From positions 1-39,653 of IMG/VR virus record IMGVR_UViG_3300025154_000225: a stretch of DNA of 39,653 nt, one strand, 5' to 3'. This DNA is from a virus. Below, piece after piece: positions 1-39,653 of this stretch. Both the position numbers and the translations under genes were made by a program. The notes under the pieces are model-generated. The model was not told the DNA's origin and did not search any database. It was given only the letters and a program-made list of their open reading frames with translations. How positions within the stretch are numbered: the first letter of the stretch is position 1; the number at the start of each line of letters is the position of its first letter.

Positions 1-507
1 TGCGCCCATTCCTACTTTCTTAGGTGCTTGTTTGCCGTTCTTTTCCTCCAACACATACTGATCCTTGCCGCGCAAACAGTTAACAATGTTACATTTGCTA
101 TATAACTGCTTGTCTATAAACAGGTTATGACGAGGGTTAATTTTACCCCAATTAGTGTATGAGTTACCCGGCATCTTATCGTGAATTTCAAGTAGTCCAC
201 CCCGACCACTCCATTCATGCGATCCGCTATCAAGTATGAGATTGTCGTAACCGTTTTGCTCGGCGTATTCGATAACCTCGATGTATTTCTCAGGTGTGTA
301 CGGCGGTTGAATATCAACTATGTCATAGTCGAATTCTTCTGCGTAGAAATAACCCCTGTCGCCCTCAGTGTTACCCATCAGTGTCTTACCGCCTAAACCT
401 TTTACTATTCTTAATGCGGTAAATGACTTGCCGGAACCACTCGGACCTATTAATGCTATTCTAACTTTTACCTGCTTACGTACTGCCTTGGTTGCTTGTA
501 TTGCCAT
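1..507 (-). CDS. Phage AAA ATPase, Sak4/AAA_24-like (partial, C-terminus beyond window)
   Basis: The gene starts at ATG 507 and runs off the left edge; 169 residues are visible. A P-loop GPSGSGKS lies at residues 21-28, after a short beta strand (VRIALI). A second hydrophobic strand ending in an aspartate (NLILDS, about residues 85-90) is a good Walker B candidate. This fits the small RecA-like phage nucleotide-binding proteins (AAA_24, Sak4-type) that help single-strand annealing recombination next to SSB and replication genes. The start directly follows the stop of the HD-domain gene (TTTTAGATG), so the two are probably cotranscribed. What cannot be seen is the C-terminus, so a terminase-like or plasmid ParA-like ATPase is not fully excluded. 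ParA is unlikely because the P-loop is the classical rather than the deviant form. Confidence 0.75.
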   Translation of the reverse strand, partial: MAIQATKAVRKQVKVRIALIGPSGSGKSFTALRIVKGLGGKTLMGNTEGDRGYFYAEEFDYDIVDIQPPYTPEKYIEVIEYAEQNGYDNLILDSGSHEWSGRGGLLEIHDKMPGNSYTNWGKINPRHNLFIDKQLYSKCNIVNCLRGKDQYVLEEKNGKQAPKKVGMGA

Positions 508-1107
508 CTAAAACATCACCTCGCTACTTTCCGGCACGATGCCCTTGCTCACTACAAATGCCTCCCAATAATCCGCCCAATGCAAAAGCAATGTTAACGG
601 ATGCTCATGGTTTTTTACGTCCCTTCCGTTTGGTACATATTGCCCATTGTGAAATAATATTGCCTGTACTTCTTCTTCAAGTAAAGGGATAAACTTACTT
701 ACGATATGCAGGGAAATATATTCGTGAGCAATTTCCAACCTTTCCTTGTTATGCTCAAAAGGTTGGAAATTGCTCACGAATATATTTCCCTGCATATCGT
801 AGCCCTGTATCATGTTCGGCACATACAAGTCCTTGCCGTAATATGCCGTTTTGCCTATGTCGTGAGTTAATCCAACGATGATACAACTTTCACGACTAAT
901 CTGCGGTGCTAGTGTATCCCTTAGTTTCAGCATAATTTCGGTAACATTAAGCGAGTGCAGGAGTAAACCGCCCTCTACCGCTCCATGCTTAGAACCTGCA
1001 CTACTTGCCGGTGCTGTGAAGAATCCGTTGTTTGCCATATATCCTAGTAAAAGCATTGCCCCAGGTCTTTTTATTTCCTCAAATAGTGCGTTAAATTTTT
1101 CTCTCAA
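508..1107 (-). CDS. HD-domain metal-dependent phosphohydrolase-like protein
   Basis: The protein has 199 residues. HD superfamily landmarks are in order: His51 (LLLHSLN), the doublet His82-Asp83 (LTHDIGK), histidines at 128 and 153 (AHEY, LFHNG), and a distal Asp179 (HWADY). Phage and mobile-element HD proteins of this length occur beside recombination or replication genes; the substrate (nucleotide or phosphoester) is unknown. The start has a leader containing AGGAGGATTAACTTTGAG, with the Shine-Dalgarno about 12 nt upstream. Residues 103-136 are encoded by a perfect 44 bp inverted repeat. The half nearer the C-terminus looks like normal HD sequence, whereas residues 103-117 may be an inverted copy of it. 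If so, the protein carries a local replacement between two motif regions and its activity is uncertain. Confidence 0.75.
   Translation of the reverse strand: MREKFNALFEEIKRPGAMLLLGYMANNGFFTAPASSAGSKHGAVEGGLLLHSLNVTEIMLKLRDTLAPQISRESCIIVGLTHDIGKTAYYGKDLYVPNMIQGYDMQGNIFVSNFQPFEHNKERLEIAHEYISLHIVSKFIPLLEEEVQAILFHNGQYVPNGRDVKNHEHPLTLLLHWADYWEAFVVSKGIVPESSEVMF
700..801. repeat. Perfect 44-bp inverted repeat with 14-nt loop inside the HD gene
   Basis: The arms at 700-743 and 758-801 are exact reverse complements over 44 bp, separated by 14 nt (744-757). Pairing ends sharply on both sides: 699/802 and 744/757 are mismatched. There is no T-run and the element lies in mid-gene, so it is not a terminator. 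It keeps the reading frame open. Such a sharp-edged perfect palindrome suggests a recent template-switch (fold-back copying) event or a library or assembly chimera. Confidence 0.97.
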
Positions 1108-1118
1108 AGTTAATCCTC

Positions 1119-1292
1119 CTAAAATGGTATTGTATCCGGTTCACTCTCCGCCGCCTCAAAACAGTCCAACTTCGGACACATCAAACGGTAGTCTTGCGTT
1201 TCCCTCTCGACCAAAATCCCTGCAACAACTTCCATGTCGGTGCTGGGCAAATCAACCCAGACTTTTTCTGCCCCGCATTTTTCACAGTACAT
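1119..1292 (-). CDS. Small zinc-ribbon protein
   Basis: This is a 57-residue protein starting MYCEKCGAEK, with a second, wider pair (MCPKLDC) about 40 residues later, so a four-cysteine zinc site is plausible. The start at 1292 is chosen because GGGAG lies 5 nt upstream; an in-frame ATG at 1304 has no good site. The 5' part overlaps the 3' part of the 1181-1447 gene in another frame by more than 100 nt. That is long for phage genes and could mean that the two were one protein before a frameshift (see findings). Function unknown. Confidence 0.55.
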   Translation of the reverse strand: MYCEKCGAEKVWVDLPSTDMEVVAGILVERETQDYRLMCPKLDCFEAAESEPDTIPF

Positions 1293-1447
1293 GATTTCTC
1301 CCATTCATCCGGTACGCCTGCCTGCTCCAAACAGTACGCCGACACTCTTTCAAGTGCATCTGCGACTAATACTGCTTGTCCCTCACGGATACCCTGCGCC
1401 CACGATGCGGTATGTTTTGCTAGTTCTGAATAATCGCTTGTGTTCAT
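1181..1447 (-). CDS. Hypothetical protein, C-terminal half out of frame or overlapping
   Basis: An 88-residue frame. Residues 1-50 look like an ordinary helical protein (MNTSDYSELAKHTASWAQ, then IREGQAVLVADALERVSAYC). From about residue 52 the sequence becomes rich in Cys, Lys and Pro and overlaps the zinc-ribbon frame 1119-1292, which looks much more like real protein. Either the two genes overlap or this frame should shift into the zinc-ribbon frame near position 1300. ATG 1447 overlaps the stop of the upstream gene (ATGA arrangement at 1444-1447), which supports a genuine translational start here. Confidence 0.5.
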   Translation of the reverse strand: MNTSDYSELAKHTASWAQGIREGQAVLVADALERVSAYCLEQAGVPDEWEKSCTVKNAGQKKSGLICPAPTWKLLQGFWSRGKRKTTV

Positions 1448-1674
1448 GCCGGTTTATTGGTGATTAGGGTCAAGTCTTTGGCGCATACATAAAATCCATG
1501 AGTTCCTTCACATAATCCATCACAACCATGTCTGGCACCGAAAACATTTCCCGAATCAATTCTAATTGGGTAGGCATCACATAATTTATCAGGATTAATG
1601 GCACCTAAAACTGTCCCTTTTTCATTACGAAGTACACTACTATTCATAACAACCCGATCCCACGCTTTAAACAT
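1444..1674 (-). CDS. Hypothetical small phage protein
   Basis: A 76-residue protein beginning MFKAWDRVVMNSSVLRN. The start at 1674 is set by AAAGGAGGGCG shortly upstream; a longer frame from 1713 lacks a site. It is beta-rich (GTVLGAINPDKLCDAY, AYPIRIDSGN) and has the look of a small SH3- or KOW-like barrel, ending in a segment with four cysteines and a histidine. No family is recognised. It overlaps the upstream gene by 8 nt and shares ATGA with the downstream start, so it belongs to one early operon. Confidence 0.6.
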   Translation of the reverse strand: MFKAWDRVVMNSSVLRNEKGTVLGAINPDKLCDAYPIRIDSGNVFGARHGCDGLCEGTHGFYVCAKDLTLITNKPA

Positions 1675-1828
1675 CCTGCTCGCCCTCCTTTGCTTCAAAT
1701 GAAAAACACACATTGCACCCAGGAGTGAAAAACTTTATACCGTGCTTTTCACATTTGAACGGTATATTTCCTTCGACTTCTTTCCAAAACTTACAGTTAT
1801 TGCACGTTTCAACTATCGCATTACTCAC
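1667..1828 (-). CDS. Small zinc-ribbon protein
   Basis: About 53 residues from a GTG at 1828 that overlaps the preceding stop (GTGAGTAA). The sequence has CNNCKFW, a central CEKHG and a distal CNVC, a four-cysteine zinc-binding pattern. The start is uncertain because no strong ribosome binding site is visible; translational coupling to the preceding gene is likely. One of several Cys-pair micro-proteins in this early region. Function unknown. Confidence 0.5.
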   Translation of the reverse strand: MSNAIVETCNNCKFWKEVEGNIPFKCEKHGIKFFTPGCNVCFSFEAKEGEQDV

Positions 1829-2033
1829 CGATGCACCCACTTTCAAAGTCAACTTTAAATCTACCCTTGCCAATCTCACTACAAATATGCATCATTGCTC
1901 CAACTGCTGCCTCATATTCAACCTGATCCATGACGACTTTTCTTTTGTTGTTGCTGTGCTGCTGTACTATAATGCGGCACGTTTCTGGTTCATAGTAGAT
2001 AGCGAATAGTTTAGGGTCGATTGGTTTTCTCAT
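1821..2033 (-). CDS. Hypothetical small protein
   Basis: A 70-residue protein (MRKPIDPKLFAIYYEPET start) with a strand-rich N-terminus and a helical middle (DQVEYEAAVGAMMHICSEI). ATG 2033 is preceded by GAGGTG at 9 nt. No recognised family. It lies in the tightly packed minus-strand early operon and its end overlaps the next gene by 8 nt. Confidence 0.6.
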   Translation of the reverse strand: MRKPIDPKLFAIYYEPETCRIIVQQHSNNKRKVVMDQVEYEAAVGAMMHICSEIGKGRFKVDFESGCIGE

Positions 2034-2046
2034 TTAATCAAACACC

Positions 2047-2382
2047 TCAATCTGTTAACGCTCCATAACCATCATACGGAACAATTGTTCTCCAGTAATA
2101 TTTCATGCTTTCATCTGCTCTAAAATCCCAACCGTTGCCGAATATCGGATTCATAAAGTAGCAGAGTAGTTCGCGTTTCTCTATCTCCTTAATGGTTACC
2201 ATAACAGGCATTACTTCTAGTTTTGCCACTTTTTCGTATAAGTTCTTTATATATTCAGCATCTTCTAAGTACCAAATTAATGAAGCGTTTTCCAGTTTTC
2301 CTTGACGCCGACACATATTGTCGGTATAAAAACTTCCGTCCGCAAACTTAAGCACAAAATAATCTCGCTCTGAAAGTTTCAA
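2047..2382 (-). CDS. Hypothetical protein with TTG start
   Basis: A 111-residue protein. TTG 2382 is the start because AGGGGTGAG lies just upstream and no other start codon precedes it after an in-frame stop. The N-terminal third is strand-rich (DYFVLKFADGSFYTDN) and the middle is amphipathic (EDAEYIKNLYEKVAKLEVMPV). No recognised domain. It is the first gene downstream of the Cro-like regulator in the leftward operon. Confidence 0.55.
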   Translation of the reverse strand: MKLSERDYFVLKFADGSFYTDNMCRRQGKLENASLIWYLEDAEYIKNLYEKVAKLEVMPVMVTIKEIEKRELLCYFMNPIFGNGWDFRADESMKYYWRTIVPYDGYGALTD

Positions 2383-2470
2383 ACTCTCACCCCTAAAAAA
2401 ATTTAAAAAATATTCAAAAAAACTTCAAAAATGTGATGACGGTCACAGACTTTACTTTTTTATTGTGCTA

Positions 2471-2707
2471 TTATGAGTTCAGTAAGTCGGAACCGGATTC
2501 GGTTTCTAGTATTAAATCAACAACATCACAGTTCAAAGCGGAAGCAATACGCTCCAACGTATTGAGGCCTGGATTAAGATTTCCGCCAATTTCTAAAAGA
2601 CTGATTTTTTGTTGGGTAATGCCGGTTGCTTCGCTGAGTTCTCGTTGTAATAGTCCCTGCTGTTTGCGGCGATTTTTAATGTTCAACCCAACACGTATTA
2701 AATCCAA
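2471..2707 (-). CDS. Cro/C1-type helix-turn-helix regulator (leftward, Cro-like)
   Basis: A 78-residue protein that is essentially a single HTH_3 (XRE) domain. The recognition region runs through residues 20-45 (LQRELSEATGITQQKISLLE) and is followed by ALNCDVVDLIL. It starts at TTG 2707 with GGAGG about 8 nt upstream. Its promoter (-10 at 2787-2792, -35 at 2809-2814) is covered by inverted repeats and faces the promoter of the 2921 repressor gene. This is the usual layout of a CI/Cro switch, with this gene leading the leftward early operon. Being short, without a dimerisation or cleavage domain, fits a Cro role, but the assignment of Cro versus CI is an inference. Confidence 0.8.
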   Translation of the reverse strand: MDLIRVGLNIKNRRKQQGLLQRELSEATGITQQKISLLEIGGNLNPGLNTLERIASALNCDVVDLILETESGSDLLNS

Positions 2708-2734
2708 ACTGCTTGTCCTCCTTTCAGTGTGATA

Positions 2735-2750
2735 ATACTGAAAACAGTAT
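2735..2750. promoter_or_regulatory. Palindromic operator ATACTG-N4-CAGTAT
   Basis: A perfect 6+6 bp inverted repeat with a 4 bp centre in the leader of the Cro-like gene. Its core ACTGAAAACAGT matches the ACTGTATACAGT and ACCGTAAACAGT sites at 11877 and 11897 near the second RNA promoter. Probably bound by one of the two switch regulators. Confidence 0.6.
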
Positions 2751-2786
2751 TCCTATGCAAAAAAATAAGAACTTTCATCTATTACT

Positions 2787-2814
2787 ATTATACACCTTTT
2801 ACGGTGTAAGTCAA
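2787..2814 (-). promoter_or_regulatory. Leftward switch promoter with overlapping operator
   Basis: Minus-strand -35 TTGACT (2809-2814) and -10 TATAAT (2787-2792) with a 16 bp spacer. The inverted repeat TACACC-N6-GGTGTA (2791-2808) fills the spacer and touches both boxes, so a bound repressor would block polymerase. Confidence 0.75.
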
Positions 2815-2841
2815 CTGAATTAAGTATATTTTACCGTGAAA

Positions 2842-2870
2842 TTGTCGCTACCAACAACAACCTGTATACT
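2842..2870 (+). promoter_or_regulatory. Rightward promoter of the repressor gene
   Basis: TTGTCG (2842-2847), 17 bp spacer, TATACT (2865-2870). TTTTACCGTGAAA (about 2829-2841), immediately upstream of the -35, resembles half of the operator. The transcript would start near 2877 and reach the AAGGGGG site of the gene at 2921. Confidence 0.65.
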
Positions 2871-2920
2871 GAATTGAGGATAAGAAATATAATTAAATAT
2901 ATAATAAGGGGGAATATCGG

Positions 2921-3322
2921 ATGGAAATCAAAGATAAGTTGTATAATTTAAGGAATAACCGTGGTTTTAGCATGGATGATCTATCTCTAAAAACTATCAC
3001 AAAGGAGAATCAGAAGGCCGTATCGACTAACACGATTGCGGAAATTGAAAGCGGCAAAAGGCAAAGTCCTGGTATTAGGACGATAGAGAGACTTGCTACA
3101 GCTTTAAATGTAAGTCCCATGTATTTCTTTAATGAAAGTGCCAGGACCGTATTTGATATTTCAGAGGTTAACGAGGTATTAACCGATGAGATTAAGCAAA
3201 TGCTACTAGACAAGGAAACGCTACCTTACCTATTGCTGGCTAAAAAGGCATATACTGAGCAAATACCGCCTATCATTGTCGAAGAACTATTAAAAACTAT
3301 CACTAAGGTAAGAAATATGTAA
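2921..3322 (+). CDS. XRE-family repressor (CI-like)
   Basis: A 133-residue protein. The N-terminal HTH_3 domain (about residues 5-68) has a longer first helix pair and a recognition region around VSTNTIAEIESGKRQSPG, followed by RTIERLATALNVSPMYFF. The C-terminal 60 residues are helical and acidic and contain no Ser/Lys peptidase motif, so this is not a LexA-type self-cleaving repressor. Inactivation must come from elsewhere; an antirepressor-type protein lies at 14280-15143. It diverges from the Cro-like gene with about 210 bp of operator-rich DNA between them. The start has AAGGGGG upstream. Likely lysogeny repressor. Confidence 0.8.
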   Translation: MEIKDKLYNLRNNRGFSMDDLSLKTITKENQKAVSTNTIAEIESGKRQSPGIRTIERLATALNVSPMYFFNESARTVFDISEVNEVLTDEIKQMLLDKETLPYLLLAKKAYTEQIPPIIVEELLKTITKVRNM

Positions 3323-3354
3323 ATTATTTGTCGAAATTACGTGAAACTATGTAC

Positions 3355-3384
3355 TTGAAATTTGCGGACATATGCGTATATAAT
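3355..3384 (+). promoter_or_regulatory. Promoter of the 3424 gene
   Basis: TTGAAA (3355-3360), 18 bp spacer, TATAAT (3379-3384). It serves the short gene downstream separately from the repressor transcript. Confidence 0.6.
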
Positions 3385-3423
3385 AGTAAACATAAAACAT
3401 GTGTTCGCAAAGGGGGATGGATT

Positions 3424-3621
3424 ATGAAAGTTAATGCAGTAGCAGACTTCGGAGGTCTTTTCCATTGTGTGGTTGATGGTAAAAACATCACTGTTGACAA
3501 GAACATCACCCATGAAGGTATTAGCGAGGTAAATAAAATAGTAAGATATGGTCACACGAAGCAGGATGCGTCCTTGGTTGATGCCAGGGAAGAATATCTC
3601 TGTGCTGCCGGTTCCGCATAA
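3424..3621 (+). CDS. Hypothetical 65-residue protein
   Basis: Starts at ATG 3424 with AAAGGGGGATGG just upstream; a longer TTG-initiated frame from 3328 would run back through the promoter and is rejected. The protein (MKVNAVADFGGLFHC, then VVDGKNITVDKNIT) looks like a small beta-rich fold with a helical end. No family is recognised. It is monocistronic, with its own promoter and a terminator at 3627-3653. That arrangement is typical of a moron expressed from the prophage. Confidence 0.6.
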   Translation: MKVNAVADFGGLFHCVVDGKNITVDKNITHEGISEVNKIVRYGHTKQDASLVDAREEYLCAAGSA

Positions 3622-3626
3622 AACAA

Positions 3627-3653
3627 AAACCCCTTCCGTTGTGGAGGGGTTTA
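3627..3653 (+). terminator. Intrinsic terminator after the 3424 gene
   Basis: The arms CCCCTTCC and GGAGGGG pair (one bulge) and are flanked by an A-run on the left and TTTAAT on the right. It starts 6 nt after the stop codon. Confidence 0.75.
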
Positions 3654-3662
3654 ATAATTATA

Positions 3663-3747
3663 TTGAAATATGACAAAATTAATGTTAGAATGATTGCTAA
3701 TTAAATGCCGAAAGGAACCCCCACCGACCAAAGTATGGGTTCCTTTT
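3663..3747 (+). ncRNA. Possible short sRNA: promoter followed at once by a terminator
   Basis: TTGAAA (3663-3668), 17 bp, TAGAAT (3686-3691) would start a transcript near 3698. A perfect 10 bp hairpin, AAAGGAACCC (3711-3720) with GGGTTCCTTT (3737-3746) and a T-run, ends it near 3748. The product would be about 50 nt with a 16 nt loop (CCACCGACCAAAGTAT). No coding frame fits. It may be an sRNA, or simply an isolated terminator shielding the next gene. Confidence 0.35.
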
Positions 3748-3869
3748 ATCTAAGCGTGAGGTTTACTCATGCCTGCTTTGCTGTTTATTATTTTAGATTA
3801 TGCAGGCCAAAATGTCAACTCCTTGCCGCTTAGAATTTATTGAAAATTTTATAGGTGGAGGGAAAATTG

Positions 3870-4646
3870 ATGGGACAGGCACTTGCGAAGAACTATGAAA
3901 GGTATGCAGAACAAAGAAAAATCACAATTGAACATACCTTTTTCAAGTTAAGATCATATCTTTCTATAGTTAAAAACAACAATAATAATAATGATGATTA
4001 TGATTGTATCTTAGATAATAAGATTAACTCACTTAGGAGTTATTTAGACAGAAATACGTCTGAAAAAGTTATGAATGAAGGTGCAAATACAATGAATGAA
4101 AAGAAATATACTGTGAAAGAAGTTTCTGAAATGCTTAATGTTTCTACCAGGACTATTGAAAACTATATTAGCGCAGGAAAGTTAAAGATTGAATGGGGTA
4201 AAGGCAGGACAGGTAGGATTAGATTGATAACCACCGAATCAATAAATGAAATGAAAGAAAATGAAAGAATGAAATATGAAGAAGGTTATGTAATAGACGA
4301 AGTTATGAATGAAACTCCGGTTGAAGTAGTTTTGAAAGAAGAAACAGTTTCAAAGGAAGAAGTTCAGAAAATGGCTATTGCTGTGGTGGAGCGAGTTATA
4401 GAAAATAAACTTATTATCATAGAAGAAGAATTTAACAGGAAGATAGATGTTATTATAGAGCAAAACAAAGAATTAATATTGCTTAATCATGCTAGAGAAA
4501 AAGAAATTGCAGAACTAAAGGAATTGCAAGTAAAAGACAGAAGCAGAATAGACGATTATATTATTAATGAACGTGAAAAACGTAAAGAATGGGATAGTAT
4601 GCCTTGGTATGAAAAAGTATTTAAAAAGAAAAACCGCCCTTATTAG
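3870..4646 (+). CDS. MerR/RacA-like HTH protein with long coiled coil and basic tail
   Basis: A 258-residue protein from ATG 3870 (GGTGGAGGG upstream). Residues 1-70 are charged and contain an Asn/Asp tract coded by a near-microsatellite at about 3976-4000. Residues 78-120 form a MerR-type winged helix (YTVKEVSEMLNVSTRTIENY) like those of excisionases and RacA. Residues 150-240 are predicted coiled coil. The end (MPWYEKVFKKKNR) is an aromatic/basic tail of the kind seen in plasmid-borne MerR-like proteins with DUF3967, where a membrane-touching role is imaginable. An internal ATG at 4092 starts exactly at the HTH. Possible roles are transcriptional regulation or partition/anchoring of an extrachromosomal prophage; the latter is inference. 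Confidence 0.65.
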   Translation: MGQALAKNYERYAEQRKITIEHTFFKLRSYLSIVKNNNNNNDDYDCILDNKINSLRSYLDRNTSEKVMNEGANTMNEKKYTVKEVSEMLNVSTRTIENYISAGKLKIEWGKGRTGRIRLITTESINEMKENERMKYEEGYVIDEVMNETPVEVVLKEETVSKEEVQKMAIAVVERVIENKLIIIEEEFNRKIDVIIEQNKELILLNHAREKEIAELKELQVKDRSRIDDYIINEREKRKEWDSMPWYEKVFKKKNRPY

Positions 4647-4652
4647 GCGGTT
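4632..4652. terminator. Hairpin terminator at the convergent gene ends
   Basis: AACCGCC (4632-4638) pairs with GGCGGTT (4646-4652) across the stop codon of the RacA-like gene and the stop of the convergent HNH gene. It can act on both strands, although the T-runs are poor. Confidence 0.5.
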
Positions 4653-5205
4653 ATACAACTAATTGCTCGTCTAACTTATTAGACTTACCAATATTACAAC
4701 TATTGCATAATGTTCTAAGGTTATCTGGTGAGTTTAGTTGATTTATGGTCATATCTCTACCCTCTGGACTGTTAACAGGTATTATATGATCTACATGCAA
4801 TTTAACTCCTTCATCATTAACGCCAGCACCACACCAGACACATCTATAATTATCTCTTTTTAATATTTTTACTTTTAGCGAAGGTGATACGTGTCTACCA
4901 AAAGTAATTTTTTTCTCAGATACAAAGACCTTGTTTGGTGATAAAACTTTACTCTTTAGGTTGTTATGTGATTCTGACAATTCTTTATGTTTTGCGACAA
5001 GATTATTATATTTATCAACTAAACTATTATAGTTTTTAGCTATTCTATTTCTGTCCTCTACTACAGGACTATGGTATTTATCAAGAAAACACCTACAGCA
5101 TATAAAAACGCTTTTGTCTGTACCATTTGCGGGTGGTAAAAGATAAGCAAAATAGTTTTCACCACAAATACTACATAACGCTAATTCATTTAATTTTGGA
5201 ATTAT
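4651..5205 (-). CDS. HNH endonuclease with N-terminal zinc ribbon, apparent AUA start
   Basis: The open frame is 184 residues. An N-terminal zinc ribbon (CSICG at residues 11-15, CCRC at 36-39) leads through a coiled-coil linker (residues 50-85) to an HNH nuclease: CVWCG 122-126, HVDHIIP 137-143, CNSC 167-170. The first AUG/GUG/UUG-type codon in frame is TTG 4980, which would cut off the zinc ribbon. The frame is open back to ATA 5203-5205, which overlaps the stop of the upstream RHH gene (ATAA) and has GGGAGGG about 6 nt before it. I therefore take ATA (or the following ATT) as the start. It resembles free-standing homing endonucleases of phages and forms an operon with the RHH gene. Confidence 0.7.
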   Translation of the reverse strand: MIPKLNELALCSICGENYFAYLLPPANGTDKSVFICCRCFLDKYHSPVVEDRNRIAKNYNSLVDKYNNLVAKHKELSESHNNLKSKVLSPNKVFVSEKKITFGRHVSPSLKVKILKRDNYRCVWCGAGVNDEGVKLHVDHIIPVNSPEGRDMTINQLNSPDNLRTLCNSCNIGKSNKLDEQLVV

Positions 5206-5354
5206 CTTACTCCCTCCCTTTCTAATTTATCTAATACGGCCAACCTGCAATAGTCAGACACTGACAAACCTTTACTATCTGCCATTGCCTTAATTTTTTC
5301 CCTCAGAGCATCATTAATACCGTAAATAGTTACTCTATCTTTCCTTCCGGCCAA
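5202..5354 (-). CDS. Ribbon-helix-helix (CopG/Arc-type) DNA-binding protein
   Basis: A 50-residue protein starting at TTG 5354 (AGGTGA upstream). A strand (DRVTIYGI) is followed by two helices (DALREKIKAMADSKG, SVSDYCRLAVLDKLER), the standard RHH arrangement. Its stop overlaps the ATA start of the HNH gene, so the two are coupled. It probably represses its own promoter at 5379-5407 and so limits nuclease expression. One of four RHH genes in the window. Confidence 0.7.
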   Translation of the reverse strand: MAGRKDRVTIYGINDALREKIKAMADSKGLSVSDYCRLAVLDKLEREGVR

Positions 5355-5378
5355 AATAATCACCTACTTTCTACCTAT

Positions 5379-5407
5379 ATTATAACGCCAAACTAACGTC
5401 AAGTCAA
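5379..5407 (-). promoter_or_regulatory. Promoter of the RHH-HNH operon
   Basis: Minus-strand TTGACT (complement of 5402-5407), 17 bp spacer, TATAAT (complement of 5379-5384). The spacer holds a near-repeat (GACGTTAG, TGGCGTTA) that could be the RHH operator. Confidence 0.65.
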
Positions 5408-5457
5408 GTAAATAATGACAAAGTAAGCGGTCCTGGTGGAAGTTCTGGAAAAAGTAA

Positions 5458-5473
5458 AACCGCCGAAGCGGTT
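5458..5473 (-). terminator. Short hairpin AACCGC-cgaa-GCGGTT
   Basis: A six-bp stem with a CGAA loop just after the stop of the 5475-5531 peptide frame, followed on the minus strand by TTACTTTTT. Probably terminates the small-protein operon that enters from the right. Confidence 0.5.
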
Positions 5474-5474
5474 A

Positions 5475-5531
5475 TCACTTACCCATAATTTCATTTGCCT
5501 TTTTAATTGCTTCATCAATAATACTGATCAA
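5475..5531 (-). CDS. Possible 18-residue micro-protein
   Basis: TTG 5531 has GGGGGAGG upstream and opens an amphipathic helix (ISIIDEAIKKANEIMGK) that stops directly before a terminator hairpin. Tiny leaderless frames are easily fortuitous; only the good Shine-Dalgarno supports this one. Confidence 0.3.
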   Translation of the reverse strand: MISIIDEAIKKANEIMGK

Positions 5532-5545
5532 CGGTTAACCTCCCC

Positions 5546-5776
5546 CTAATTAGTAATGACTAAACTATCATTCTTACACATAGGACACCTGTTTTCATCC
5601 CCACCCTCACCGTCATACATAAAGTAACCGCCCTGCATATTTATCTTAAACACAGCACTCTTATAGTCCATGTATCCTGTAGTGTAGTCGCAATCTTCAC
5701 AGTAAATATCGACCATTGCTTTGCCCTGCTCTTCAATCTCTGCCTCAGTAATGTTATTTAGGAGTTGATTGCTCAA
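5546..5776 (-). CDS. Small zinc-ribbon protein
   Basis: A 76-residue protein with CEDCDY near residue 26 and CPMCKN near residue 64, a classic four-cysteine zinc ribbon with an intervening beta segment (VFKINMQGGYFMYDGEGG). Ribosome binding site AAGGAGG lies upstream of ATG 5776. It overlaps the preceding 40-residue gene by 4 nt (ATGA-type). No known family. Confidence 0.6.
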   Translation of the reverse strand: MSNQLLNNITEAEIEEQGKAMVDIYCEDCDYTTGYMDYKSAVFKINMQGGYFMYDGEGGDENRCPMCKNDSLVITN

Positions 5777-5895
5777 CGACTAACCTCCTTCAAGGTACTA
5801 CTAACCACGACAGACACATGTTCCGATCTGCCATCCTGAGCAATATACTTCGCCCATTTCGGTATTGAGTAGAATTTAATTTGACTATTCACCAT
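5773..5895 (-). CDS. Hypothetical 40-residue protein
   Basis: Starts at ATG 5895 (GGGGGTGGG upstream), inside the end of the previous gene; longer upstream starts would overlap that gene by 130 nt and are rejected. The sequence MVNSQIKFYSIPKWAKYIAQ is basic and amphipathic. Its position between translationally coupled neighbours supports expression. Function unknown. Confidence 0.45.
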   Translation of the reverse strand: MVNSQIKFYSIPKWAKYIAQDGRSEHVSVVVSSTLKEVSR

Positions 5896-6223
5896 TACCA
5901 CCCACCCCCAAGCACTTCTCCAGTAACCCACGCAAGGTTGCAGAAGTTTCATTATCCCACGTACTAAACCACAGTAAAAACTTTTCCTCGGCATGAGTAG
6001 GAGTAATACCGACACCTTTTAAAATCTTCACAAGGGCATTGTAGCGAGCAATCGGAGGACTGCAATAGTTTTCTATCTCAACAAGTCTTTTCTCCCTGAT
6101 GCTATGCCCATACGAACACTCAGGGCAAACGATGTTGTTGTCCAACCGTGCATAATACACTATATCGCCATCAGTAAATTGTTTGCCGCACGACTGGCAG
6201 TTACGAATTGGTGTTGTTTTCAT
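5885..6223 (-). CDS. Zinc-ribbon protein, 112 residues
   Basis: ATG 6223 is chosen because GGAGGTG lies just upstream; an earlier GTG in frame has none. CQSCGK (residues 9-14) and CPEC (about 33-36) form an N-terminal zinc ribbon. The rest is helical (RLVEIENY, ARYNALVKILKGVGI) and includes a tryptophan-rich patch (FLLWFSTWD). Possibly a small DNA- or RNA-binding early protein. It overlaps the downstream gene by 11 nt. Confidence 0.6.
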   Translation of the reverse strand: MKTTPIRNCQSCGKQFTDGDIVYYARLDNNIVCPECSYGHSIREKRLVEIENYCSPPIARYNALVKILKGVGITPTHAEEKFLLWFSTWDNETSATLRGLLEKCLGVGGNGE

Positions 6224-6224
6224 T

Positions 6225-6431
6225 TTACACCTCCAATTCACCAAAACATTTCTCGTATTGGTCGCATTTATTACAATTCATACCCTCATATCCGCATCTT
6301 TCAGAGTATCCGCATTTTTCACAATGAAACGGTGGATAGCAATAACCTATGTCGTTGGAAACTCCTTCTGAGTACATTGCTTCGCCACACTTAGGGCATG
6401 GTTCCTGTATTACCTGGTCGTATACACCCAT
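6225..6431 (-). CDS. Zinc-ribbon protein, 68 residues
   Basis: Nine cysteines in 68 residues. CPKCG (residues 12-16) and CEKCG (37-41) form the main pair, followed by CGYEGMNCNKC. ATG 6431 has GGGGAGG 8 nt upstream and lies directly behind the stop of the 37-residue gene. Two zinc sites are possible. Function unknown. Confidence 0.6.
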   Translation of the reverse strand: MGVYDQVIQEPCPKCGEAMYSEGVSNDIGYCYPPFHCEKCGYSERCGYEGMNCNKCDQYEKCFGELEV

Positions 6432-6545
6432 TCATACTTCCTCCCCACATTTATCGCATTTCCCCTCTGCCCTCTCCGCAGCGGTCAACTTTCTACCGCA
6501 CCCAAGGCAGTGTTCCGATTCTGTTTTGTTGTAGTCGAAGGTCAT
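6432..6545 (-). CDS. 37-residue zinc-ribbon micro-protein
   Basis: ATG 6545 to TGA 6432. CLGCG (residues 13-17) and CDKCG (30-34) make a complete minimal zinc ribbon (MTFDYNKTESEHCLGCGRK start). A GGAAG-type site lies about 13 nt before the start. Its coding nature is supported by the paired cysteines and by the stop that abuts the next gene. Confidence 0.5.
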   Translation of the reverse strand: MTFDYNKTESEHCLGCGRKLTAAERAEGKCDKCGEEV

Positions 6546-6552
6546 GTTAACT

Positions 6553-6816
6553 TTACTTCTTCCTTTCAATAGTTATTCTAAATACCATAGAGCAGTTACT
6601 ACACTTAATTTCATCATAAACAGATAATATCCCCTGTTCAATGTTTTTGTCTGCACAATATGGGCAATACCATTCAAATGAATCTTTCTCTAAGTCGATC
6701 GGTTCAATGCGCACCAACTCGTCAATCTGCCCAATGAATGACTTGTTTTCTTCCTTTAATGCGGCAACTTTGCGTTCTAGTGTCTGACTGTGCTTCATAA
6801 GTTCTTTGTATTTCAC
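6553..6816 (-). CDS. Coiled-coil plus zinc-ribbon protein
   Basis: An 87-residue protein with GTG start (GGGAGGAAGTAGA upstream). Residues 1-37 form a helix with heptad pattern (KYKELMKHSQTLERKVAALK). Residues 50-76 carry CPYC and CSNC, a zinc ribbon. It resembles small phage proteins that pair a dimerising helix with a zinc knuckle. It overlaps the 6813-7148 gene by 4 nt. Confidence 0.6.
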   Translation of the reverse strand: MKYKELMKHSQTLERKVAALKEENKSFIGQIDELVRIEPIDLEKDSFEWYCPYCADKNIEQGILSVYDEIKCSNCSMVFRITIERKK

Positions 6817-7148
6817 TCTACTTCCTCCCCTCCGTCAATGATGCGCCTAATCCTCCGCAACTTACCAAGAGTGATATTGTTCTTATAAGGACACCCAATC
6901 TTCCTCTCTATGTATCTTAGAACGGAAGTAAACTCCTGCTCATCAAGATACTCCTGCATTGACAGGCATATCTTAAATCCAGGACTATCAATGCACCTAA
7001 GAGATTTAATCTCACATTTGAATAGTCTAGAAGTGTTATTTATAGCAATGTAAAAATAACTCCTTCCAACCTTCATAACCTCATATTCATTCGGTTCTTT
7101 GTTGCTGCTGTAGTGGTCTTTCACATAAACCCTCTGACCTACTTCCAT
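6813..7148 (-). CDS. Hypothetical 111-residue protein with small beta-barrel N-terminus
   Basis: The N-terminal 50 residues (MEVGQRVYVKDHYS, then EYEVMKVGRSYFYIAIN) have the alternating pattern of an SH3/KOW-like barrel. The C-terminal half is helical and basic (LGKLRRIRRII). This looks like the short barrel proteins common in early regions of Bacillota phages, whose role is unknown. It starts at the codon overlapping the preceding stop. Confidence 0.55.
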   Translation of the reverse strand: MEVGQRVYVKDHYSSNKEPNEYEVMKVGRSYFYIAINNTSRLFKCEIKSLRCIDSPGFKICLSMQEYLDEQEFTSVLRYIERKIGCPYKNNITLGKLRRIRRIIDGGEEVE

Positions 7149-7432
7149 TAGTCCTTCTCCCTCACCTTTAATTTACTAGCAATATCAATCATAGATTTAT
7201 ACCAATCACAACTATCTGTAATAGCGCAATCAGCACAGGCATGGTCACTTCTCGCCCTAACAACACATGGTGTCATGACTAGAAAACTACGAACAAGTTG
7301 AAAGAAGAATTCGTTAGAATCTCCCTTCTTATTCTGAAATACTTCAACACTACTAACAATGTCAACATACTCCCTAACTTTAACGATAAGAAACTGCTTA
7401 ATGCCACCTGCCGCCTCAACATCTTCCTCCAT
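7148..7432 (-). CDS. C-terminal part of a gene interrupted by an in-frame TGA
   Basis: 94 residues from ATG 7432, which has no convincing ribosome binding site. The same frame continues upstream without other stops except a single TGA (7460-7462), behind which lies the 42-residue frame 7460-7588. Read together, the product would be about 146 residues with an acidic linker (YEVYSSDSDMEEDVEAAGG) joining the parts. The C-terminal part has helices and a C-x2-C-x5-C pattern (CADCAITDSC). No family is named with confidence. Confidence 0.5.
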   Translation of the reverse strand: MEEDVEAAGGIKQFLIVKVREYVDIVSSVEVFQNKKGDSNEFFFQLVRSFLVMTPCVVRARSDHACADCAITDSCDWYKSMIDIASKLKVREKD

Positions 7433-7459
7433 GTCACTGTCGGAGCTATAGACTTCATA

Positions 7460-7588
7460 TCATAGGAAATTTACTATATCGGCAAAACCATTTGTGTAAT
7501 ACATGAACTGAATACCTTCGCCGCATAGTTTTGGATTATCCTCGCAAATCTCGGAGTTTAATTCTACAATAGCATCAATAATGTTCAT
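7460..7588 (-). CDS. N-terminal part of the interrupted gene, 42 residues
   Basis: ATG 7588 has a strong GGAGGAAAG site. The product (MNIIDAIVELNSEICEDNPK, ending QFMYYTNGFADIVNFL) stops at TGA 7460. The ending in a hydrophobic strand (FADIVNFL) and the unbroken frame beyond the stop suggest truncation by a point mutation (for example TGG to TGA), read-through, or a sequencing error. Confidence 0.5.
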   Translation of the reverse strand: MNIIDAIVELNSEICEDNPKLCGEGIQFMYYTNGFADIVNFL

Positions 7589-7613
7589 TAACTTTCCTCC
7601 TTCCTTCTTATTG

Positions 7614-7748
7614 CTAACTTTTCACCCCAATTAGCGCAGGTATCATAAACGCCCATAAACAATTAGCATTATGCGTTAAATATGGTGCGGCAATAACGCA
7701 GACACTAACACCAATCCATGCAGTAGCAAGTGTTCCGTATGGGTTCAT
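7614..7748 (-). CDS. 44-residue membrane micro-protein
   Basis: ATG 7748 overlaps the stop of the RHH gene (ATGA) and has AAAGGATGA upstream. Two hydrophobic stretches (TAWIGVSVCVIAAPYL and LWAFMIPALIGV) are joined by THNANC, giving a hairpin membrane protein. Function unknown; translational coupling with the RHH gene is likely. Confidence 0.5.
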   Translation of the reverse strand: MNPYGTLATAWIGVSVCVIAAPYLTHNANCLWAFMIPALIGVKS

Positions 7749-7888
7749 TGGTTATCATCCTTTCTATTATCCAACCATTCATCAATAATCCGACGAATTA
7801 ACTCTGAAACTTTTAACTTCTGCTTACATGCCTCCTTCTTTAATTTACCGTGTCTTTCATCATCCATAAAAATACTTCTGCGCTTCAA
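7745..7888 (-). CDS. Ribbon-helix-helix protein, 47 residues
   Basis: TTG 7888 is preceded by GAGGTGAGCAGAA. Strand RRSIFMDDER is followed by two helices (HGKLKKEACKQK, KVSELIRRIIDEWLDN), the CopG/MetJ-like pattern. Its promoter at 7908-7936 carries a TAAACGGT half-site like the phage operators, so it is probably part of the repressor-controlled early programme. It leads a short operon with the membrane micro-protein. Confidence 0.65.
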   Translation of the reverse strand: MKRRSIFMDDERHGKLKKEACKQKLKVSELIRRIIDEWLDNRKDDNQ

Positions 7889-7907
7889 TTCTGCTCACCT
7901 CACATAT

Positions 7908-7936
7908 ATTATATACCGTTTAGACATACAATGCAA
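7908..7936 (-). promoter_or_regulatory. Early promoter with ACCGTTTA half-operator
   Basis: TTGCAT (complement of 7931-7936), 17 bp spacer, TATAAT (complement of 7908-7913). The spacer includes TAAACGGTA, matching the conserved half of the operators at 11436 and 11897. Confidence 0.65.
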
Positions 7937-7969
7937 CACTTTTCTACCGTATCCAGCACAAAGTTACTC

Positions 7970-7994
7970 AAAAAAAATAACCCTTTCGGGTTAC
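7970..7994 (-). terminator. Strong intrinsic terminator
   Basis: GTAACCC-gaaa-GGGTTAT followed by TTTTTTT on the minus strand. It ends the transcript of the 8003-8200 gene just upstream of the RHH operon promoter. Confidence 0.9.
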
Positions 7995-8002
7995 AGACTT
8001 TC

Positions 8003-8200
8003 CTATTCCCATTTAATATCAATCGCATCTAATACTTCATCGGGCATATTCTCGGCAAATACCTCGCATATAGCAAGTAAAGACATACAAACATCCATTG
8101 CCTTGTCGAATTCCTCGACGCCATTTTCATAGTCAGTATCAAGTTTATCTATTTTGGCATGGAAAATTTCAAATACCTTAGAAAAATCTTCTCTTTTCAT
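8003..8200 (-). CDS. Hypothetical acidic helical protein, 65 residues
   Basis: Starts at ATG 8200 with AAAAGGAG upstream; the TTG 9 nt earlier overlaps the site. The product (MKREDFSKVFEIFHAKIDKL onward) is all-helical and acidic with CMSLLAICEVFAENMPDEVL, suggesting a small helical bundle. It stands alone before a strong terminator. No family recognised; small acidic phage proteins often mimic DNA or inhibit host factors, but nothing specific supports that here. Confidence 0.6.
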   Translation of the reverse strand: MKREDFSKVFEIFHAKIDKLDTDYENGVEEFDKAMDVCMSLLAICEVFAENMPDEVLDAIDIKWE

Positions 8201-8320
8201 TAAAAACAACTCCTTTTAAATTATTCGTCATACTGATCGTTCTCCATTCGTTAACCTATTCGCACCCCTACACACCTAAAGAACGGATAACACCTTAAAA
8301 ACCCAGCAAATACAGCAAAA

Positions 8321-8349
8321 TGGACAAGCGTAAAATTCCGGTATATAAT
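8321..8349 (+). promoter_or_regulatory. Plus-strand promoter before a repeat micro-ORF
   Basis: TGGACA (8321-8326), 17 bp, TATAAT (8344-8349), followed by AGGAGG at 8351 and ATG at 8369. Transcription would run against the neighbouring minus-strand genes. Confidence 0.5.
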
Positions 8350-8368
8350 CAGGAGGAACGACGGATTA

Positions 8369-8443
8369 ATGGCAGCAGCGCGAAACGTGGACAAGTTGAC
8401 TGACCGACTAACCGACCAAACAACCGACCGACTAACTCGTTAA
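8369..8443 (+). CDS. Possible 24-residue repeat peptide
   Basis: ATG 8369 opens MAAARNVDKLTDRLTDQTTD and ends RLTR before TAA 8443. The DNA repeats ACCGACTAAC-type units, and the peptide repeats DRLT. AGGAGG lies 12 nt upstream, a little far. It is convergent with the membrane protein gene ending at 8440. It may be a real micro-protein or a repeat-bearing untranslated RNA. Confidence 0.3.
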   Translation: MAAARNVDKLTDRLTDQTTDRLTR

Positions 8444-8661
8444 TTAATGAACTTCCCAAAGTCAATTATCTCCTGCACCCTACTAACAATAATATCCAGT
8501 CCTAAGAACACAACTAATAGCAATATCATTTGTCCTATACTTCTCCTATTTGTCACCTTACAGACGATAAAACCAATTAGACCAACCAACGCCAACAGCA
8601 TCAACTCAGGCAAACACACACATACAATGACAAAAACTATAACCTGTATAATAGTAAACAT
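8440..8661 (-). CDS. Small membrane protein, 73 residues
   Basis: ATG 8661 is taken because TAGGTGATGCT directly precedes it; the longer frame to 8769 overlaps the upstream gene. Two or three hydrophobic segments (TIIQVIVFVIVCVCL, LMLLALVGLIGFIVC, MILLLVVFLGLDIIV) are separated by KVTNRRSIG. With its neighbour 8670-8966 it forms a two-gene membrane unit downstream of the FtsK and replication-relaxation genes. Function unknown. Confidence 0.6.
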   Translation of the reverse strand: MFTIIQVIVFVIVCVCLPELMLLALVGLIGFIVCKVTNRRSIGQMILLLVVFLGLDIIVSRVQEIIDFGKFIN

Positions 8662-8669
8662 AGCATCAC

Positions 8670-8966
8670 CTACACAAATATTCTTGATACGTGATCTAAT
8701 AAATCTAAGGCAACCCCGATAACTAATATTATGGCCAGAAAAGTTGCTACTATTTTTATCACGGCACAAAAGTTACCCTTGCCAACAGCACCGGCAACCA
8801 TTTCAGCAACCCAACTCCCTACCGCTATTACCATGAGAATGACTATCTTGTTACCTACACCACCCCAGCCAAAAGTTTTAGACATCGTATTTCGCAAACC
8901 TTCCGACAATGCAAACGCAACCATTGGAGATAGTAGTAACCCGATTATTGCCGCAATATACCTCAT
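8670..8966 (-). CDS. Membrane protein, 98 residues
   Basis: ATG 8966 has GGGAGGTGCTGGG upstream and overlaps the preceding stop. Three hydrophobic segments are seen: residues 3-20 (YIAAIIGLLLSPMVAFAL), 41-58 (KIVILMVIAVGSWVAEMV) and 70-87 (IKIVATFLAIILVIGV). The small multi-pass layout next to an FtsK-type ATPase is reminiscent of membrane partners in conjugative or plasmid modules, but no family can be named. Confidence 0.6.
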   Translation of the reverse strand: MRYIAAIIGLLLSPMVAFALSEGLRNTMSKTFGWGGVGNKIVILMVIAVGSWVAEMVAGAVGKGNFCAVIKIVATFLAIILVIGVALDLLDHVSRIFV

Positions 8967-9607
8967 CCCAGCACCTCCCGGCGTAAATTTCCCACAAGAT
9001 AACTTCTAAACTCCAACCCGTTTTTATTCTCCGACTTAATCATTTTGTTAATTTCCTTTAACTTTCGCTCGTCGTTAGTGACTATTAAAACGGCAGGAAA
9101 CCGCTTAGTATGCTTTACCCACCATTGATCTGGTAAATTATCGTACAACTTATTATATTTCCGCACCTTATCAAACTCGTTACCCGGATGATGAATGTCC
9201 ATTTCGATAAACAGAAACCTAAACTGACCCGTGATTGTATTTTTAATAGCAATAAAGCAATCTGTAATTAGTATTTTCATGTCATAATTGAAGTCTACGG
9301 AGTAAATTTCCTCCCATGACTTCAATTGTCGCTCTATCCAGATAACCGCCCAATTAAGCAATACGGTATGCTCTATCTGTTTAATTTCCTTCTGGAAGTA
9401 TGCGTATGGTTCTTCTGGCGAATAACGGAAACGTCGTAACCTTAACTGATCGGTCAACCTCTTTAATCTTTGCTGACATTTTCTTTTACCAGATGCGGTC
9501 AATGGGAATAGTAATACCTGTACCTGTTCGGCGTTAAGACATTTATGACTACCTACGCGCCATGCTATTTCGTTATCGCGGCAATAGCCGTGTTTTCTGT
9601 GAGACAT
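8963..9607 (-). CDS. Replication-relaxation family protein
   Basis: 214 residues from ATG 9607. An N-terminal winged-helix-like segment (LNAEQVQVLLFP, then RLKRLTDQLRLRRF) leads through IEHTVLLNWAVIWIERQL to a strand-rich nuclease-like core (LITDCFIAI, FRFLFIEMD). Next come NEFDKVRKYNKLYDN and FPAVLIVTNDERKLKEINKMI. This order matches the replication-relaxation (Replic_Relax) family known from plasmids and integrative elements. It starts within the 3' end of the FtsK gene, and such pairs are typical of plasmids and phage-plasmids. The longer start at 9628 is possible. Ribosome binding site weak. Confidence 0.75.
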   Translation of the reverse strand: MSHRKHGYCRDNEIAWRVGSHKCLNAEQVQVLLFPLTASGKRKCQQRLKRLTDQLRLRRFRYSPEEPYAYFQKEIKQIEHTVLLNWAVIWIERQLKSWEEIYSVDFNYDMKILITDCFIAIKNTITGQFRFLFIEMDIHHPGNEFDKVRKYNKLYDNLPDQWWVKHTKRFPAVLIVTNDERKLKEINKMIKSENKNGLEFRSYLVGNLRREVLG

Positions 9608-10700
9608 TGCACCACTCGTTAAAAACATCCATATCCCTGCCTTTCAATAGATTTTTTGCCTGTTTGACTGGCAGGTGCATTGTCTGTACTTCCTTGGTAT
9701 CCATACCAAACTTATATATCGCCCTGCCTTTTATTCCCGGCAAATGTGCGGCAATAGAGCAATTTTCACCTAGCACCATGCGACTATTTAATTCGTCGGC
9801 AACTTGAAAGCATAACCTCGCTTGGAACATTGCCCTTGTGTCGCCCGGCAAAACCTTTGTTGACGGTCTTTGTGTTGCCGCTATTACAGATATTCCAACC
9901 GCCCTAGCAAGTCTGGTTATGCGGTCAACTAACTTGATTGTATCCTTGCAAGATATTTCTGCTAGTTCGTCAATCACGACAACAATAAATGGTAATGGTT
10001 CTTTCGCTGTTTTATTGTAGTCTTGAATTTTAACTACCTTTGCCTTTTCTAATGTCCTTATACGCTGCTCCATGCCTTTCTCGACAGACTGCATCAACAA
10101 TAACGCTTCTTCCTCTGTCTTTGCTAATGCCGCATAATCCTTCAAATAGGCGAATTCTAACCGCTTTAGGTCAATAATTCCTATTCGTGCTACTGGCAGC
10201 AATGAAGCAATAAGGACATGCAGAAAGTTTGATTTTCCATACCCCGGTACTCCGGCAACAAGTAGATGCGGAGATTCTTCAAGCGGTAGCACTTCTAGTC
10301 CCTGCTTGCTAATTCCGACAGGTATAGGCAAGTCTAATTTTCCGCTATAATCCCAAACGTATTCTAACTTACTTGGTATCTCGTTAGTGTTTATGTCCAT
10401 GTACAAAAACCTCCCCTTCTTAATCATTTCCACATTCAACCCGGTAGCATCCTCAAAGTAGTCTTGCTGACTTTTTAATGCGTTAAATGAGGTGCCGGGG
10501 CGCATAGTAAATATCATATGCCAACCTGTAGGAGTTTTCTTAATCCCCTTCCGTATAGGCAATATACGGGGTTTATTTGGGGGATAAAGTATGTCTATAG
10601 TGTCTAGTATGGTTGCAGGTATTTCGTTGCCCTTACGGTGTCTCCATGCTATTTTAAGGGCATCTATGCCATCGGCAAGAAGGTTATTTTTTTTCTCCAT
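9573..10700 (-). CDS. FtsK/SpoIIIE-type DNA motor ATPase without gamma domain
   Basis: 375 residues from ATG 10700 (GGAGGTATGTT upstream); a longer frame to 10835 runs through the divergent promoter and is rejected. Walker A GVPGYGKS at 150-157, Walker B VVVIDELAE at about 240-248, sensor-like ATQRPS at 275-280, and the family end (GRAIYKFG) are all present. The N-terminal 140 residues are soluble, with no membrane anchor, and the C-terminal gamma winged helix of chromosomal FtsK is absent. Such short motors sit beside replication-relaxation proteins in plasmids, ICEs and some prophages and may move or partition circular DNA. Its leader overlaps the first RNA promoter on the other strand. Confidence 0.85.
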   Translation of the reverse strand: MEKKNNLLADGIDALKIAWRHRKGNEIPATILDTIDILYPPNKPRILPIRKGIKKTPTGWHMIFTMRPGTSFNALKSQQDYFEDATGLNVEMIKKGRFLYMDINTNEIPSKLEYVWDYSGKLDLPIPVGISKQGLEVLPLEESPHLLVAGVPGYGKSNFLHVLIASLLPVARIGIIDLKRLEFAYLKDYAALAKTEEEALLLMQSVEKGMEQRIRTLEKAKVVKIQDYNKTAKEPLPFIVVVIDELAEISCKDTIKLVDRITRLARAVGISVIAATQRPSTKVLPGDTRAMFQARLCFQVADELNSRMVLGENCSIAAHLPGIKGRAIYKFGMDTKEVQTMHLPVKQAKNLLKGRDMDVFNEWCNVSQKTRLLPR

Positions 10701-10786
10701 AACATACCTCCGTTCGCTATGCTGTTCGTTAAGTTTATGCGGATAGAATTTGTCCATATTGCAGGTAAGTTTTAGGGAAAAAGTTG

Positions 10787-10815
10787 TTGAAATTGTTTTT
10801 GCTGGGTGGTATAAT
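10787..10815 (+). promoter_or_regulatory. Promoter P1 of structured RNA 1
   Basis: TTGAAA (10787-10792), 17 bp spacer ending GGGTGG, TATAAT (10810-10815). The spacer end and -10 (GGTGGTATAATA) are identical to P3. Unlike P2 and P3, no ACCGTAAACGGT-like operator is seen at the -35. Confidence 0.8.
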
Positions 10816-10821
10816 ACATCA

Positions 10822-11300
10822 ACAGATCCCACCACGCCTCTGTCTAAATCAGGCGCACCATGGTGGGACGGTAAATAAGCGGAGGCGCAAAGAGTGACGC
10901 TATATCTAAGACCGGGAAGTGAGTCCGTGGCAATTCGGACATAGAGTCTAGTGACTAGTGCCCGGCAATTGCAAGGTTTGATTCCTTGCCCGCTTAACGG
11001 TTATGGGAACGAAAGAACCCTATTTGATGGACATTATTGGTCAGACATGATAGGTCTTGATCGTACCTTAAAGCGACACTACAGACGGTTGATATTAAGA
11101 GGTTTTAGCATACCGGAGTAGTAAATAAGCGAATAAAAATCTCATAAACACCCAAGAGATGCAGTATACGGCATTGATGGTGACAAAACTCTCCAACGTA
11201 TCTTATCTTTAAAGTGTGGGTGTGTAAGCACAGCGAACCTTGACGTACACCATGGCGCGCACTTTAAAAATAGGGTATGTGTGGGGAGTTTTGTTTTGAG
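10822..11300 (+). ncRNA. Structured RNA 1 (about 480 nt): 5' pseudoknot, tRNA-like domain, closing stem-terminator
   Basis: No coding frame fits. From 5' to 3': stem TCCCACCA (10827-10834) with TGGTGGGA (10861-10868) encloses CGCCTC (10835-10840), which pairs downstream with GAGGCG (10882-10887), a pseudoknot. CGCCT can instead pair with AGGCG at 10851-10855. A 7 bp stem TAAGCGG (10876-10882)/CCGCTTA (10990-10996) lies next to a T-arm-like hairpin CAAGG-TTTGATT-CCTTG and encloses a branched domain closed by CCGGG/CCCGG. The pseudoknot and the 7 bp stem share 10882, so they may exclude each other at that base. The 3' end is a 12 bp stem ACAAAACTCTCC (11183-11194)/GGGGAGTTTTGT (11283-11294) with a T-rich tail, containing further nested stems. 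Not a known tmRNA or riboswitch that I recognise. Confidence 0.7.
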
Positions 11301-11415
11301 TAAAAAAAAGAGGCCGACCGTGGAAGGCGACCTTTAGTAGATATACTTCGGGATTATTTATGCTAGTAAGATAATCCGGTGATACTATAACTATTCTATG
11401 CCGGAGATTATTTCT

Positions 11416-11447
11416 CCTGCAAACGGTATAAATATACCGTAAACGGT
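11416..11447. promoter_or_regulatory. Operator pair at the Tad2 promoter
   Basis: ACCGTAAACGGT (11436-11447) overlaps the first base of the -35 box. A degenerate copy (CCTGCAAACGGT, 11416-11427) lies exactly 20 bp upstream. The arrangement matches that at 11877-11908. Confidence 0.65.
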
Positions 11448-11475
11448 TGAATTTTTATTTGCTTAGTAGTATAAT
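11447..11475 (+). promoter_or_regulatory. Promoter P2 of the Tad2-like gene
   Basis: TTGAAT (11447-11452), 17 bp spacer, TATAAT (11470-11475). The leader is short, about 28 nt to the GTG start. Confidence 0.8.
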
Positions 11476-11510
11476 TGAATGACGAATAGAGGATTATGGA
11501 GGGATAAATA

Positions 11511-11849
11511 GTGTTACCGAAGAAATACCCCTGCAAACCTGATATTTTCGAGGCTACATATGATGATGCTGATGGTGAAACGGAAAGCACCCAAAAGACG
11601 GGACTGAACTTCGGTCAGGCGCTGGATGCTCTGAAAAAAGGTGACTGTATATCAAGGAAAGGTTGGAACGGCAAAAATATGCACGTTAGTATGCTTAGTC
11701 TATATACTGCCGACAATGTTCCGATTGATAACAAATGTCTCGTTCTATTTAATGTCAACTGTAAATACAACACATGGGTTCCGAGCATAACCGATCTGCT
11801 TGCCGATGACTGGGAAGTAGTCAACCAACAACACACAAACTCTCTCTAA
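11511..11849 (+). CDS. tad2: DUF2829 protein, Tad2-like anti-Thoeris candidate
   Basis: 112 residues from GTG 11511, with TGGAGGG 7 nt upstream. After a charged, roughly 30-residue N-terminal extension comes a DUF2829 domain: NFGQALDALKKG (33-44), RKGWNGKNMHV (49-59) and WVPSITDLLADDWEVV (89-104). The hallmark GWNGK and the terminal LLA-DDW are present. Members of this family (Tad2 of phage SPO1 and relatives) sequester the cyclic-ADPR-type signal of Thoeris defence; that role is taken from the family. The middle is divergent (KCLVLFNVNCKYN), so ligand range may differ. It stands on the opposite strand to its surroundings, has its own repressor-like operator and terminator, and lies between two structured RNAs. 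Confidence 0.8.
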   Translation: MLPKKYPCKPDIFEATYDDADGETESTQKTGLNFGQALDALKKGDCISRKGWNGKNMHVSMLSLYTADNVPIDNKCLVLFNVNCKYNTWVPSITDLLADDWEVVNQQHTNSL

Positions 11850-11868
11850 CTGAGGGAGTTTTTTATTT
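11837..11868 (+). terminator. Terminator of the Tad2-like gene
   Basis: AACTCTCTC-taact-GAGGGAGTT followed by TTTTTAT; the stem overlaps the stop codon. Confidence 0.85.
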
Positions 11869-11876
11869 ACCCATAA

Positions 11877-11908
11877 ACTGTATACAGTATTCTTCTACCG
11901 TAAACAGT
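11877..11908. promoter_or_regulatory. Operator pair at the RNA 2 promoter
   Basis: ACTGTATACAGT (11877-11888, a perfect palindrome) and ACCGTAAACAGT (11897-11908) are spaced 20 bp start to start. The second overlaps the first base of the -35, exactly as in P2. Confidence 0.7.
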
Positions 11909-11936
11909 TGCAACACAATTAACTCGGTGGTATAAT
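11908..11936 (+). promoter_or_regulatory. Promoter P3 of structured RNA 2
   Basis: TTGCAA (11908-11913), 17 bp spacer ending CGGTGG, TATAAT (11931-11936). Confidence 0.8.
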
Positions 11937-11942
11937 ATTCAC

Positions 11943-12120
11943 ATCGAACCGCTACGCCTCTGTCTTCGCGTGATATGCGTACATGGCGGTTACTCCGATA
12001 ATCTGAGGCGAAAGGAAGTGAATACCTCCGTGTGGAATTAGCATTGTTATTGAATCTAGTAGTAGTGTATTCCGTTGAAAAAATTTAGCCTTTAGATGGA
12101 CGCGAGAGCGTTCTTTTTTT
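11943..12120 (+). ncRNA. Structured RNA 2 (about 180 nt), 5' domain homologous to RNA 1
   Basis: The stem AACCGCTA (11947-11954)/TGGCGGTT (11984-11991) differs from RNA 1 at several positions but keeps pairing, with one G-T. CGCCTC (11955-11960) again pairs with GAGGCG (12005-12010) outside it, giving the same pseudoknot. CGCCTCTGTCT is identical in both RNAs. Downstream GGAAT...ATTCC forms a further stem, and the hairpin GGACGC-gaga-GCGTTC with T7 (12098-12120) terminates. Read-through would carry the tRNA at 12225. There is no open frame of note. Confidence 0.65.
12098..12120 (+). terminator. Terminator of RNA 2
   Basis: GGACGC-gaga-GCGTTC stem (one wobble) followed by TTTTTTT. Confidence 0.85.
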
Positions 12121-12224
12121 ACCCAAAAAGCAACTGTGGCAGACAGGGAATTAATTAGAATTCGTGGCGAATCAGCAATAACAAATTCAAAATTAGGATT
12201 AATATGAAGTTAGTCCCTCCGTAT
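12121..12224 (+). other. Spacer between RNA 2 terminator and tRNA, nothing recognised
   Basis: About 100 nt without coding frame, clear promoter or strong stem. GAATTAATTAGAATTC-type self-complementary stretches are present. The tRNA therefore seems to depend on read-through or on a weak unseen promoter. Confidence 0.4.
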
Positions 12225-12300
12225 TGTGAAGTAACTCAGTTGGTAGAGTGGTTGACTATTAATCAGCTTGTCGTAGGTTCGAGACCTACCTTCACAGCCA
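12225..12300 (+). tRNA. tRNA-Asn with unusual anticodon AUU
   Basis: A full cloverleaf with encoded CCA. Acceptor TGTGAAG (12225-12231)/CTTCACA (12290-12296), D-stem ACTC/GAGT, anticodon stem GTTGA/TCAGC with loop CTATTAA, variable TTGTC, T-stem GTAGG/CCTAC with loop TTCGAGA, discriminator G, CCA 12298-12300. Anticodon ATT at 12258-12260. Bacterial tRNA-Asn normally has GUU, and the loop differs from the usual CTGTTAA by one G-to-A change. All stems are perfect apart from one G-T pair, so it is not a decayed gene. Confidence 0.92.
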
Positions 12301-12324
12301 GTAGTCCCTATGAAGGACATGACG

Positions 12325-12369
12325 ACAAAACTACCTTTTAGATTATACTAAGGGTAGTTTTGTTTTTTG
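12325..12369 (+). terminator. Terminator after the tRNA
   Basis: ACAAAACTACC (12325-12335) pairs with GGTAGTTTTGT (12353-12363), followed by TTTTTGT. The GACAAAACT...AGTTTTGT motif repeats the 3' closing stem of RNA 1. Confidence 0.85.
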
Positions 12370-12375
12370 TCCAAA

Positions 12376-12407
12376 AATAAAAACCCGGCAACCGAAGTCA
12401 CCGGGGG
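12376..12407 (-). terminator. Terminator of the lysis operon
   Basis: Minus strand CCCGG-tgacttcggttg-CCGGG followed by TTTTTATTTTT, about 36 nt beyond the stop of the holin-like gene; convergent with the tRNA terminator. Confidence 0.8.
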
Positions 12408-12442
12408 TATAAAAATTAATTCTCGTATTTTAGTTTAACCAC

Positions 12443-12928
12443 CTAAGACATTAAATATTCCACAAACGGACGGTTAGTTTTAACTACTCCGTCAATCAAG
12501 TAAACCCTTTCGACTAATATATTAAAGGTATCCTCCCCGACACTCTTAGGAGTATAGAAATCCTTCTGAGTTCCGTTAATCTTAACGATAAAGTCTTCGC
12601 CGACTATCCATTCTGTATTACCACTAACCTCCTGTGTAAGCGCATTTTCAGCCTGTTTTAGCGACTCTTTATCCTCTACTGGTACATTTACTATAGCAGG
12701 CAAATTTAATGCCTTAATTGCGTTCTCGATAGTGCTATTTACTATCTCGGATACCTTTTCAGAGGTGAAGTTGATACCGGCATGAGATAACTCTAATTGC
12801 ATTTTCTTAACATCGAAGTGCTGTGCAATGAAGTCACTTGCTACCTTCTTTATAATGTATATGAGTGACGGTATTGCTGCCGTTGCTACTACTTCAAGTG
12901 CTACCGTTGCTATGTTTTGATAATCCAT
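12443..12928 (-). CDS. Putative holin-like phage protein (LLH-type)
   Basis: 161 residues. One N-terminal membrane helix (residues 5-25, IATVALEVVATAAIPSLIYI) is followed by a basic, amphipathic segment (KKVASDFIAQ) and a long soluble tail. The first 80 residues resemble the LLH family of phage holins, in which a single transmembrane helix precedes a coiled region; the remainder (EWIVGEDFIVKINGTQKDF) is unlike it. It lies directly downstream of the amidase, with its start 1 nt from that gene's stop, which fits a lysis role. A spanin-like or structural function cannot be excluded. Confidence 0.5.
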   Translation of the reverse strand: MDYQNIATVALEVVATAAIPSLIYIIKKVASDFIAQHFDVKKMQLELSHAGINFTSEKVSEIVNSTIENAIKALNLPAIVNVPVEDKESLKQAENALTQEVSGNTEWIVGEDFIVKINGTQKDFYTPKSVGEDTFNILVERVYLIDGVVKTNRPFVEYLMS

Positions 12929-13510
12929 TTATGCCACCCCACTTTTAGTTTTTAGATTGAACGCCAACACCATGCCATAAGCGATCTCATTTGCCAACTT
13001 ACTAAGAAATGCCGAATCTTTTAGTTTATCAGCATCTTTCTTGGTATCGATAAAACCGTTCTCAATCAACATGGCAGGTATACCTTTCTCCTGCATCTTC
13101 CGCAACACATAGAAGTTAGCACGTTTCTTGCCCCTGTCCGGCATATTGTTCTTAGTAAATACCGGGGCAGTATTGTCGTGAATAATGTTACGTATCAAGT
13201 CAGTTGCCCTGCTCGCGTTGTTGTGTATGAATGACTCAAAACCAGTTCCACCACCTGCGTTGGTATGGATGGATAAATAATAATCTGCTCCCAAACGTAT
13301 TGCATCATTGACCGGACCGCTTAACTCGGTATTCTTATCAGAGTTCGGATTAGTACAGGATGGTTGGGATATAGTAACCTCTACATCGTACTTAGCGAGT
13401 TTATCCTTGACTAAGTTTGCAACCGTCCAATTAAGTTGCTTCTCTTGCAATCCGTTTCCTACTGCTCCGGGGTCTTTTCCACCATGACCGGGATCTATGA
13501 CTATTAACAT
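12929..13510 (-). CDS. N-acetylmuramoyl-L-alanine amidase (Amidase_3) endolysin
   Basis: 193 residues, a single catalytic domain. Zinc ligands His9 (DPGHGG), Glu23 (LQEKQLN) and His82 (SIHTNA) and the catalytic Glu150 (LIENGF) are in the expected places. It cleaves the bond between N-acetylmuramic acid and L-alanine in peptidoglycan. There is no signal peptide and no cell-wall binding domain, so it needs a holin and may bind the wall through the catalytic domain. ATG 13510 has AGGAGGAATAACCC upstream. Neighbours on both sides are membrane or secreted proteins, confirming a lysis cassette. Confidence 0.93.
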   Translation of the reverse strand: MLIVIDPGHGGKDPGAVGNGLQEKQLNWTVANLVKDKLAKYDVEVTISQPSCTNPNSDKNTELSGPVNDAIRLGADYYLSIHTNAGGGTGFESFIHNNASRATDLIRNIIHDNTAPVFTKNNMPDRGKKRANFYVLRKMQEKGIPAMLIENGFIDTKKDADKLKDSAFLSKLANEIAYGMVLAFNLKTKSGVA

Positions 13511-13573
13511 GGGTTATTCCTCCTATTGTCGTTTTTTTAACTTGCTGGTAACTTGCAAAAACGCTAAATTATA

Positions 13574-13858
13574 CTACCTAAATTTCTTTCTTATCAAGGT
13601 CAATCGCTTCTCTCCGATGCCCTTAATCGCGTCCAGTTCGTCCACAGTGACGGGTTTATTCTCCTGCCTATACTTGATTATCCTCTGCGCTGTAACCTGC
13701 CCTATGCCCTTTATGGACACTAATTCGGCGGTAAGTTGTTTGTCTGTCAACTGGTTAATGTCTAACTTCGTATCTTCCGCATAAGATAACGAAACGGAGA
13801 AAACGCAAACAGCAATTATAAGCGCAATAACAATGGCTAATTTTGAGTTAACTCTCAT
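13574..13858 (-). CDS. Secreted ComEA-like helix-hairpin-helix protein
   Basis: 94 residues from ATG 13858, whose ATGA overlaps the stop of the preceding gene. A signal peptide (KLAIVIALIIAVCVFSVSLSYA) is followed by a tandem HhH domain with SIKGIGQVTAQRIIKYRQ and DAIKGIGEKRLTLIRKKF. This is the ComEA/HHH_3 pattern for binding double-stranded DNA outside the membrane. Family length without a membrane anchor is typical of short secreted ComEA homologues. Its place in a lysis cassette is unusual. It might act on incoming or released DNA. Confidence 0.8.
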   Translation of the reverse strand: MRVNSKLAIVIALIIAVCVFSVSLSYAEDTKLDINQLTDKQLTAELVSIKGIGQVTAQRIIKYRQENKPVTVDELDAIKGIGEKRLTLIRKKFR

Positions 13859-14091
13859 TTTATTGCCATCCCACCTAACATGCCGCAAATAGATGTTAAT
13901 GCGGCGATTAAAAAAGTTGCCCACACAGGCAACCTGTTCTGAAAATCCTTTCTCATATCTTCCAATTTATCAAGCACCCCCGAAAACGCTTCCCTGTCGT
14001 CGTCTTCATGCTTCTTTTGATATGTCTCTAATTTTTCCAAGTTGACGAAAAGCGTTTTTACTTGCTCCTCTAGACGAACATTATCACTCAA
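13855..14091 (-). CDS. XhlA-like coiled-coil membrane protein (holin accessory)
   Basis: 78 residues from TTG 14091 with AGGGGGTG upstream. The in-frame extension to 14244 has no site and runs through a three-way-junction element. Residues 5-50 form a charged coiled coil (RLEEQVKTLFVNLEKLETYQ) and residues 56-75 a membrane helix (VWATFLIAALTSICGMLGG). This is the architecture of XhlA-type proteins, which work with holin and endolysin. The order in the operon is this gene, the ComEA-like gene, amidase, holin-like gene. Confidence 0.6.
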   Translation of the reverse strand: MSDNVRLEEQVKTLFVNLEKLETYQKKHEDDDREAFSGVLDKLEDMRKDFQNRLPVWATFLIAALTSICGMLGGMAIK

Positions 14092-14153
14092 TTCAATACA
14101 CCCCCTGGCGGTATCAGTATTGCTTCCCTGACCGGGTAATGGTATCATGTCCT

Positions 14154-14209
14154 TGCAGACACAGGGGTAACGTCCCTGTAGAACCGCTTCCCTGGAGGCG
14201 GTGTCTGCA
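14154..14209 (-). other. 56-nt perfectly paired three-way junction
   Basis: Outer stem TGCAGAC (14154-14160)/GTCTGCA (14203-14209). Two internal hairpins: ACAGGG (14161-14166)/CCCTGT (14174-14179), and ACCGC (14183-14187)/GCGGT (14198-14202) extended by TCC/GGA inside. Only 3 nt are unpaired at the junction. It lies between the antirepressor terminator and the lysis operon. Could be a leader RNA, or a DNA site such as an origin, packaging or recombination site. Confidence 0.7.
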
Positions 14210-14239
14210 CAGTTTATCACCTCATTTCCGCAAAATAAA

Positions 14240-14268
14240 AACACCCCCGAAGGAGTGCTTATATTGAC
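14240..14268 (-). terminator. Terminator of the antirepressor operon
   Basis: Minus strand AAGCACTCC-ttcg-GGGGTGTTTTTA, a GC-rich stem with T-run a few bases after the stop at 14280. Confidence 0.85.
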
Positions 14269-14279
14269 TAACTAATACC

Positions 14280-15143
14280 TTACAATAACTGCATAACCGA
14301 ATCATTCCACTTTATCTGATAACCGCTATGACCGTTTCTTTCGTATGGAAATTCTTCTGCGTATTTTCGACCTTCCTCAGATAGTCGCCATTGTTTCTCT
14401 GTCTTCCTATCTCCGGTTTTCTTTGATGTGCGGGTATACGTATCTCGATACTGTAACCCAAGACTTGAAAGTTTCTTATTCATATCTACCGCACGGATAC
14501 CGCCTATCTTCAGTCCCAACTCAGTAGCGGTGTAAATACCAGTTTCATGTTCTGCGGAAGGTAGTGCCTTCTTGTATTCTTCCATAGACTCACCAGTTTT
14601 GCGTTCTATCCTATTTATGGCTATAGAATTTGCTATTCCTGGTTTTATTCCAGTCGCATCAGCAATTAGTTTTGCTATGGCAAGTTCGTCCTCAATTATT
14701 GGTGCTATCTGTAAATAGTTGTGTCTGCCGGTTGTCAATGGATATACGATTTCATCCCTCATATGAAAATATTCATCCAGGATTGCTTCGTACTTGTCCC
14801 ACGCAAGATCATCGTCAAAAATCTTTAGGAGTTTGGCGTAACCTCTTTCGGATAGGAGGTAGATAGTTTCTGAGCGATTAACAGAATTTTGACTCATAAT
14901 TCCGTGGTCGACCAAATTGACCTCGAAATTAGTTCTCTTTAAATCAATAATGTCTATACCGTCTTTGAATCTATCTCGGTTATTATTAATATCTTCGTTA
15001 ACACGTTTCAATTCCCTGCCGTGAATTTCGGCAATAGTCTTAGCCAACATTGCCTTCTTATCTTCACCGAAACCGCCTGCAATTTTAGGAACACTGACAC
15101 CGCAAATAGTCGTCGTACCAACTAATCTCAAAGTTTTATTCAT
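14280..15143 (-). CDS. ORF6N-domain antirepressor-like protein
   Basis: 287 residues. The N-terminal part (about residues 5-110) has the ORF6N signature: GREL[14 protein letters not shown], [11 protein letters not shown] and [18 protein letters not shown]. The C-terminal third ([20 protein letters not shown], then [16 protein letters not shown]) is a winged-helix-like segment common in phage antirepressors. Such proteins bind or titrate phage repressors during induction. It has GGAGGAGTAGC before ATG 15143 and overlaps the upstream gene. Its operon promoter carries a repressor palindrome and faces the small XRE gene at 15583. Confidence 0.8.
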
Positions 15144-15424
15144 GCTACTCCTCCAACTATTTTATTTAACCGCAACCCGTCACGCATACCCTGCTCATAC
15201 GCCAGACGAGTTTCGCATATCTGTCTGTTACTGTAAGCGTCAAGTAGTTGTGTAAATAACCCCTGATTCTCCACACTCAACAATTGACTAACCTGATTAC
15301 TGGCAATTTTCAGTTTGTCCATTGCTTCGATATACTCATCATCCTTCTGTCGTGCCGATACAATAGCATCACTCGCCCGGTCTGCACACAACTCCGCAAA
15401 ACATTCTCTGAAACTTTTATCCAT
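15140..15424 (-). CDS. Hypothetical helical protein, 94 residues
   Basis: ATG 15424 has GGGGAGGCAGAG upstream; a TTG-type start 18 nt earlier lies in the site. The protein ([20 protein letters not shown] onward) is all helical, with an acidic middle and a Leu-rich segment ([20 protein letters not shown]). No family recognised. It is the first gene of the operon controlled by the second switch promoter, coupled by overlap to the antirepressor. Confidence 0.6.
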
Positions 15425-15469
15425 CTCTCTGCCTCCCCACAACTTATATCTGTGTTACTTCTAATTAAA

Positions 15470-15498
15470 ATTATACTACTCTTATGGTAGTATGTCAA
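15470..15498 (-). promoter_or_regulatory. Second-switch promoter with palindromic operator
   Basis: Consensus TTGACA (complement of 15493-15498), 17 bp, TATAAT (complement of 15470-15475). The inverted repeat ATACTAC-N7-GTAGTAT (15473-15493) fills the spacer. Its sequence differs from the main-switch operators, so it should belong to the 15583 regulator. Confidence 0.8.
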
Positions 15499-15527
15499 TA
15501 CGACAAAAGTAATATATTAAAAAATAG

Positions 15528-15557
15528 TTGCAATTCTATAACCCTAAGTGTTATACT
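15528..15557 (+). promoter_or_regulatory. Promoter of the 15583 regulator
   Basis: TTGCAA (15528-15533), 18 bp, TATACT (15552-15557). Confidence 0.6.
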
Positions 15558-15582
15558 GAATACGGTAGGAGGTGGAAAAGTT

Positions 15583-15798
15583 ATGGCTAAAGTAGTAATC
15601 AAAGTTTCCGAGTTAATGGGTAGGCATCGCATAAACCAAAGAGAGTTGACCGCATTAACAGGAATACGCCCCGGTACTGTTTCGCAACTATGGCATGGCA
15701 CAACAAAGAGAATAGAAATAGAGCAAATCGGCAAACTGTGTCAGGTTCTCAAATGCCAACCGGGCGACTTATTTGAATATGTGTCGGACGAAAAATAA
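15583..15798 (+). CDS. Small XRE-family regulator (second switch)
   Basis: 71 residues from ATG 15583 with GGAGGTGG upstream; the longer frame from 15484 crosses the promoter. A complete HTH_26/XRE domain of the YozG type: SELMGRHRINQRELTALTGI, then TVSQLWHGTTKRIEIEQIGK and LCQVLKCQPGDLFEYV. It faces the antirepressor operon across about 160 bp and probably keeps that operon silent in the lysogen. A second immunity-like module in one phage suggests layered control of induction or an acquired module. Confidence 0.85.
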   Translation: MAKVVIKVSELMGRHRINQRELTALTGIRPGTVSQLWHGTTKRIEIEQIGKLCQVLKCQPGDLFEYVSDEK

Positions 15799-15829
15799 CC
15801 ACCCTGTTGAGAGTGGTTATTTCTTTTTA
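15797..15829. terminator. Bidirectional terminator between convergent genes
   Basis: AACCAC and GTGGTT arms, loop of about 10 nt, A-rich on the left and TTTCTTTTT on the right. Confidence 0.75.
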
Positions 15830-16690
15830 ATAATTTCCGGTACTATACATTCTGTTCTGGATTATATCTCCGCTAACAAAATGATTAAGGTTATAGTCAC
15901 AATCCATTTCTGCATCAAAGTATTCGTCAATTATCTCCGTTGCTGACTCAGCAGATATTAAATGTATCCCTATAATGTCGATGGCATTTTGCATCTGCTC
16001 GTCCTTCATGGCAGGATGATCTTCTTCTAATAGATTACGGTATTTAGAAAAGAAATATTTAACGCATTGAATTTCTAATGGGTCAGACGGATAAATACTG
16101 CTTTTAATTATATCTATAAATATTCTATATGACACATTGCTTTTACGCTTTTCAGTAAAAGCAACATTATATACATTATAAGATTTTTCTTCTTGATTGG
16201 TTTTATTAAGATTGTTCTTATTACTCCGCCCATATTGCGGAGGTACTTCTGCTATTTTATCCGATGTACTTCCTCCATTTTGGCGTAACTGTTGATATTT
16301 AAGGGCTGACGACTCTTTTATTGCATTATGAGCGTCTTTACCCTTCTTAATCAGGTCAATTATCATATTATCGTTGTCGTTAATTTTAAAATACCTTTTT
16401 GCCGGCAAACCTTTTACAACCACATGCAACAACTTAATCTTTACCAAATTCTTAATTGCTGCCCTCTGTTGTTTTTCGGTAATGCCTGTCCCTGCGTATA
16501 AGTCATTTACGGTATTAAAAAAGTAACCTTCATCAGACAATAACCCTTTATCGGCAAAATACTTTTGCCTTGAGCATAATTCGCAATACAGTATTGTTTC
16601 ATGTAGTCCGATAGCATGAATAAGCAACTTATTTACCTGTATGTAGTTTTCGGATAAAAGCAATTCTCTGACTGTTTTCTCTTGTTGCAT
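15827..16690 (-). CDS. Phage replication-initiator / replisome-organiser-like protein
   Basis: 287 residues. The N-terminal 110 residues (ENYIQVNKLLIHAIGLHETI, then YFFNTVNDLYAGTGITEKQQ and RAAIKNLVKIKLLHVV) form a winged-helix domain like those opening phage RepO/DnaD-type and plasmid initiators. A low-complexity, charged linker (about 135-185) follows. The C-terminal 100 residues (RIFIDIIKSSIYPSDPLEIQ onward) are helical and may load a helicase. ATG 16690 has AGGAGGGGTGA upstream. The leader contains a 63-nt three-way junction directly at the predicted transcription start. No helicase loader is next to it. Function inferred from architecture. Confidence 0.6.
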   Translation of the reverse strand: MQQEKTVRELLLSENYIQVNKLLIHAIGLHETILYCELCSRQKYFADKGLLSDEGYFFNTVNDLYAGTGITEKQQRAAIKNLVKIKLLHVVVKGLPAKRYFKINDNDNMIIDLIKKGKDAHNAIKESSALKYQQLRQNGGSTSDKIAEVPPQYGRSNKNNLNKTNQEEKSYNVYNVAFTEKRKSNVSYRIFIDIIKSSIYPSDPLEIQCVKYFFSKYRNLLEEDHPAMKDEQMQNAIDIIGIHLISAESATEIIDEYFDAEMDCDYNLNHFVSGDIIQNRMYSTGNY

Positions 16691-16732
16691 AAAAAATCAC
16701 CCCTCCTAAAGGCGTATTCTCCTAATTATTTA

Positions 16733-16795
16733 ATATGGGAGTGCGGATAGGAGTTTCCGCACCATCATAGGTAGCTAATCCATGATGTCCCATAT
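16733..16795 (-). other. 63-nt three-way-junction leader element
   Basis: Outer stem ATATGGGA (16733-16740)/TCCCATAT (16788-16795), 8 bp perfect. Hairpin GTGCGGA (16741-16747)/TCCGCAC (16756-16762), 7 bp. Hairpin CATCAT (16763-16768)/ATGATG (16782-16787), 6 bp, plus an inner GG/CC. No nucleotide is unpaired at the junction. On the minus strand it begins where the -10 at 16800-16805 would start transcription, so it should be the very 5' end of the replication gene mRNA. Confidence 0.8.
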
Positions 16796-16799
16796 GTAT

Positions 16800-16808
16800 A
16801 TTATACCA
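16800..16808 (-). promoter_or_regulatory. Extended -10 promoter of the replication gene
   Basis: Minus strand TGGTATAAT (TG-n-TATAAT). No good -35 at 17 bp; the extended -10 may compensate. Confidence 0.55.
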
Positions 16809-16825
16809 CAATTATTAACAAGAAA

Positions 16826-16846
16826 ACACCCTTTCGGGTGCTTTTT
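16826..16846 (-). terminator. Terminator of the stalk-domain gene
   Basis: GCACCC-gaaa-GGGTGT, T-rich on both sides, just after the stop at 16849. It insulates the replication gene promoter. Confidence 0.85.
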
Positions 16847-16848
16847 GT

Positions 16849-17391
16849 TTACCTAATTCTATTCAATTCTGCATCCCTTTGGACTTCCAAAGACTTGAAA
16901 TATGGATCATATTCCTTCTGTAATTCCCTGTATGACCAAGAGTTTTTATCTGGAGCTGTCTGAGAATTTTTAGTGTATTGCTTGCAATAATCCTTCCACT
17001 CTTGATCCATCTGCGCTTGCAGAACGATTCGCTGCGACTCATACATATCAATGACGTACTGCCTTGCGTTCTCTAATTCTTCCTCATAAGCGGCGGCATA
17101 TTCTTCTTCATAATCAGTATCATTATATGTCTGCGGTTGTACCTGCTGACTTATAACCTGCTTTGGTTGCCACACGATATTTACCGTTTGCCTTGATTCG
17201 TCCCACGATACATTCGCGCCGAATATCTCAGCAATTAAACGAACCGGAACCATTACCCTGCCGCCAATGTTTTGCGCTGACACATCAGAATACACATCTT
17301 GACCGTTGACGTTTATCCCGATAGCGGCAAATGCAGGTACAGACAGCGACAATAGAAGTGTGACCGTAAGTAAGATTAGTAACTTTTTCAT
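16849..17391 (-). CDS. Secreted protein with copper amine oxidase N-terminal (stalk) domain
   Basis: 180 residues. A signal peptide (KKLLILLTVTLLLSLSVPAF-A) is followed by a compact domain at about residues 24-75: GINVNGQDVYSDVSAQNIGG, then RVMVPVRLIAEIFGANVSWD and TVNIVW. This is the Cu_amine_oxidN1/stalk domain found in surface proteins of Bacillota. The rest is a long acidic then mixed helix (EEEYAAAYEEELENARQYVI) and is probably coiled coil. It stands alone with its own terminator between phage operons, so it may be a lysogenic-conversion gene. Its name does not imply oxidase activity. Confidence 0.8.
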   Translation of the reverse strand: MKKLLILLTVTLLLSLSVPAFAAIGINVNGQDVYSDVSAQNIGGRVMVPVRLIAEIFGANVSWDESRQTVNIVWQPKQVISQQVQPQTYNDTDYEEEYAAAYEEELENARQYVIDMYESQRIVLQAQMDQEWKDYCKQYTKNSQTAPDKNSWSYRELQKEYDPYFKSLEVQRDAELNRIR

Positions 17392-17476
17392 AACAACAAA
17401 CCTCCCTAAATTTGATTAGTTAATTATATGCAAAATCTTTGTTCATAATCTAGGGATAATTTGTCGATGAAGAAAA

Positions 17477-17680
17477 TTATTTTAACCTATTAGCCATATA
17501 GTAAGAAACTGTTCCAACGAACCATATGATAAGTGTTTGCTTAATGACGTAGTAAATGCCCCATTCGCACGACTCCACAATATTCCAAGTACCAACCATG
17601 CAAAAAATATAAAACAGTGTTTTTAATGACGACTTAGTTTCTCCAGACCAAAACAATTCAAACCTACTTCTCATATTCAT
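17477..17680 (-). CDS. Small membrane protein, 67 residues
   Basis: Two hydrophobic segments (SLKTLFYIFCMVGTWNIV and VIKQTLIIWFVGTVSYYMAN) are separated by ESCEWGIYY. AAAAGGGG lies upstream of ATG 17680. It is positioned after the giant structural gene and before the surface protein, so it could be an exclusion or holin-type protein. No family recognised. Confidence 0.55.
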   Translation of the reverse strand: MNMRSRFELFWSGETKSSLKTLFYIFCMVGTWNIVESCEWGIYYVIKQTLIIWFVGTVSYYMANRLK

Positions 17681-17740
17681 AGAGCATAACCCCTTTTATT
17701 TGAATTATACTCCATCATAGCAAAAACGAGAAGTATTATT

Positions 17741-20700
17741 TTACCTGACAACTACTCCACCGTTTCTTTTGACCACCACATAACCCCTGCTTTTTAGTAG
17801 TTGTATCTTGGCATATTCATTAGCACTATCCAAAATGCTTTTCATTCGTTTAACGGCGATCTCTGGTCGCATTTTTGGCGACAACTTTGAATATCCTTCA
17901 AACACCTTAGTACCCATATTTTTTTGATAGTCGGACATTTCCTGTCCTGTAAGGTCAATGCTAATAGGTTCACTTTTCTTATTAATCCTATTTACCTTAA
18001 AGGAAGAATCGGCAACCCTTGGCAATATTGAAGCGTCGCCAGTTTTTTCGTAAACATCTAAAACTCGTTGCTCAACTTCAGAAGGATTGAATTTCTTAGT
18101 AAGTCCTGGATTTATAAAAGAATTAAAGAATGTATTTCCACCTGATATTGACTCTATATCCCTACCAAGAGTATCAACCTTTTTCGGCAACGATGAACTT
18201 AGTCCAGGTATTTTCGCCTTACCTTTATTTATCACTTCTTCATACATGCTTTGACTTCTTGTTTCGCGGGCATTTTTGTCAGTTATCTTTGCTATCTGAC
18301 CGCTGACTGTAGGAATGAACTGTAATGGTGCTTGAAATATAGTATCAAGTACGCCCTGCATAGTATCGTAACCGCCAACCATTCGCGTTAAACCTTGCAA
18401 AACTGACTGCTTTAAAAGTGCATTGCCACCACTTTTAATTGATTCGGCAACCAAGTTTGAGGCGCGTTTACGGTTTTTAATTCCAGAATATATATCAGCA
18501 CCAACCGCCAATGCGACGCTTATTGGTTGGGCAAAATCATATGTCCTTATTACGTCACCCTTCTTAGGTTTCGGATCTTCCCCGCTTAACAACCTAATAG
18601 CGGCACTCATATTATAAGAATAAGGAGACATGCCCAAGTTCTTTTTAAAACTAGCTACGTTGGAGTTTTTATCTTGCTGCCCTGTTATAACATTACTTCG
18701 GGCAAGATCGTAACCAAGTAGAATCAACCCGGTTCCTGTTACTGCTCTGCCTATAGCATCGACAAATTTCTTTTGATTAAATTCACCCTTACTACCGCGA
18801 TATGCTTCCTTTGCTGCACTAATAAATCCTAACGGACTATAATCAATAGCTTTATCCATAATGTTTCCAGGTGTCTTTGCGAATGGAATAGCGATATTTC
18901 CTAATCCCCATTCCTTATTGCCTATCCCTGCTTTTGCTCCAAGTTTGTTTAACCCTTGTCGCAAATAGATAATAGCGTTAGACACTTCACTATCATTCTG
19001 GAATGTCCTGTCTTTTGCTACTTCTAATGCAAAATCCTCCATTTCGGGAGTTGGTTTATCTGTCTTGTTAATTTTCATTTGCTGCCGCAATGCGTCGTCA
19101 TATGCACCTTGAAAGAATGTTCTATCTCCGTATTGCAAACCTCTCGTTGTAGCGTTATCTAAGAAATTAAGCACCTTATTGTCGAAGGTTCTTCCGACTG
19201 GTATTTCGTACTGTCCTCTTGTAGGAGAAGTATCAACACCAAGTTTGATGTCCTCCGTAACTAATTTAGCACCTTTTACAATACCCTTTGCCTGTGTAGC
19301 AATTCCCTCTACTGAAGGTGCAAGAGTAGTTCTTTTTGCATCAATGCCCTTCTTTTTAAGGTATGCCGTTGTTGCTCTGTCAGCAATACTTCCTGGAATG
19401 TCCTTAATATTCTCAAATGTTCCCAATATAGCGTTGCCGCCAATATTTCGCGCCAATAGTGTTTTAGGGTTTAGTAGCATTGCAATTCTACGCAAAGCAT
19501 CAAACTTTCTAGTAAACGATACAGGTTTTTGTTCCGCTAGTATTTTCAACATCTGCGCCCTCAATATCTCCGACCGCCGACCAGTCGCCAACTGCGCCTG
19601 CTCTGCCAACGCAACCAACCTATTAGCAATATCCTCGGTCAACACCGGCAACCCCATCTTCTCAGCAACCGACCGTCTGTATTGCTCCTTAGACAATGCG
19701 CCCAAATTTGAAAGTTCAACAATCTTCTGGTCAATAGTTCTCTGTTCTTTAGTCAACGACTTCTCGCGAAACATATTCTTCAATATCTGCGCTTTCTTCA
19801 TTTCCGCTATCTCGGCAAATCTGGCCTGAATGTCCTGAGCCAACAATGCCGCTTCGTCCTTTGGTAACATACCGCGAGTAGTCAACTTTTCAGCCAACGT
19901 CTGACCTGTTTTATCAACTACGGTAAAGTGTTGCCGGACAATGTTATTCACATCAATACCGTACTGCTTGATACCCTTAGTAACCTCCCTACTTAACTGT
20001 CCCTTAGTGTAGGGGTGATAGAGAAGTTCGGCAAACATTTGGTCAAGGTTAACACCTTCAACAGATAATCCCTTCGCTTCTAACTGCTTAACAATATCCT
20101 TCTTCGCCTCTGACCATACCTGATTAAACATTTTGCGGTTATTCAAGGCGTTATATATCGGCAACATGCCATCCTTGGCAGACTTAGCACCTTCTACCTT
20201 CGGCATAGACTCTTTTGCTTTCTGCATCAGAATATTAAACATTTCTTTGACGGGGTTAGTCTCGGCACCTTTCGGACTGTCAACCGCCATACCTATAATC
20301 CTTTTCGCTAAGTCAGAAGTCTTATCGTCACGCTTCTTCTTCAACGCTTTATCAAGTTTACTGCCTAATTCTAAGGACAATACTTCGGCGTTCTTTCCGG
20401 TCAACCCACTATCTTTAACGATAGACTGAATAAAGGCGTTATTCTCTGCTTTAGTTCCTCGGAAATTCGGTGACATTGGACCAAATGCAGACTGCTCTAA
20501 GTCAAAACTCTTATCCTTCATTGCTTCGACTAATACACGACTAAGCGATCTCTCAGAATACGGCACATTAAGGAAATGCTCAACGTATGCTTCAACGTCT
20601 TTCATGACCTGCGGTATTTCTCCGTTCTGCTCCAGGATAACCTTCTTTGAATCTTCCCAAGTTTTGCGGTAGTTGTCGCTTTGCTGTAGTGCGGTTGCGA

Positions 20701-23700
20701 TTTCGTCTAATGCGTTTGTCTTAACGGGTTTAACTTTATCTTTAGGTAATACCTCCTGCGCCTTTTTGAACAATGTCCTAACCATTTGCATCTCAGAAGT
20801 GATTGCTTTAGGCATCATCGGTTTAGTCCATTGAACGACCTTTTGCGCTAATACGGCGGCAGGGTCAAACTCTTTCTTCTCGGTAGTAGGTTTGCCGGGT
20901 TTATTGCCTTTCTTGTCCGGTTGCTTCTTGCCGCCCAATTCGGGAGTCTCGCTAACCACTTGGTCAATTGCTTCTTTGTCGATACCGTCAAATTCTTCTT
21001 GCAGTTTGCCGCTCAGATCGTCGTGCTTATCTTTAGTTTGTTTCGGTAGTTCGTTAAACGCCTTTTTGGTTTCTTTGTTTGCCTTGATAAGTACACCTTC
21101 GGGAGATAAGTTCATAAATATTTTTACTGCCTGCGCCATTTGACCGGCAGAAGTAAGTTGCTTGCCCATACTTTCAAGCAATTCTACTGATGTATAATGC
21201 TTTCCCTGTTTTTGTAGCGCATATGCAAGTTGTCCTGCCATTGCAGGTTTTAATGCCGATACCTCAGTTTCATCGAAAACATACCTAAGTGCTTCTCCTT
21301 CTCCCATGTCCTCGATAAACTTTCTTGCTGCTGCCTCGGTTTCGATATTGGTTATGGATTTATATGCGCCCGGACCTTCTGTGTAAATATCAACCAGTAG
21401 ACCTGCCTTGGTATCTAAATCGGTTACAGGCGCATCAATGGCAGTTCTCTGGAATGACCGCACCTTTTCATTAGTGCCTGGGAGAGTTGCTTGCTTTTCC
21501 GGTACGGTTAACCTTGCCGCCCCAATTGTGCCGGGATCATATGTGCCTGCCTGCCCTGGAATAGATTCAGCACTACCAGTAACCTTATTCCCTTCAATTA
21601 TTAACTCGTCCGCTTTCTCCGGTTTTAGTCCAATGTCCTCTGCCATAGTTTTACTGCCATAAAGTTTATCGTACATTTCCTGATGACTATCATAGATAGT
21701 GTCGCTACCTAGTCCTAATTCTTTATTCGTATTTTTCCTTGCAGCATCAATAACACCTGCATACTTATCTTTCCTCTTGATGTTCTTAATATTATCCTCA
21801 ACTAATTCACTAGCAAGGTTTCGTTTAAAAGTTTCAACATCGGCAACAGGTTCTGTTGTGGTATATTTTTTACTACCACGACTATAAGAATATGTTCCGT
21901 TATCGTTTCTTGTTATACGCAATTCTTTACGCTTGCTTAATATTTCGTCGGGACTAATACTGCCATCTATAATACCGTTAAGGATATTCTCTTTTTCGGC
22001 AATAAGTTTCTCTTGCCTTTTGTCTGCTTCGGCATATGCTTTCTTTTCTTGCTTATTGTATATATCCATGACTTTATTACTAAATTCATCATATGAAGGA
22101 ATAGTTTTAACTTCCGATGTAGACTTATTGCCTACCTCTGCGGATAACTCAGGGGTTTCCTGCTTAACGTCACCCTTACCCTCTATCTCACCCTGCAACT
22201 GTTCTAACTCTGCCCAATCCTCGTCTGACATATCCTTATACTGTTCTTTTGACTTAATATCCGTACCATACGCCTTGTTTTTAGCATCGACGTATTCTTT
22301 ACTCGGAGGATACTTATTACCGTAAATATCGGTATATCCATCGGTCAAATGCTCGTCAATTAGCAACTCAATCCGTTTAGCAAGTGCAACATTCTCCTGC
22401 CCTGCATCGTCAATAATGCGCTGTAAAGCGTTATTAATGTCGGCATAACTAACCTTCTGCTCGTCCAATATCTTAGCAATAGTATTAGTAGTCATGCGCT
22501 TATTACCGAATGAAATGTTTTCGCCGCCCGTATTCTCGCCATAAACGGTAGTACCGCCACGCGCTGCCTTTAATGATGCGGCAAGATCACCCATGATGTT
22601 TTTAGCCTGTTCTTGAATATGTGGTTTCAACTCGGGGTGATTGTACTGCATAGCATTAACTTTTCTATCCCCGACATTCTTAGATGTTCTCTTATCTACC
22701 GGAATATCAAATCGTTTTGCCTCGGCATCAAGTTTTGCCTTAACCGCCTCAAAAGTTTCTGCCGCATAAGTCCCGTCCTTCTCAATATCCTTCGCACCAT
22801 TCAAAACACTCCTGCGGTAAGTGTCGGCAGTACCGATGGGATCCGGAAACTTGTCTTTAAGTTTGTTGTAGTTTTGCTCCGCCAAGACTTCCAATTCCTG
22901 CGAATATGTTTTCTCGTTATTAAGCATCTTCATTTGCTTATCTAACTCAAACAATAGGGCATGGTCGGCATCGGGTAGTGTTATGTTTGCTACGCCCTTA
23001 CTGCCACGATTAACCTTAATTTGAGTAGTAATGGAAGGTACGTTCTCTTGTGGACTAAACCGATATTCACCATTAACCTGTTCTTCCTTCCATCCCTCAT
23101 ATCTAGGATCGTTGCGGAATAAATCGGCAGATTCTTTCTTAGCAAACGACACATATCCCTGCTTAGCAACATCATCCATAGTTTTCTTGTATCCTGCTTC
23201 TTGTGCAGCATTGCCCAAATCGTTAAAAGCAGTTTCAATGTCTGTCGCTGTTTTATTGCCCTGCTTCAAAACAGTTCTACCGTTGCCATCAAAGGCACTA
23301 ACAATACCTTCTGACTCCATGCGGTTAATGTGTCTTGCTGCCTCGGCATAACCTATTTTTAGGTTTCTTTGTAGTAATGAGATAGAAGGACTATTGTTTT
23401 GCGTAACAAGTTCAACCGCTTTATTGTAGTTGTCGCTAACTGTTTCACTAACCGCATCGTCAAAAGTATCAGCACCGCTTCGGTTATTTACTCTCGGCAC
23501 ATCGTTGATAACTGGTTGCTGTTTTATCTCAGGAGTTGCTACTTCAGATACCGCCTCAGTTTTAACCTCCGGAACATTAACAACCTTACGCCCAACACTA
23601 GCAGCCTTACCATCTACATCAACCTGTATAATCATCCTGTCATTTGTTTTAACGGTCGCTTCTTTGCCGTTAGGTAAGATAACCTTGTCGCCCTGCTGTA

Positions 23701-24577
23701 AACGAAACTGTGGGTATTCTGCCGCTAACTCAGGGTAAGCATCAATTATCCTGTTTATCCTGCCTAAGTTGGTTGTGTTCTTGACTACGTTTCTTGCTAA
23801 GTTAATGTCGGCAGGTATGTCCTGCTTGACTTTTGGAGAGGTGACTTCTTTTTTTGTTAAAGGTATCTCTGTTTTATCCTTAAACAACCTACTTACACCC
23901 TTACCTAGTCCATAGGTTGCTGCACCCAATAAAGCATTTTGCGCTGCCACAACTCCCAAGTCCTCAACTGTAGGTGAATGTCCATTTGCTGCTGCATTAC
24001 CTAAATCATAGACAACGCTACCTCCTGCCATTTCTGCCGCCGTTCTTACTATCGGTCTAGTTGTCTTAGGTAATATCTTACCTGTTGCTTTAGCACCACC
24101 ACCAAACAACGCACCACCTGCAGAGGGCATAATGCTACCGGGACTGCCACCAATAAAACCAGTAGCACCCCCGATAAAGTCAGCAACCATGTTTTTGGTA
24201 CTTGAACCTGTGTCCGTCTTATCTGGATTTTCCGTCAAGAATCTAACTTCATTGCCTGCCTGACTAGCACGTTCAACGGAAGGTATGTCAAATACCGCCT
24301 TTAGAGGACTAACGACTGTCGCCAATCCCCTACTAATTGCCGGATTATCTTTCGCAAACTTATCGCTTATGCCATACTCAGAAGGTTTAAAGTCGCTACC
24401 GCCCGGAAGTATGCCGCCAACCTTACTATCAATTCTACTATAGGTAGATTGTTTAGGTGTAGCAGGTTTGTCTTTAGTAGACATATATTCCCTTAGTGCC
24501 TGCTTACCATCATCGTTCAAATCAGTTAACTTAACTCTACCCGACCTGACCGCTTCATATAGTTTTTGTTGAGACAA
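17741..24577 (-). CDS. Giant internal virion / DNA-ejection-type protein with FtsK-gamma-like winged helix
   Basis: 2278 residues from TTG 24577 (GAGGTG 7 nt upstream). It is largely helical. Residues 130-225 are Gly/Ala-rich and hydrophobic (IGGATGFIGG, GGALFGGGAK). Residues 384-438 match the FtsK gamma winged helix: AVELVTQNNSPSISLLQRNL, then KIGYAEAARHINRMESEGIV. Two related helical blocks lie near residues 1263-1365 and 1446-1545. The C-terminal 600 residues (from NPKTLLARNIGGNAILG) look like the conserved end of large polyvalent podovirus proteins and contain amphipathic, membrane-prone helices. No peptidase or transglycosylase motif was found. Its place after the nozzle and internal-protein genes supports ejection into the host cell together with DNA. 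Confidence 0.7.
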   Translation of the reverse strand: MSQQKLYEAVRSGRVKLTDLNDDGKQALREYMSTKDKPATPKQSTYSRIDSKVGGILPGGSDFKPSEYGISDKFAKDNPAISRGLATVVSPLKAVFDIPSVERASQAGNEVRFLTENPDKTDTGSSTKNMVADFIGGATGFIGGSPGSIMPSAGGALFGGGAKATGKILPKTTRPIVRTAAEMAGGSVVYDLGNAAANGHSPTVEDLGVVAAQNALLGAATYGLGKGVSRLFKDKTEIPLTKKEVTSPKVKQDIPADINLARNVVKNTTNLGRINRIIDAYPELAAEYPQFRLQQGDKVILPNGKEATVKTNDRMIIQVDVDGKAASVGRKVVNVPEVKTEAVSEVATPEIKQQPVINDVPRVNNRSGADTFDDAVSETVSDNYNKAVELVTQNNSPSISLLQRNLKIGYAEAARHINRMESEGIVSAFDGNGRTVLKQGNKTATDIETAFNDLGNAAQEAGYKKTMDDVAKQGYVSFAKKESADLFRNDPRYEGWKEEQVNGEYRFSPQENVPSITTQIKVNRGSKGVANITLPDADHALLFELDKQMKMLNNEKTYSQELEVLAEQNYNKLKDKFPDPIGTADTYRRSVLNGAKDIEKDGTYAAETFEAVKAKLDAEAKRFDIPVDKRTSKNVGDRKVNAMQYNHPELKPHIQEQAKNIMGDLAASLKAARGGTTVYGENTGGENISFGNKRMTTNTIAKILDEQKVSYADINNALQRIIDDAGQENVALAKRIELLIDEHLTDGYTDIYGNKYPPSKEYVDAKNKAYGTDIKSKEQYKDMSDEDWAELEQLQGEIEGKGDVKQETPELSAEVGNKSTSEVKTIPSYDEFSNKVMDIYNKQEKKAYAEADKRQEKLIAEKENILNGIIDGSISPDEILSKRKELRITRNDNGTYSYSRGSKKYTTTEPVADVETFKRNLASELVEDNIKNIKRKDKYAGVIDAARKNTNKELGLGSDTIYDSHQEMYDKLYGSKTMAEDIGLKPEKADELIIEGNKVTGSAESIPGQAGTYDPGTIGAARLTVPEKQATLPGTNEKVRSFQRTAIDAPVTDLDTKAGLLVDIYTEGPGAYKSITNIETEAAARKFIEDMGEGEALRYVFDETEVSALKPAMAGQLAYALQKQGKHYTSVELLESMGKQLTSAGQMAQAVKIFMNLSPEGVLIKANKETKKAFNELPKQTKDKHDDLSGKLQEEFDGIDKEAIDQVVSETPELGGKKQPDKKGNKPGKPTTEKKEFDPAAVLAQKVVQWTKPMMPKAITSEMQMVRTLFKKAQEVLPKDKVKPVKTNALDEIATALQQSDNYRKTWEDSKKVILEQNGEIPQVMKDVEAYVEHFLNVPYSERSLSRVLVEAMKDKSFDLEQSAFGPMSPNFRGTKAENNAFIQSIVKDSGLTGKNAEVLSLELGSKLDKALKKKRDDKTSDLAKRIIGMAVDSPKGAETNPVKEMFNILMQKAKESMPKVEGAKSAKDGMLPIYNALNNRKMFNQVWSEAKKDIVKQLEAKGLSVEGVNLDQMFAELLYHPYTKGQLSREVTKGIKQYGIDVNNIVRQHFTVVDKTGQTLAEKLTTRGMLPKDEAALLAQDIQARFAEIAEMKKAQILKNMFREKSLTKEQRTIDQKIVELSNLGALSKEQYRRSVAEKMGLPVLTEDIANRLVALAEQAQLATGRRSEILRAQMLKILAEQKPVSFTRKFDALRRIAMLLNPKTLLARNIGGNAILGTFENIKDIPGSIADRATTAYLKKKGIDAKRTTLAPSVEGIATQAKGIVKGAKLVTEDIKLGVDTSPTRGQYEIPVGRTFDNKVLNFLDNATTRGLQYGDRTFFQGAYDDALRQQMKINKTDKPTPEMEDFALEVAKDRTFQNDSEVSNAIIYLRQGLNKLGAKAGIGNKEWGLGNIAIPFAKTPGNIMDKAIDYSPLGFISAAKEAYRGSKGEFNQKKFVDAIGRAVTGTGLILLGYDLARSNVITGQQDKNSNVASFKKNLGMSPYSYNMSAAIRLLSGEDPKPKKGDVIRTYDFAQPISVALAVGADIYSGIKNRKRASNLVAESIKSGGNALLKQSVLQGLTRMVGGYDTMQGVLDTIFQAPLQFIPTVSGQIAKITDKNARETRSQSMYEEVINKGKAKIPGLSSSLPKKVDTLGRDIESISGGNTFFNSFINPGLTKKFNPSEVEQRVLDVYEKTGDASILPRVADSSFKVNRINKKSEPISIDLTGQEMSDYQKNMGTKVFEGYSKLSPKMRPEIAVKRMKSILDSANEYAKIQLLKSRGYVVVKRNGGVVVR

Positions 24578-24591
24578 TTATATCACCTCGC

Positions 24592-26019
24592 TTATTTGAG
24601 GTATTGCTGTATTTCTTCATCGGTTGCGCCGGTTGTAGGTGTGCCTGCTGTAGTCATAGCACCACTACCGCCACTTAATATGCCCTTGTAGTAGTTAATC
24701 AGTTCTCTATCCGTTTCGGGGTCAATACCGAAGTTCGGATCTTTCTGCGCTGCCGCTAACGCTTTGCTCATTAATGCGCTATCACCGCCGCCCAATTGGT
24801 TATATAGCGGCAATAGTTTTGCAGTTTCCCCAGCAAAGAATTCAGAAGGAGTTGTCCCAATCGAAGTCAACAACATATCAATAGCATCCTTGCTGTTTGC
24901 GCCTGACTTCTTCGCCTCAATCATCCATTCAGGATCACTCAGCAACGAACTAACTGTATAGTAACCGGGATACTTCAAACCATTCTGCATATTCTCATTG
25001 TACCGACCAACCGCCTTATTGAGAAGGTCAGCAGTAGCAGCGTTCTGTCTCTCGCTTACCGTATCCCTGCCGCTTGCATCGAGATTATACTTATTGATCT
25101 GCGCTTCTTTCGTTGCCTTATCTAAAGCAAACTGTCTTTCATCCTTCATTGCAGAATATGACGGTTGACCTGTTTCCGGATCAACTCCGGTCATATCAAT
25201 AATGTCGCCCCTGCCACCAAGGGTATATTCTCCTGTATTGCGATCCTTTTTAAATGTTGTAGCATAATCAATATCCCTGTCAAACTCCGCTTTATCCGCT
25301 TCGGCAATGTCTTTGCCGTAGTTGCTCGTAGCGTCGGCAAGTCCTAAAGCGTTCTTTTGGTTTCTGTCATAAATATCCATGAGCATCTTATTCTCTGCTG
25401 CTGTTTGACTATCCAGTAAGTCACCATACTGCCCATCAAGTTCACTCATACCCATATTATAGTTTTCGCTAAGGTTCAATAATGCGTTATTTTTCTGCAT
25501 TTCCATTTCAGCATAGATCGGTTGATATGATTCTTCAAGTTTACGACTCATATAGTCAGAACCGCCATATTTAGCCAAACTATATGCCTGTTTTTCTCTG
25601 TCGTTTCTCTGGTTAATGCCTGTCTTAGTCTTACTCCAACTAAAGTCGTTATCTATTGCTCTTTGTCTTTGGTTCGCCAATGTCTCTCGATTATTGTACT
25701 GCCTTTCAAGTGCGGAGAACTTAGGTTTATAGGTTTGTCCGACCATATCACTAACCATTGGTCTATATTGATTAAGCGTATCGGCATTTAAACTACCGTA
25801 TGCCTTTGCCTGATTAAGCATCGTCGCTTTACTCGGATTGACATATGCCCTGTTATTCGCTGGGTTAATACTAAAATCTCCGGTATCCTCACGGTATAAA
25901 GTATCTCCCATGGTAAAACTTCTTTTACCAACGTCTCCACCCAACCAATTAACCTGTTGCCCTGCCGCTTCGCCAAATGCCCTAGCGGAAATCATTTTGT
26001 CGTAATCAATTGTTGCTAT
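24592..26019 (-). CDS. Internal virion protein, helical, apparent AUA start
   Basis: 475 residues. AGGAGG (complement of 26028-26033) lies 8 nt before ATA 26019, which opens ATIDYDKMISARAFGEAAGQ. The only earlier start, GTG 26028, lies inside the Shine-Dalgarno, and the next ATG is 8 codons on, too far from it. I therefore take ATA as start. The protein is Gln/Asn/Ala-rich and helical (NRETLANQRQRAIDNDFSWS) with a coiled-coil core and a Gly/Thr-rich tail. It sits between the fiber genes and the giant gene, as internal virion proteins do in podoviruses. No catalytic motif seen. Confidence 0.6.
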   Translation of the reverse strand: MATIDYDKMISARAFGEAAGQQVNWLGGDVGKRSFTMGDTLYREDTGDFSINPANNRAYVNPSKATMLNQAKAYGSLNADTLNQYRPMVSDMVGQTYKPKFSALERQYNNRETLANQRQRAIDNDFSWSKTKTGINQRNDREKQAYSLAKYGGSDYMSRKLEESYQPIYAEMEMQKNNALLNLSENYNMGMSELDGQYGDLLDSQTAAENKMLMDIYDRNQKNALGLADATSNYGKDIAEADKAEFDRDIDYATTFKKDRNTGEYTLGGRGDIIDMTGVDPETGQPSYSAMKDERQFALDKATKEAQINKYNLDASGRDTVSERQNAATADLLNKAVGRYNENMQNGLKYPGYYTVSSLLSDPEWMIEAKKSGANSKDAIDMLLTSIGTTPSEFFAGETAKLLPLYNQLGGGDSALMSKALAAAQKDPNFGIDPETDRELINYYKGILSGGSGAMTTAGTPTTGATDEEIQQYLK

Positions 26020-26020
26020 T

Positions 26021-27124
26021 TCAAACACCTCCTAGAAGTGTAATCGTCTTACCTGTGCTTGCATCGGTGAGTATATCTGTTATTTTACATTGTGCGGTTA
26101 TTGGGGTTATTGCGCCGTTGCCTGGGTATGTCCACAAGTGAAGTGAACTAATATTTCCTTCATTATATAACTGTTCTTGACTCCAAGTGTATTTATAATA
26201 ATCTCCGCTTGCATCAACCTTTACATCGTCAATAAAGTCACCGACCTCGTAAGATTCTTCGGAAAAACTAGATAATCCCAAATCACACGTACCAACAACT
26301 ATATAGTTTACGCCGTTATTATCCTGCGATACTTCAATAACGTATAATTCGCCATTTTCTTTGAACATATCATAGTATGTGAAACCAATTGATGTAGTTT
26401 CAATAAATGAAAAATCTGTGGTTGTAGAAGTTACTGAACTAACTCTACCAACACCAAAAGCACTTGCAGTAAAATACGTGGTATAAGCATAAGAACCATC
26501 TACAGCGACAAATCCTATATTAGATACTCCCTTACCCGTTGACCTTTGAACGAAATTAGTACAGTCCAAATCAGATTGAGCAACATATAGTGTTGTGCTG
26601 ACTCTAAAAAAATATAATAATTTATTACCTGCTCTTATTATTTCAAAATATACTCCGAGAGACCTAGCGGTAAACTGATTTTCGGCATAGTTATTTCCAT
26701 AAAAATCACTAAATCCTACCCATACACCACCAATGCCAGGTCGAATATATCTAACCTCATTATGATCTAAGTCAAGATAAATCCTATATGGGTAATAGTC
26801 AAAAATAGTTTTGTAAGTTACATTTTCACCATTTAAATCAAATCTAATTACTGCTGCTTTATTAAAACCATTGTCAATGATATTGGCATATATTATAATT
26901 TCGCCGCTATAAATATGAGCAACTAATGGATAAGGTTCAATGCTGTCGTATGGCAAAGTAACAACTATTTTAGGTACCCAGTTTGTTCCGTCGGTATCTG
27001 ATTTACCCAGGTAAATCGTTCTGCCAATTCTCCACACAACACACCTCTTATCGCCTGATTCTTTGTTTAACAGTACAGCATTTATATCCTTTCCCCATGT
27101 CCGCTGTGACGCTGCATTAGGCAT
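26021..27124 (-). CDS. Tail fiber-like beta protein
   Basis: 367 residues from ATG 27124 (GGAAGGTGA upstream), its TAATG overlapping the stop of the preceding gene. The chain is almost wholly beta, with repeated blades (WRIGRTIYLGKSDTDGTNWV, FRVSTTLYVAQSDLDCTNFV), which suggests a beta-propeller or sialidase-like fold used for receptor binding. It is AT-richer than its neighbours (many AAT/ATA codons), as exchanged fiber modules often are. No catalytic Asp-box series is clear. Confidence 0.55.
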   Translation of the reverse strand: MPNAASQRTWGKDINAVLLNKESGDKRCVVWRIGRTIYLGKSDTDGTNWVPKIVVTLPYDSIEPYPLVAHIYSGEIIIYANIIDNGFNKAAVIRFDLNGENVTYKTIFDYYPYRIYLDLDHNEVRYIRPGIGGVWVGFSDFYGNNYAENQFTARSLGVYFEIIRAGNKLLYFFRVSTTLYVAQSDLDCTNFVQRSTGKGVSNIGFVAVDGSYAYTTYFTASAFGVGRVSSVTSTTTDFSFIETTSIGFTYYDMFKENGELYVIEVSQDNNGVNYIVVGTCDLGLSSFSEESYEVGDFIDDVKVDASGDYYKYTWSQEQLYNEGNISSLHLWTYPGNGAITPITAQCKITDILTDASTGKTITLLGGV

Positions 27125-27555
27125 TATGCAGTCACCTTCCCACGACACACGGCATGGACATGATAATAAGCAGTTGCTACAGCAGGTAAATTATCGCTAT
27201 GAGGTGTCACGATAACGCCTGTATATACGCCCCCAGTCTGCACCAATTGAAAAGCAGGTACCAATGGACTCGGGAAGTCTGCTAGACTGTATTCTGCTGA
27301 TACTGTCACTACAGGTTTGACGGTGTAACTATTAACAAAGGTAAATGTAACCGCAGCGGTGTAGTTATAAGCACCCTCACCGCTTTCAAGATAAACCCTT
27401 TCATTTGTAGGCGTACCTATGCCTGCCGCAACAGCAACCGTAGTCATGAAAACTTTCATTTTCTCCATATTGGTATCGTGAGTATCGACGATCTTTTTAG
27501 GATTCTTGATGTTAGACTGACCTATCTTAATTAGGTTAGGTGTTGTGCTTGCCAT
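27124..27555 (-). CDS. Small virion beta protein, fiber-associated
   Basis: 143 residues (MASTTPNLIKIGQSNIKNPK start). A short N-terminal helix is followed by a beta domain (YNYTAAVTFTFVNSYTVKPV, VVTVSAEYSLADFP, GGVYTGVIVTPHSDN), like small trimeric fiber or baseplate-type jelly rolls. It begins at the codon following the nozzle-like gene's stop, so both are coexpressed. Specific role unknown. Confidence 0.5.
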   Translation of the reverse strand: MASTTPNLIKIGQSNIKNPKKIVDTHDTNMEKMKVFMTTVAVAAGIGTPTNERVYLESGEGAYNYTAAVTFTFVNSYTVKPVVTVSAEYSLADFPSPLVPAFQLVQTGGVYTGVIVTPHSDNLPAVATAYYHVHAVCRGKVTA

Positions 27556-29007
27556 CTATTTGACCGCCCCCAAAATCTCCGCCAGAGAGGCAGATTTAAG
27601 TCCCGTTATCCTATTGGTACCGTTAACCCTGAACTGTACGTTCTGCCCCTTTACACCGCCTAAGCGTGCGTATACGCTATCTTGACTACCATTAGTTACC
27701 GTAACTACCACCGCCGCTTTCTCCGCATCCCTGTCGCTCTTAGAATAGACATTTAGCGTATAATCGGTAGTAGGTTCAACAACGAAATACATCTTCTTGA
27801 ACTTGTTTTTGCGGTTAGACGAATTGACCGGACCGATGATAAACTCACTTTCTATAGCAACAGTACCGTCTAAGGTAGAACTGTCCATCTTAATAATCTT
27901 GCCATCGGAAGTACCGAATTGTAGTGTCTGCGTTCCCATTGGTTCGCCAAAAACAGTTGCCGAAGTGAATACTTTTGCATATATCCACTTAAACCATGCC
28001 TTCTCCTGAGTATCGAAAATGAAGCAGGTTGTATATCCTGCCGGACTATTGGGCAGGACTAGCCAAAACTGATTAGCAAAACCTACGGTAAATACGTTAG
28101 TGAAACTATGGTCAGCAAGCAGGATCTCGATATTATCAGAAATGACTTCTGCCGTGTTGCCCTCGTATGCGACAACCTGTTTTTCATCAGTTAACCAGAA
28201 GGCATAGTTGCCCAACTTGACCGAGCATTTCACGCCGTATGCGCCTATGTCGCCCGTTTTGTAAATATTTAGAAATGGATGTTCATCGCTAAGTAAGCGA
28301 TAATAACTCTTTTTAGTTATGATGAGTAAGTGATCAGCAAAGGGTATACAATTTAGTATCGGTTCACTCGCGTCTGAAATCTTAAATATATTTTCTTCCG
28401 GCCAATAATCTTTACTTATCTGGTTAGGCACTACAGTAGTATCTACACCGCAGTAATACGCCCTGTTCGGATATGCGCTATTAGGTCCCCAAACGAAAAT
28501 ATGCCCCATATACACACAACAAAACTCCATGAACGGCACGTCGCCCAAATCTAAATTAATCAACTGAGACACACCAGTACCCACATCAATGTTATACGCC
28601 CACGACGTAGTGCCACCTGCCAAGATAAGGTGACTCGTCCCGGTAGCAGGGTCTGTCCATGTGCATGAACCAAAACCGTAGTTAGCGGAAGGCACGCTAA
28701 TTATCTCTACCCAACTGCCAGCAGAAGTTAACCTATACCACAAACTCGTGCCAACCTCAGCAAGCATACGAGACCCTAAACTTACCTTTGCCCCCATGTG
28801 TAGACTCTTAATGGTAGTAGTAAACGGCGCACTGACTAAGGAGTAACCGCCCCTTGTGTCAATAACGCCGTTAGTAACGATGATATTCTTAGCATCTGAG
28901 AACTCGTTTATCTTTCTTGTGTGCTGTGCGTTTATGCCTCGAAATCCGTTAATATCGATGGATTGTTTTCTTGTTGCTCCGGTACGTTTAGGAATAACAG
29001 GAGGCAT
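27556..29007 (-). CDS. Podovirus tail nozzle-like protein
   Basis: 483 residues. It starts MPPVIPKRTGATRKQSIDIN at ATG 29007, overlapping the upstream stop (TAATG). Blades such as LILAGGTTSWAYNIDVGTG, DHLLIITKKSYYRLLSDEH and NYAFWLTDEKQVVAYEGNTA suggest a beta-propeller. The ending (IGPVNSSNRKNKFKKMYFVV, then TTDYTLNVYSKSDRDAEKAA) matches the general pattern of the second tail tube (nozzle, T7 gp12 or P22 gp10 equivalents). It follows the adaptor-like gene as in podoviruses. The identification is by fold pattern and order, not by a specific motif. Confidence 0.55.
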   Translation of the reverse strand: MPPVIPKRTGATRKQSIDINGFRGINAQHTRKINEFSDAKNIIVTNGVIDTRGGYSLVSAPFTTTIKSLHMGAKVSLGSRMLAEVGTSLWYRLTSAGSWVEIISVPSANYGFGSCTWTDPATGTSHLILAGGTTSWAYNIDVGTGVSQLINLDLGDVPFMEFCCVYMGHIFVWGPNSAYPNRAYYCGVDTTVVPNQISKDYWPEENIFKISDASEPILNCIPFADHLLIITKKSYYRLLSDEHPFLNIYKTGDIGAYGVKCSVKLGNYAFWLTDEKQVVAYEGNTAEVISDNIEILLADHSFTNVFTVGFANQFWLVLPNSPAGYTTCFIFDTQEKAWFKWIYAKVFTSATVFGEPMGTQTLQFGTSDGKIIKMDSSTLDGTVAIESEFIIGPVNSSNRKNKFKKMYFVVEPTTDYTLNVYSKSDRDAEKAAVVVTVTNGSQDSVYARLGGVKGQNVQFRVNGTNRITGLKSASLAEILGAVK

Positions 29008-29846
29008 TACCACACCGCCTTTATCTGAAATGAATCGTTGCTATCGAGTTCATTCTCATCGATAAGGTTCTTAATGGAATTATAGAATTCCTGCAACCAC
29101 CTTGAAGCGTCGGCATCGTCCGAATCTTCTGCGCTGCGGTATCGAGAAGCAATATATTTGGCTATTGCATACTCGCAGGCATCAATTAGTGGTACATTGT
29201 CGGTTATGTTTGCAACCGTCGGACGTGCAATGTAGGACATAGCATATGTGTCTGCATCATAGAAGGATATTTTGCGGTTGCGAATAGTGAAGTTGGTGTA
29301 TTTAATGCCTGTCGTATCCTCAATAGGTACGCTCTCGCCGTCGCCTGCAAGTCCTGTATCACTAAAGGTAGTTGTAGTTGCTGTACCGATTAACCCCTGT
29401 GTAGCACCGCCTGTCGTGCGATATATGGCATAGGAGGATGCACCTGTTACCGCTGTCCATGAGAGGGCGTTGTAGTTTGTTTCGGATAATGTAGCATTGC
29501 CGGAGGTAGTCTTAATCTCAGTACAGGCAATTGTTTCGTTATCGTCGTTTATGGAGGTTACTCGGTATCCATATGCCGTTGAACCTGTCGTACCTTCTGC
29601 GGTTACAGTAAGTCCGGCAGGATAACCTATGCCTGTGAATAGACTAACCATGCTCACGAAGTCACTCGGCAGACTGTAGAATTTCTTTGCCGATGCTCTG
29701 AATAGTTTTGTGCTTTCTAACCATAGTCTCGATGGTATATTATCTCTTAGACACTCCCTGCCCCATAGGAGAAGATCGGCATTGCTTACCGCCTCTTGTG
29801 TCCATGAGTCAACGAGTGCCTTGCAGTTTGTTAGGGTGAATGACAT
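29007..29846 (-). CDS. Head-tail adaptor (tail tubular protein A-like) with Fn3/Ig insertion
   Basis: 279 residues from ATG 29846 (TAGGTGATCTA upstream). Residues 1-60 and 195-279 are helical (DSWTQEAVSNADLLLWGREC; DACEYAIAKYIASRYRSAED), like adaptor proteins of podoviruses that bind below the portal. Between them, about residues 70-170 form an Ig/Fn3-like domain (YPAGLTVTAEGTTGSTAYGY, then ALSWTAVTGASSYAIYRTTG). Such inserted domains decorate many phage tails. It precedes the nozzle gene. Confidence 0.6.
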   Translation of the reverse strand: MSFTLTNCKALVDSWTQEAVSNADLLLWGRECLRDNIPSRLWLESTKLFRASAKKFYSLPSDFVSMVSLFTGIGYPAGLTVTAEGTTGSTAYGYRVTSINDDNETIACTEIKTTSGNATLSETNYNALSWTAVTGASSYAIYRTTGGATQGLIGTATTTTFSDTGLAGDGESVPIEDTTGIKYTNFTIRNRKISFYDADTYAMSYIARPTVANITDNVPLIDACEYAIAKYIASRYRSAEDSDDADASRWLQEFYNSIKNLIDENELDSNDSFQIKAVW

Positions 29847-29865
29847 TAGATCACCTACTTTATGT

Positions 29866-29889
29866 AAAATGGGAGGCAAAACGCCTCCC
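29866..29889 (-). terminator. Terminator after the tailspike gene
   Basis: GGGAGGC-gtttt-GCCTCCC followed by ATTTTAC on the minus strand. It should partly separate fiber and adaptor transcription. Confidence 0.7.
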
Positions 29890-29920
29890 TGATTGAAACT
29901 CTCGCACCTTCGTTAGTTGA

Positions 29921-31639
29921 CTACTCTAAAGTAAATGAATTAGACCTAAAATTTGTTACAGTTCCATTTACAGTTATGTCCTGTACTGTATCAGAAATAA
30001 AATTATCAAAAATTAAATTTCCAACAGTACCGTCAACGACTAAAGGAACAATAGTATTTCCTGCGGTATTTTTTAAATACATATTGTTTATATTTAAGTG
30101 ATTAACAGAATATCCAGAAAAGACTTTTACTACAGCCGTTGAATCTGTTACTATATCAGAGTAATCAATAGATAAATCCGATATTTTTAGATATTCACAA
30201 TTCCCGTCAATATGGATAGTTGTTTTGTCTGCTTGCTTTGTAATAGATGAAATATTAGATAACTCAATAGAACCCATATTACCATCACCACTCATTCCAT
30301 CCACCGCAATTCTTCCCATTAAAACAGTATCTTTATTGAAAATACCACGTATGTTTTGTATTTTTATATTATCAATTCTAGCAGAAATGCTTAATATCCT
30401 AACACCTCTATATCCATTATCGGAATATATACCATCTACGAATATATTATCCATATCGCCATTTTCCATTTGAGTAGCAAAACTTGCATTGCTCATTCTA
30501 AATATTTGGTCATCAGCATTTAATGCTACTAAATCGTCGTTGGTATTTCCTTGTAAATTAATTATTCTACCGTTATAACATTTACCGTGTAAATGAACAC
30601 CGTCCATATTGAGATTATTAAGATTGTAGTCATATGTTATATTCTCAATTAAGAAATTAGTCAATCTACAAAATTGAGTTCCAAATGTAACCGGATTTCT
30701 TAAAGTTAGGTTTTTAAAAGTAAAACAGGTTATTCCAGCAAATCTAAATATACCGTATAGCAAAGCATATTCATACGTGTTACTTTCATTACTACCATCA
30801 AAAATACCGCCATCTATAGATATATTTATATTGCCATTTATTGGGTCGCTATTTTCAAACATTGGTTTATTTACAGACGGTTTCATTTTTAATCTCGTAT
30901 TACTCCCAAATTTAAGAGATGAGTTACTTGGTATTTTAATAGTATTGTTTATATAATAAATACCTTTTCGTTGTAGCACAAAAGTATTTGTTTGGTTGAG
31001 AATGTTCTGTATATATTCTGTAATATCCTCTCCGTCAACTGGATATGTTTGATATTTTTGAAAATATAAAAACATATTTTTATGAGAAATAAAATCAGTT
31101 ATTGTACCATTAAACCATCCATTAGGATAATTAGACATAAGCAAATACATTTGATACATAGGTATTTCATTTCCAACACCAAATAAAACAGTTAAATCTA
31201 TGCACCCAATATATTTAACAGAAACATTATCCCAACCATCCGTTCTTGTATCTTGTGTAGTTACCCGATAGTTAGTTGTTCCACCAGCAGTAATAATGCC
31301 GTAAAGGTATTCATAATTACCACTTCCTGTATGGTATTTTACTTCTAATCCAGAAAGTGATACTTGTACTAAGGGAGACGTACTTTTTACATTTGCGAAA
31401 AAATAATATTTATGACCTGTTGTTACTGGGACTGTAGGACTACTATATCTGCCATTTTGTGCAGTAGCTAAAAATATCAATTCATTATTTATAGACGATA
31501 TTAAACTACTAGATGTACCAACCCAACCAACAGTATTATTGCTTATATCACTATTAGTTATAGGATTTATGGCATTGAACTTTTTAAAATTATCAATTTC
31601 TGCAAATTTAGCATTAAATGATGGATTAAACCGCGACAT
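29921..31639 (-). CDS. Beta-helix tailspike with GH28/pectate-lyase-like domain
   Basis: 572 residues from ATG 31639 (GGGGAGGGG upstream; the longer frame to 31657 lacks a site). Residues 30-185 are beta-sandwich, perhaps a carbohydrate module. From about residue 205 a right-handed beta-helix begins (NTFVLQRKGIYYINNTIKIP). NMDGVHLHG and NTNDDLVALNADD resemble the catalytic Asp region of GH28 hydrolases. It probably binds and cuts a surface polysaccharide. AT content is visibly higher than in the neighbouring capsid and tail genes, suggesting recent exchange. The exact substrate cannot be read. Confidence 0.7.
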   Translation of the reverse strand: MSRFNPSFNAKFAEIDNFKKFNAINPITNSDISNNTVGWVGTSSSLISSINNELIFLATAQNGRYSSPTVPVTTGHKYYFFANVKSTSPLVQVSLSGLEVKYHTGSGNYEYLYGIITAGGTTNYRVTTQDTRTDGWDNVSVKYIGCIDLTVLFGVGNEIPMYQMYLLMSNYPNGWFNGTITDFISHKNMFLYFQKYQTYPVDGEDITEYIQNILNQTNTFVLQRKGIYYINNTIKIPSNSSLKFGSNTRLKMKPSVNKPMFENSDPINGNINISIDGGIFDGSNESNTYEYALLYGIFRFAGITCFTFKNLTLRNPVTFGTQFCRLTNFLIENITYDYNLNNLNMDGVHLHGKCYNGRIINLQGNTNDDLVALNADDQIFRMSNASFATQMENGDMDNIFVDGIYSDNGYRGVRILSISARIDNIKIQNIRGIFNKDTVLMGRIAVDGMSGDGNMGSIELSNISSITKQADKTTIHIDGNCEYLKISDLSIDYSDIVTDSTAVVKVFSGYSVNHLNINNMYLKNTAGNTIVPLVVDGTVGNLIFDNFISDTVQDITVNGTVTNFRSNSFTLE

Positions 31640-32573
31640 AACTAATCCCCTCCCCACTCACAGAGGCATCAATCCATATTTGATTAGCGTTTGCCACATT
31701 AAAAGTAAAACTATCTTTTGTTGCTAATTCAATACCATAAACAGTTGAAGAAACAAGATTGTCGGGACTAGCGTAAATATAACCAGTATTTGTACGTTTA
31801 GCAGTTATAGTTACTTCTCTACAAGCAAAAGAAGGTAACTGTACTCTTGTCCCTGCTGTAGTTACAGTTGCTAACGCACCTTTCCCATTTATACTACCAG
31901 TTAGTACGGTAGTAGCAGGGGTAGTACCGTCAATGATAGTGTTTAATTTTGTCAGCAGACCCTTTAGCAATGCGATCTCACTTCCGGACAAAGAGGGATC
32001 TGTAACGGCAGCATCTGCTTTACTACCAATACTGACTATTGTTCCATCTTCTGCCCTTACAGGAGTTACACCAACGCCGATAAAATACTGCTGAATTTTA
32101 AAACTTCCCTGCGCTGTTGCACCATTAACGTACCTAATGCGAACATATCTGCGAGTCAATACAGTCCAATCCCTAATTACCTGAACTCCTGCGCTGACGA
32201 CATTTGTTGCCGTAGTTGTCCAGTTGGTTCCATTATGAGATTCTTCAAGATACAATGTACCTGACTGATCTGCATTTACCCATATTCTTGTAGAACCAAT
32301 AGGTATAACTTGTTCTTGCCTATCAATTGTATCCTGTGTAAATGTTGCATTGGCTAATAATGGGGTATTTTTAACGATATTAGGTATGTCACCGTGATTA
32401 AGAACAGCACCCATAATATCACTATTAGATGTTACGACAACAGTTGCCGCTCCATCATTGTTAAGCACTAAACCCTTGATTTTATTATCACCGTCAACAC
32501 CGGCAATGGTGATGGGGTTAGTATTTGCGGCAGTTGTACCAACAGGATTTTTACCTTGAATATTAGTTGCTAT
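31626..32573 (-). CDS. Virion fiber/decoration protein, apparent AUA start
   Basis: 315 residues from ATA 32571-32573. AAGGGTGGTG lies about 8 nt before ATA, which opens ATNIQGKNPVGTTAANTNPI. The upstream GTGs (32582 and 32585) fall in the Shine-Dalgarno. The chain is Thr/Val/Asn-rich and beta throughout (GTLYLEESHNGTNWTTTATN, VLTRRYVRIRYVNGATAQGS), with two discoidin-like sandwiches joined by a helical segment (GSEIALLKGLLTKLNTII). It lies between the zinc-finger gene and the tailspike and overlaps both, so it may be a spike anchor or head fiber. Confidence 0.6.
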   Translation of the reverse strand: MATNIQGKNPVGTTAANTNPITIAGVDGDNKIKGLVLNNDGAATVVVTSNSDIMGAVLNHGDIPNIVKNTPLLANATFTQDTIDRQEQVIPIGSTRIWVNADQSGTLYLEESHNGTNWTTTATNVVSAGVQVIRDWTVLTRRYVRIRYVNGATAQGSFKIQQYFIGVGVTPVRAEDGTIVSIGSKADAAVTDPSLSGSEIALLKGLLTKLNTIIDGTTPATTVLTGSINGKGALATVTTAGTRVQLPSFACREVTITAKRTNTGYIYASPDNLVSSTVYGIELATKDSFTFNVANANQIWIDASVSGEGISYVAV

Positions 32574-32832
32574 CTTTAACACCACCCTTGCAGTTCTTTT
32601 CGTGGTTAGTGCGGACACGAGAATTATCAAATTCCCTGCCGCACTTTCTACACGGATATTTCTTTGTTGACTTAGTCTTCTTCACCGATACAGTACGCAC
32701 AACATCTTTCTTGGGCGTTTCGACTACTTTTGGTGTATGTAAAAGTGAGGATATTTTCTGCAATTCCTCCAATATGCCTAAAAGAAGTCTCTCTGTATCG
32801 GTGAAATTTTCCGGTTTTTTGGTGTATTGCAT
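32563..32832 (-). CDS. Small protein with C-terminal C2H2-type zinc finger
   Basis: 89 residues from ATG 32832 (GAGGTGCTTT upstream). The N-terminus is helical (LLLGILEELQKISSLLHT), followed by a Lys-rich linker (VSVKKTKSTKKYP) and CRKCGREF-x8-TNHEKNC, a C2HC/C2H2 knuckle. An odd find among fiber genes. It could be a chaperone or a regulator, or cement for the fiber. Its stop overlaps the next gene's AUA start. Confidence 0.6.
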   Translation of the reverse strand: MQYTKKPENFTDTERLLLGILEELQKISSLLHTPKVVETPKKDVVRTVSVKKTKSTKKYPCRKCGREFDNSRVRTNHEKNCKGGVKDSN

Positions 32833-32848
32833 AAAGCACCTCAAAAAT

Positions 32849-32875
32849 AAAGTAGGGGCGAATAACCCCTACTTT
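32849..32875 (-). terminator. Terminator after the beta-helix protein gene
   Basis: A perfect 10 bp stem AAAGTAGGGG/CCCCTACTTT with a 7 nt loop and TATTTTT behind it on the minus strand. Confidence 0.85.
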
Positions 32876-33825
32876 TAGTCGTTAGCGGAAGCAGTACCAA
32901 TCAGCGCACCAGTCTCAGGGGCAACCTCACTGTAGTAGTTCTCAAATAACCAACAACCGTCAGCAACAATAGAAGCGGCAATAGTCGCCAAGTTTGTTGC
33001 AATGTAGTTATTCGCGATAATACCAGTTGTACCAGTGAGCAGTTCAATACCCGGTTCGGTTGCGCCTTGTTGCATGATGTTATCTTTTATGAGTAGATTG
33101 GTGCTAAGCGTGGTTATGCCGTTAATGCAAGCGGTAGAATGTGATCCGGTAAAGCGACAATTCCTAATGATTACATCATCAGAAGCACCAGTAATGCTTA
33201 TTGCTGTTACTGCTGCCTGTGCGCCTGCACCAAAGAAACAACCGTCAATTACGGTTCCGTCACAACCTGCGTTATTTCTCAGAGCAATTGCAAACTCGTC
33301 TGTTGCTGTTTCGGCAAATCCAAACTCACAGTTCAAGACTTTTGCATAGTCCTTGCCTGCTTCAATATCAAGTCCAACCGTTACCGCATTAGCGGAAGTC
33401 CTGAATCTGATATTACTGATAGTTATATCGTTGGCACCTATAACTACACTAGCGGCGGTGTTGTCAAAGTCAATTGTAGGTTTTAGGGAACCACTACCCA
33501 AACCGATAACGGTTATTCCTGCTACATCAAGGTCAATGGCGGCGGCAGTAGTTATGCCCTCGTTATGCCCTGGTGCTAACCAAATAACGTCACCTTTATT
33601 AGCAGTACATTTTCCTACTGCTGAGTCAATGCTTGCCAGTGCTGTTGCCCATGTCAGACCGTCGTTGGATGCGCTGCCGGTAGCAGAGTCAACAAAAAAT
33701 TGGCTGCCGGGTTCAAAGTTAAGATACATTCTACCGAGTGCGTCTGCGATCACCTTTTCTGAACCTGCCTTACCTACTGCTAAACCGTTAATGCCGGATA
33801 CTGCGTTAAAGTGTGAATATTGCAT
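32875..33825 (-). CDS. Right-handed beta-helix virion protein
   Basis: 316 residues from ATG 33825 (AAGGAGGTACAAA upstream). After a short anchor (QYSHFNAVSGINGLAVGKAG) comes a parallel beta-helix: ITVIGLGSGSLKPTIDF, ITISNIRFRTSANAVTVG, VIIRNCRFTGSHSTACINGI and LLIKDNIMQQGATEPGIEL. No lyase residues are evident. It sits a few hundred bases downstream of the capsid gene, so a head or spike decoration role is more likely than a degrading enzyme. Confidence 0.65.
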   Translation of the reverse strand: MQYSHFNAVSGINGLAVGKAGSEKVIADALGRMYLNFEPGSQFFVDSATGSASNDGLTWATALASIDSAVGKCTANKGDVIWLAPGHNEGITTAAAIDLDVAGITVIGLGSGSLKPTIDFDNTAASVVIGANDITISNIRFRTSANAVTVGLDIEAGKDYAKVLNCEFGFAETATDEFAIALRNNAGCDGTVIDGCFFGAGAQAAVTAISITGASDDVIIRNCRFTGSHSTACINGITTLSTNLLIKDNIMQQGATEPGIELLTGTTGIIANNYIATNLATIAASIVADGCWLFENYYSEVAPETGALIGTASAND

Positions 33826-33846
33826 TTTGTACCTCCTTGTGGGAAA

Positions 33847-33870
33847 ATTAAAAGACACCGTTAGGTGTCT
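33847..33870 (-). terminator. Terminator AGACACC-taac-GGTGTCT
   Basis: A 7 bp stem followed by TTTTAATTTT on the minus strand; overlaps the stop of the 33869 gene. Confidence 0.8.
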
Positions 33871-34252
33871 AGTTTGACTCTAATATTGCATTTGCTATTA
33901 CAAGTACGAATATTTCCTTATCGGTCTTTTTCATCCTGAAACCCTTACATTCTATCGGTCTGATATTAAAAACTGCCCAACCAAGTTTTGCGTCCACAGT
34001 ATTGTCACCTATATCTGAATCAAACACCAGGCAACAATCTATAAAGAACGGTGCGCCAATTCCATCTAACTCCCTGCCGGCATTATCGAGTATTACAGAT
34101 AATTTTCTTACCTCATTTTGTCTACAATAAAAAGCTACATACGGTAAACGGTGGATGCCTTTACTATGTCCCTGACAACTAGAACAGGTTTCCATGAAAT
34201 TAGTTGCGTTCATCGCTTCAACTATAGGAAGGATACCCTTATCAATTTGCAT
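33869..34252 (-). CDS. Hypothetical protein, 127 residues
   Basis: ATG 34252 has GGAGGAATTATTAA upstream, which lies inside the end of the HNH gene. MQIDKGILPIVEAMNATNFM is followed by CSSC, then beta strands (RKLSVILDNAGRELDGIGAP, FFIDCCLVFDSD) and an ending EIFVLVIANAILESN. It may be a head-completion or tail-associated protein by position, but no motif identifies it. Confidence 0.5.
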   Translation of the reverse strand: MQIDKGILPIVEAMNATNFMETCSSCQGHSKGIHRLPYVAFYCRQNEVRKLSVILDNAGRELDGIGAPFFIDCCLVFDSDIGDNTVDAKLGWAVFNIRPIECKGFRMKKTDKEIFVLVIANAILESN

Positions 34253-35234
34253 TTAATAATTCCTCCTTCCTACTTGCTATATATTCAGTTAGTTGTTCTT
34301 CGGTAACATTCCAGCATCCGCAAACATTATGCAGACTTCCGTGATACTTGGTATCGTGACAATATTTACAAAGAGTTATGCCATTACTTACTTCCAGTCT
34401 TAACTCTGGATAATTTGCAAAACCCTTAATATGATGCGCCCTTAAATCCTTGCCTTTTCTACTTCCGCAACATTGGCAGGTGCGATTATCTCTTTTAAGG
34501 ACAGAAATTTTCCACAAAATATATTTTTTACTTTTCCTTATTCTTTCATATTCAGGGGCGTTTCCTGTCCATGCATAATGATTTTTACCTCTCGGTCTTC
34601 GATCTTCGGCGCAAAACGAGCATCCATCACCCTGATATGCAAAATTTGCGAATTTAACCCTTTGTATCTTGTCAGGATGTTTTTCGCAAACAAAATAGGA
34701 AAAACTATTAGTGCCCTTGTATTCAGGATTCAAAAGAGTATAACCGCGCTCCGCGTATTCTTTCTCCCAATGTTCTAATGTATATTTTACCTTAAATTCC
34801 TCTACCTTTTCCCTGCCACAATAATAGCAACCGCATCCAGAATTGAAGTCTGCCCATGATATTTGCTGTATTCCTTTATCATTATGCTTTGGACAAATGT
34901 ACGCGAGTTTTGTTTTGTTGCCTTTATAGTTATTTTTATTGGATAAAAGAATATAGTCTCTATCTAAAAATGCTTTTTCAACATCCTCAAAATTTAACCT
35001 TCTATTTTTACCCCTATATTCATAACTGCAATAATAGCAACCAACCGACAATCTAAAATTGTCCCAGCGAGTATACTGAACGCCTTTATCTTTATGCTTA
35101 TTACATATATATGGAAGTTTTTGCTTAGTATTTACATATTCTTCCTTGTCTATAAGCAGAATACAGTCCCTTTCCTTAAATCCGTTAAGTATATCAGAAA
35201 AATTCTTCCTAAACATAGCGCCCTTTTGTTCCAT
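34242..35234 (-). CDS. HNH endonuclease with tandem treble-clef zinc repeats
   Basis: 330 residues from ATG 35234 (AAAGGAG upstream). Three repeats of about 70 residues begin near 12, 83 and 155. Each has a helix, a strand with ICxKHxDKG-type His/Cys (YICNKHKDKGVQ, YICPKHNDKGIQ, FVCEKHPDK) and a closing CYYC or CSFC; they resemble DNA-binding zinc repeats. The C-terminal HNH domain has CQCCG, RAHHIKGF, NGITLC and KYCH. It is AT-rich, breaks the capsid-to-fiber gene order, and its last codons provide the Shine-Dalgarno of the next gene. Likely a free-standing homing endonuclease paired with the divergent RHH gene at 35339. Confidence 0.85.
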   Translation of the reverse strand: MEQKGAMFRKNFSDILNGFKERDCILLIDKEEYVNTKQKLPYICNKHKDKGVQYTRWDNFRLSVGCYYCSYEYRGKNRRLNFEDVEKAFLDRDYILLSNKNNYKGNKTKLAYICPKHNDKGIQQISWADFNSGCGCYYCGREKVEEFKVKYTLEHWEKEYAERGYTLLNPEYKGTNSFSYFVCEKHPDKIQRVKFANFAYQGDGCSFCAEDRRPRGKNHYAWTGNAPEYERIRKSKKYILWKISVLKRDNRTCQCCGSRKGKDLRAHHIKGFANYPELRLEVSNGITLCKYCHDTKYHGSLHNVCGCWNVTEEQLTEYIASRKEELLNAN

Positions 35235-35265
35235 AAAATACTCCTTTGACTTATTTATGTTTTAG

Positions 35266-35316
35266 TGCTATAATTCTATTATACTATTATTATAGCATAA
35301 GTATAGAATTATAGCA
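35266..35316. promoter_or_regulatory. Operator/promoter region between HNH and RHH genes
   Basis: A perfect 13 bp inverted repeat TGCTATAATTCTA (35266-35278)/TAGAATTATAGCA (35304-35316), plus a third half-site TATAGCA at 35291. TATAAT boxes occur on both strands inside. The half-site TGCTATAA recurs at 38728-38778 in the other cassette. Confidence 0.75.
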
Positions 35317-35338
35317 AGCTAAAAGGAGGATTTTAGCG

Positions 35339-35476
35339 TTGAAACAATTAAACATTAGATTAGATGAAGAATTGCTCAAAACTGTAAAAAAGGTTTGCAT
35401 TGACAAAGACATAGCAATTCAAGACGCAGTTAAAATTGGCTTAGAATTATGGTTAAAGGATAATGGGGGCAAATAA
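35339..35476 (+). CDS. Ribbon-helix-helix protein of the HNH cassette
   Basis: 45 residues from TTG 35339 (AAAAGGAGG upstream). Strand KQLNIRLDEELL, then helices KTVKKVCIDKD and IQDAVKIGLELWLKD. It is closely related to the protein at 38793 (KQINIRLDEELI start), which also lies divergent from an HNH gene. It lies on the opposite strand to the late genes, 6 nt from the capsid gene's stop. It probably binds the palindrome at 35266-35316 and controls both genes. Confidence 0.75.
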   Translation: MKQLNIRLDEELLKTVKKVCIDKDIAIQDAVKIGLELWLKDNGGK

Positions 35477-35482
35477 CCCCTA

Positions 35483-36454
35483 TTACGCCGGAATTGAAAA
35501 CTGGAACGGGTGAAAAGAGTATGGGCCTGCGCTAAACCACATAATAGAACCAAGTTCCCACTTCTGATTCTTCCAGTCCTTATTACTTGTTACCTCAAAA
35601 TCCTCACCTGATTCAAGACGATTAATCCACTTCATTGCCTCTTTTGCTCTTTCATAATCAATAACTGCCCACGGTTGACCTGTTTTTCCTGCTTGGCGAC
35701 GGAAGTTTTTCCAAACCATCAATTTCATACTGCCATTGTAAATATTGGGGTTGTTGTCGCTAGTATCAACCTTACCTTCTCCACCAATCAACTCCAAAGC
35801 CTTCTTACGCAAAGCTGTAGGCACTACAAGGCAGTCAGGCTGGAGGTTAGCCTCGCGTCCGTTCTCGTCTTTCAGGTCAAACATTTTTTGACATAAAATT
35901 TCGAGATTCTCCTCATTTAATTCCAAGGATTCCAAATTATCCTGTGTGGTTGAATAATTAGAAGAAGTCTGAGCATTGCTGGCAAGAGGTAGTCCGTTAG
36001 CAGTTCTTGTCCAATCCAACACGTTTCCATCAACCGAGAAAGAAGTCTGATCTGCATAGGTAAAAATGCCGGCAGCGCATCTTTCGCGGAACCTTGCGGC
36101 CTCAATAGCAAAGTGAGAAGTGTCATTTTGTAAGTTAATAAGTTTGATATTGGAAAGGGTAAACCTGTCATAGGCAAGTCCCGCCTCCCATGGCACCGGG
36201 GTCCACGTCCTGGCAGATCCGTCTTTAAGATCGTAGTAGTTAAACTCACCCTGCCACTTATTGAATGTTACCTTACCTACCTGCTCACTAATTGCCTCAG
36301 AAGGGTTGTTGCTATTTACTCTGGAAAAAAGCATGGGGATCATACTTTCTTTAATCGAATCAACATACTTCTGCTGCCAATATTCTAAGATCGGTACTTC
36401 ATATAAACCCATTGCCTTTTGAAAAGCACCTGTGTTTTGGTTATTTACAGTCAT
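35483..36454 (-). CDS. Major capsid protein
   Basis: 323 residues from ATG 36454 (GGAGGTG upstream). N-terminal helix (GAFQKAMGLYEVPILEYWQQ), then a beta-rich body and a long helix (NLESLELNEENLEILCQKMF), LQPDCLVVPTALRKKALEL, and WFSAGPYSFHPFQFSIPA at the end. The sentence-like PDCLVVPTALRKKA segment and length are typical of HK97-fold capsid proteins. It is preceded by scaffold-like and decoration-like genes. It shows no delta-domain protease; the scaffold is separate. Confidence 0.75.
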   Translation of the reverse strand: MTVNNQNTGAFQKAMGLYEVPILEYWQQKYVDSIKESMIPMLFSRVNSNNPSEAISEQVGKVTFNKWQGEFNYYDLKDGSARTWTPVPWEAGLAYDRFTLSNIKLINLQNDTSHFAIEAARFRERCAAGIFTYADQTSFSVDGNVLDWTRTANGLPLASNAQTSSNYSTTQDNLESLELNEENLEILCQKMFDLKDENGREANLQPDCLVVPTALRKKALELIGGEGKVDTSDNNPNIYNGSMKLMVWKNFRRQAGKTGQPWAVIDYERAKEAMKWINRLESGEDFEVTSNKDWKNQKWELGSIMWFSAGPYSFHPFQFSIPA

Positions 36455-36474
36455 TTACTGCACCTCCGAATTTT

Positions 36475-36511
36475 TTTAAAAATAAAACAGACCAACCAAT
36501 TAGTCGGCCTG
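36475..36511 (-). terminator. Terminator after the decoration gene
   Basis: A roughly 9 bp stem (CAGGCCGAC with GGTTGGTCTG, two wobbles) followed by TTTTATTTTT on the minus strand; attenuation before the capsid gene is possible. Confidence 0.65.
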
Positions 36512-36925
36512 AGTAAAGTTTTTAAGTGCAACGCACTTAACCTTTTTGTTTTCCGTATCCTTATTAATGACAACCAAGTGACCACCAGTAACGGTTGCCG
36601 CATCAACATTATCACCGTTTGCATCAAGTACGGCCAATTCAAGTCCTTCTATAAATGCGGCATCAGCGGTTCCGGTATAGTCTGCCTCGATAATGTCGCC
36701 AGACTTAACGAGTGCCATAGTGCCAAGAACGTCAGTACCGGCAACAGTTGCCTTAATACAAATTGCATAAATTCTGTCTGTTGTTGCCGCCTTAGTCCAT
36801 CGTGCTGTAGTTAATTTATAAGCACGCCCCACTACAGCCGCCTCTGCATCTGTCATGTAAAAGTGATCAATTATCTTTACTTTTGAATCACCAGTGTCAA
36901 TATTTCCTCTATGTTTTAAAGTCAT
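36500..36925 (-). CDS. Capsid decoration/stabilisation protein
   Basis: 141 residues (MTLKHRGNIDTGDSKVKIID start) from ATG 36925, with GGAGGG upstream. All-beta, Ala/Thr/Val-rich: YMTDAEAAVVGRAYKLTTAR, MALVKSGDIIEADYTGTADA, GHLVVINKDTENKKVKCVAL. Pattern and position between scaffold and capsid match DUF2190-like and other head decoration proteins. Not certain to family level. Confidence 0.6.
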   Translation of the reverse strand: MTLKHRGNIDTGDSKVKIIDHFYMTDAEAAVVGRAYKLTTARWTKAATTDRIYAICIKATVAGTDVLGTMALVKSGDIIEADYTGTADAAFIEGLELAVLDANGDNVDAATVTGGHLVVINKDTENKKVKCVALKNFTQAD

Positions 36926-36940
36926 TTTGAACCCTCCAAA

Positions 36941-37777
36941 CTATTTTTTCTTTTGCCTACCCAAGACACGTTTTTTAATCTGAGCATCGGTATCATTGGG
37001 AAATAGATTTTTCCAGACATTCATCTGTTCCGCGCTCAAACTAACCTGAGTACCCAAGTCGGTACTATCATTCGACTTCTCAGTACCCAAGTGTGCCTTA
37101 CTGCCAACCTGTTTAATAACCTTCTGCGCCGCCTTCTTCTGCAACGCCTCGGCAATAGCATCCTCATTAGCAGTTAACCACGCCGATTTTAACGGCATAC
37201 CGCTATGCACCATATCAACGGTTGCTTGGTCAAGTGCGTCCAAGTCCGGCACAATATCACCGTATTTACCCTTTAGATAAGCATGGTCCTTCACGATCTG
37301 CTGCTCTGCCGCCTGCCTATTTCTCAGGTATCTTTCCTGCTCTAACTGTTGCTTATTGGCGTTTAACTCTGACTGCATCTGCTGAAAAGCAGGGTCTAAC
37401 TTCAAATACTCGTTAATCTGTGCGGCAGGAAATCCCTGTTCTTCTAACTCTGCAGCAAGTTTCTTCCTTTGAGCGTCCATATCTGCCTGCAACTGTTTCT
37501 GTTGCTGTGCGTTATTCTTCTGCTCAAAGTCACGTTTCCACTGTTCAAGTTCGTCTGCCTTACGCTTTGCCTCTTGCGCCTCTCTACGCATCTGAGCAAA
37601 CGCCCTGTTCTGATCCTGTGTCTGCTTCTGTTTCTGCTGTTCAACGACCTCAGCATCACTCATTTGTTGAGTGCCGGTTACGTCCCCGGTATCGGTTTGT
37701 TCGTTAGTATCAATGTCTGTTTGAGGATCAGCGACTACCTCAGTGTTTACGCTGTCATTGTTTAATTCTTCTGCCAT
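36941..37777 (-). CDS. Capsid scaffolding protein
   Basis: 278 residues. An acidic, Thr/Asp-rich N-terminus (residues 1-45) is followed by a long coiled coil (QKQTQDQNRAFAQMRREAQE to about residue 155) very rich in Gln, Glu, Lys and Ala. A helical segment follows, then a basic end (NDTDAQIKKRVLGRQKKK). This is the standard scaffold architecture in tailed phages. Directly upstream of the decoration and capsid genes. No protease domain is fused. Confidence 0.75.
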   Translation of the reverse strand: MAEELNNDSVNTEVVADPQTDIDTNEQTDTGDVTGTQQMSDAEVVEQQKQKQTQDQNRAFAQMRREAQEAKRKADELEQWKRDFEQKNNAQQQKQLQADMDAQRKKLAAELEEQGFPAAQINEYLKLDPAFQQMQSELNANKQQLEQERYLRNRQAAEQQIVKDHAYLKGKYGDIVPDLDALDQATVDMVHSGMPLKSAWLTANEDAIAEALQKKAAQKVIKQVGSKAHLGTEKSNDSTDLGTQVSLSAEQMNVWKNLFPNDTDAQIKKRVLGRQKKK

Positions 37778-37779
37778 GA

Positions 37780-37857
37780 TTACACCCCACGTTTACGCTC
37801 GCCAGCGATATATTCACCGTCTTTCCGGCGTGTCCGTTGTCTATTTCCAACCGTCAC
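37780..37857 (-). CDS. Possible 25-residue basic micro-protein
   Basis: GTG 37857 to TAA 37780, product TVGNRQRTRRKDGEYIAGER + KRGV, highly basic. There is no clear ribosome binding site, and its stop is 2 nt from the scaffold start. Uncertain. Confidence 0.25.
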   Translation of the reverse strand: MTVGNRQRTRRKDGEYIAGERKRGV

Positions 37858-37893
37858 CCTGAAGCGGAGCGATGTTATGTAGGTAAATAGGAA

Positions 37894-37913
37894 AAGCAGG
37901 TTTTACCCTGCCT
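37894..37913 (-). terminator. Hairpin GCAGG-gtaaaa-CCTGC with TTTT
   Basis: A five-bp GC stem followed by TTTTCC on the minus strand, just after the 37917 stop; weak terminator or attenuator before the scaffold gene. Confidence 0.5.
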
Positions 37914-37916
37914 TAA

Positions 37917-38063
37917 CTATTTAACAGCACCGTTGTTTTTACCGGGACGACTGCGTAAGTCACCACCGCGGATTACTCGAGTCGCATCAGTCTGTCTGCT
38001 TCCTGTATTTCCGTAAGTGAAGGTGCCTGAACAAGGCATAGGTTTATCGAGATTTTTGGCCAC
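37917..38063 (-). CDS. 48-residue basic virion-region protein
   Basis: GTG 38063 has AAAGGAGGTGATATTA upstream, the strongest site in this part. The product (AKNLDKPMPCSGTFTYGNTG, then SRQTDATRVIRGGDLRSRPG) is basic and Gly-rich. Small proteins like this often lie between portal and scaffold in phages. Function unknown. Confidence 0.6.
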   Translation of the reverse strand: MAKNLDKPMPCSGTFTYGNTGSRQTDATRVIRGGDLRSRPGKNNGAVK

Positions 38064-38083
38064 TAATATCACCTCCTTTCAAT

Positions 38084-38110
38084 AAAAAAAAGACACTCTA
38101 TTGAGCATCT
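38084..38110 (-). terminator. Terminator after the HNH gene
   Basis: AAAGATGCTC-aata-GAGTGTCTTT (two wobbles) then T8 on the minus strand; overlaps the HNH stop. Confidence 0.75.
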
Positions 38111-38712
38111 TTTGTAAATTTTTTTCTATAATCTATTATTTTGTTGTTTTTACTTGAATTGCAATTTTTACATAATGGTTGTATATTGTCTATGCAATTA
38201 GAACCACCCCTGGATAGTGGTATAATATGATCTACTGTTAATTTTACTTCCAATCCGCAACAAATACACCTATTACCACATTTACTACATAAATCTATCC
38301 ATTCCTGGCGAGTATAATTTCCAGAAGCGTTAAGTAATCTATTGCGATACCTTTGGGCATATATTTTTATCTTATCAGGATTTTTTAAAAAATATAGTTT
38401 ATTATATTTATATCTTTCATTAAAATGATGTTTTCGATATAATTTATCACTTTCTCTAATTTTGTCCTTATTTTTTGCCCTATAGTTATCACAACACTTC
38501 TTTTTTACTTCTGGATTTTTCTTATGGTATTCACTTGTTTGCCTTATTATTTTCTCCTTGTTTTTCTCATAGTAATGTTTATCTATTTTCTTTTTGCAAA
38601 CTTTACAAACATTACTACATCCATATTTTCTTCCCCTGTTTTTATTGAAATCGGAAAACAATTTCCACTCACCACATACCGTACATGACCTGCCGATAAT
38701 TTCTTCCTTCAC
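38098..38712 (-). CDS. HNH endonuclease with N-terminal zinc finger
   Basis: 204 residues from GTG 38712 (AGGAGGG 7 nt upstream). N-terminal CTVCGEWKLFSDF-x-CSNVCKVC zinc finger, then a long Lys/Tyr-rich repeat helix (KNKEKIIRQTSEYHKKNPEV, KNPDKIKIYAQRYRNRLL). The C-terminal HNH is CICCG, LTVDHIIPLSRGG, NIQPLCKNCNSSKNNK. This layout is a common free-standing homing HNH of phages. It is strongly AT-rich and inserted among late genes near the right end; divergent from the RHH gene at 38793. Confidence 0.88.
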   Translation of the reverse strand: MKEEIIGRSCTVCGEWKLFSDFNKNRGRKYGCSNVCKVCKKKIDKHYYEKNKEKIIRQTSEYHKKNPEVKKKCCDNYRAKNKDKIRESDKLYRKHHFNERYKYNKLYFLKNPDKIKIYAQRYRNRLLNASGNYTRQEWIDLCSKCGNRCICCGLEVKLTVDHIIPLSRGGSNCIDNIQPLCKNCNSSKNNKIIDYRKKFTKDAQ

Positions 38713-38727
38713 AAAACATCCCTCCTA

Positions 38728-38778
38728 TGCTATAATTATAGCAGAATATATGTAATATAGCAATCTATATATTGCTAT
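38728..38778. promoter_or_regulatory. Palindromic operators between HNH and RHH genes
   Basis: Perfect 16 bp palindrome TGCTATAATTATAGCA (38728-38743) and inverted repeat ATAGCAAT-N6-ATTGCTAT (38757-38778). Half-site TGCTATAA/TTATAGCA is shared with 35266-35316. Confidence 0.75.
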
Positions 38779-38792
38779 AAGGAGGTTATTTT

Positions 38793-38933
38793 ATGAAACA
38801 GATCAATATAAGACTTGATGAAGAATTAATTAAACAGGTAAAAAGAGTATGCATCAATAACGGGATGACATTGCAAGGAGCAGTTATGATAGCACTTAAA
38901 GATTGGCTAGATAACCAAAACAATAAGACATGA
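38793..38933 (+). CDS. Ribbon-helix-helix protein of the HNH cassette
   Basis: 46 residues from ATG 38793 (AAGGAGGTTATTTT). Strand KQINIRLDEELI, helices KQVKRVCINNGM and LQGAVMIALKDWLDNQ. About half of its residues match the 35339 protein at aligned positions. It opposes the late genes and is divergent from the HNH gene. Confidence 0.75.
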   Translation: MKQINIRLDEELIKQVKRVCINNGMTLQGAVMIALKDWLDNQNNKT

Positions 38934-39037
38934 TATTTCCTTAATTTAGGCAATAAAAATAGGGATAGAGCATATCACAATACCAATAACGGCACTCTGA
39001 TACACCCTATCCCTGTGGTTTTCCTACTAAGGATTGG
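38934..39037. other. Intergenic stretch with distant 8-bp inverted repeat
   Basis: AGGGATAG (about 38962-38969) and CTATCCCT (about 39005-39012) can pair across a loop of about 35 nt. It lies between the RHH stop and the 39038 gene and may terminate the latter. No gene seen. Confidence 0.4.
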
Positions 39038-39289
39038 TTATTTAATTGATGTTTCTTGTTTATACCTATCAATCCAAGGTTTAATTTTGTCATAAACAGG
39101 TTTAGGCATTGCTGTTTGATAAAAACCATTTAAAACCATTACGTCGTGAACCATTTTACTGTCTGCGCAATTTTCAACCATCCAATCATAAAAAGCGCAA
39201 GATAATTCATATGCATGGTCAGGATTAATTGAATTGCTTCCGCTTAACAAGTAGGATAGACTAAAACTATCTTTAAAAATTTTCATCAT
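39038..39289 (-). CDS. Hypothetical protein, 83 residues
   Basis: Start MMKIFKDSFSLSYLLSGSNS; GAGGACGG lies upstream of ATG 39289. Helical with two aromatic segments (ELSCAFYDWMVENCADS, VYDKIKPWIDRYKQE). No family recognised. By position it belongs to the portal-to-scaffold group or is a moron. Confidence 0.55.
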   Translation of the reverse strand: MMKIFKDSFSLSYLLSGSNSINPDHAYELSCAFYDWMVENCADSKMVHDVMVLNGFYQTAMPKPVYDKIKPWIDRYKQETSIK

Positions 39290-39306
39290 TTAAACACCGT
39301 CCTCGG

Positions 39307-39405
39307 TTATTTCTTCTTACCGTAACCCTTGCCCATGCCCATTTCCTTCTTATCAGACTTAGGCATACCCTTCATGCCCTTTCCTTTACCTTTACAACCT
39401 GCCAT
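39307..39405 (-). CDS. 32-residue Lys/Gly/Met-rich basic protein
   Basis: ATG 39405 with AGAGGTGATAAGT upstream. Product AGCKGKGKGMKGMPKSDKKE followed by MGMGKGYGKKK, probably unstructured and nucleic-acid binding. Very similar small basic proteins lie between portal and scaffold genes of other Bacillota phages, as far as I can recall. Function unknown. Confidence 0.55.
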   Translation of the reverse strand: MAGCKGKGKGMKGMPKSDKKEMGMGKGYGKKK

Positions 39406-39416
39406 ACTTATCACCT

Positions 39417-39551
39417 CTAGTCAAGTTTAATATCCTTGGTAGGACTAATCATAACCGCCCTGCCGCCCTTCACTTTGACGGTAAGCGTTCCCCATCCTCC
39501 AAGGTTGCGCAATTCTTCGATGATTTTTTTTTCTTGGTCAGTTAGTTGCAT
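39417..39551 (-). CDS. 44-residue hypothetical protein
   Basis: ATG 39551 with GGAGGTAAATA upstream. The product (MQLTDQEKKIIEELRNLGGW, then TLTVKVKGGRAVMIS) is a helix followed by a beta hairpin. It overlaps the end of the upstream gene by 14 nt. Confidence 0.55.
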   Translation of the reverse strand: MQLTDQEKKIIEELRNLGGWGTLTVKVKGGRAVMISPTKDIKLD

Positions 39552-39653
39552 TATTTACCTCCGCTGATTCAGTTATATTGGTAAAAATAACCGTGCTATG
39601 TTTTTCCTTGATGTTAACTCCAATAAGTTGCTGAAAAGTGCGATATAACGCCT
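39538..39653 (-). CDS. Partial CDS at right edge, C-terminus only
   Basis: A frame entering from the right edge and ending at TGA 39538-39540, about 38 residues (LYRTFQQLIGVNIKEKHSTV onward). It overlaps the next gene's start. By position it could be the portal protein or a small partner, but too little is visible to name it. Confidence 0.45.
   Translation of the reverse strand, partial: ALYRTFQQLIGVNIKEKHSTVIFTNITESAEVNNATN

Follow-up and report, generated by a model that had tools for sequence, protein, structure and literature searches.

An orphan abiF RNA in a small phage island, a candidate decoy antitoxin against AbiF

The window, by which we mean the whole stretch of DNA analysed, comprises an IMG/VR virus record of 39,653 bases, most of which is covered at 99.9% identity by a 59.9 kb relative (G001). 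Between a leftward FtsK-like gene (open frame 9573-10835) and a leftward amidase region lies an island (10,780-12,370) with its features on the plus strand, opposite to the neighbouring genes, in the order RNA 1, a Tad2-like gene, RNA 2 and then a tRNA-Asn. Three promoters with 17-bp spacers had been predicted to run against the direction of the surrounding genes, and sigma-70-type promoter-like sites of this form are present at 10787, 11447 and 11908, the three 30-nt segments being 70-80% identical, spacers included (repeat family D1). The RNA 1 promoter (10786-10815; TTGAAA-17-TATAAT, TG-extended) agrees with 11 of 12 consensus positions; the promoter search placed those of the Tad2-like gene and RNA 2 at 11446-11475 and 11907-11936. 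Two of the three promoters have operator-like palindromes: ACGGTATA/TATACCGT and ACCGTAAACGGT lie upstream of and touching the Tad2-like promoter (11423-11447), and ACTGTATACAGT and ACCGTAAACAGT lie at the RNA 2 promoter (11877-11908). Four palindromes of the form ACNGTWWACNGT are present in the window, where 0.19 would be expected, and three of the four lie inside the island. The window phage also carries repressor-like genes and encodes a ProQ-like protein. In another relative, L020, the island is identical, from which no covariation can be obtained.

The Tad2-like gene (11511-11849, plus strand, 112 aa) encodes a probable Thoeris anti-defence protein, predicted to sequester the Thoeris signal molecule. 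Its earlier assignment to Tad2 (DUF2829) holds, with a PF11195 match of 73.1 bits against a curated cut-off of 25 (E 2.8e-20), the core GWNGK...WxPS..D.LA.DW present, and matches to Tad2 chains of solved structure, among them 8wje and 8sme (E about 3e-13). An intrinsic terminator was found at the end of the gene (11837-11861, plus strand). The tRNA-Asn (12225-12300, plus strand; ARAGORN and Rfam) has the anticodon ATT, with A34 where G34 is usual, and is also present in G001; 3' of it stands a terminator hairpin, ACAAAACTACC.../AGTTTTGT, at 12325-12363 (plus strand; inverted repeat I12), whose T-run was read directly. A general link between Tad2 and the RNA family described below was considered and rejected, as 96 loci (among the matches listed) yielded no more than two Tad2-like matches, both weak.

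RNA 1 begins with an antitoxin-like hairpin of the abiF family (10821-10873, plus strand), in which the leader AACAGA is followed by a stem (10827-10834/10861-10868) and an inner stem, CGCCT/AGGCG (10835-10839/10851-10855), and which shows the A/6-nt asymmetric bulge (NACCAN) and inner CGC/GCG stem that characterise abiF RNAs. The abiF RNA model RF03085 gave the sole non-trivial Rfam match in the island, and its target is this hairpin, at 27.2 bits, under the gathering score of 37 bits (E 0.033 over all families). In 299 genomes of the phylum of Clostridium sp. AT4 the same model found 14 matches, several directly upstream of an AbiF gene; because 10 of the 14 (E <= 0.001) also fall below 37 bits, several of them adjoining an AbiF gene, the cut-off is strict for the clostridial subtype, and the low scores of this subtype account for the weak first match of RNA 1. 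A second covariance model, R2, was built from 78 aligned phage orphans (among the matches listed) with RNA 1 and RNA 2 excluded; RNA 1 itself fits one of the two DNA search patterns, and the alignment and model omit it. Against R2, RNA 1 scored 43.1 bits (E about 2.8e-10 in the window, on a rough calibration), the next match in the window reaching 16.0 bits. This score is lower than those of most host AbiF RNAs of its subtype, and the loop is longer than in most members; Bacillota RNAs with an adjoining AbiF match range from 37.7 to 68.7 bits. Clostridial AbiF-linked RNAs and RNA 1 have in common the motif ACGCCTCT...GCGNACCA.GG.GGG, the leader AACAGA and a promoter in front; after AACAGAG the clostridial RNAs continue with CCCACCACGCCTCTTAACAATGCGGACCAAGGTGGGA, and after AACAGA RNA 1 continues with CCCACCACGCCTCT..GCGCACCATGGTGGGA.

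No Abi_2 (AbiF) gene was found in the window or its relatives; the usual context of an abiF RNA, with the AbiF gene downstream, is thus missing at RNA 1, which is the state expected of an orphan copy. Judged from its sequence, RNA 1 is almost certainly such an orphan abiF RNA, its 5' domain belonging to the RF03085 family. The original prediction had spoken of a possibly new RNA family and had stated that this idea would be overturned if the region clearly matched a family already in Rfam. Such a match now exists, RNA 1 being an abiF RNA, with RF03085 itself scoring it below cut-off, and the suggestion of a new family falls for RNA 1. GOLLD and ROOL are long structured phage RNAs that lie near tRNAs, and a likeness to them had also been proposed; no Rfam model of these or of other large RNA families matched, and RNA 1 is explained by the abiF family. 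Nor is RNA 1 or RNA 2 a decayed coding gene: the only frame of RNA 1 with a ribosome-binding-site-like start has 16 codons, and RNA 2 has none. Searches for homologues of exact blocks of RNA 1 and RNA 2 in viral contigs and genomes returned near-identical contigs and chance matches only, a model made from the two RNAs (R1) gave chance-level matches only in 398 genomes, and blastn of both against phages gave no match.

Downstream of the hairpin, RNA 1 carries three further elements. The first is an anti-motif, GCGGAGGCG (10879-10887, plus strand), which can pair with CGCCTCTGT at 10835-10843 (duplex -15.0 kcal/mol) as a pseudoknot or as an alternative to the inner stem, and has a counterpart in RNA 2 at the identical 13-nt spacing. 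In both RNAs the conserved GAGGCG may pair at the expense of the hairpin's inner stem (-9.5 kcal/mol for the 6-bp duplex, -15.0 kcal/mol for the 9-bp duplex of RNA 1). The GAGGCG anti-motif was not found at the corresponding place in the other orphans tested, so that any gating role would be specific to the window phage; gating of the RNA 1 hairpin in this manner is speculative. The second is a domain at 10876-10996 (plus strand; z -2.35) with an acceptor-like stem, TAAGCGG/CCGCTTA (10876-10882/10990-10996), and a T-arm-like hairpin, GCAAGG-TTTGATT-CCTTGC (10971-10989, loop TTTGATT). The predicted tRNA-like character of this domain stands as far as acceptor stem and T-arm are concerned, but it does not extend beyond that geometry, as neither ARAGORN nor the Rfam tRNA model RF00005 called a tRNA. 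The third is a long terminal hairpin with 13-bp outer arms (11183-11294, plus strand; inverted repeat I14, z -6.5), the probable end of the transcript.

RNA 2 (11943-12121, plus strand; hairpin 11947-11954/11984-11991, anti-motif GAGGCG at 12005-12010) resembles RNA 1 in the way first described, sharing both the 5' block and the order of stem and pseudoknot. The block CCRCYACGCCTCTGTCT is common to both at 15 of 17 nt (88%, repeat family D5), and in an alignment of the two RNAs all 27 cells of the 8-bp stem P1 and the CGCCTC/GAGGCG pairing are paired; two two-sided compensatory changes occur, and an alignment gap hides a third. RNA 2 scored weakly with the family models (15.5 bits with RF03085; 13.2 bits, E 0.17, with R2) and its fold has only a small advantage over shuffled sequence (z about -2). 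It is a diverged relative, a paralogue, of RNA 1; its own membership of the abiF family is putative. The closing stem claimed for both ends of the region is present, as GACAAAACT...AGTTTTGT stems at 11183-11294 and 12325-12363, but in both cases it is a terminator-like hairpin. The proposed parallel layout of the two halves is not confirmed in this respect, the closing stem assigned to RNA 2 being a plain intrinsic terminator downstream of the tRNA. A separate intrinsic terminator at 12098-12120 (plus strand) belongs to RNA 2, so the tRNA and RNA 2 need not form one structure.

Two subtype DNA patterns retrieved 78 and at least 120 stretches from viral contigs, these records being IMG/VR contigs and some of them fragments. 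Among the matches listed, 145 of 153 have no adjacent AbiF and eight have an AbiF gene at hand; when 50 whole records were searched, Abi_2 turned up in all three positive controls, whereas the 47 orphan records had none. In 68 distinct matches chosen by loop sequence alone (among those listed), the flanks form on average 5.35 of 6 stem pairs, against 3.64 when flanks were swapped (maximum 3.88 in 200 swaps), and those with at least five pairs do so with 37 different 5' strands (again among the matches listed). The covariation score of the 78 aligned orphans (among the matches listed) was 0.370, compared with 0.116 for shuffled alignments and at most 0.132 for slid versions. This strong covariation shows that the stems of orphan abiF RNAs are under continued selection. 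Named phages give the same picture: blastn with a clostridial abiF RNA identified 39 phage records, 31 from Bacillus, seven from Enterococcus and one from Sulfurimonas, mostly Nitunavirus. The Bacillus phages include the SBSphiJ group, phiNIT1 and Grass (Nitunavirus, Herelleviridae), and the RNA, which R2 scored at 46-51 bits, mostly lies where no gene is annotated. Abi_2 was absent from the five genomes checked (phiNIT1, SBSphiJ5, Grass, SBSphiJ and Bajun) and present in phiC2; some of the seven Enterococcus records may carry AbiF. On these sequence comparisons, orphan abiF RNAs are common and widespread in phages, many of them unrelated.

The predicted association with tRNAs also extends to the orphans at large. 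A tRNA lies within 300 nt of 23 of 96 distinct orphans (among the matches listed), against 7.8 expected at random positions (maximum 15), and in Brevundimonas phage Bajun the abiF RNA is located within a tRNA array. An acceptor-plus-T-arm signature occurs within 170 nt downstream of 13 of the 96 (among the matches listed; random mean 1.1, maximum 4); nine of the 13 are real tRNAs by ARAGORN and four are not, including those of RNA 1 and the Nitunavirus RNA. In the latter an acceptor-like stem, CTGGAC/GTCCAG, and a T-arm, CGAGG-TTAGATT-CCTCG, follow the hairpin, so there is a parallel to the tRNA-like domain of RNA 1, and a hairpin joined to a tRNA or tRNA-like element is a recurrent architecture. 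This unusual closeness could mean that the partner of the hairpin is not AbiF but some other factor of host or phage, and that the hairpin controls the processing of tRNA-bearing transcripts or late-gene expression, a reading that would also accommodate the ProQ-like protein of the window phage and the 29 of 96 orphans (among the matches listed) that have a ribosome-binding-site-like start no more than 190 nt away. However, no tRNA or gene start lies close to many of the orphans, 37 of 96 hairpins (among the matches listed) are followed by a U-tract, and the loop and leader conserved here are the ones seen in AbiF-linked RNAs, a family for which direct binding of AbiF has been published (PMC12373285). 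We regard control by such a factor as unlikely, and favour AbiF as the partner of RNA 1.

AbiF is a HEPN ribonuclease toxin, held inactive by abiF RNA as its antitoxin, and a relative of the ancestor of Cas13, which is thought to have evolved from the AbiF family. The abiF RNA RCd22, from a prophage of C. difficile R20291, makes direct contact with AbiF and acts in trans to neutralise it, for which its stem is needed (PMC12373285), and the AbiF of a Prevotellaceae bacterium (PbAbiF) forms a homodimer with two copies of its ncRNA (PMC12373285; PMC12737573). An abiF RNA made by a phage without the toxin can thus be expected to bind the AbiF of its host. We infer that RNA 1 is transcribed from its own strong promoter and binds the AbiF dimer of the infected cell, where it would replace or outnumber the host antitoxin RNA, such that infection, which would otherwise set AbiF free, leaves it inhibited. 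RNA 1 is in our judgement probably a phage-encoded decoy antitoxin against AbiF, and the phage would gain protection from it; that the Rfam match names AbiF as the probable target strengthens this reading. The tRNA-like domain would probably serve as a processing or stability element, as may the true tRNAs next to other phage abiF RNAs, whilst the GAGGCG anti-motif may gate the hairpin by pairing with the CGCCTC block, and RNA 2 is perhaps directed at another AbiF variant. Several observations speak against a decoy: besides the longer loop of RNA 1, its score below most host AbiF RNAs of the subtype and the weak abiF score of RNA 2, the anti-motif might mask the surface that binds AbiF, a feature of no use to a simple decoy, and some orphans lie in the 5' leaders of phage genes, which is also compatible with a cis-regulatory role. 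The original interpretation is partly supported: an anti-defence island whose RNAs act as decoy or inhibitor agrees with the evidence, and RNA 1 and the Tad2-like gene together would form a small anti-defence island.

The same molecular action could instead serve lysogeny, RNA 1 being a spare antitoxin that shields the lysogen from the AbiF of a co-resident plasmid or prophage. AbiF is common on both, and the repressor-like genes of the window phage speak for this role, as do the operator-like sites at two promoters of the island, but orphan abiF RNAs are also found in lytic phages (the SBSphiJ group; S-CREM1, PMC9964418), and we consider this role distinctly unlikely. That the RNAs are functionless remnants of AbiF modules that lost their toxin gene, a route open to temperate phages holding whole modules (phiC2; eight of the 153 viral matches listed), is very improbable, as it is already disfavoured by the covariation among orphans and does not fit the complete lack of Abi_2 in 47 of 47 orphan records, the retention of the RNA over many isolates of lytic Nitunavirus phages or the 11/12 promoter kept by RNA 1. 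A decoy antitoxin remains our reading of RNA 1; the broader proposal, that orphans are a general class of decoy anti-AbiF RNAs in many phage lineages, model lytic phages among them, a subset of them fused to tRNA-like elements, with RNA 1 self-gated in the window phage, we hold to be evenly poised. In phage sk1, a region is described that protects phage 712 from AbiF (Rince et al. 2000, cited in PMC12737573). The abiF models found no abiF RNA in sk1 or 712, and a short likeness of sk1 to RNA 1 near AAGCGGAGG was not above chance; this protection may act otherwise, or through a lactococcal type missed by the models used.

Many protein anti-defence genes are known, but RNA ones are few (pseudo-ToxI and the Racrs). 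If the decoy reading is true, orphan abiF RNAs constitute a common and largely overlooked RNA counter-defence against AbiF, and copies of a guide-like RNA would have been a long-standing phage weapon against the toxin that gave rise to an RNA-guided immune effector. The wider finding is how common orphan abiF RNAs are in phages; the decoy claim is open to test with existing B. subtilis phages. In the openly accessible literature, which covers few preprints, we found no published proposal of a decoy antitoxin for orphan phage abiF RNAs. Family members are known next to abiF genes, Rfam places abiF RNA in "three bacteriophage genomes" according to the accessible portions of two reports (PMC9964418; repeated in PMC12197685), and an abiF sRNA of cyanophage S-CREM1 was reported in 2023 (PMC9964418).

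RNA 1 resembles RCd22 and other abiF RNAs (RF03085; PMC12373285) in its leader, stem, inner stem, asymmetric bulge and own promoter. Unlike RNAs of the RCd22 type, it has no abiF gene downstream and one hairpin per transcript rather than two, and it adds a longer loop, a 3' anti-motif and a tRNA-like domain. The S-CREM1 sRNA is likewise an abiF RNA in a phage, a lytic one; in the accessible portions of that report it is one of several Rfam matches, of unknown role, with no decoy proposal, wide phage survey or tRNA-like extension (PMC9964418). A precedent for what we propose is pseudo-ToxI of phage PhiTE, an RNA that imitates a type III antitoxin and blocks abortive infection, by which the phage escapes ToxIN (PMC3475682); its toxin family is ToxN, its fold is a pseudoknot repeat, and it is known from rare escape mutants. 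The Racr RNA anti-CRISPRs (PMC10651486) mimic CRISPR repeats and target CRISPR-Cas, not AbiF, yet like the orphan abiF RNAs they are solitary phage copies of the RNA part of a defence system.

Orphan abiF RNAs, that is members of the RNA antitoxin family RF03085 found without a gene for the HEPN toxin AbiF, recurred upstream of phage genes. At five loci (L127, L152, L157, L185 and L219) the abiF hairpin lies ~60 nt upstream of the start codon of a gene encoding a ~520-aa phage protein, these proteins being mutually related, and the hairpins could be either decoys against host AbiF carried inside a phage mRNA leader or elements of cis regulation. Tad2-like frames also share loci with orphan abiF RNAs (L246 and L227, E-values 5e-6 and 0.002). 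At five Bacillota loci (L097, L092, L095, L098, L079) an abiF RNA is present but no clear AbiF match adjoins it; by eye, the L097 RNA has its own terminator followed by a downstream ParB-like frame, which suggests an orphan in a prophage. Extended variants (L181, L225, L229, L211), where additional hairpins seemingly replace the usual 3′ stem strand, are a distinct architecture within the family.

Within the island, operator-like palindromic sites accompany two promoters, at window 11423–11447 for the Tad2-like gene and at 11877–11908 for RNA 2, suggesting that both are repressed jointly; the RNA 1 promoter, unlike these two, is without operator-like palindromes. The tRNA-Asn (12225–12300) has the anticodon ATT (A34), as does that of the relative G001; bacterial Asn tRNAs carry GTT. 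The A34 tRNA might escape nucleases requiring G34. On the minus strand, a ProQ C-terminal-like phage protein (6813–7148; PF24203, E-value 5e-13) is a possible RNA-binding partner for the island RNAs, and an HNH protein (4651–4980) bears a weak likeness to PtuB of Septu (E-value about 1e-6).

Bacillus phage phiNIT1 has a tRNA-flanked, largely non-coding region of about 900–1200 nt (L296, 2340–3560) with its abiF RNA near the beginning; the region appears to be a large structured RNA common to Nitunavirus. In the non-coding middle region of phage sk1 (L291, 27380–27910) lie a tRNA-Trp and another, degenerate tRNA-like gene, an arrangement shared by phage 712, and an anti-AbiF region has been reported in sk1 (Rince et al. 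2000, as cited in PMC12737573).

Follow-up and report, generated by a model that had tools for sequence, protein, structure and literature searches.

The analyzed stretch of viral DNA (the window; all 39,653 nucleotides, positions 1 to 39,653 of IMG/VR record IMGVR_UViG_3300025154_000225) encodes two small RNAs, RNA 1 and RNA 2, each headed by a hairpin that, judging by fold and sequence, almost certainly belongs to the abiF type of antitoxin RNA. The abiF RNA (Rfam RF03085) is the antitoxin RNA of AbiF, a HEPN ribonuclease toxin of the Abi_2 family. This toxin is inhibited by RNA and stems from a lineage ancestral to Cas13. We directly observe the abiF fold, its kinship to toxin-linked antitoxins, the absence of a toxin gene, a Tad2 neighbor and the loss in relatives of a pseudoknot that an earlier note had proposed. 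We consider it probable (roughly 65%) that the two RNAs are solitary antitoxin mimics which neutralize the AbiF of the host. Coordinates are given in Table 1.

Table 1. Features of the two abiF-type RNAs and the gene between them (positions in the window)
Feature	Position	Strand	Remarks
RNA 1 promoter, sigma-70-type	10787..10815	+	TTGAAA-17-TATAAT with extended TG; 11/12 consensus matches
RNA 1 5' leader AACAGA	10821..10826	+	AACA common in toxin-linked abiF RNAs; AACAGA identical in Cytobacillus AbiF RNA
abiF-type antitoxin hairpin 1	10827..10868	+	RF03085 27.2 bits; R1 32.9 bits, E 2.6e-6; compensatory changes
Hairpin 1 outer stem	10827-10834/10861-10868	+	TCCCACCA/TGGTGGGA
Hairpin 1 inner stem	10835-10837/10853-10855	+	CGC/GCG; extendable to CGCCT/AGGCG (AGGCG, 10851-10855)
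Hairpin 1 3' bulge	10856-10860	+	
GAGGCG, claimed pseudoknot partner	10882..10887	+	start of next RNA module; not kept beside hairpin
RNA 1 body	10875..11300	+	tRNA-like/structured module and long terminator hairpin; putative 3' end; from sequence, fold z-score -3.4 and homologous module in G051 and G054
Tad2-like gene promoter	11447..11475	+	
Tad2-like anti-Thoeris protein, between both abiF RNAs	11511..11849	+	PF11195 and 8wje matches; orthologues in G051 and G054
RNA 2 promoter	11908..11936	+	TTGCAA-17-TATAAT with extended TG
abiF-type antitoxin hairpin 2	11947..11991	+	RF03085 15.5 bits; R1 16.6 bits, E 0.029; orthologues in G051 and G054
Hairpin 2 outer stem	11947-11954/11984-11991	+	AACCGCTA/TGGCGGTT
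Hairpin 2 inner stem	11955-11957/11977-11979	+	CGC/GCG; short 3' bulge TACA
RNA 2 first terminator	12098..12113	+	
tRNA-Asn (anticodon ATT), 3' of RNA 2	12225..12300	+	ARAGORN, Rfam; strong terminator hairpin behind, to ~12372

Both RNAs begin with an abiF-type hairpin

An Rfam scan of the window at the gathering score returned tRNA as the only match, while a permissive scan gave one weak, exactly placed abiF RNA match at 10828-10868 (27.2 bits). In a search of the window record alone with RF03085, RNA 1 scored 27.2 bits (E 1.7e-4) and RNA 2 15.5 bits (E 0.135). Both copies lie below the gathering score of 37 bits, and we therefore refer to them as abiF-type and not as full Rfam members. The two motifs of phiC2, which carries the AbiF system described in PMC12373285, score 37.6 and 19.5 bits, the same range as in the window, and real systems thus include sub-threshold scores. 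For a second covariance model, R1, bacterial genome contigs were scanned for the motif, and 41 RNAs with an adjoining AbiF gene were combined with the phiC2 motif; neither window copy was included. When R1 was run on the window with filters off, its best match was RNA 1 (32.9 bits, E 2.6e-6) and its next best RNA 2 (16.6 bits, E 0.029), followed by a match of 9.9 bits; the R1 E-values are rough. On its own, the RNA 2 match carries little weight (E 0.029 to 0.135). Relatives of the window were located through a neighboring FtsK-like gene and a promoter-plus-motif pattern, and the RNA 2 orthologues in two of them, G051 (L196) and G054 (L338), scored 24.8 and 18.5 bits, respectively.

In the abiF fold, an outer stem encloses an unpaired A, an inner stem of three pairs and a loop that opens with CUCU, and a bulge follows on the 3' side, ahead of the closing strand of the outer stem. 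Both window copies have the two stems, the unpaired A and the bulge, with seven of seven outer and three of three inner pairs formed, and both carry the invariant core ANGC-YUCU ... GCN' (N and N' paired) as ACGCCUCU...GCG. CGCCTCTGTC occurs exactly at the RNA 1 and RNA 2 sites and nowhere else; together with the R1 ranking, this places the resemblance of the two sites beyond coincidence. The one inner-stem pair that the search pattern leaves free covaries among the toxin-linked RNAs (CG in 23, AU in 12, UA in 6 and a mismatch in 1). We also compared 20 RNAs drawn from the window, its relatives, isolated phages and toxin-linked loci, counting pairs by script in a fixed register: two-sided changes occur at six of the seven outer-stem pairs, and pairing fails in 6 of 200 cells. 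The earlier note had pointed out that the outer stem differs on both sides between RNA 1 and RNA 2 and is still paired; this holds, and the retention of the stem through two-sided changes, also across unrelated phages, bears out the selection on RNA structure that the note had deduced. In Clostridioides difficile, the abiF RNA RCd22 neutralizes AbiF in trans, a broken stem abolishes neutralization and a swapped stem with pairing kept still works (PMC12373285). The natural stem changes in abiF-type RNAs follow the pattern seen with these RCd22 variants. The CA-rich 3' bulge (CAMMNN) agrees in RNA 1 (CACCAU) and in the G051 orthologue of RNA 2 (CACAC) but deviates in RNA 2 itself (UACAU), which, with its most conserved bulge positions relaxed, could be a degenerate copy or be tuned to another AbiF.

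Further features place RNA 1 close to antitoxins that accompany a toxin. Of 50 toxin-linked abiF RNAs, 40 have the sequence AACA, which the Rfam model does not include, no more than 14 nt ahead of the hairpin, versus 5 of 51 background windows. The nearest matches to RNA 1 are RNAs on Cytobacillus and Alicyclobacillus plasmids (AACAGAACCCACCACGCCTCT...GGTGGG and AACAGTGCCCACCACGCCTCT...GTGGGC, respectively) that lie immediately 5' of a gene for an "Abi family protein" and have the AACAG leader and CCCACCACGCCTCT in common with it; the counterpart in RNA 1 is AACAGATCCCACCACGCCTCT...GGTGGG. A strong extended -10 promoter stands just 5' of the hairpin in both RNA 1 and RNA 2, and the promoter-to-hairpin distance of RNA 1 is that of toxin-linked abiF RNAs. 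In leader, promoter spacing and CCCACC stem, RNA 1 is like the AbiF antitoxins of Bacillota. FtsK and endolysin relatives suggest a Bacillota host.

Relatives keep the hairpin and lose the proposed pseudoknot

The earlier note had read the same sequences as a conserved pseudoknot with two exclusive pairings, in which the segment CGCCTC (10835-10840 in RNA 1 and 11955-11960 in RNA 2) pairs with GAGGCG downstream (at 12005-12010 in RNA 2), and CGCCT pairs alternatively with AGGCG in RNA 1. The elements are all present as described and every pairing is possible; in addition, GAGGCG lies at a nearly equal distance in both window copies. The CGCCTC/GAGGCG helix is common to the two window copies, as the note had it, but is lost in homologues. 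In the RNA 2 orthologues, the hairpin is kept and CGCCTC is unchanged, while GAGGCG is replaced by GATACG (GAUACG in the RNA) in G051 and by GAGACG in G054. In the RNA 1 orthologues, a tRNA gene takes its place: tRNA-Asn directly behind the hairpin in G051, and tRNA-Arg behind two tandem hairpins in G054. The pairing was thus lost in both relatives while the element itself was retained, an outcome that the note had named as refuting its reading. Since CGCCTC never changes in homologues, nothing compensates for the altered GAGGCG; the conservation of CGCCTC is explained by its place in the abiF core (ANGCCUCU). In RNA 1, GAGGCG falls at the beginning of another, separate RNA module further downstream, in which relatives have GTGGCG or GTGGTG, away from the hairpin.

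The alternative partner does not suggest a two-state switch either, as CGCC/GGCG corresponds to the inner stem in the abiF fold, with CGC/GCG formed constitutively, and the Rfam abiF model has no helix corresponding to the pseudoknot. An H-type pseudoknot CGCCTC-GAGGCG, exclusive with CGCCT-AGGCG and acting as an RNA switch, is thus largely refuted, and we give it hardly any credence. The pattern ACGCCTCTGTC-N-GAGGCG was also searched in viral contigs and occurred in 61 stretches; it was accompanied by the hairpin only in near-identical relatives (L001, L020, L041 and L049), and the rest fit chance.

The phage RNAs lack an AbiF gene

A gene with an Abi_2 domain (PF07751) beside the RNA would mark an AbiF toxin-antitoxin locus. 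No match to this domain was found in the window record, in its relatives G001, G002, G051, G052 and G054, or in the complete genomes of nine isolated phages that bear the motif, with phiC2 as the positive control. A toxin that has diverged strongly could lack a PF07751 match, and part of the genome may be missing from the window record. Among the 50 viral records first tested, Abi_2 was found in one. An AbiF gene adjoined the abiF motif in 46 of 64 bacterial cases versus 1 of 48 viral cases (Fisher p = 2e-15; equal stem criteria, at least 900 nt of downstream sequence required), the two sets having been obtained with slightly different patterns and the viral set including some related contigs (50 distinct flanks). 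Bacterial motifs without AbiF probably represent, in some cases, prophages or chance matches. The window accordingly has the arrangement of phage pseudo-ToxI, an antitoxin RNA in a phage genome without its toxin.

A Tad2-like gene lies between the two RNAs

The gene between RNA 1 and RNA 2 encodes a Tad2-like protein (PF11195, E 2.8e-20; SPO1 Tad2 structure 8wje, E 2.8e-13). A Tad2-domain gene occupies the same place in G051 and G054, and the order abiF RNA, Tad2, abiF RNA is found in three of three genomes. A Tad2 gene flanked by both abiF RNAs suggests that the stretch is an anti-defense island, and its kept position is independent support for this assignment. It also bears on the idea that, through its RNA, the phage directs or exploits the AbiF of the host, for example by arming it against competing phages, and does not block it. 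AbiF does act as an RNA-protein complex, and prophages carry AbiF systems; however, known abiF RNAs repress or neutralize the toxin (PMC12373285), the Tad2 neighbor points to counter-defense, and we regard exploitation as very unlikely. In G054, a Tad2-like domain is fused to an N-terminal RyR domain (L338:404-979, minus strand). Elsewhere in the window we noted a small protein with a domain like the C-terminal domain of phage ProQ (PF24203; 6813-7148, minus strand), possibly an RNA-binding partner of the phage RNAs, and a perfect 44-nt inverted repeat with a 14-nt loop (700-801).

tRNA and tRNA-like bodies follow the hairpins

Behind its hairpin, RNA 1 continues into a module (10875-11000) with a TAAGCGG...CCGCTTA closing stem and a T-arm-like GCAAGGTTTGATTCCTTGC, in which a multi-helix domain replaces the anticodon arm. 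It has no convincing Rfam match, and homologues of it are found in G051 and G054, separate from the abiF hairpin. The anticodon of the window tRNA-Asn, ATT, is unusual for Asn; in the G051 relative it is GTT. The solitary abiF RNAs of S-CREM1, S-SZBM1 and RHEph21 likewise have a tRNA-Asn nearby.

Such arrangements raise the possibility that the hairpin acts in cis on the tRNA or tRNA-like RNA that follows, as an attenuator, a processing signal or a 5' stabilizer. Transcripts with a tRNA-Asn, tRNA-Arg or tRNA-like body do begin with the hairpin in the window, G051 and G054, and tRNAs lie within about 130 nt of the motif in S-CREM1, S-SZBM1 and RHEph21. A tRNA less than 300 nt away was found, however, for only 6 of 56 viral motifs (about 2 expected), and we rejected tRNA adjacency as a general rule on this weak excess. 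A role in stability would also leave unexplained both the invariant ANGCCUCU...GCN core in common with toxin-linked RNAs and the match of leader and stem to Bacillota AbiF antitoxins, and we consider a cis-acting function improbable.

Solitary abiF RNAs occur in diverse phages

Solitary abiF RNAs are present in isolated phages of Aeromonas, Acinetobacter (Acj61), Salicola, Synechococcus, Rhizobium, Roseobacter, Mycobacterium and others. Another viral record, IMGVR_UViG_3300035561_000139, has two abiF hairpins about 260 nt apart (L327:2086-2394) and a weaker third match elsewhere; a search of this record for an Abi_2 gene found none. A relative of AbiF is encoded by 488 plasmid records. The genes beside other solitary abiF RNAs were mostly core phage genes, with no enrichment for anti-defense functions. 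These RNAs thus sit among structural and replication genes and not in recognized anti-defense islands, which counts against a counter-defense role.

The breadth of occurrence bears on whether the RNAs are leftover or anti-addiction antitoxins, kept by a phage that once carried or met a full AbiF system, with no counter-defense part in infection. Type III-like systems are known on prophages (phiC2), and the RNA would remain by itself once the toxin gene was lost. However, solitary abiF RNAs occur in very different phages (T7-like phages of Aeromonas and Roseobacter, T4-like Acj61 and cyanophages), which speaks against such an origin. In addition, the stems are maintained by compensatory change, the core is invariant and relatives have extra copies, some of them in tandem, all of which argues for continuing selection. 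We judge a leftover antitoxin to be unlikely.

We also considered phage sk1 (L064) as a known anti-AbiF locus that might carry an abiF RNA; according to a reference cited in PMC12737573, it has a DNA region that confers protection from AbiF on phage 712. This candidate was rejected: the abiF motif is absent from both sk1 and 712, and no recognizable motif was found upstream of a lactococcal AbiF-family gene (L344). The lactococcal case may therefore use another mechanism.

A probable decoy for host AbiF

We favor a role of the two RNAs as decoys. During infection, RNA 1 and RNA 2 would be transcribed from their strong promoters and would carry the hairpin at the 5' end or close to it. They would probably bind host AbiF in trans and keep it silent in the same way as the antitoxin encoded by the host. 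Should the host antitoxin run short, the phage RNAs would still silence AbiF, abortive infection would fail and the phage would be protected. The tRNA and tRNA-like bodies behind the hairpin would be superfluous for a decoy alone, a point against this role. A more speculative proposal, which we consider unlikely, treats hairpin and cargo as one device: the hairpin would disarm AbiF in trans, and the tRNA (Asn or Arg) or tRNA-like body would replace or imitate a tRNA cut by freed HEPN nuclease, forming a widespread, modular phage RNA answer to the AbiF-type ancestors of Cas13.

To our knowledge, antitoxin RNA mimicry is known mainly from phiTE. If phages commonly carry the AbiF antitoxin RNA alone, RNA mimicry would be a broad counter-defense strategy that can be read from sequence with an existing Rfam family. 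The isolated phages of Aeromonas and Acinetobacter, the cyanophages and the mycobacteriophages offer testable cases, and promoter-driven antitoxin RNAs next to genes such as tad2 would provide a rule for locating anti-defense islands.

Comparison with known systems

The window RNAs have in common with the abiF RNA of C. difficile (RCd22; PMC12373285) the outer stem, the unpaired A, the inner stem of 3 bp, the loop start GCCUCU and the 3' bulge, and RNA 1 also the AACA leader and promoter spacing. In contrast to RF03085 members, they lack an AbiF gene and score below threshold, their loop measures 15 to 19 nt from CUCU to the inner stem (about 11 in most), and their hairpin heads a tRNA or tRNA-like transcript instead of a terminator and toxin gene. 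The gene between them belongs to the Tad2 family of anti-Thoeris proteins; unlike RNA 1 and RNA 2, Tad2 is a protein inhibitor, and of another defense system.

The abiF sRNA of S-CREM1 is likewise a solitary abiF RNA in a lytic phage, located between tRNA-Asn and tRNA-Gly; its Rfam match was noted and a function in infection suggested in the passages considered here, which draw no anti-defense role from it (PMC9964418). Earlier proposals may exist in preprints or subscription papers. The pseudo-ToxI of phiTE, which protects the phage by antitoxin mimicry acting on ToxN (PMC3475682), is also a phage-encoded copy of an RNA antitoxin without its toxin, and tandem copies are found in our relative G054. 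Pseudo-ToxI mimics ToxI, from the ToxIN system, whose toxin family and RNA are both unrelated to those of AbiF; the protective effect of pseudo-ToxI was shown by experiment, whereas that of the window RNAs is predicted. Racr RNA anti-CRISPRs, solitary CRISPR-repeat mimics in viral genomes (PMC10651486), differ from the window RNAs in that they mimic CRISPR repeats and target Cas proteins; like the window RNAs, they are solitary viral copies of an RNA element that is bound by a defense protein.
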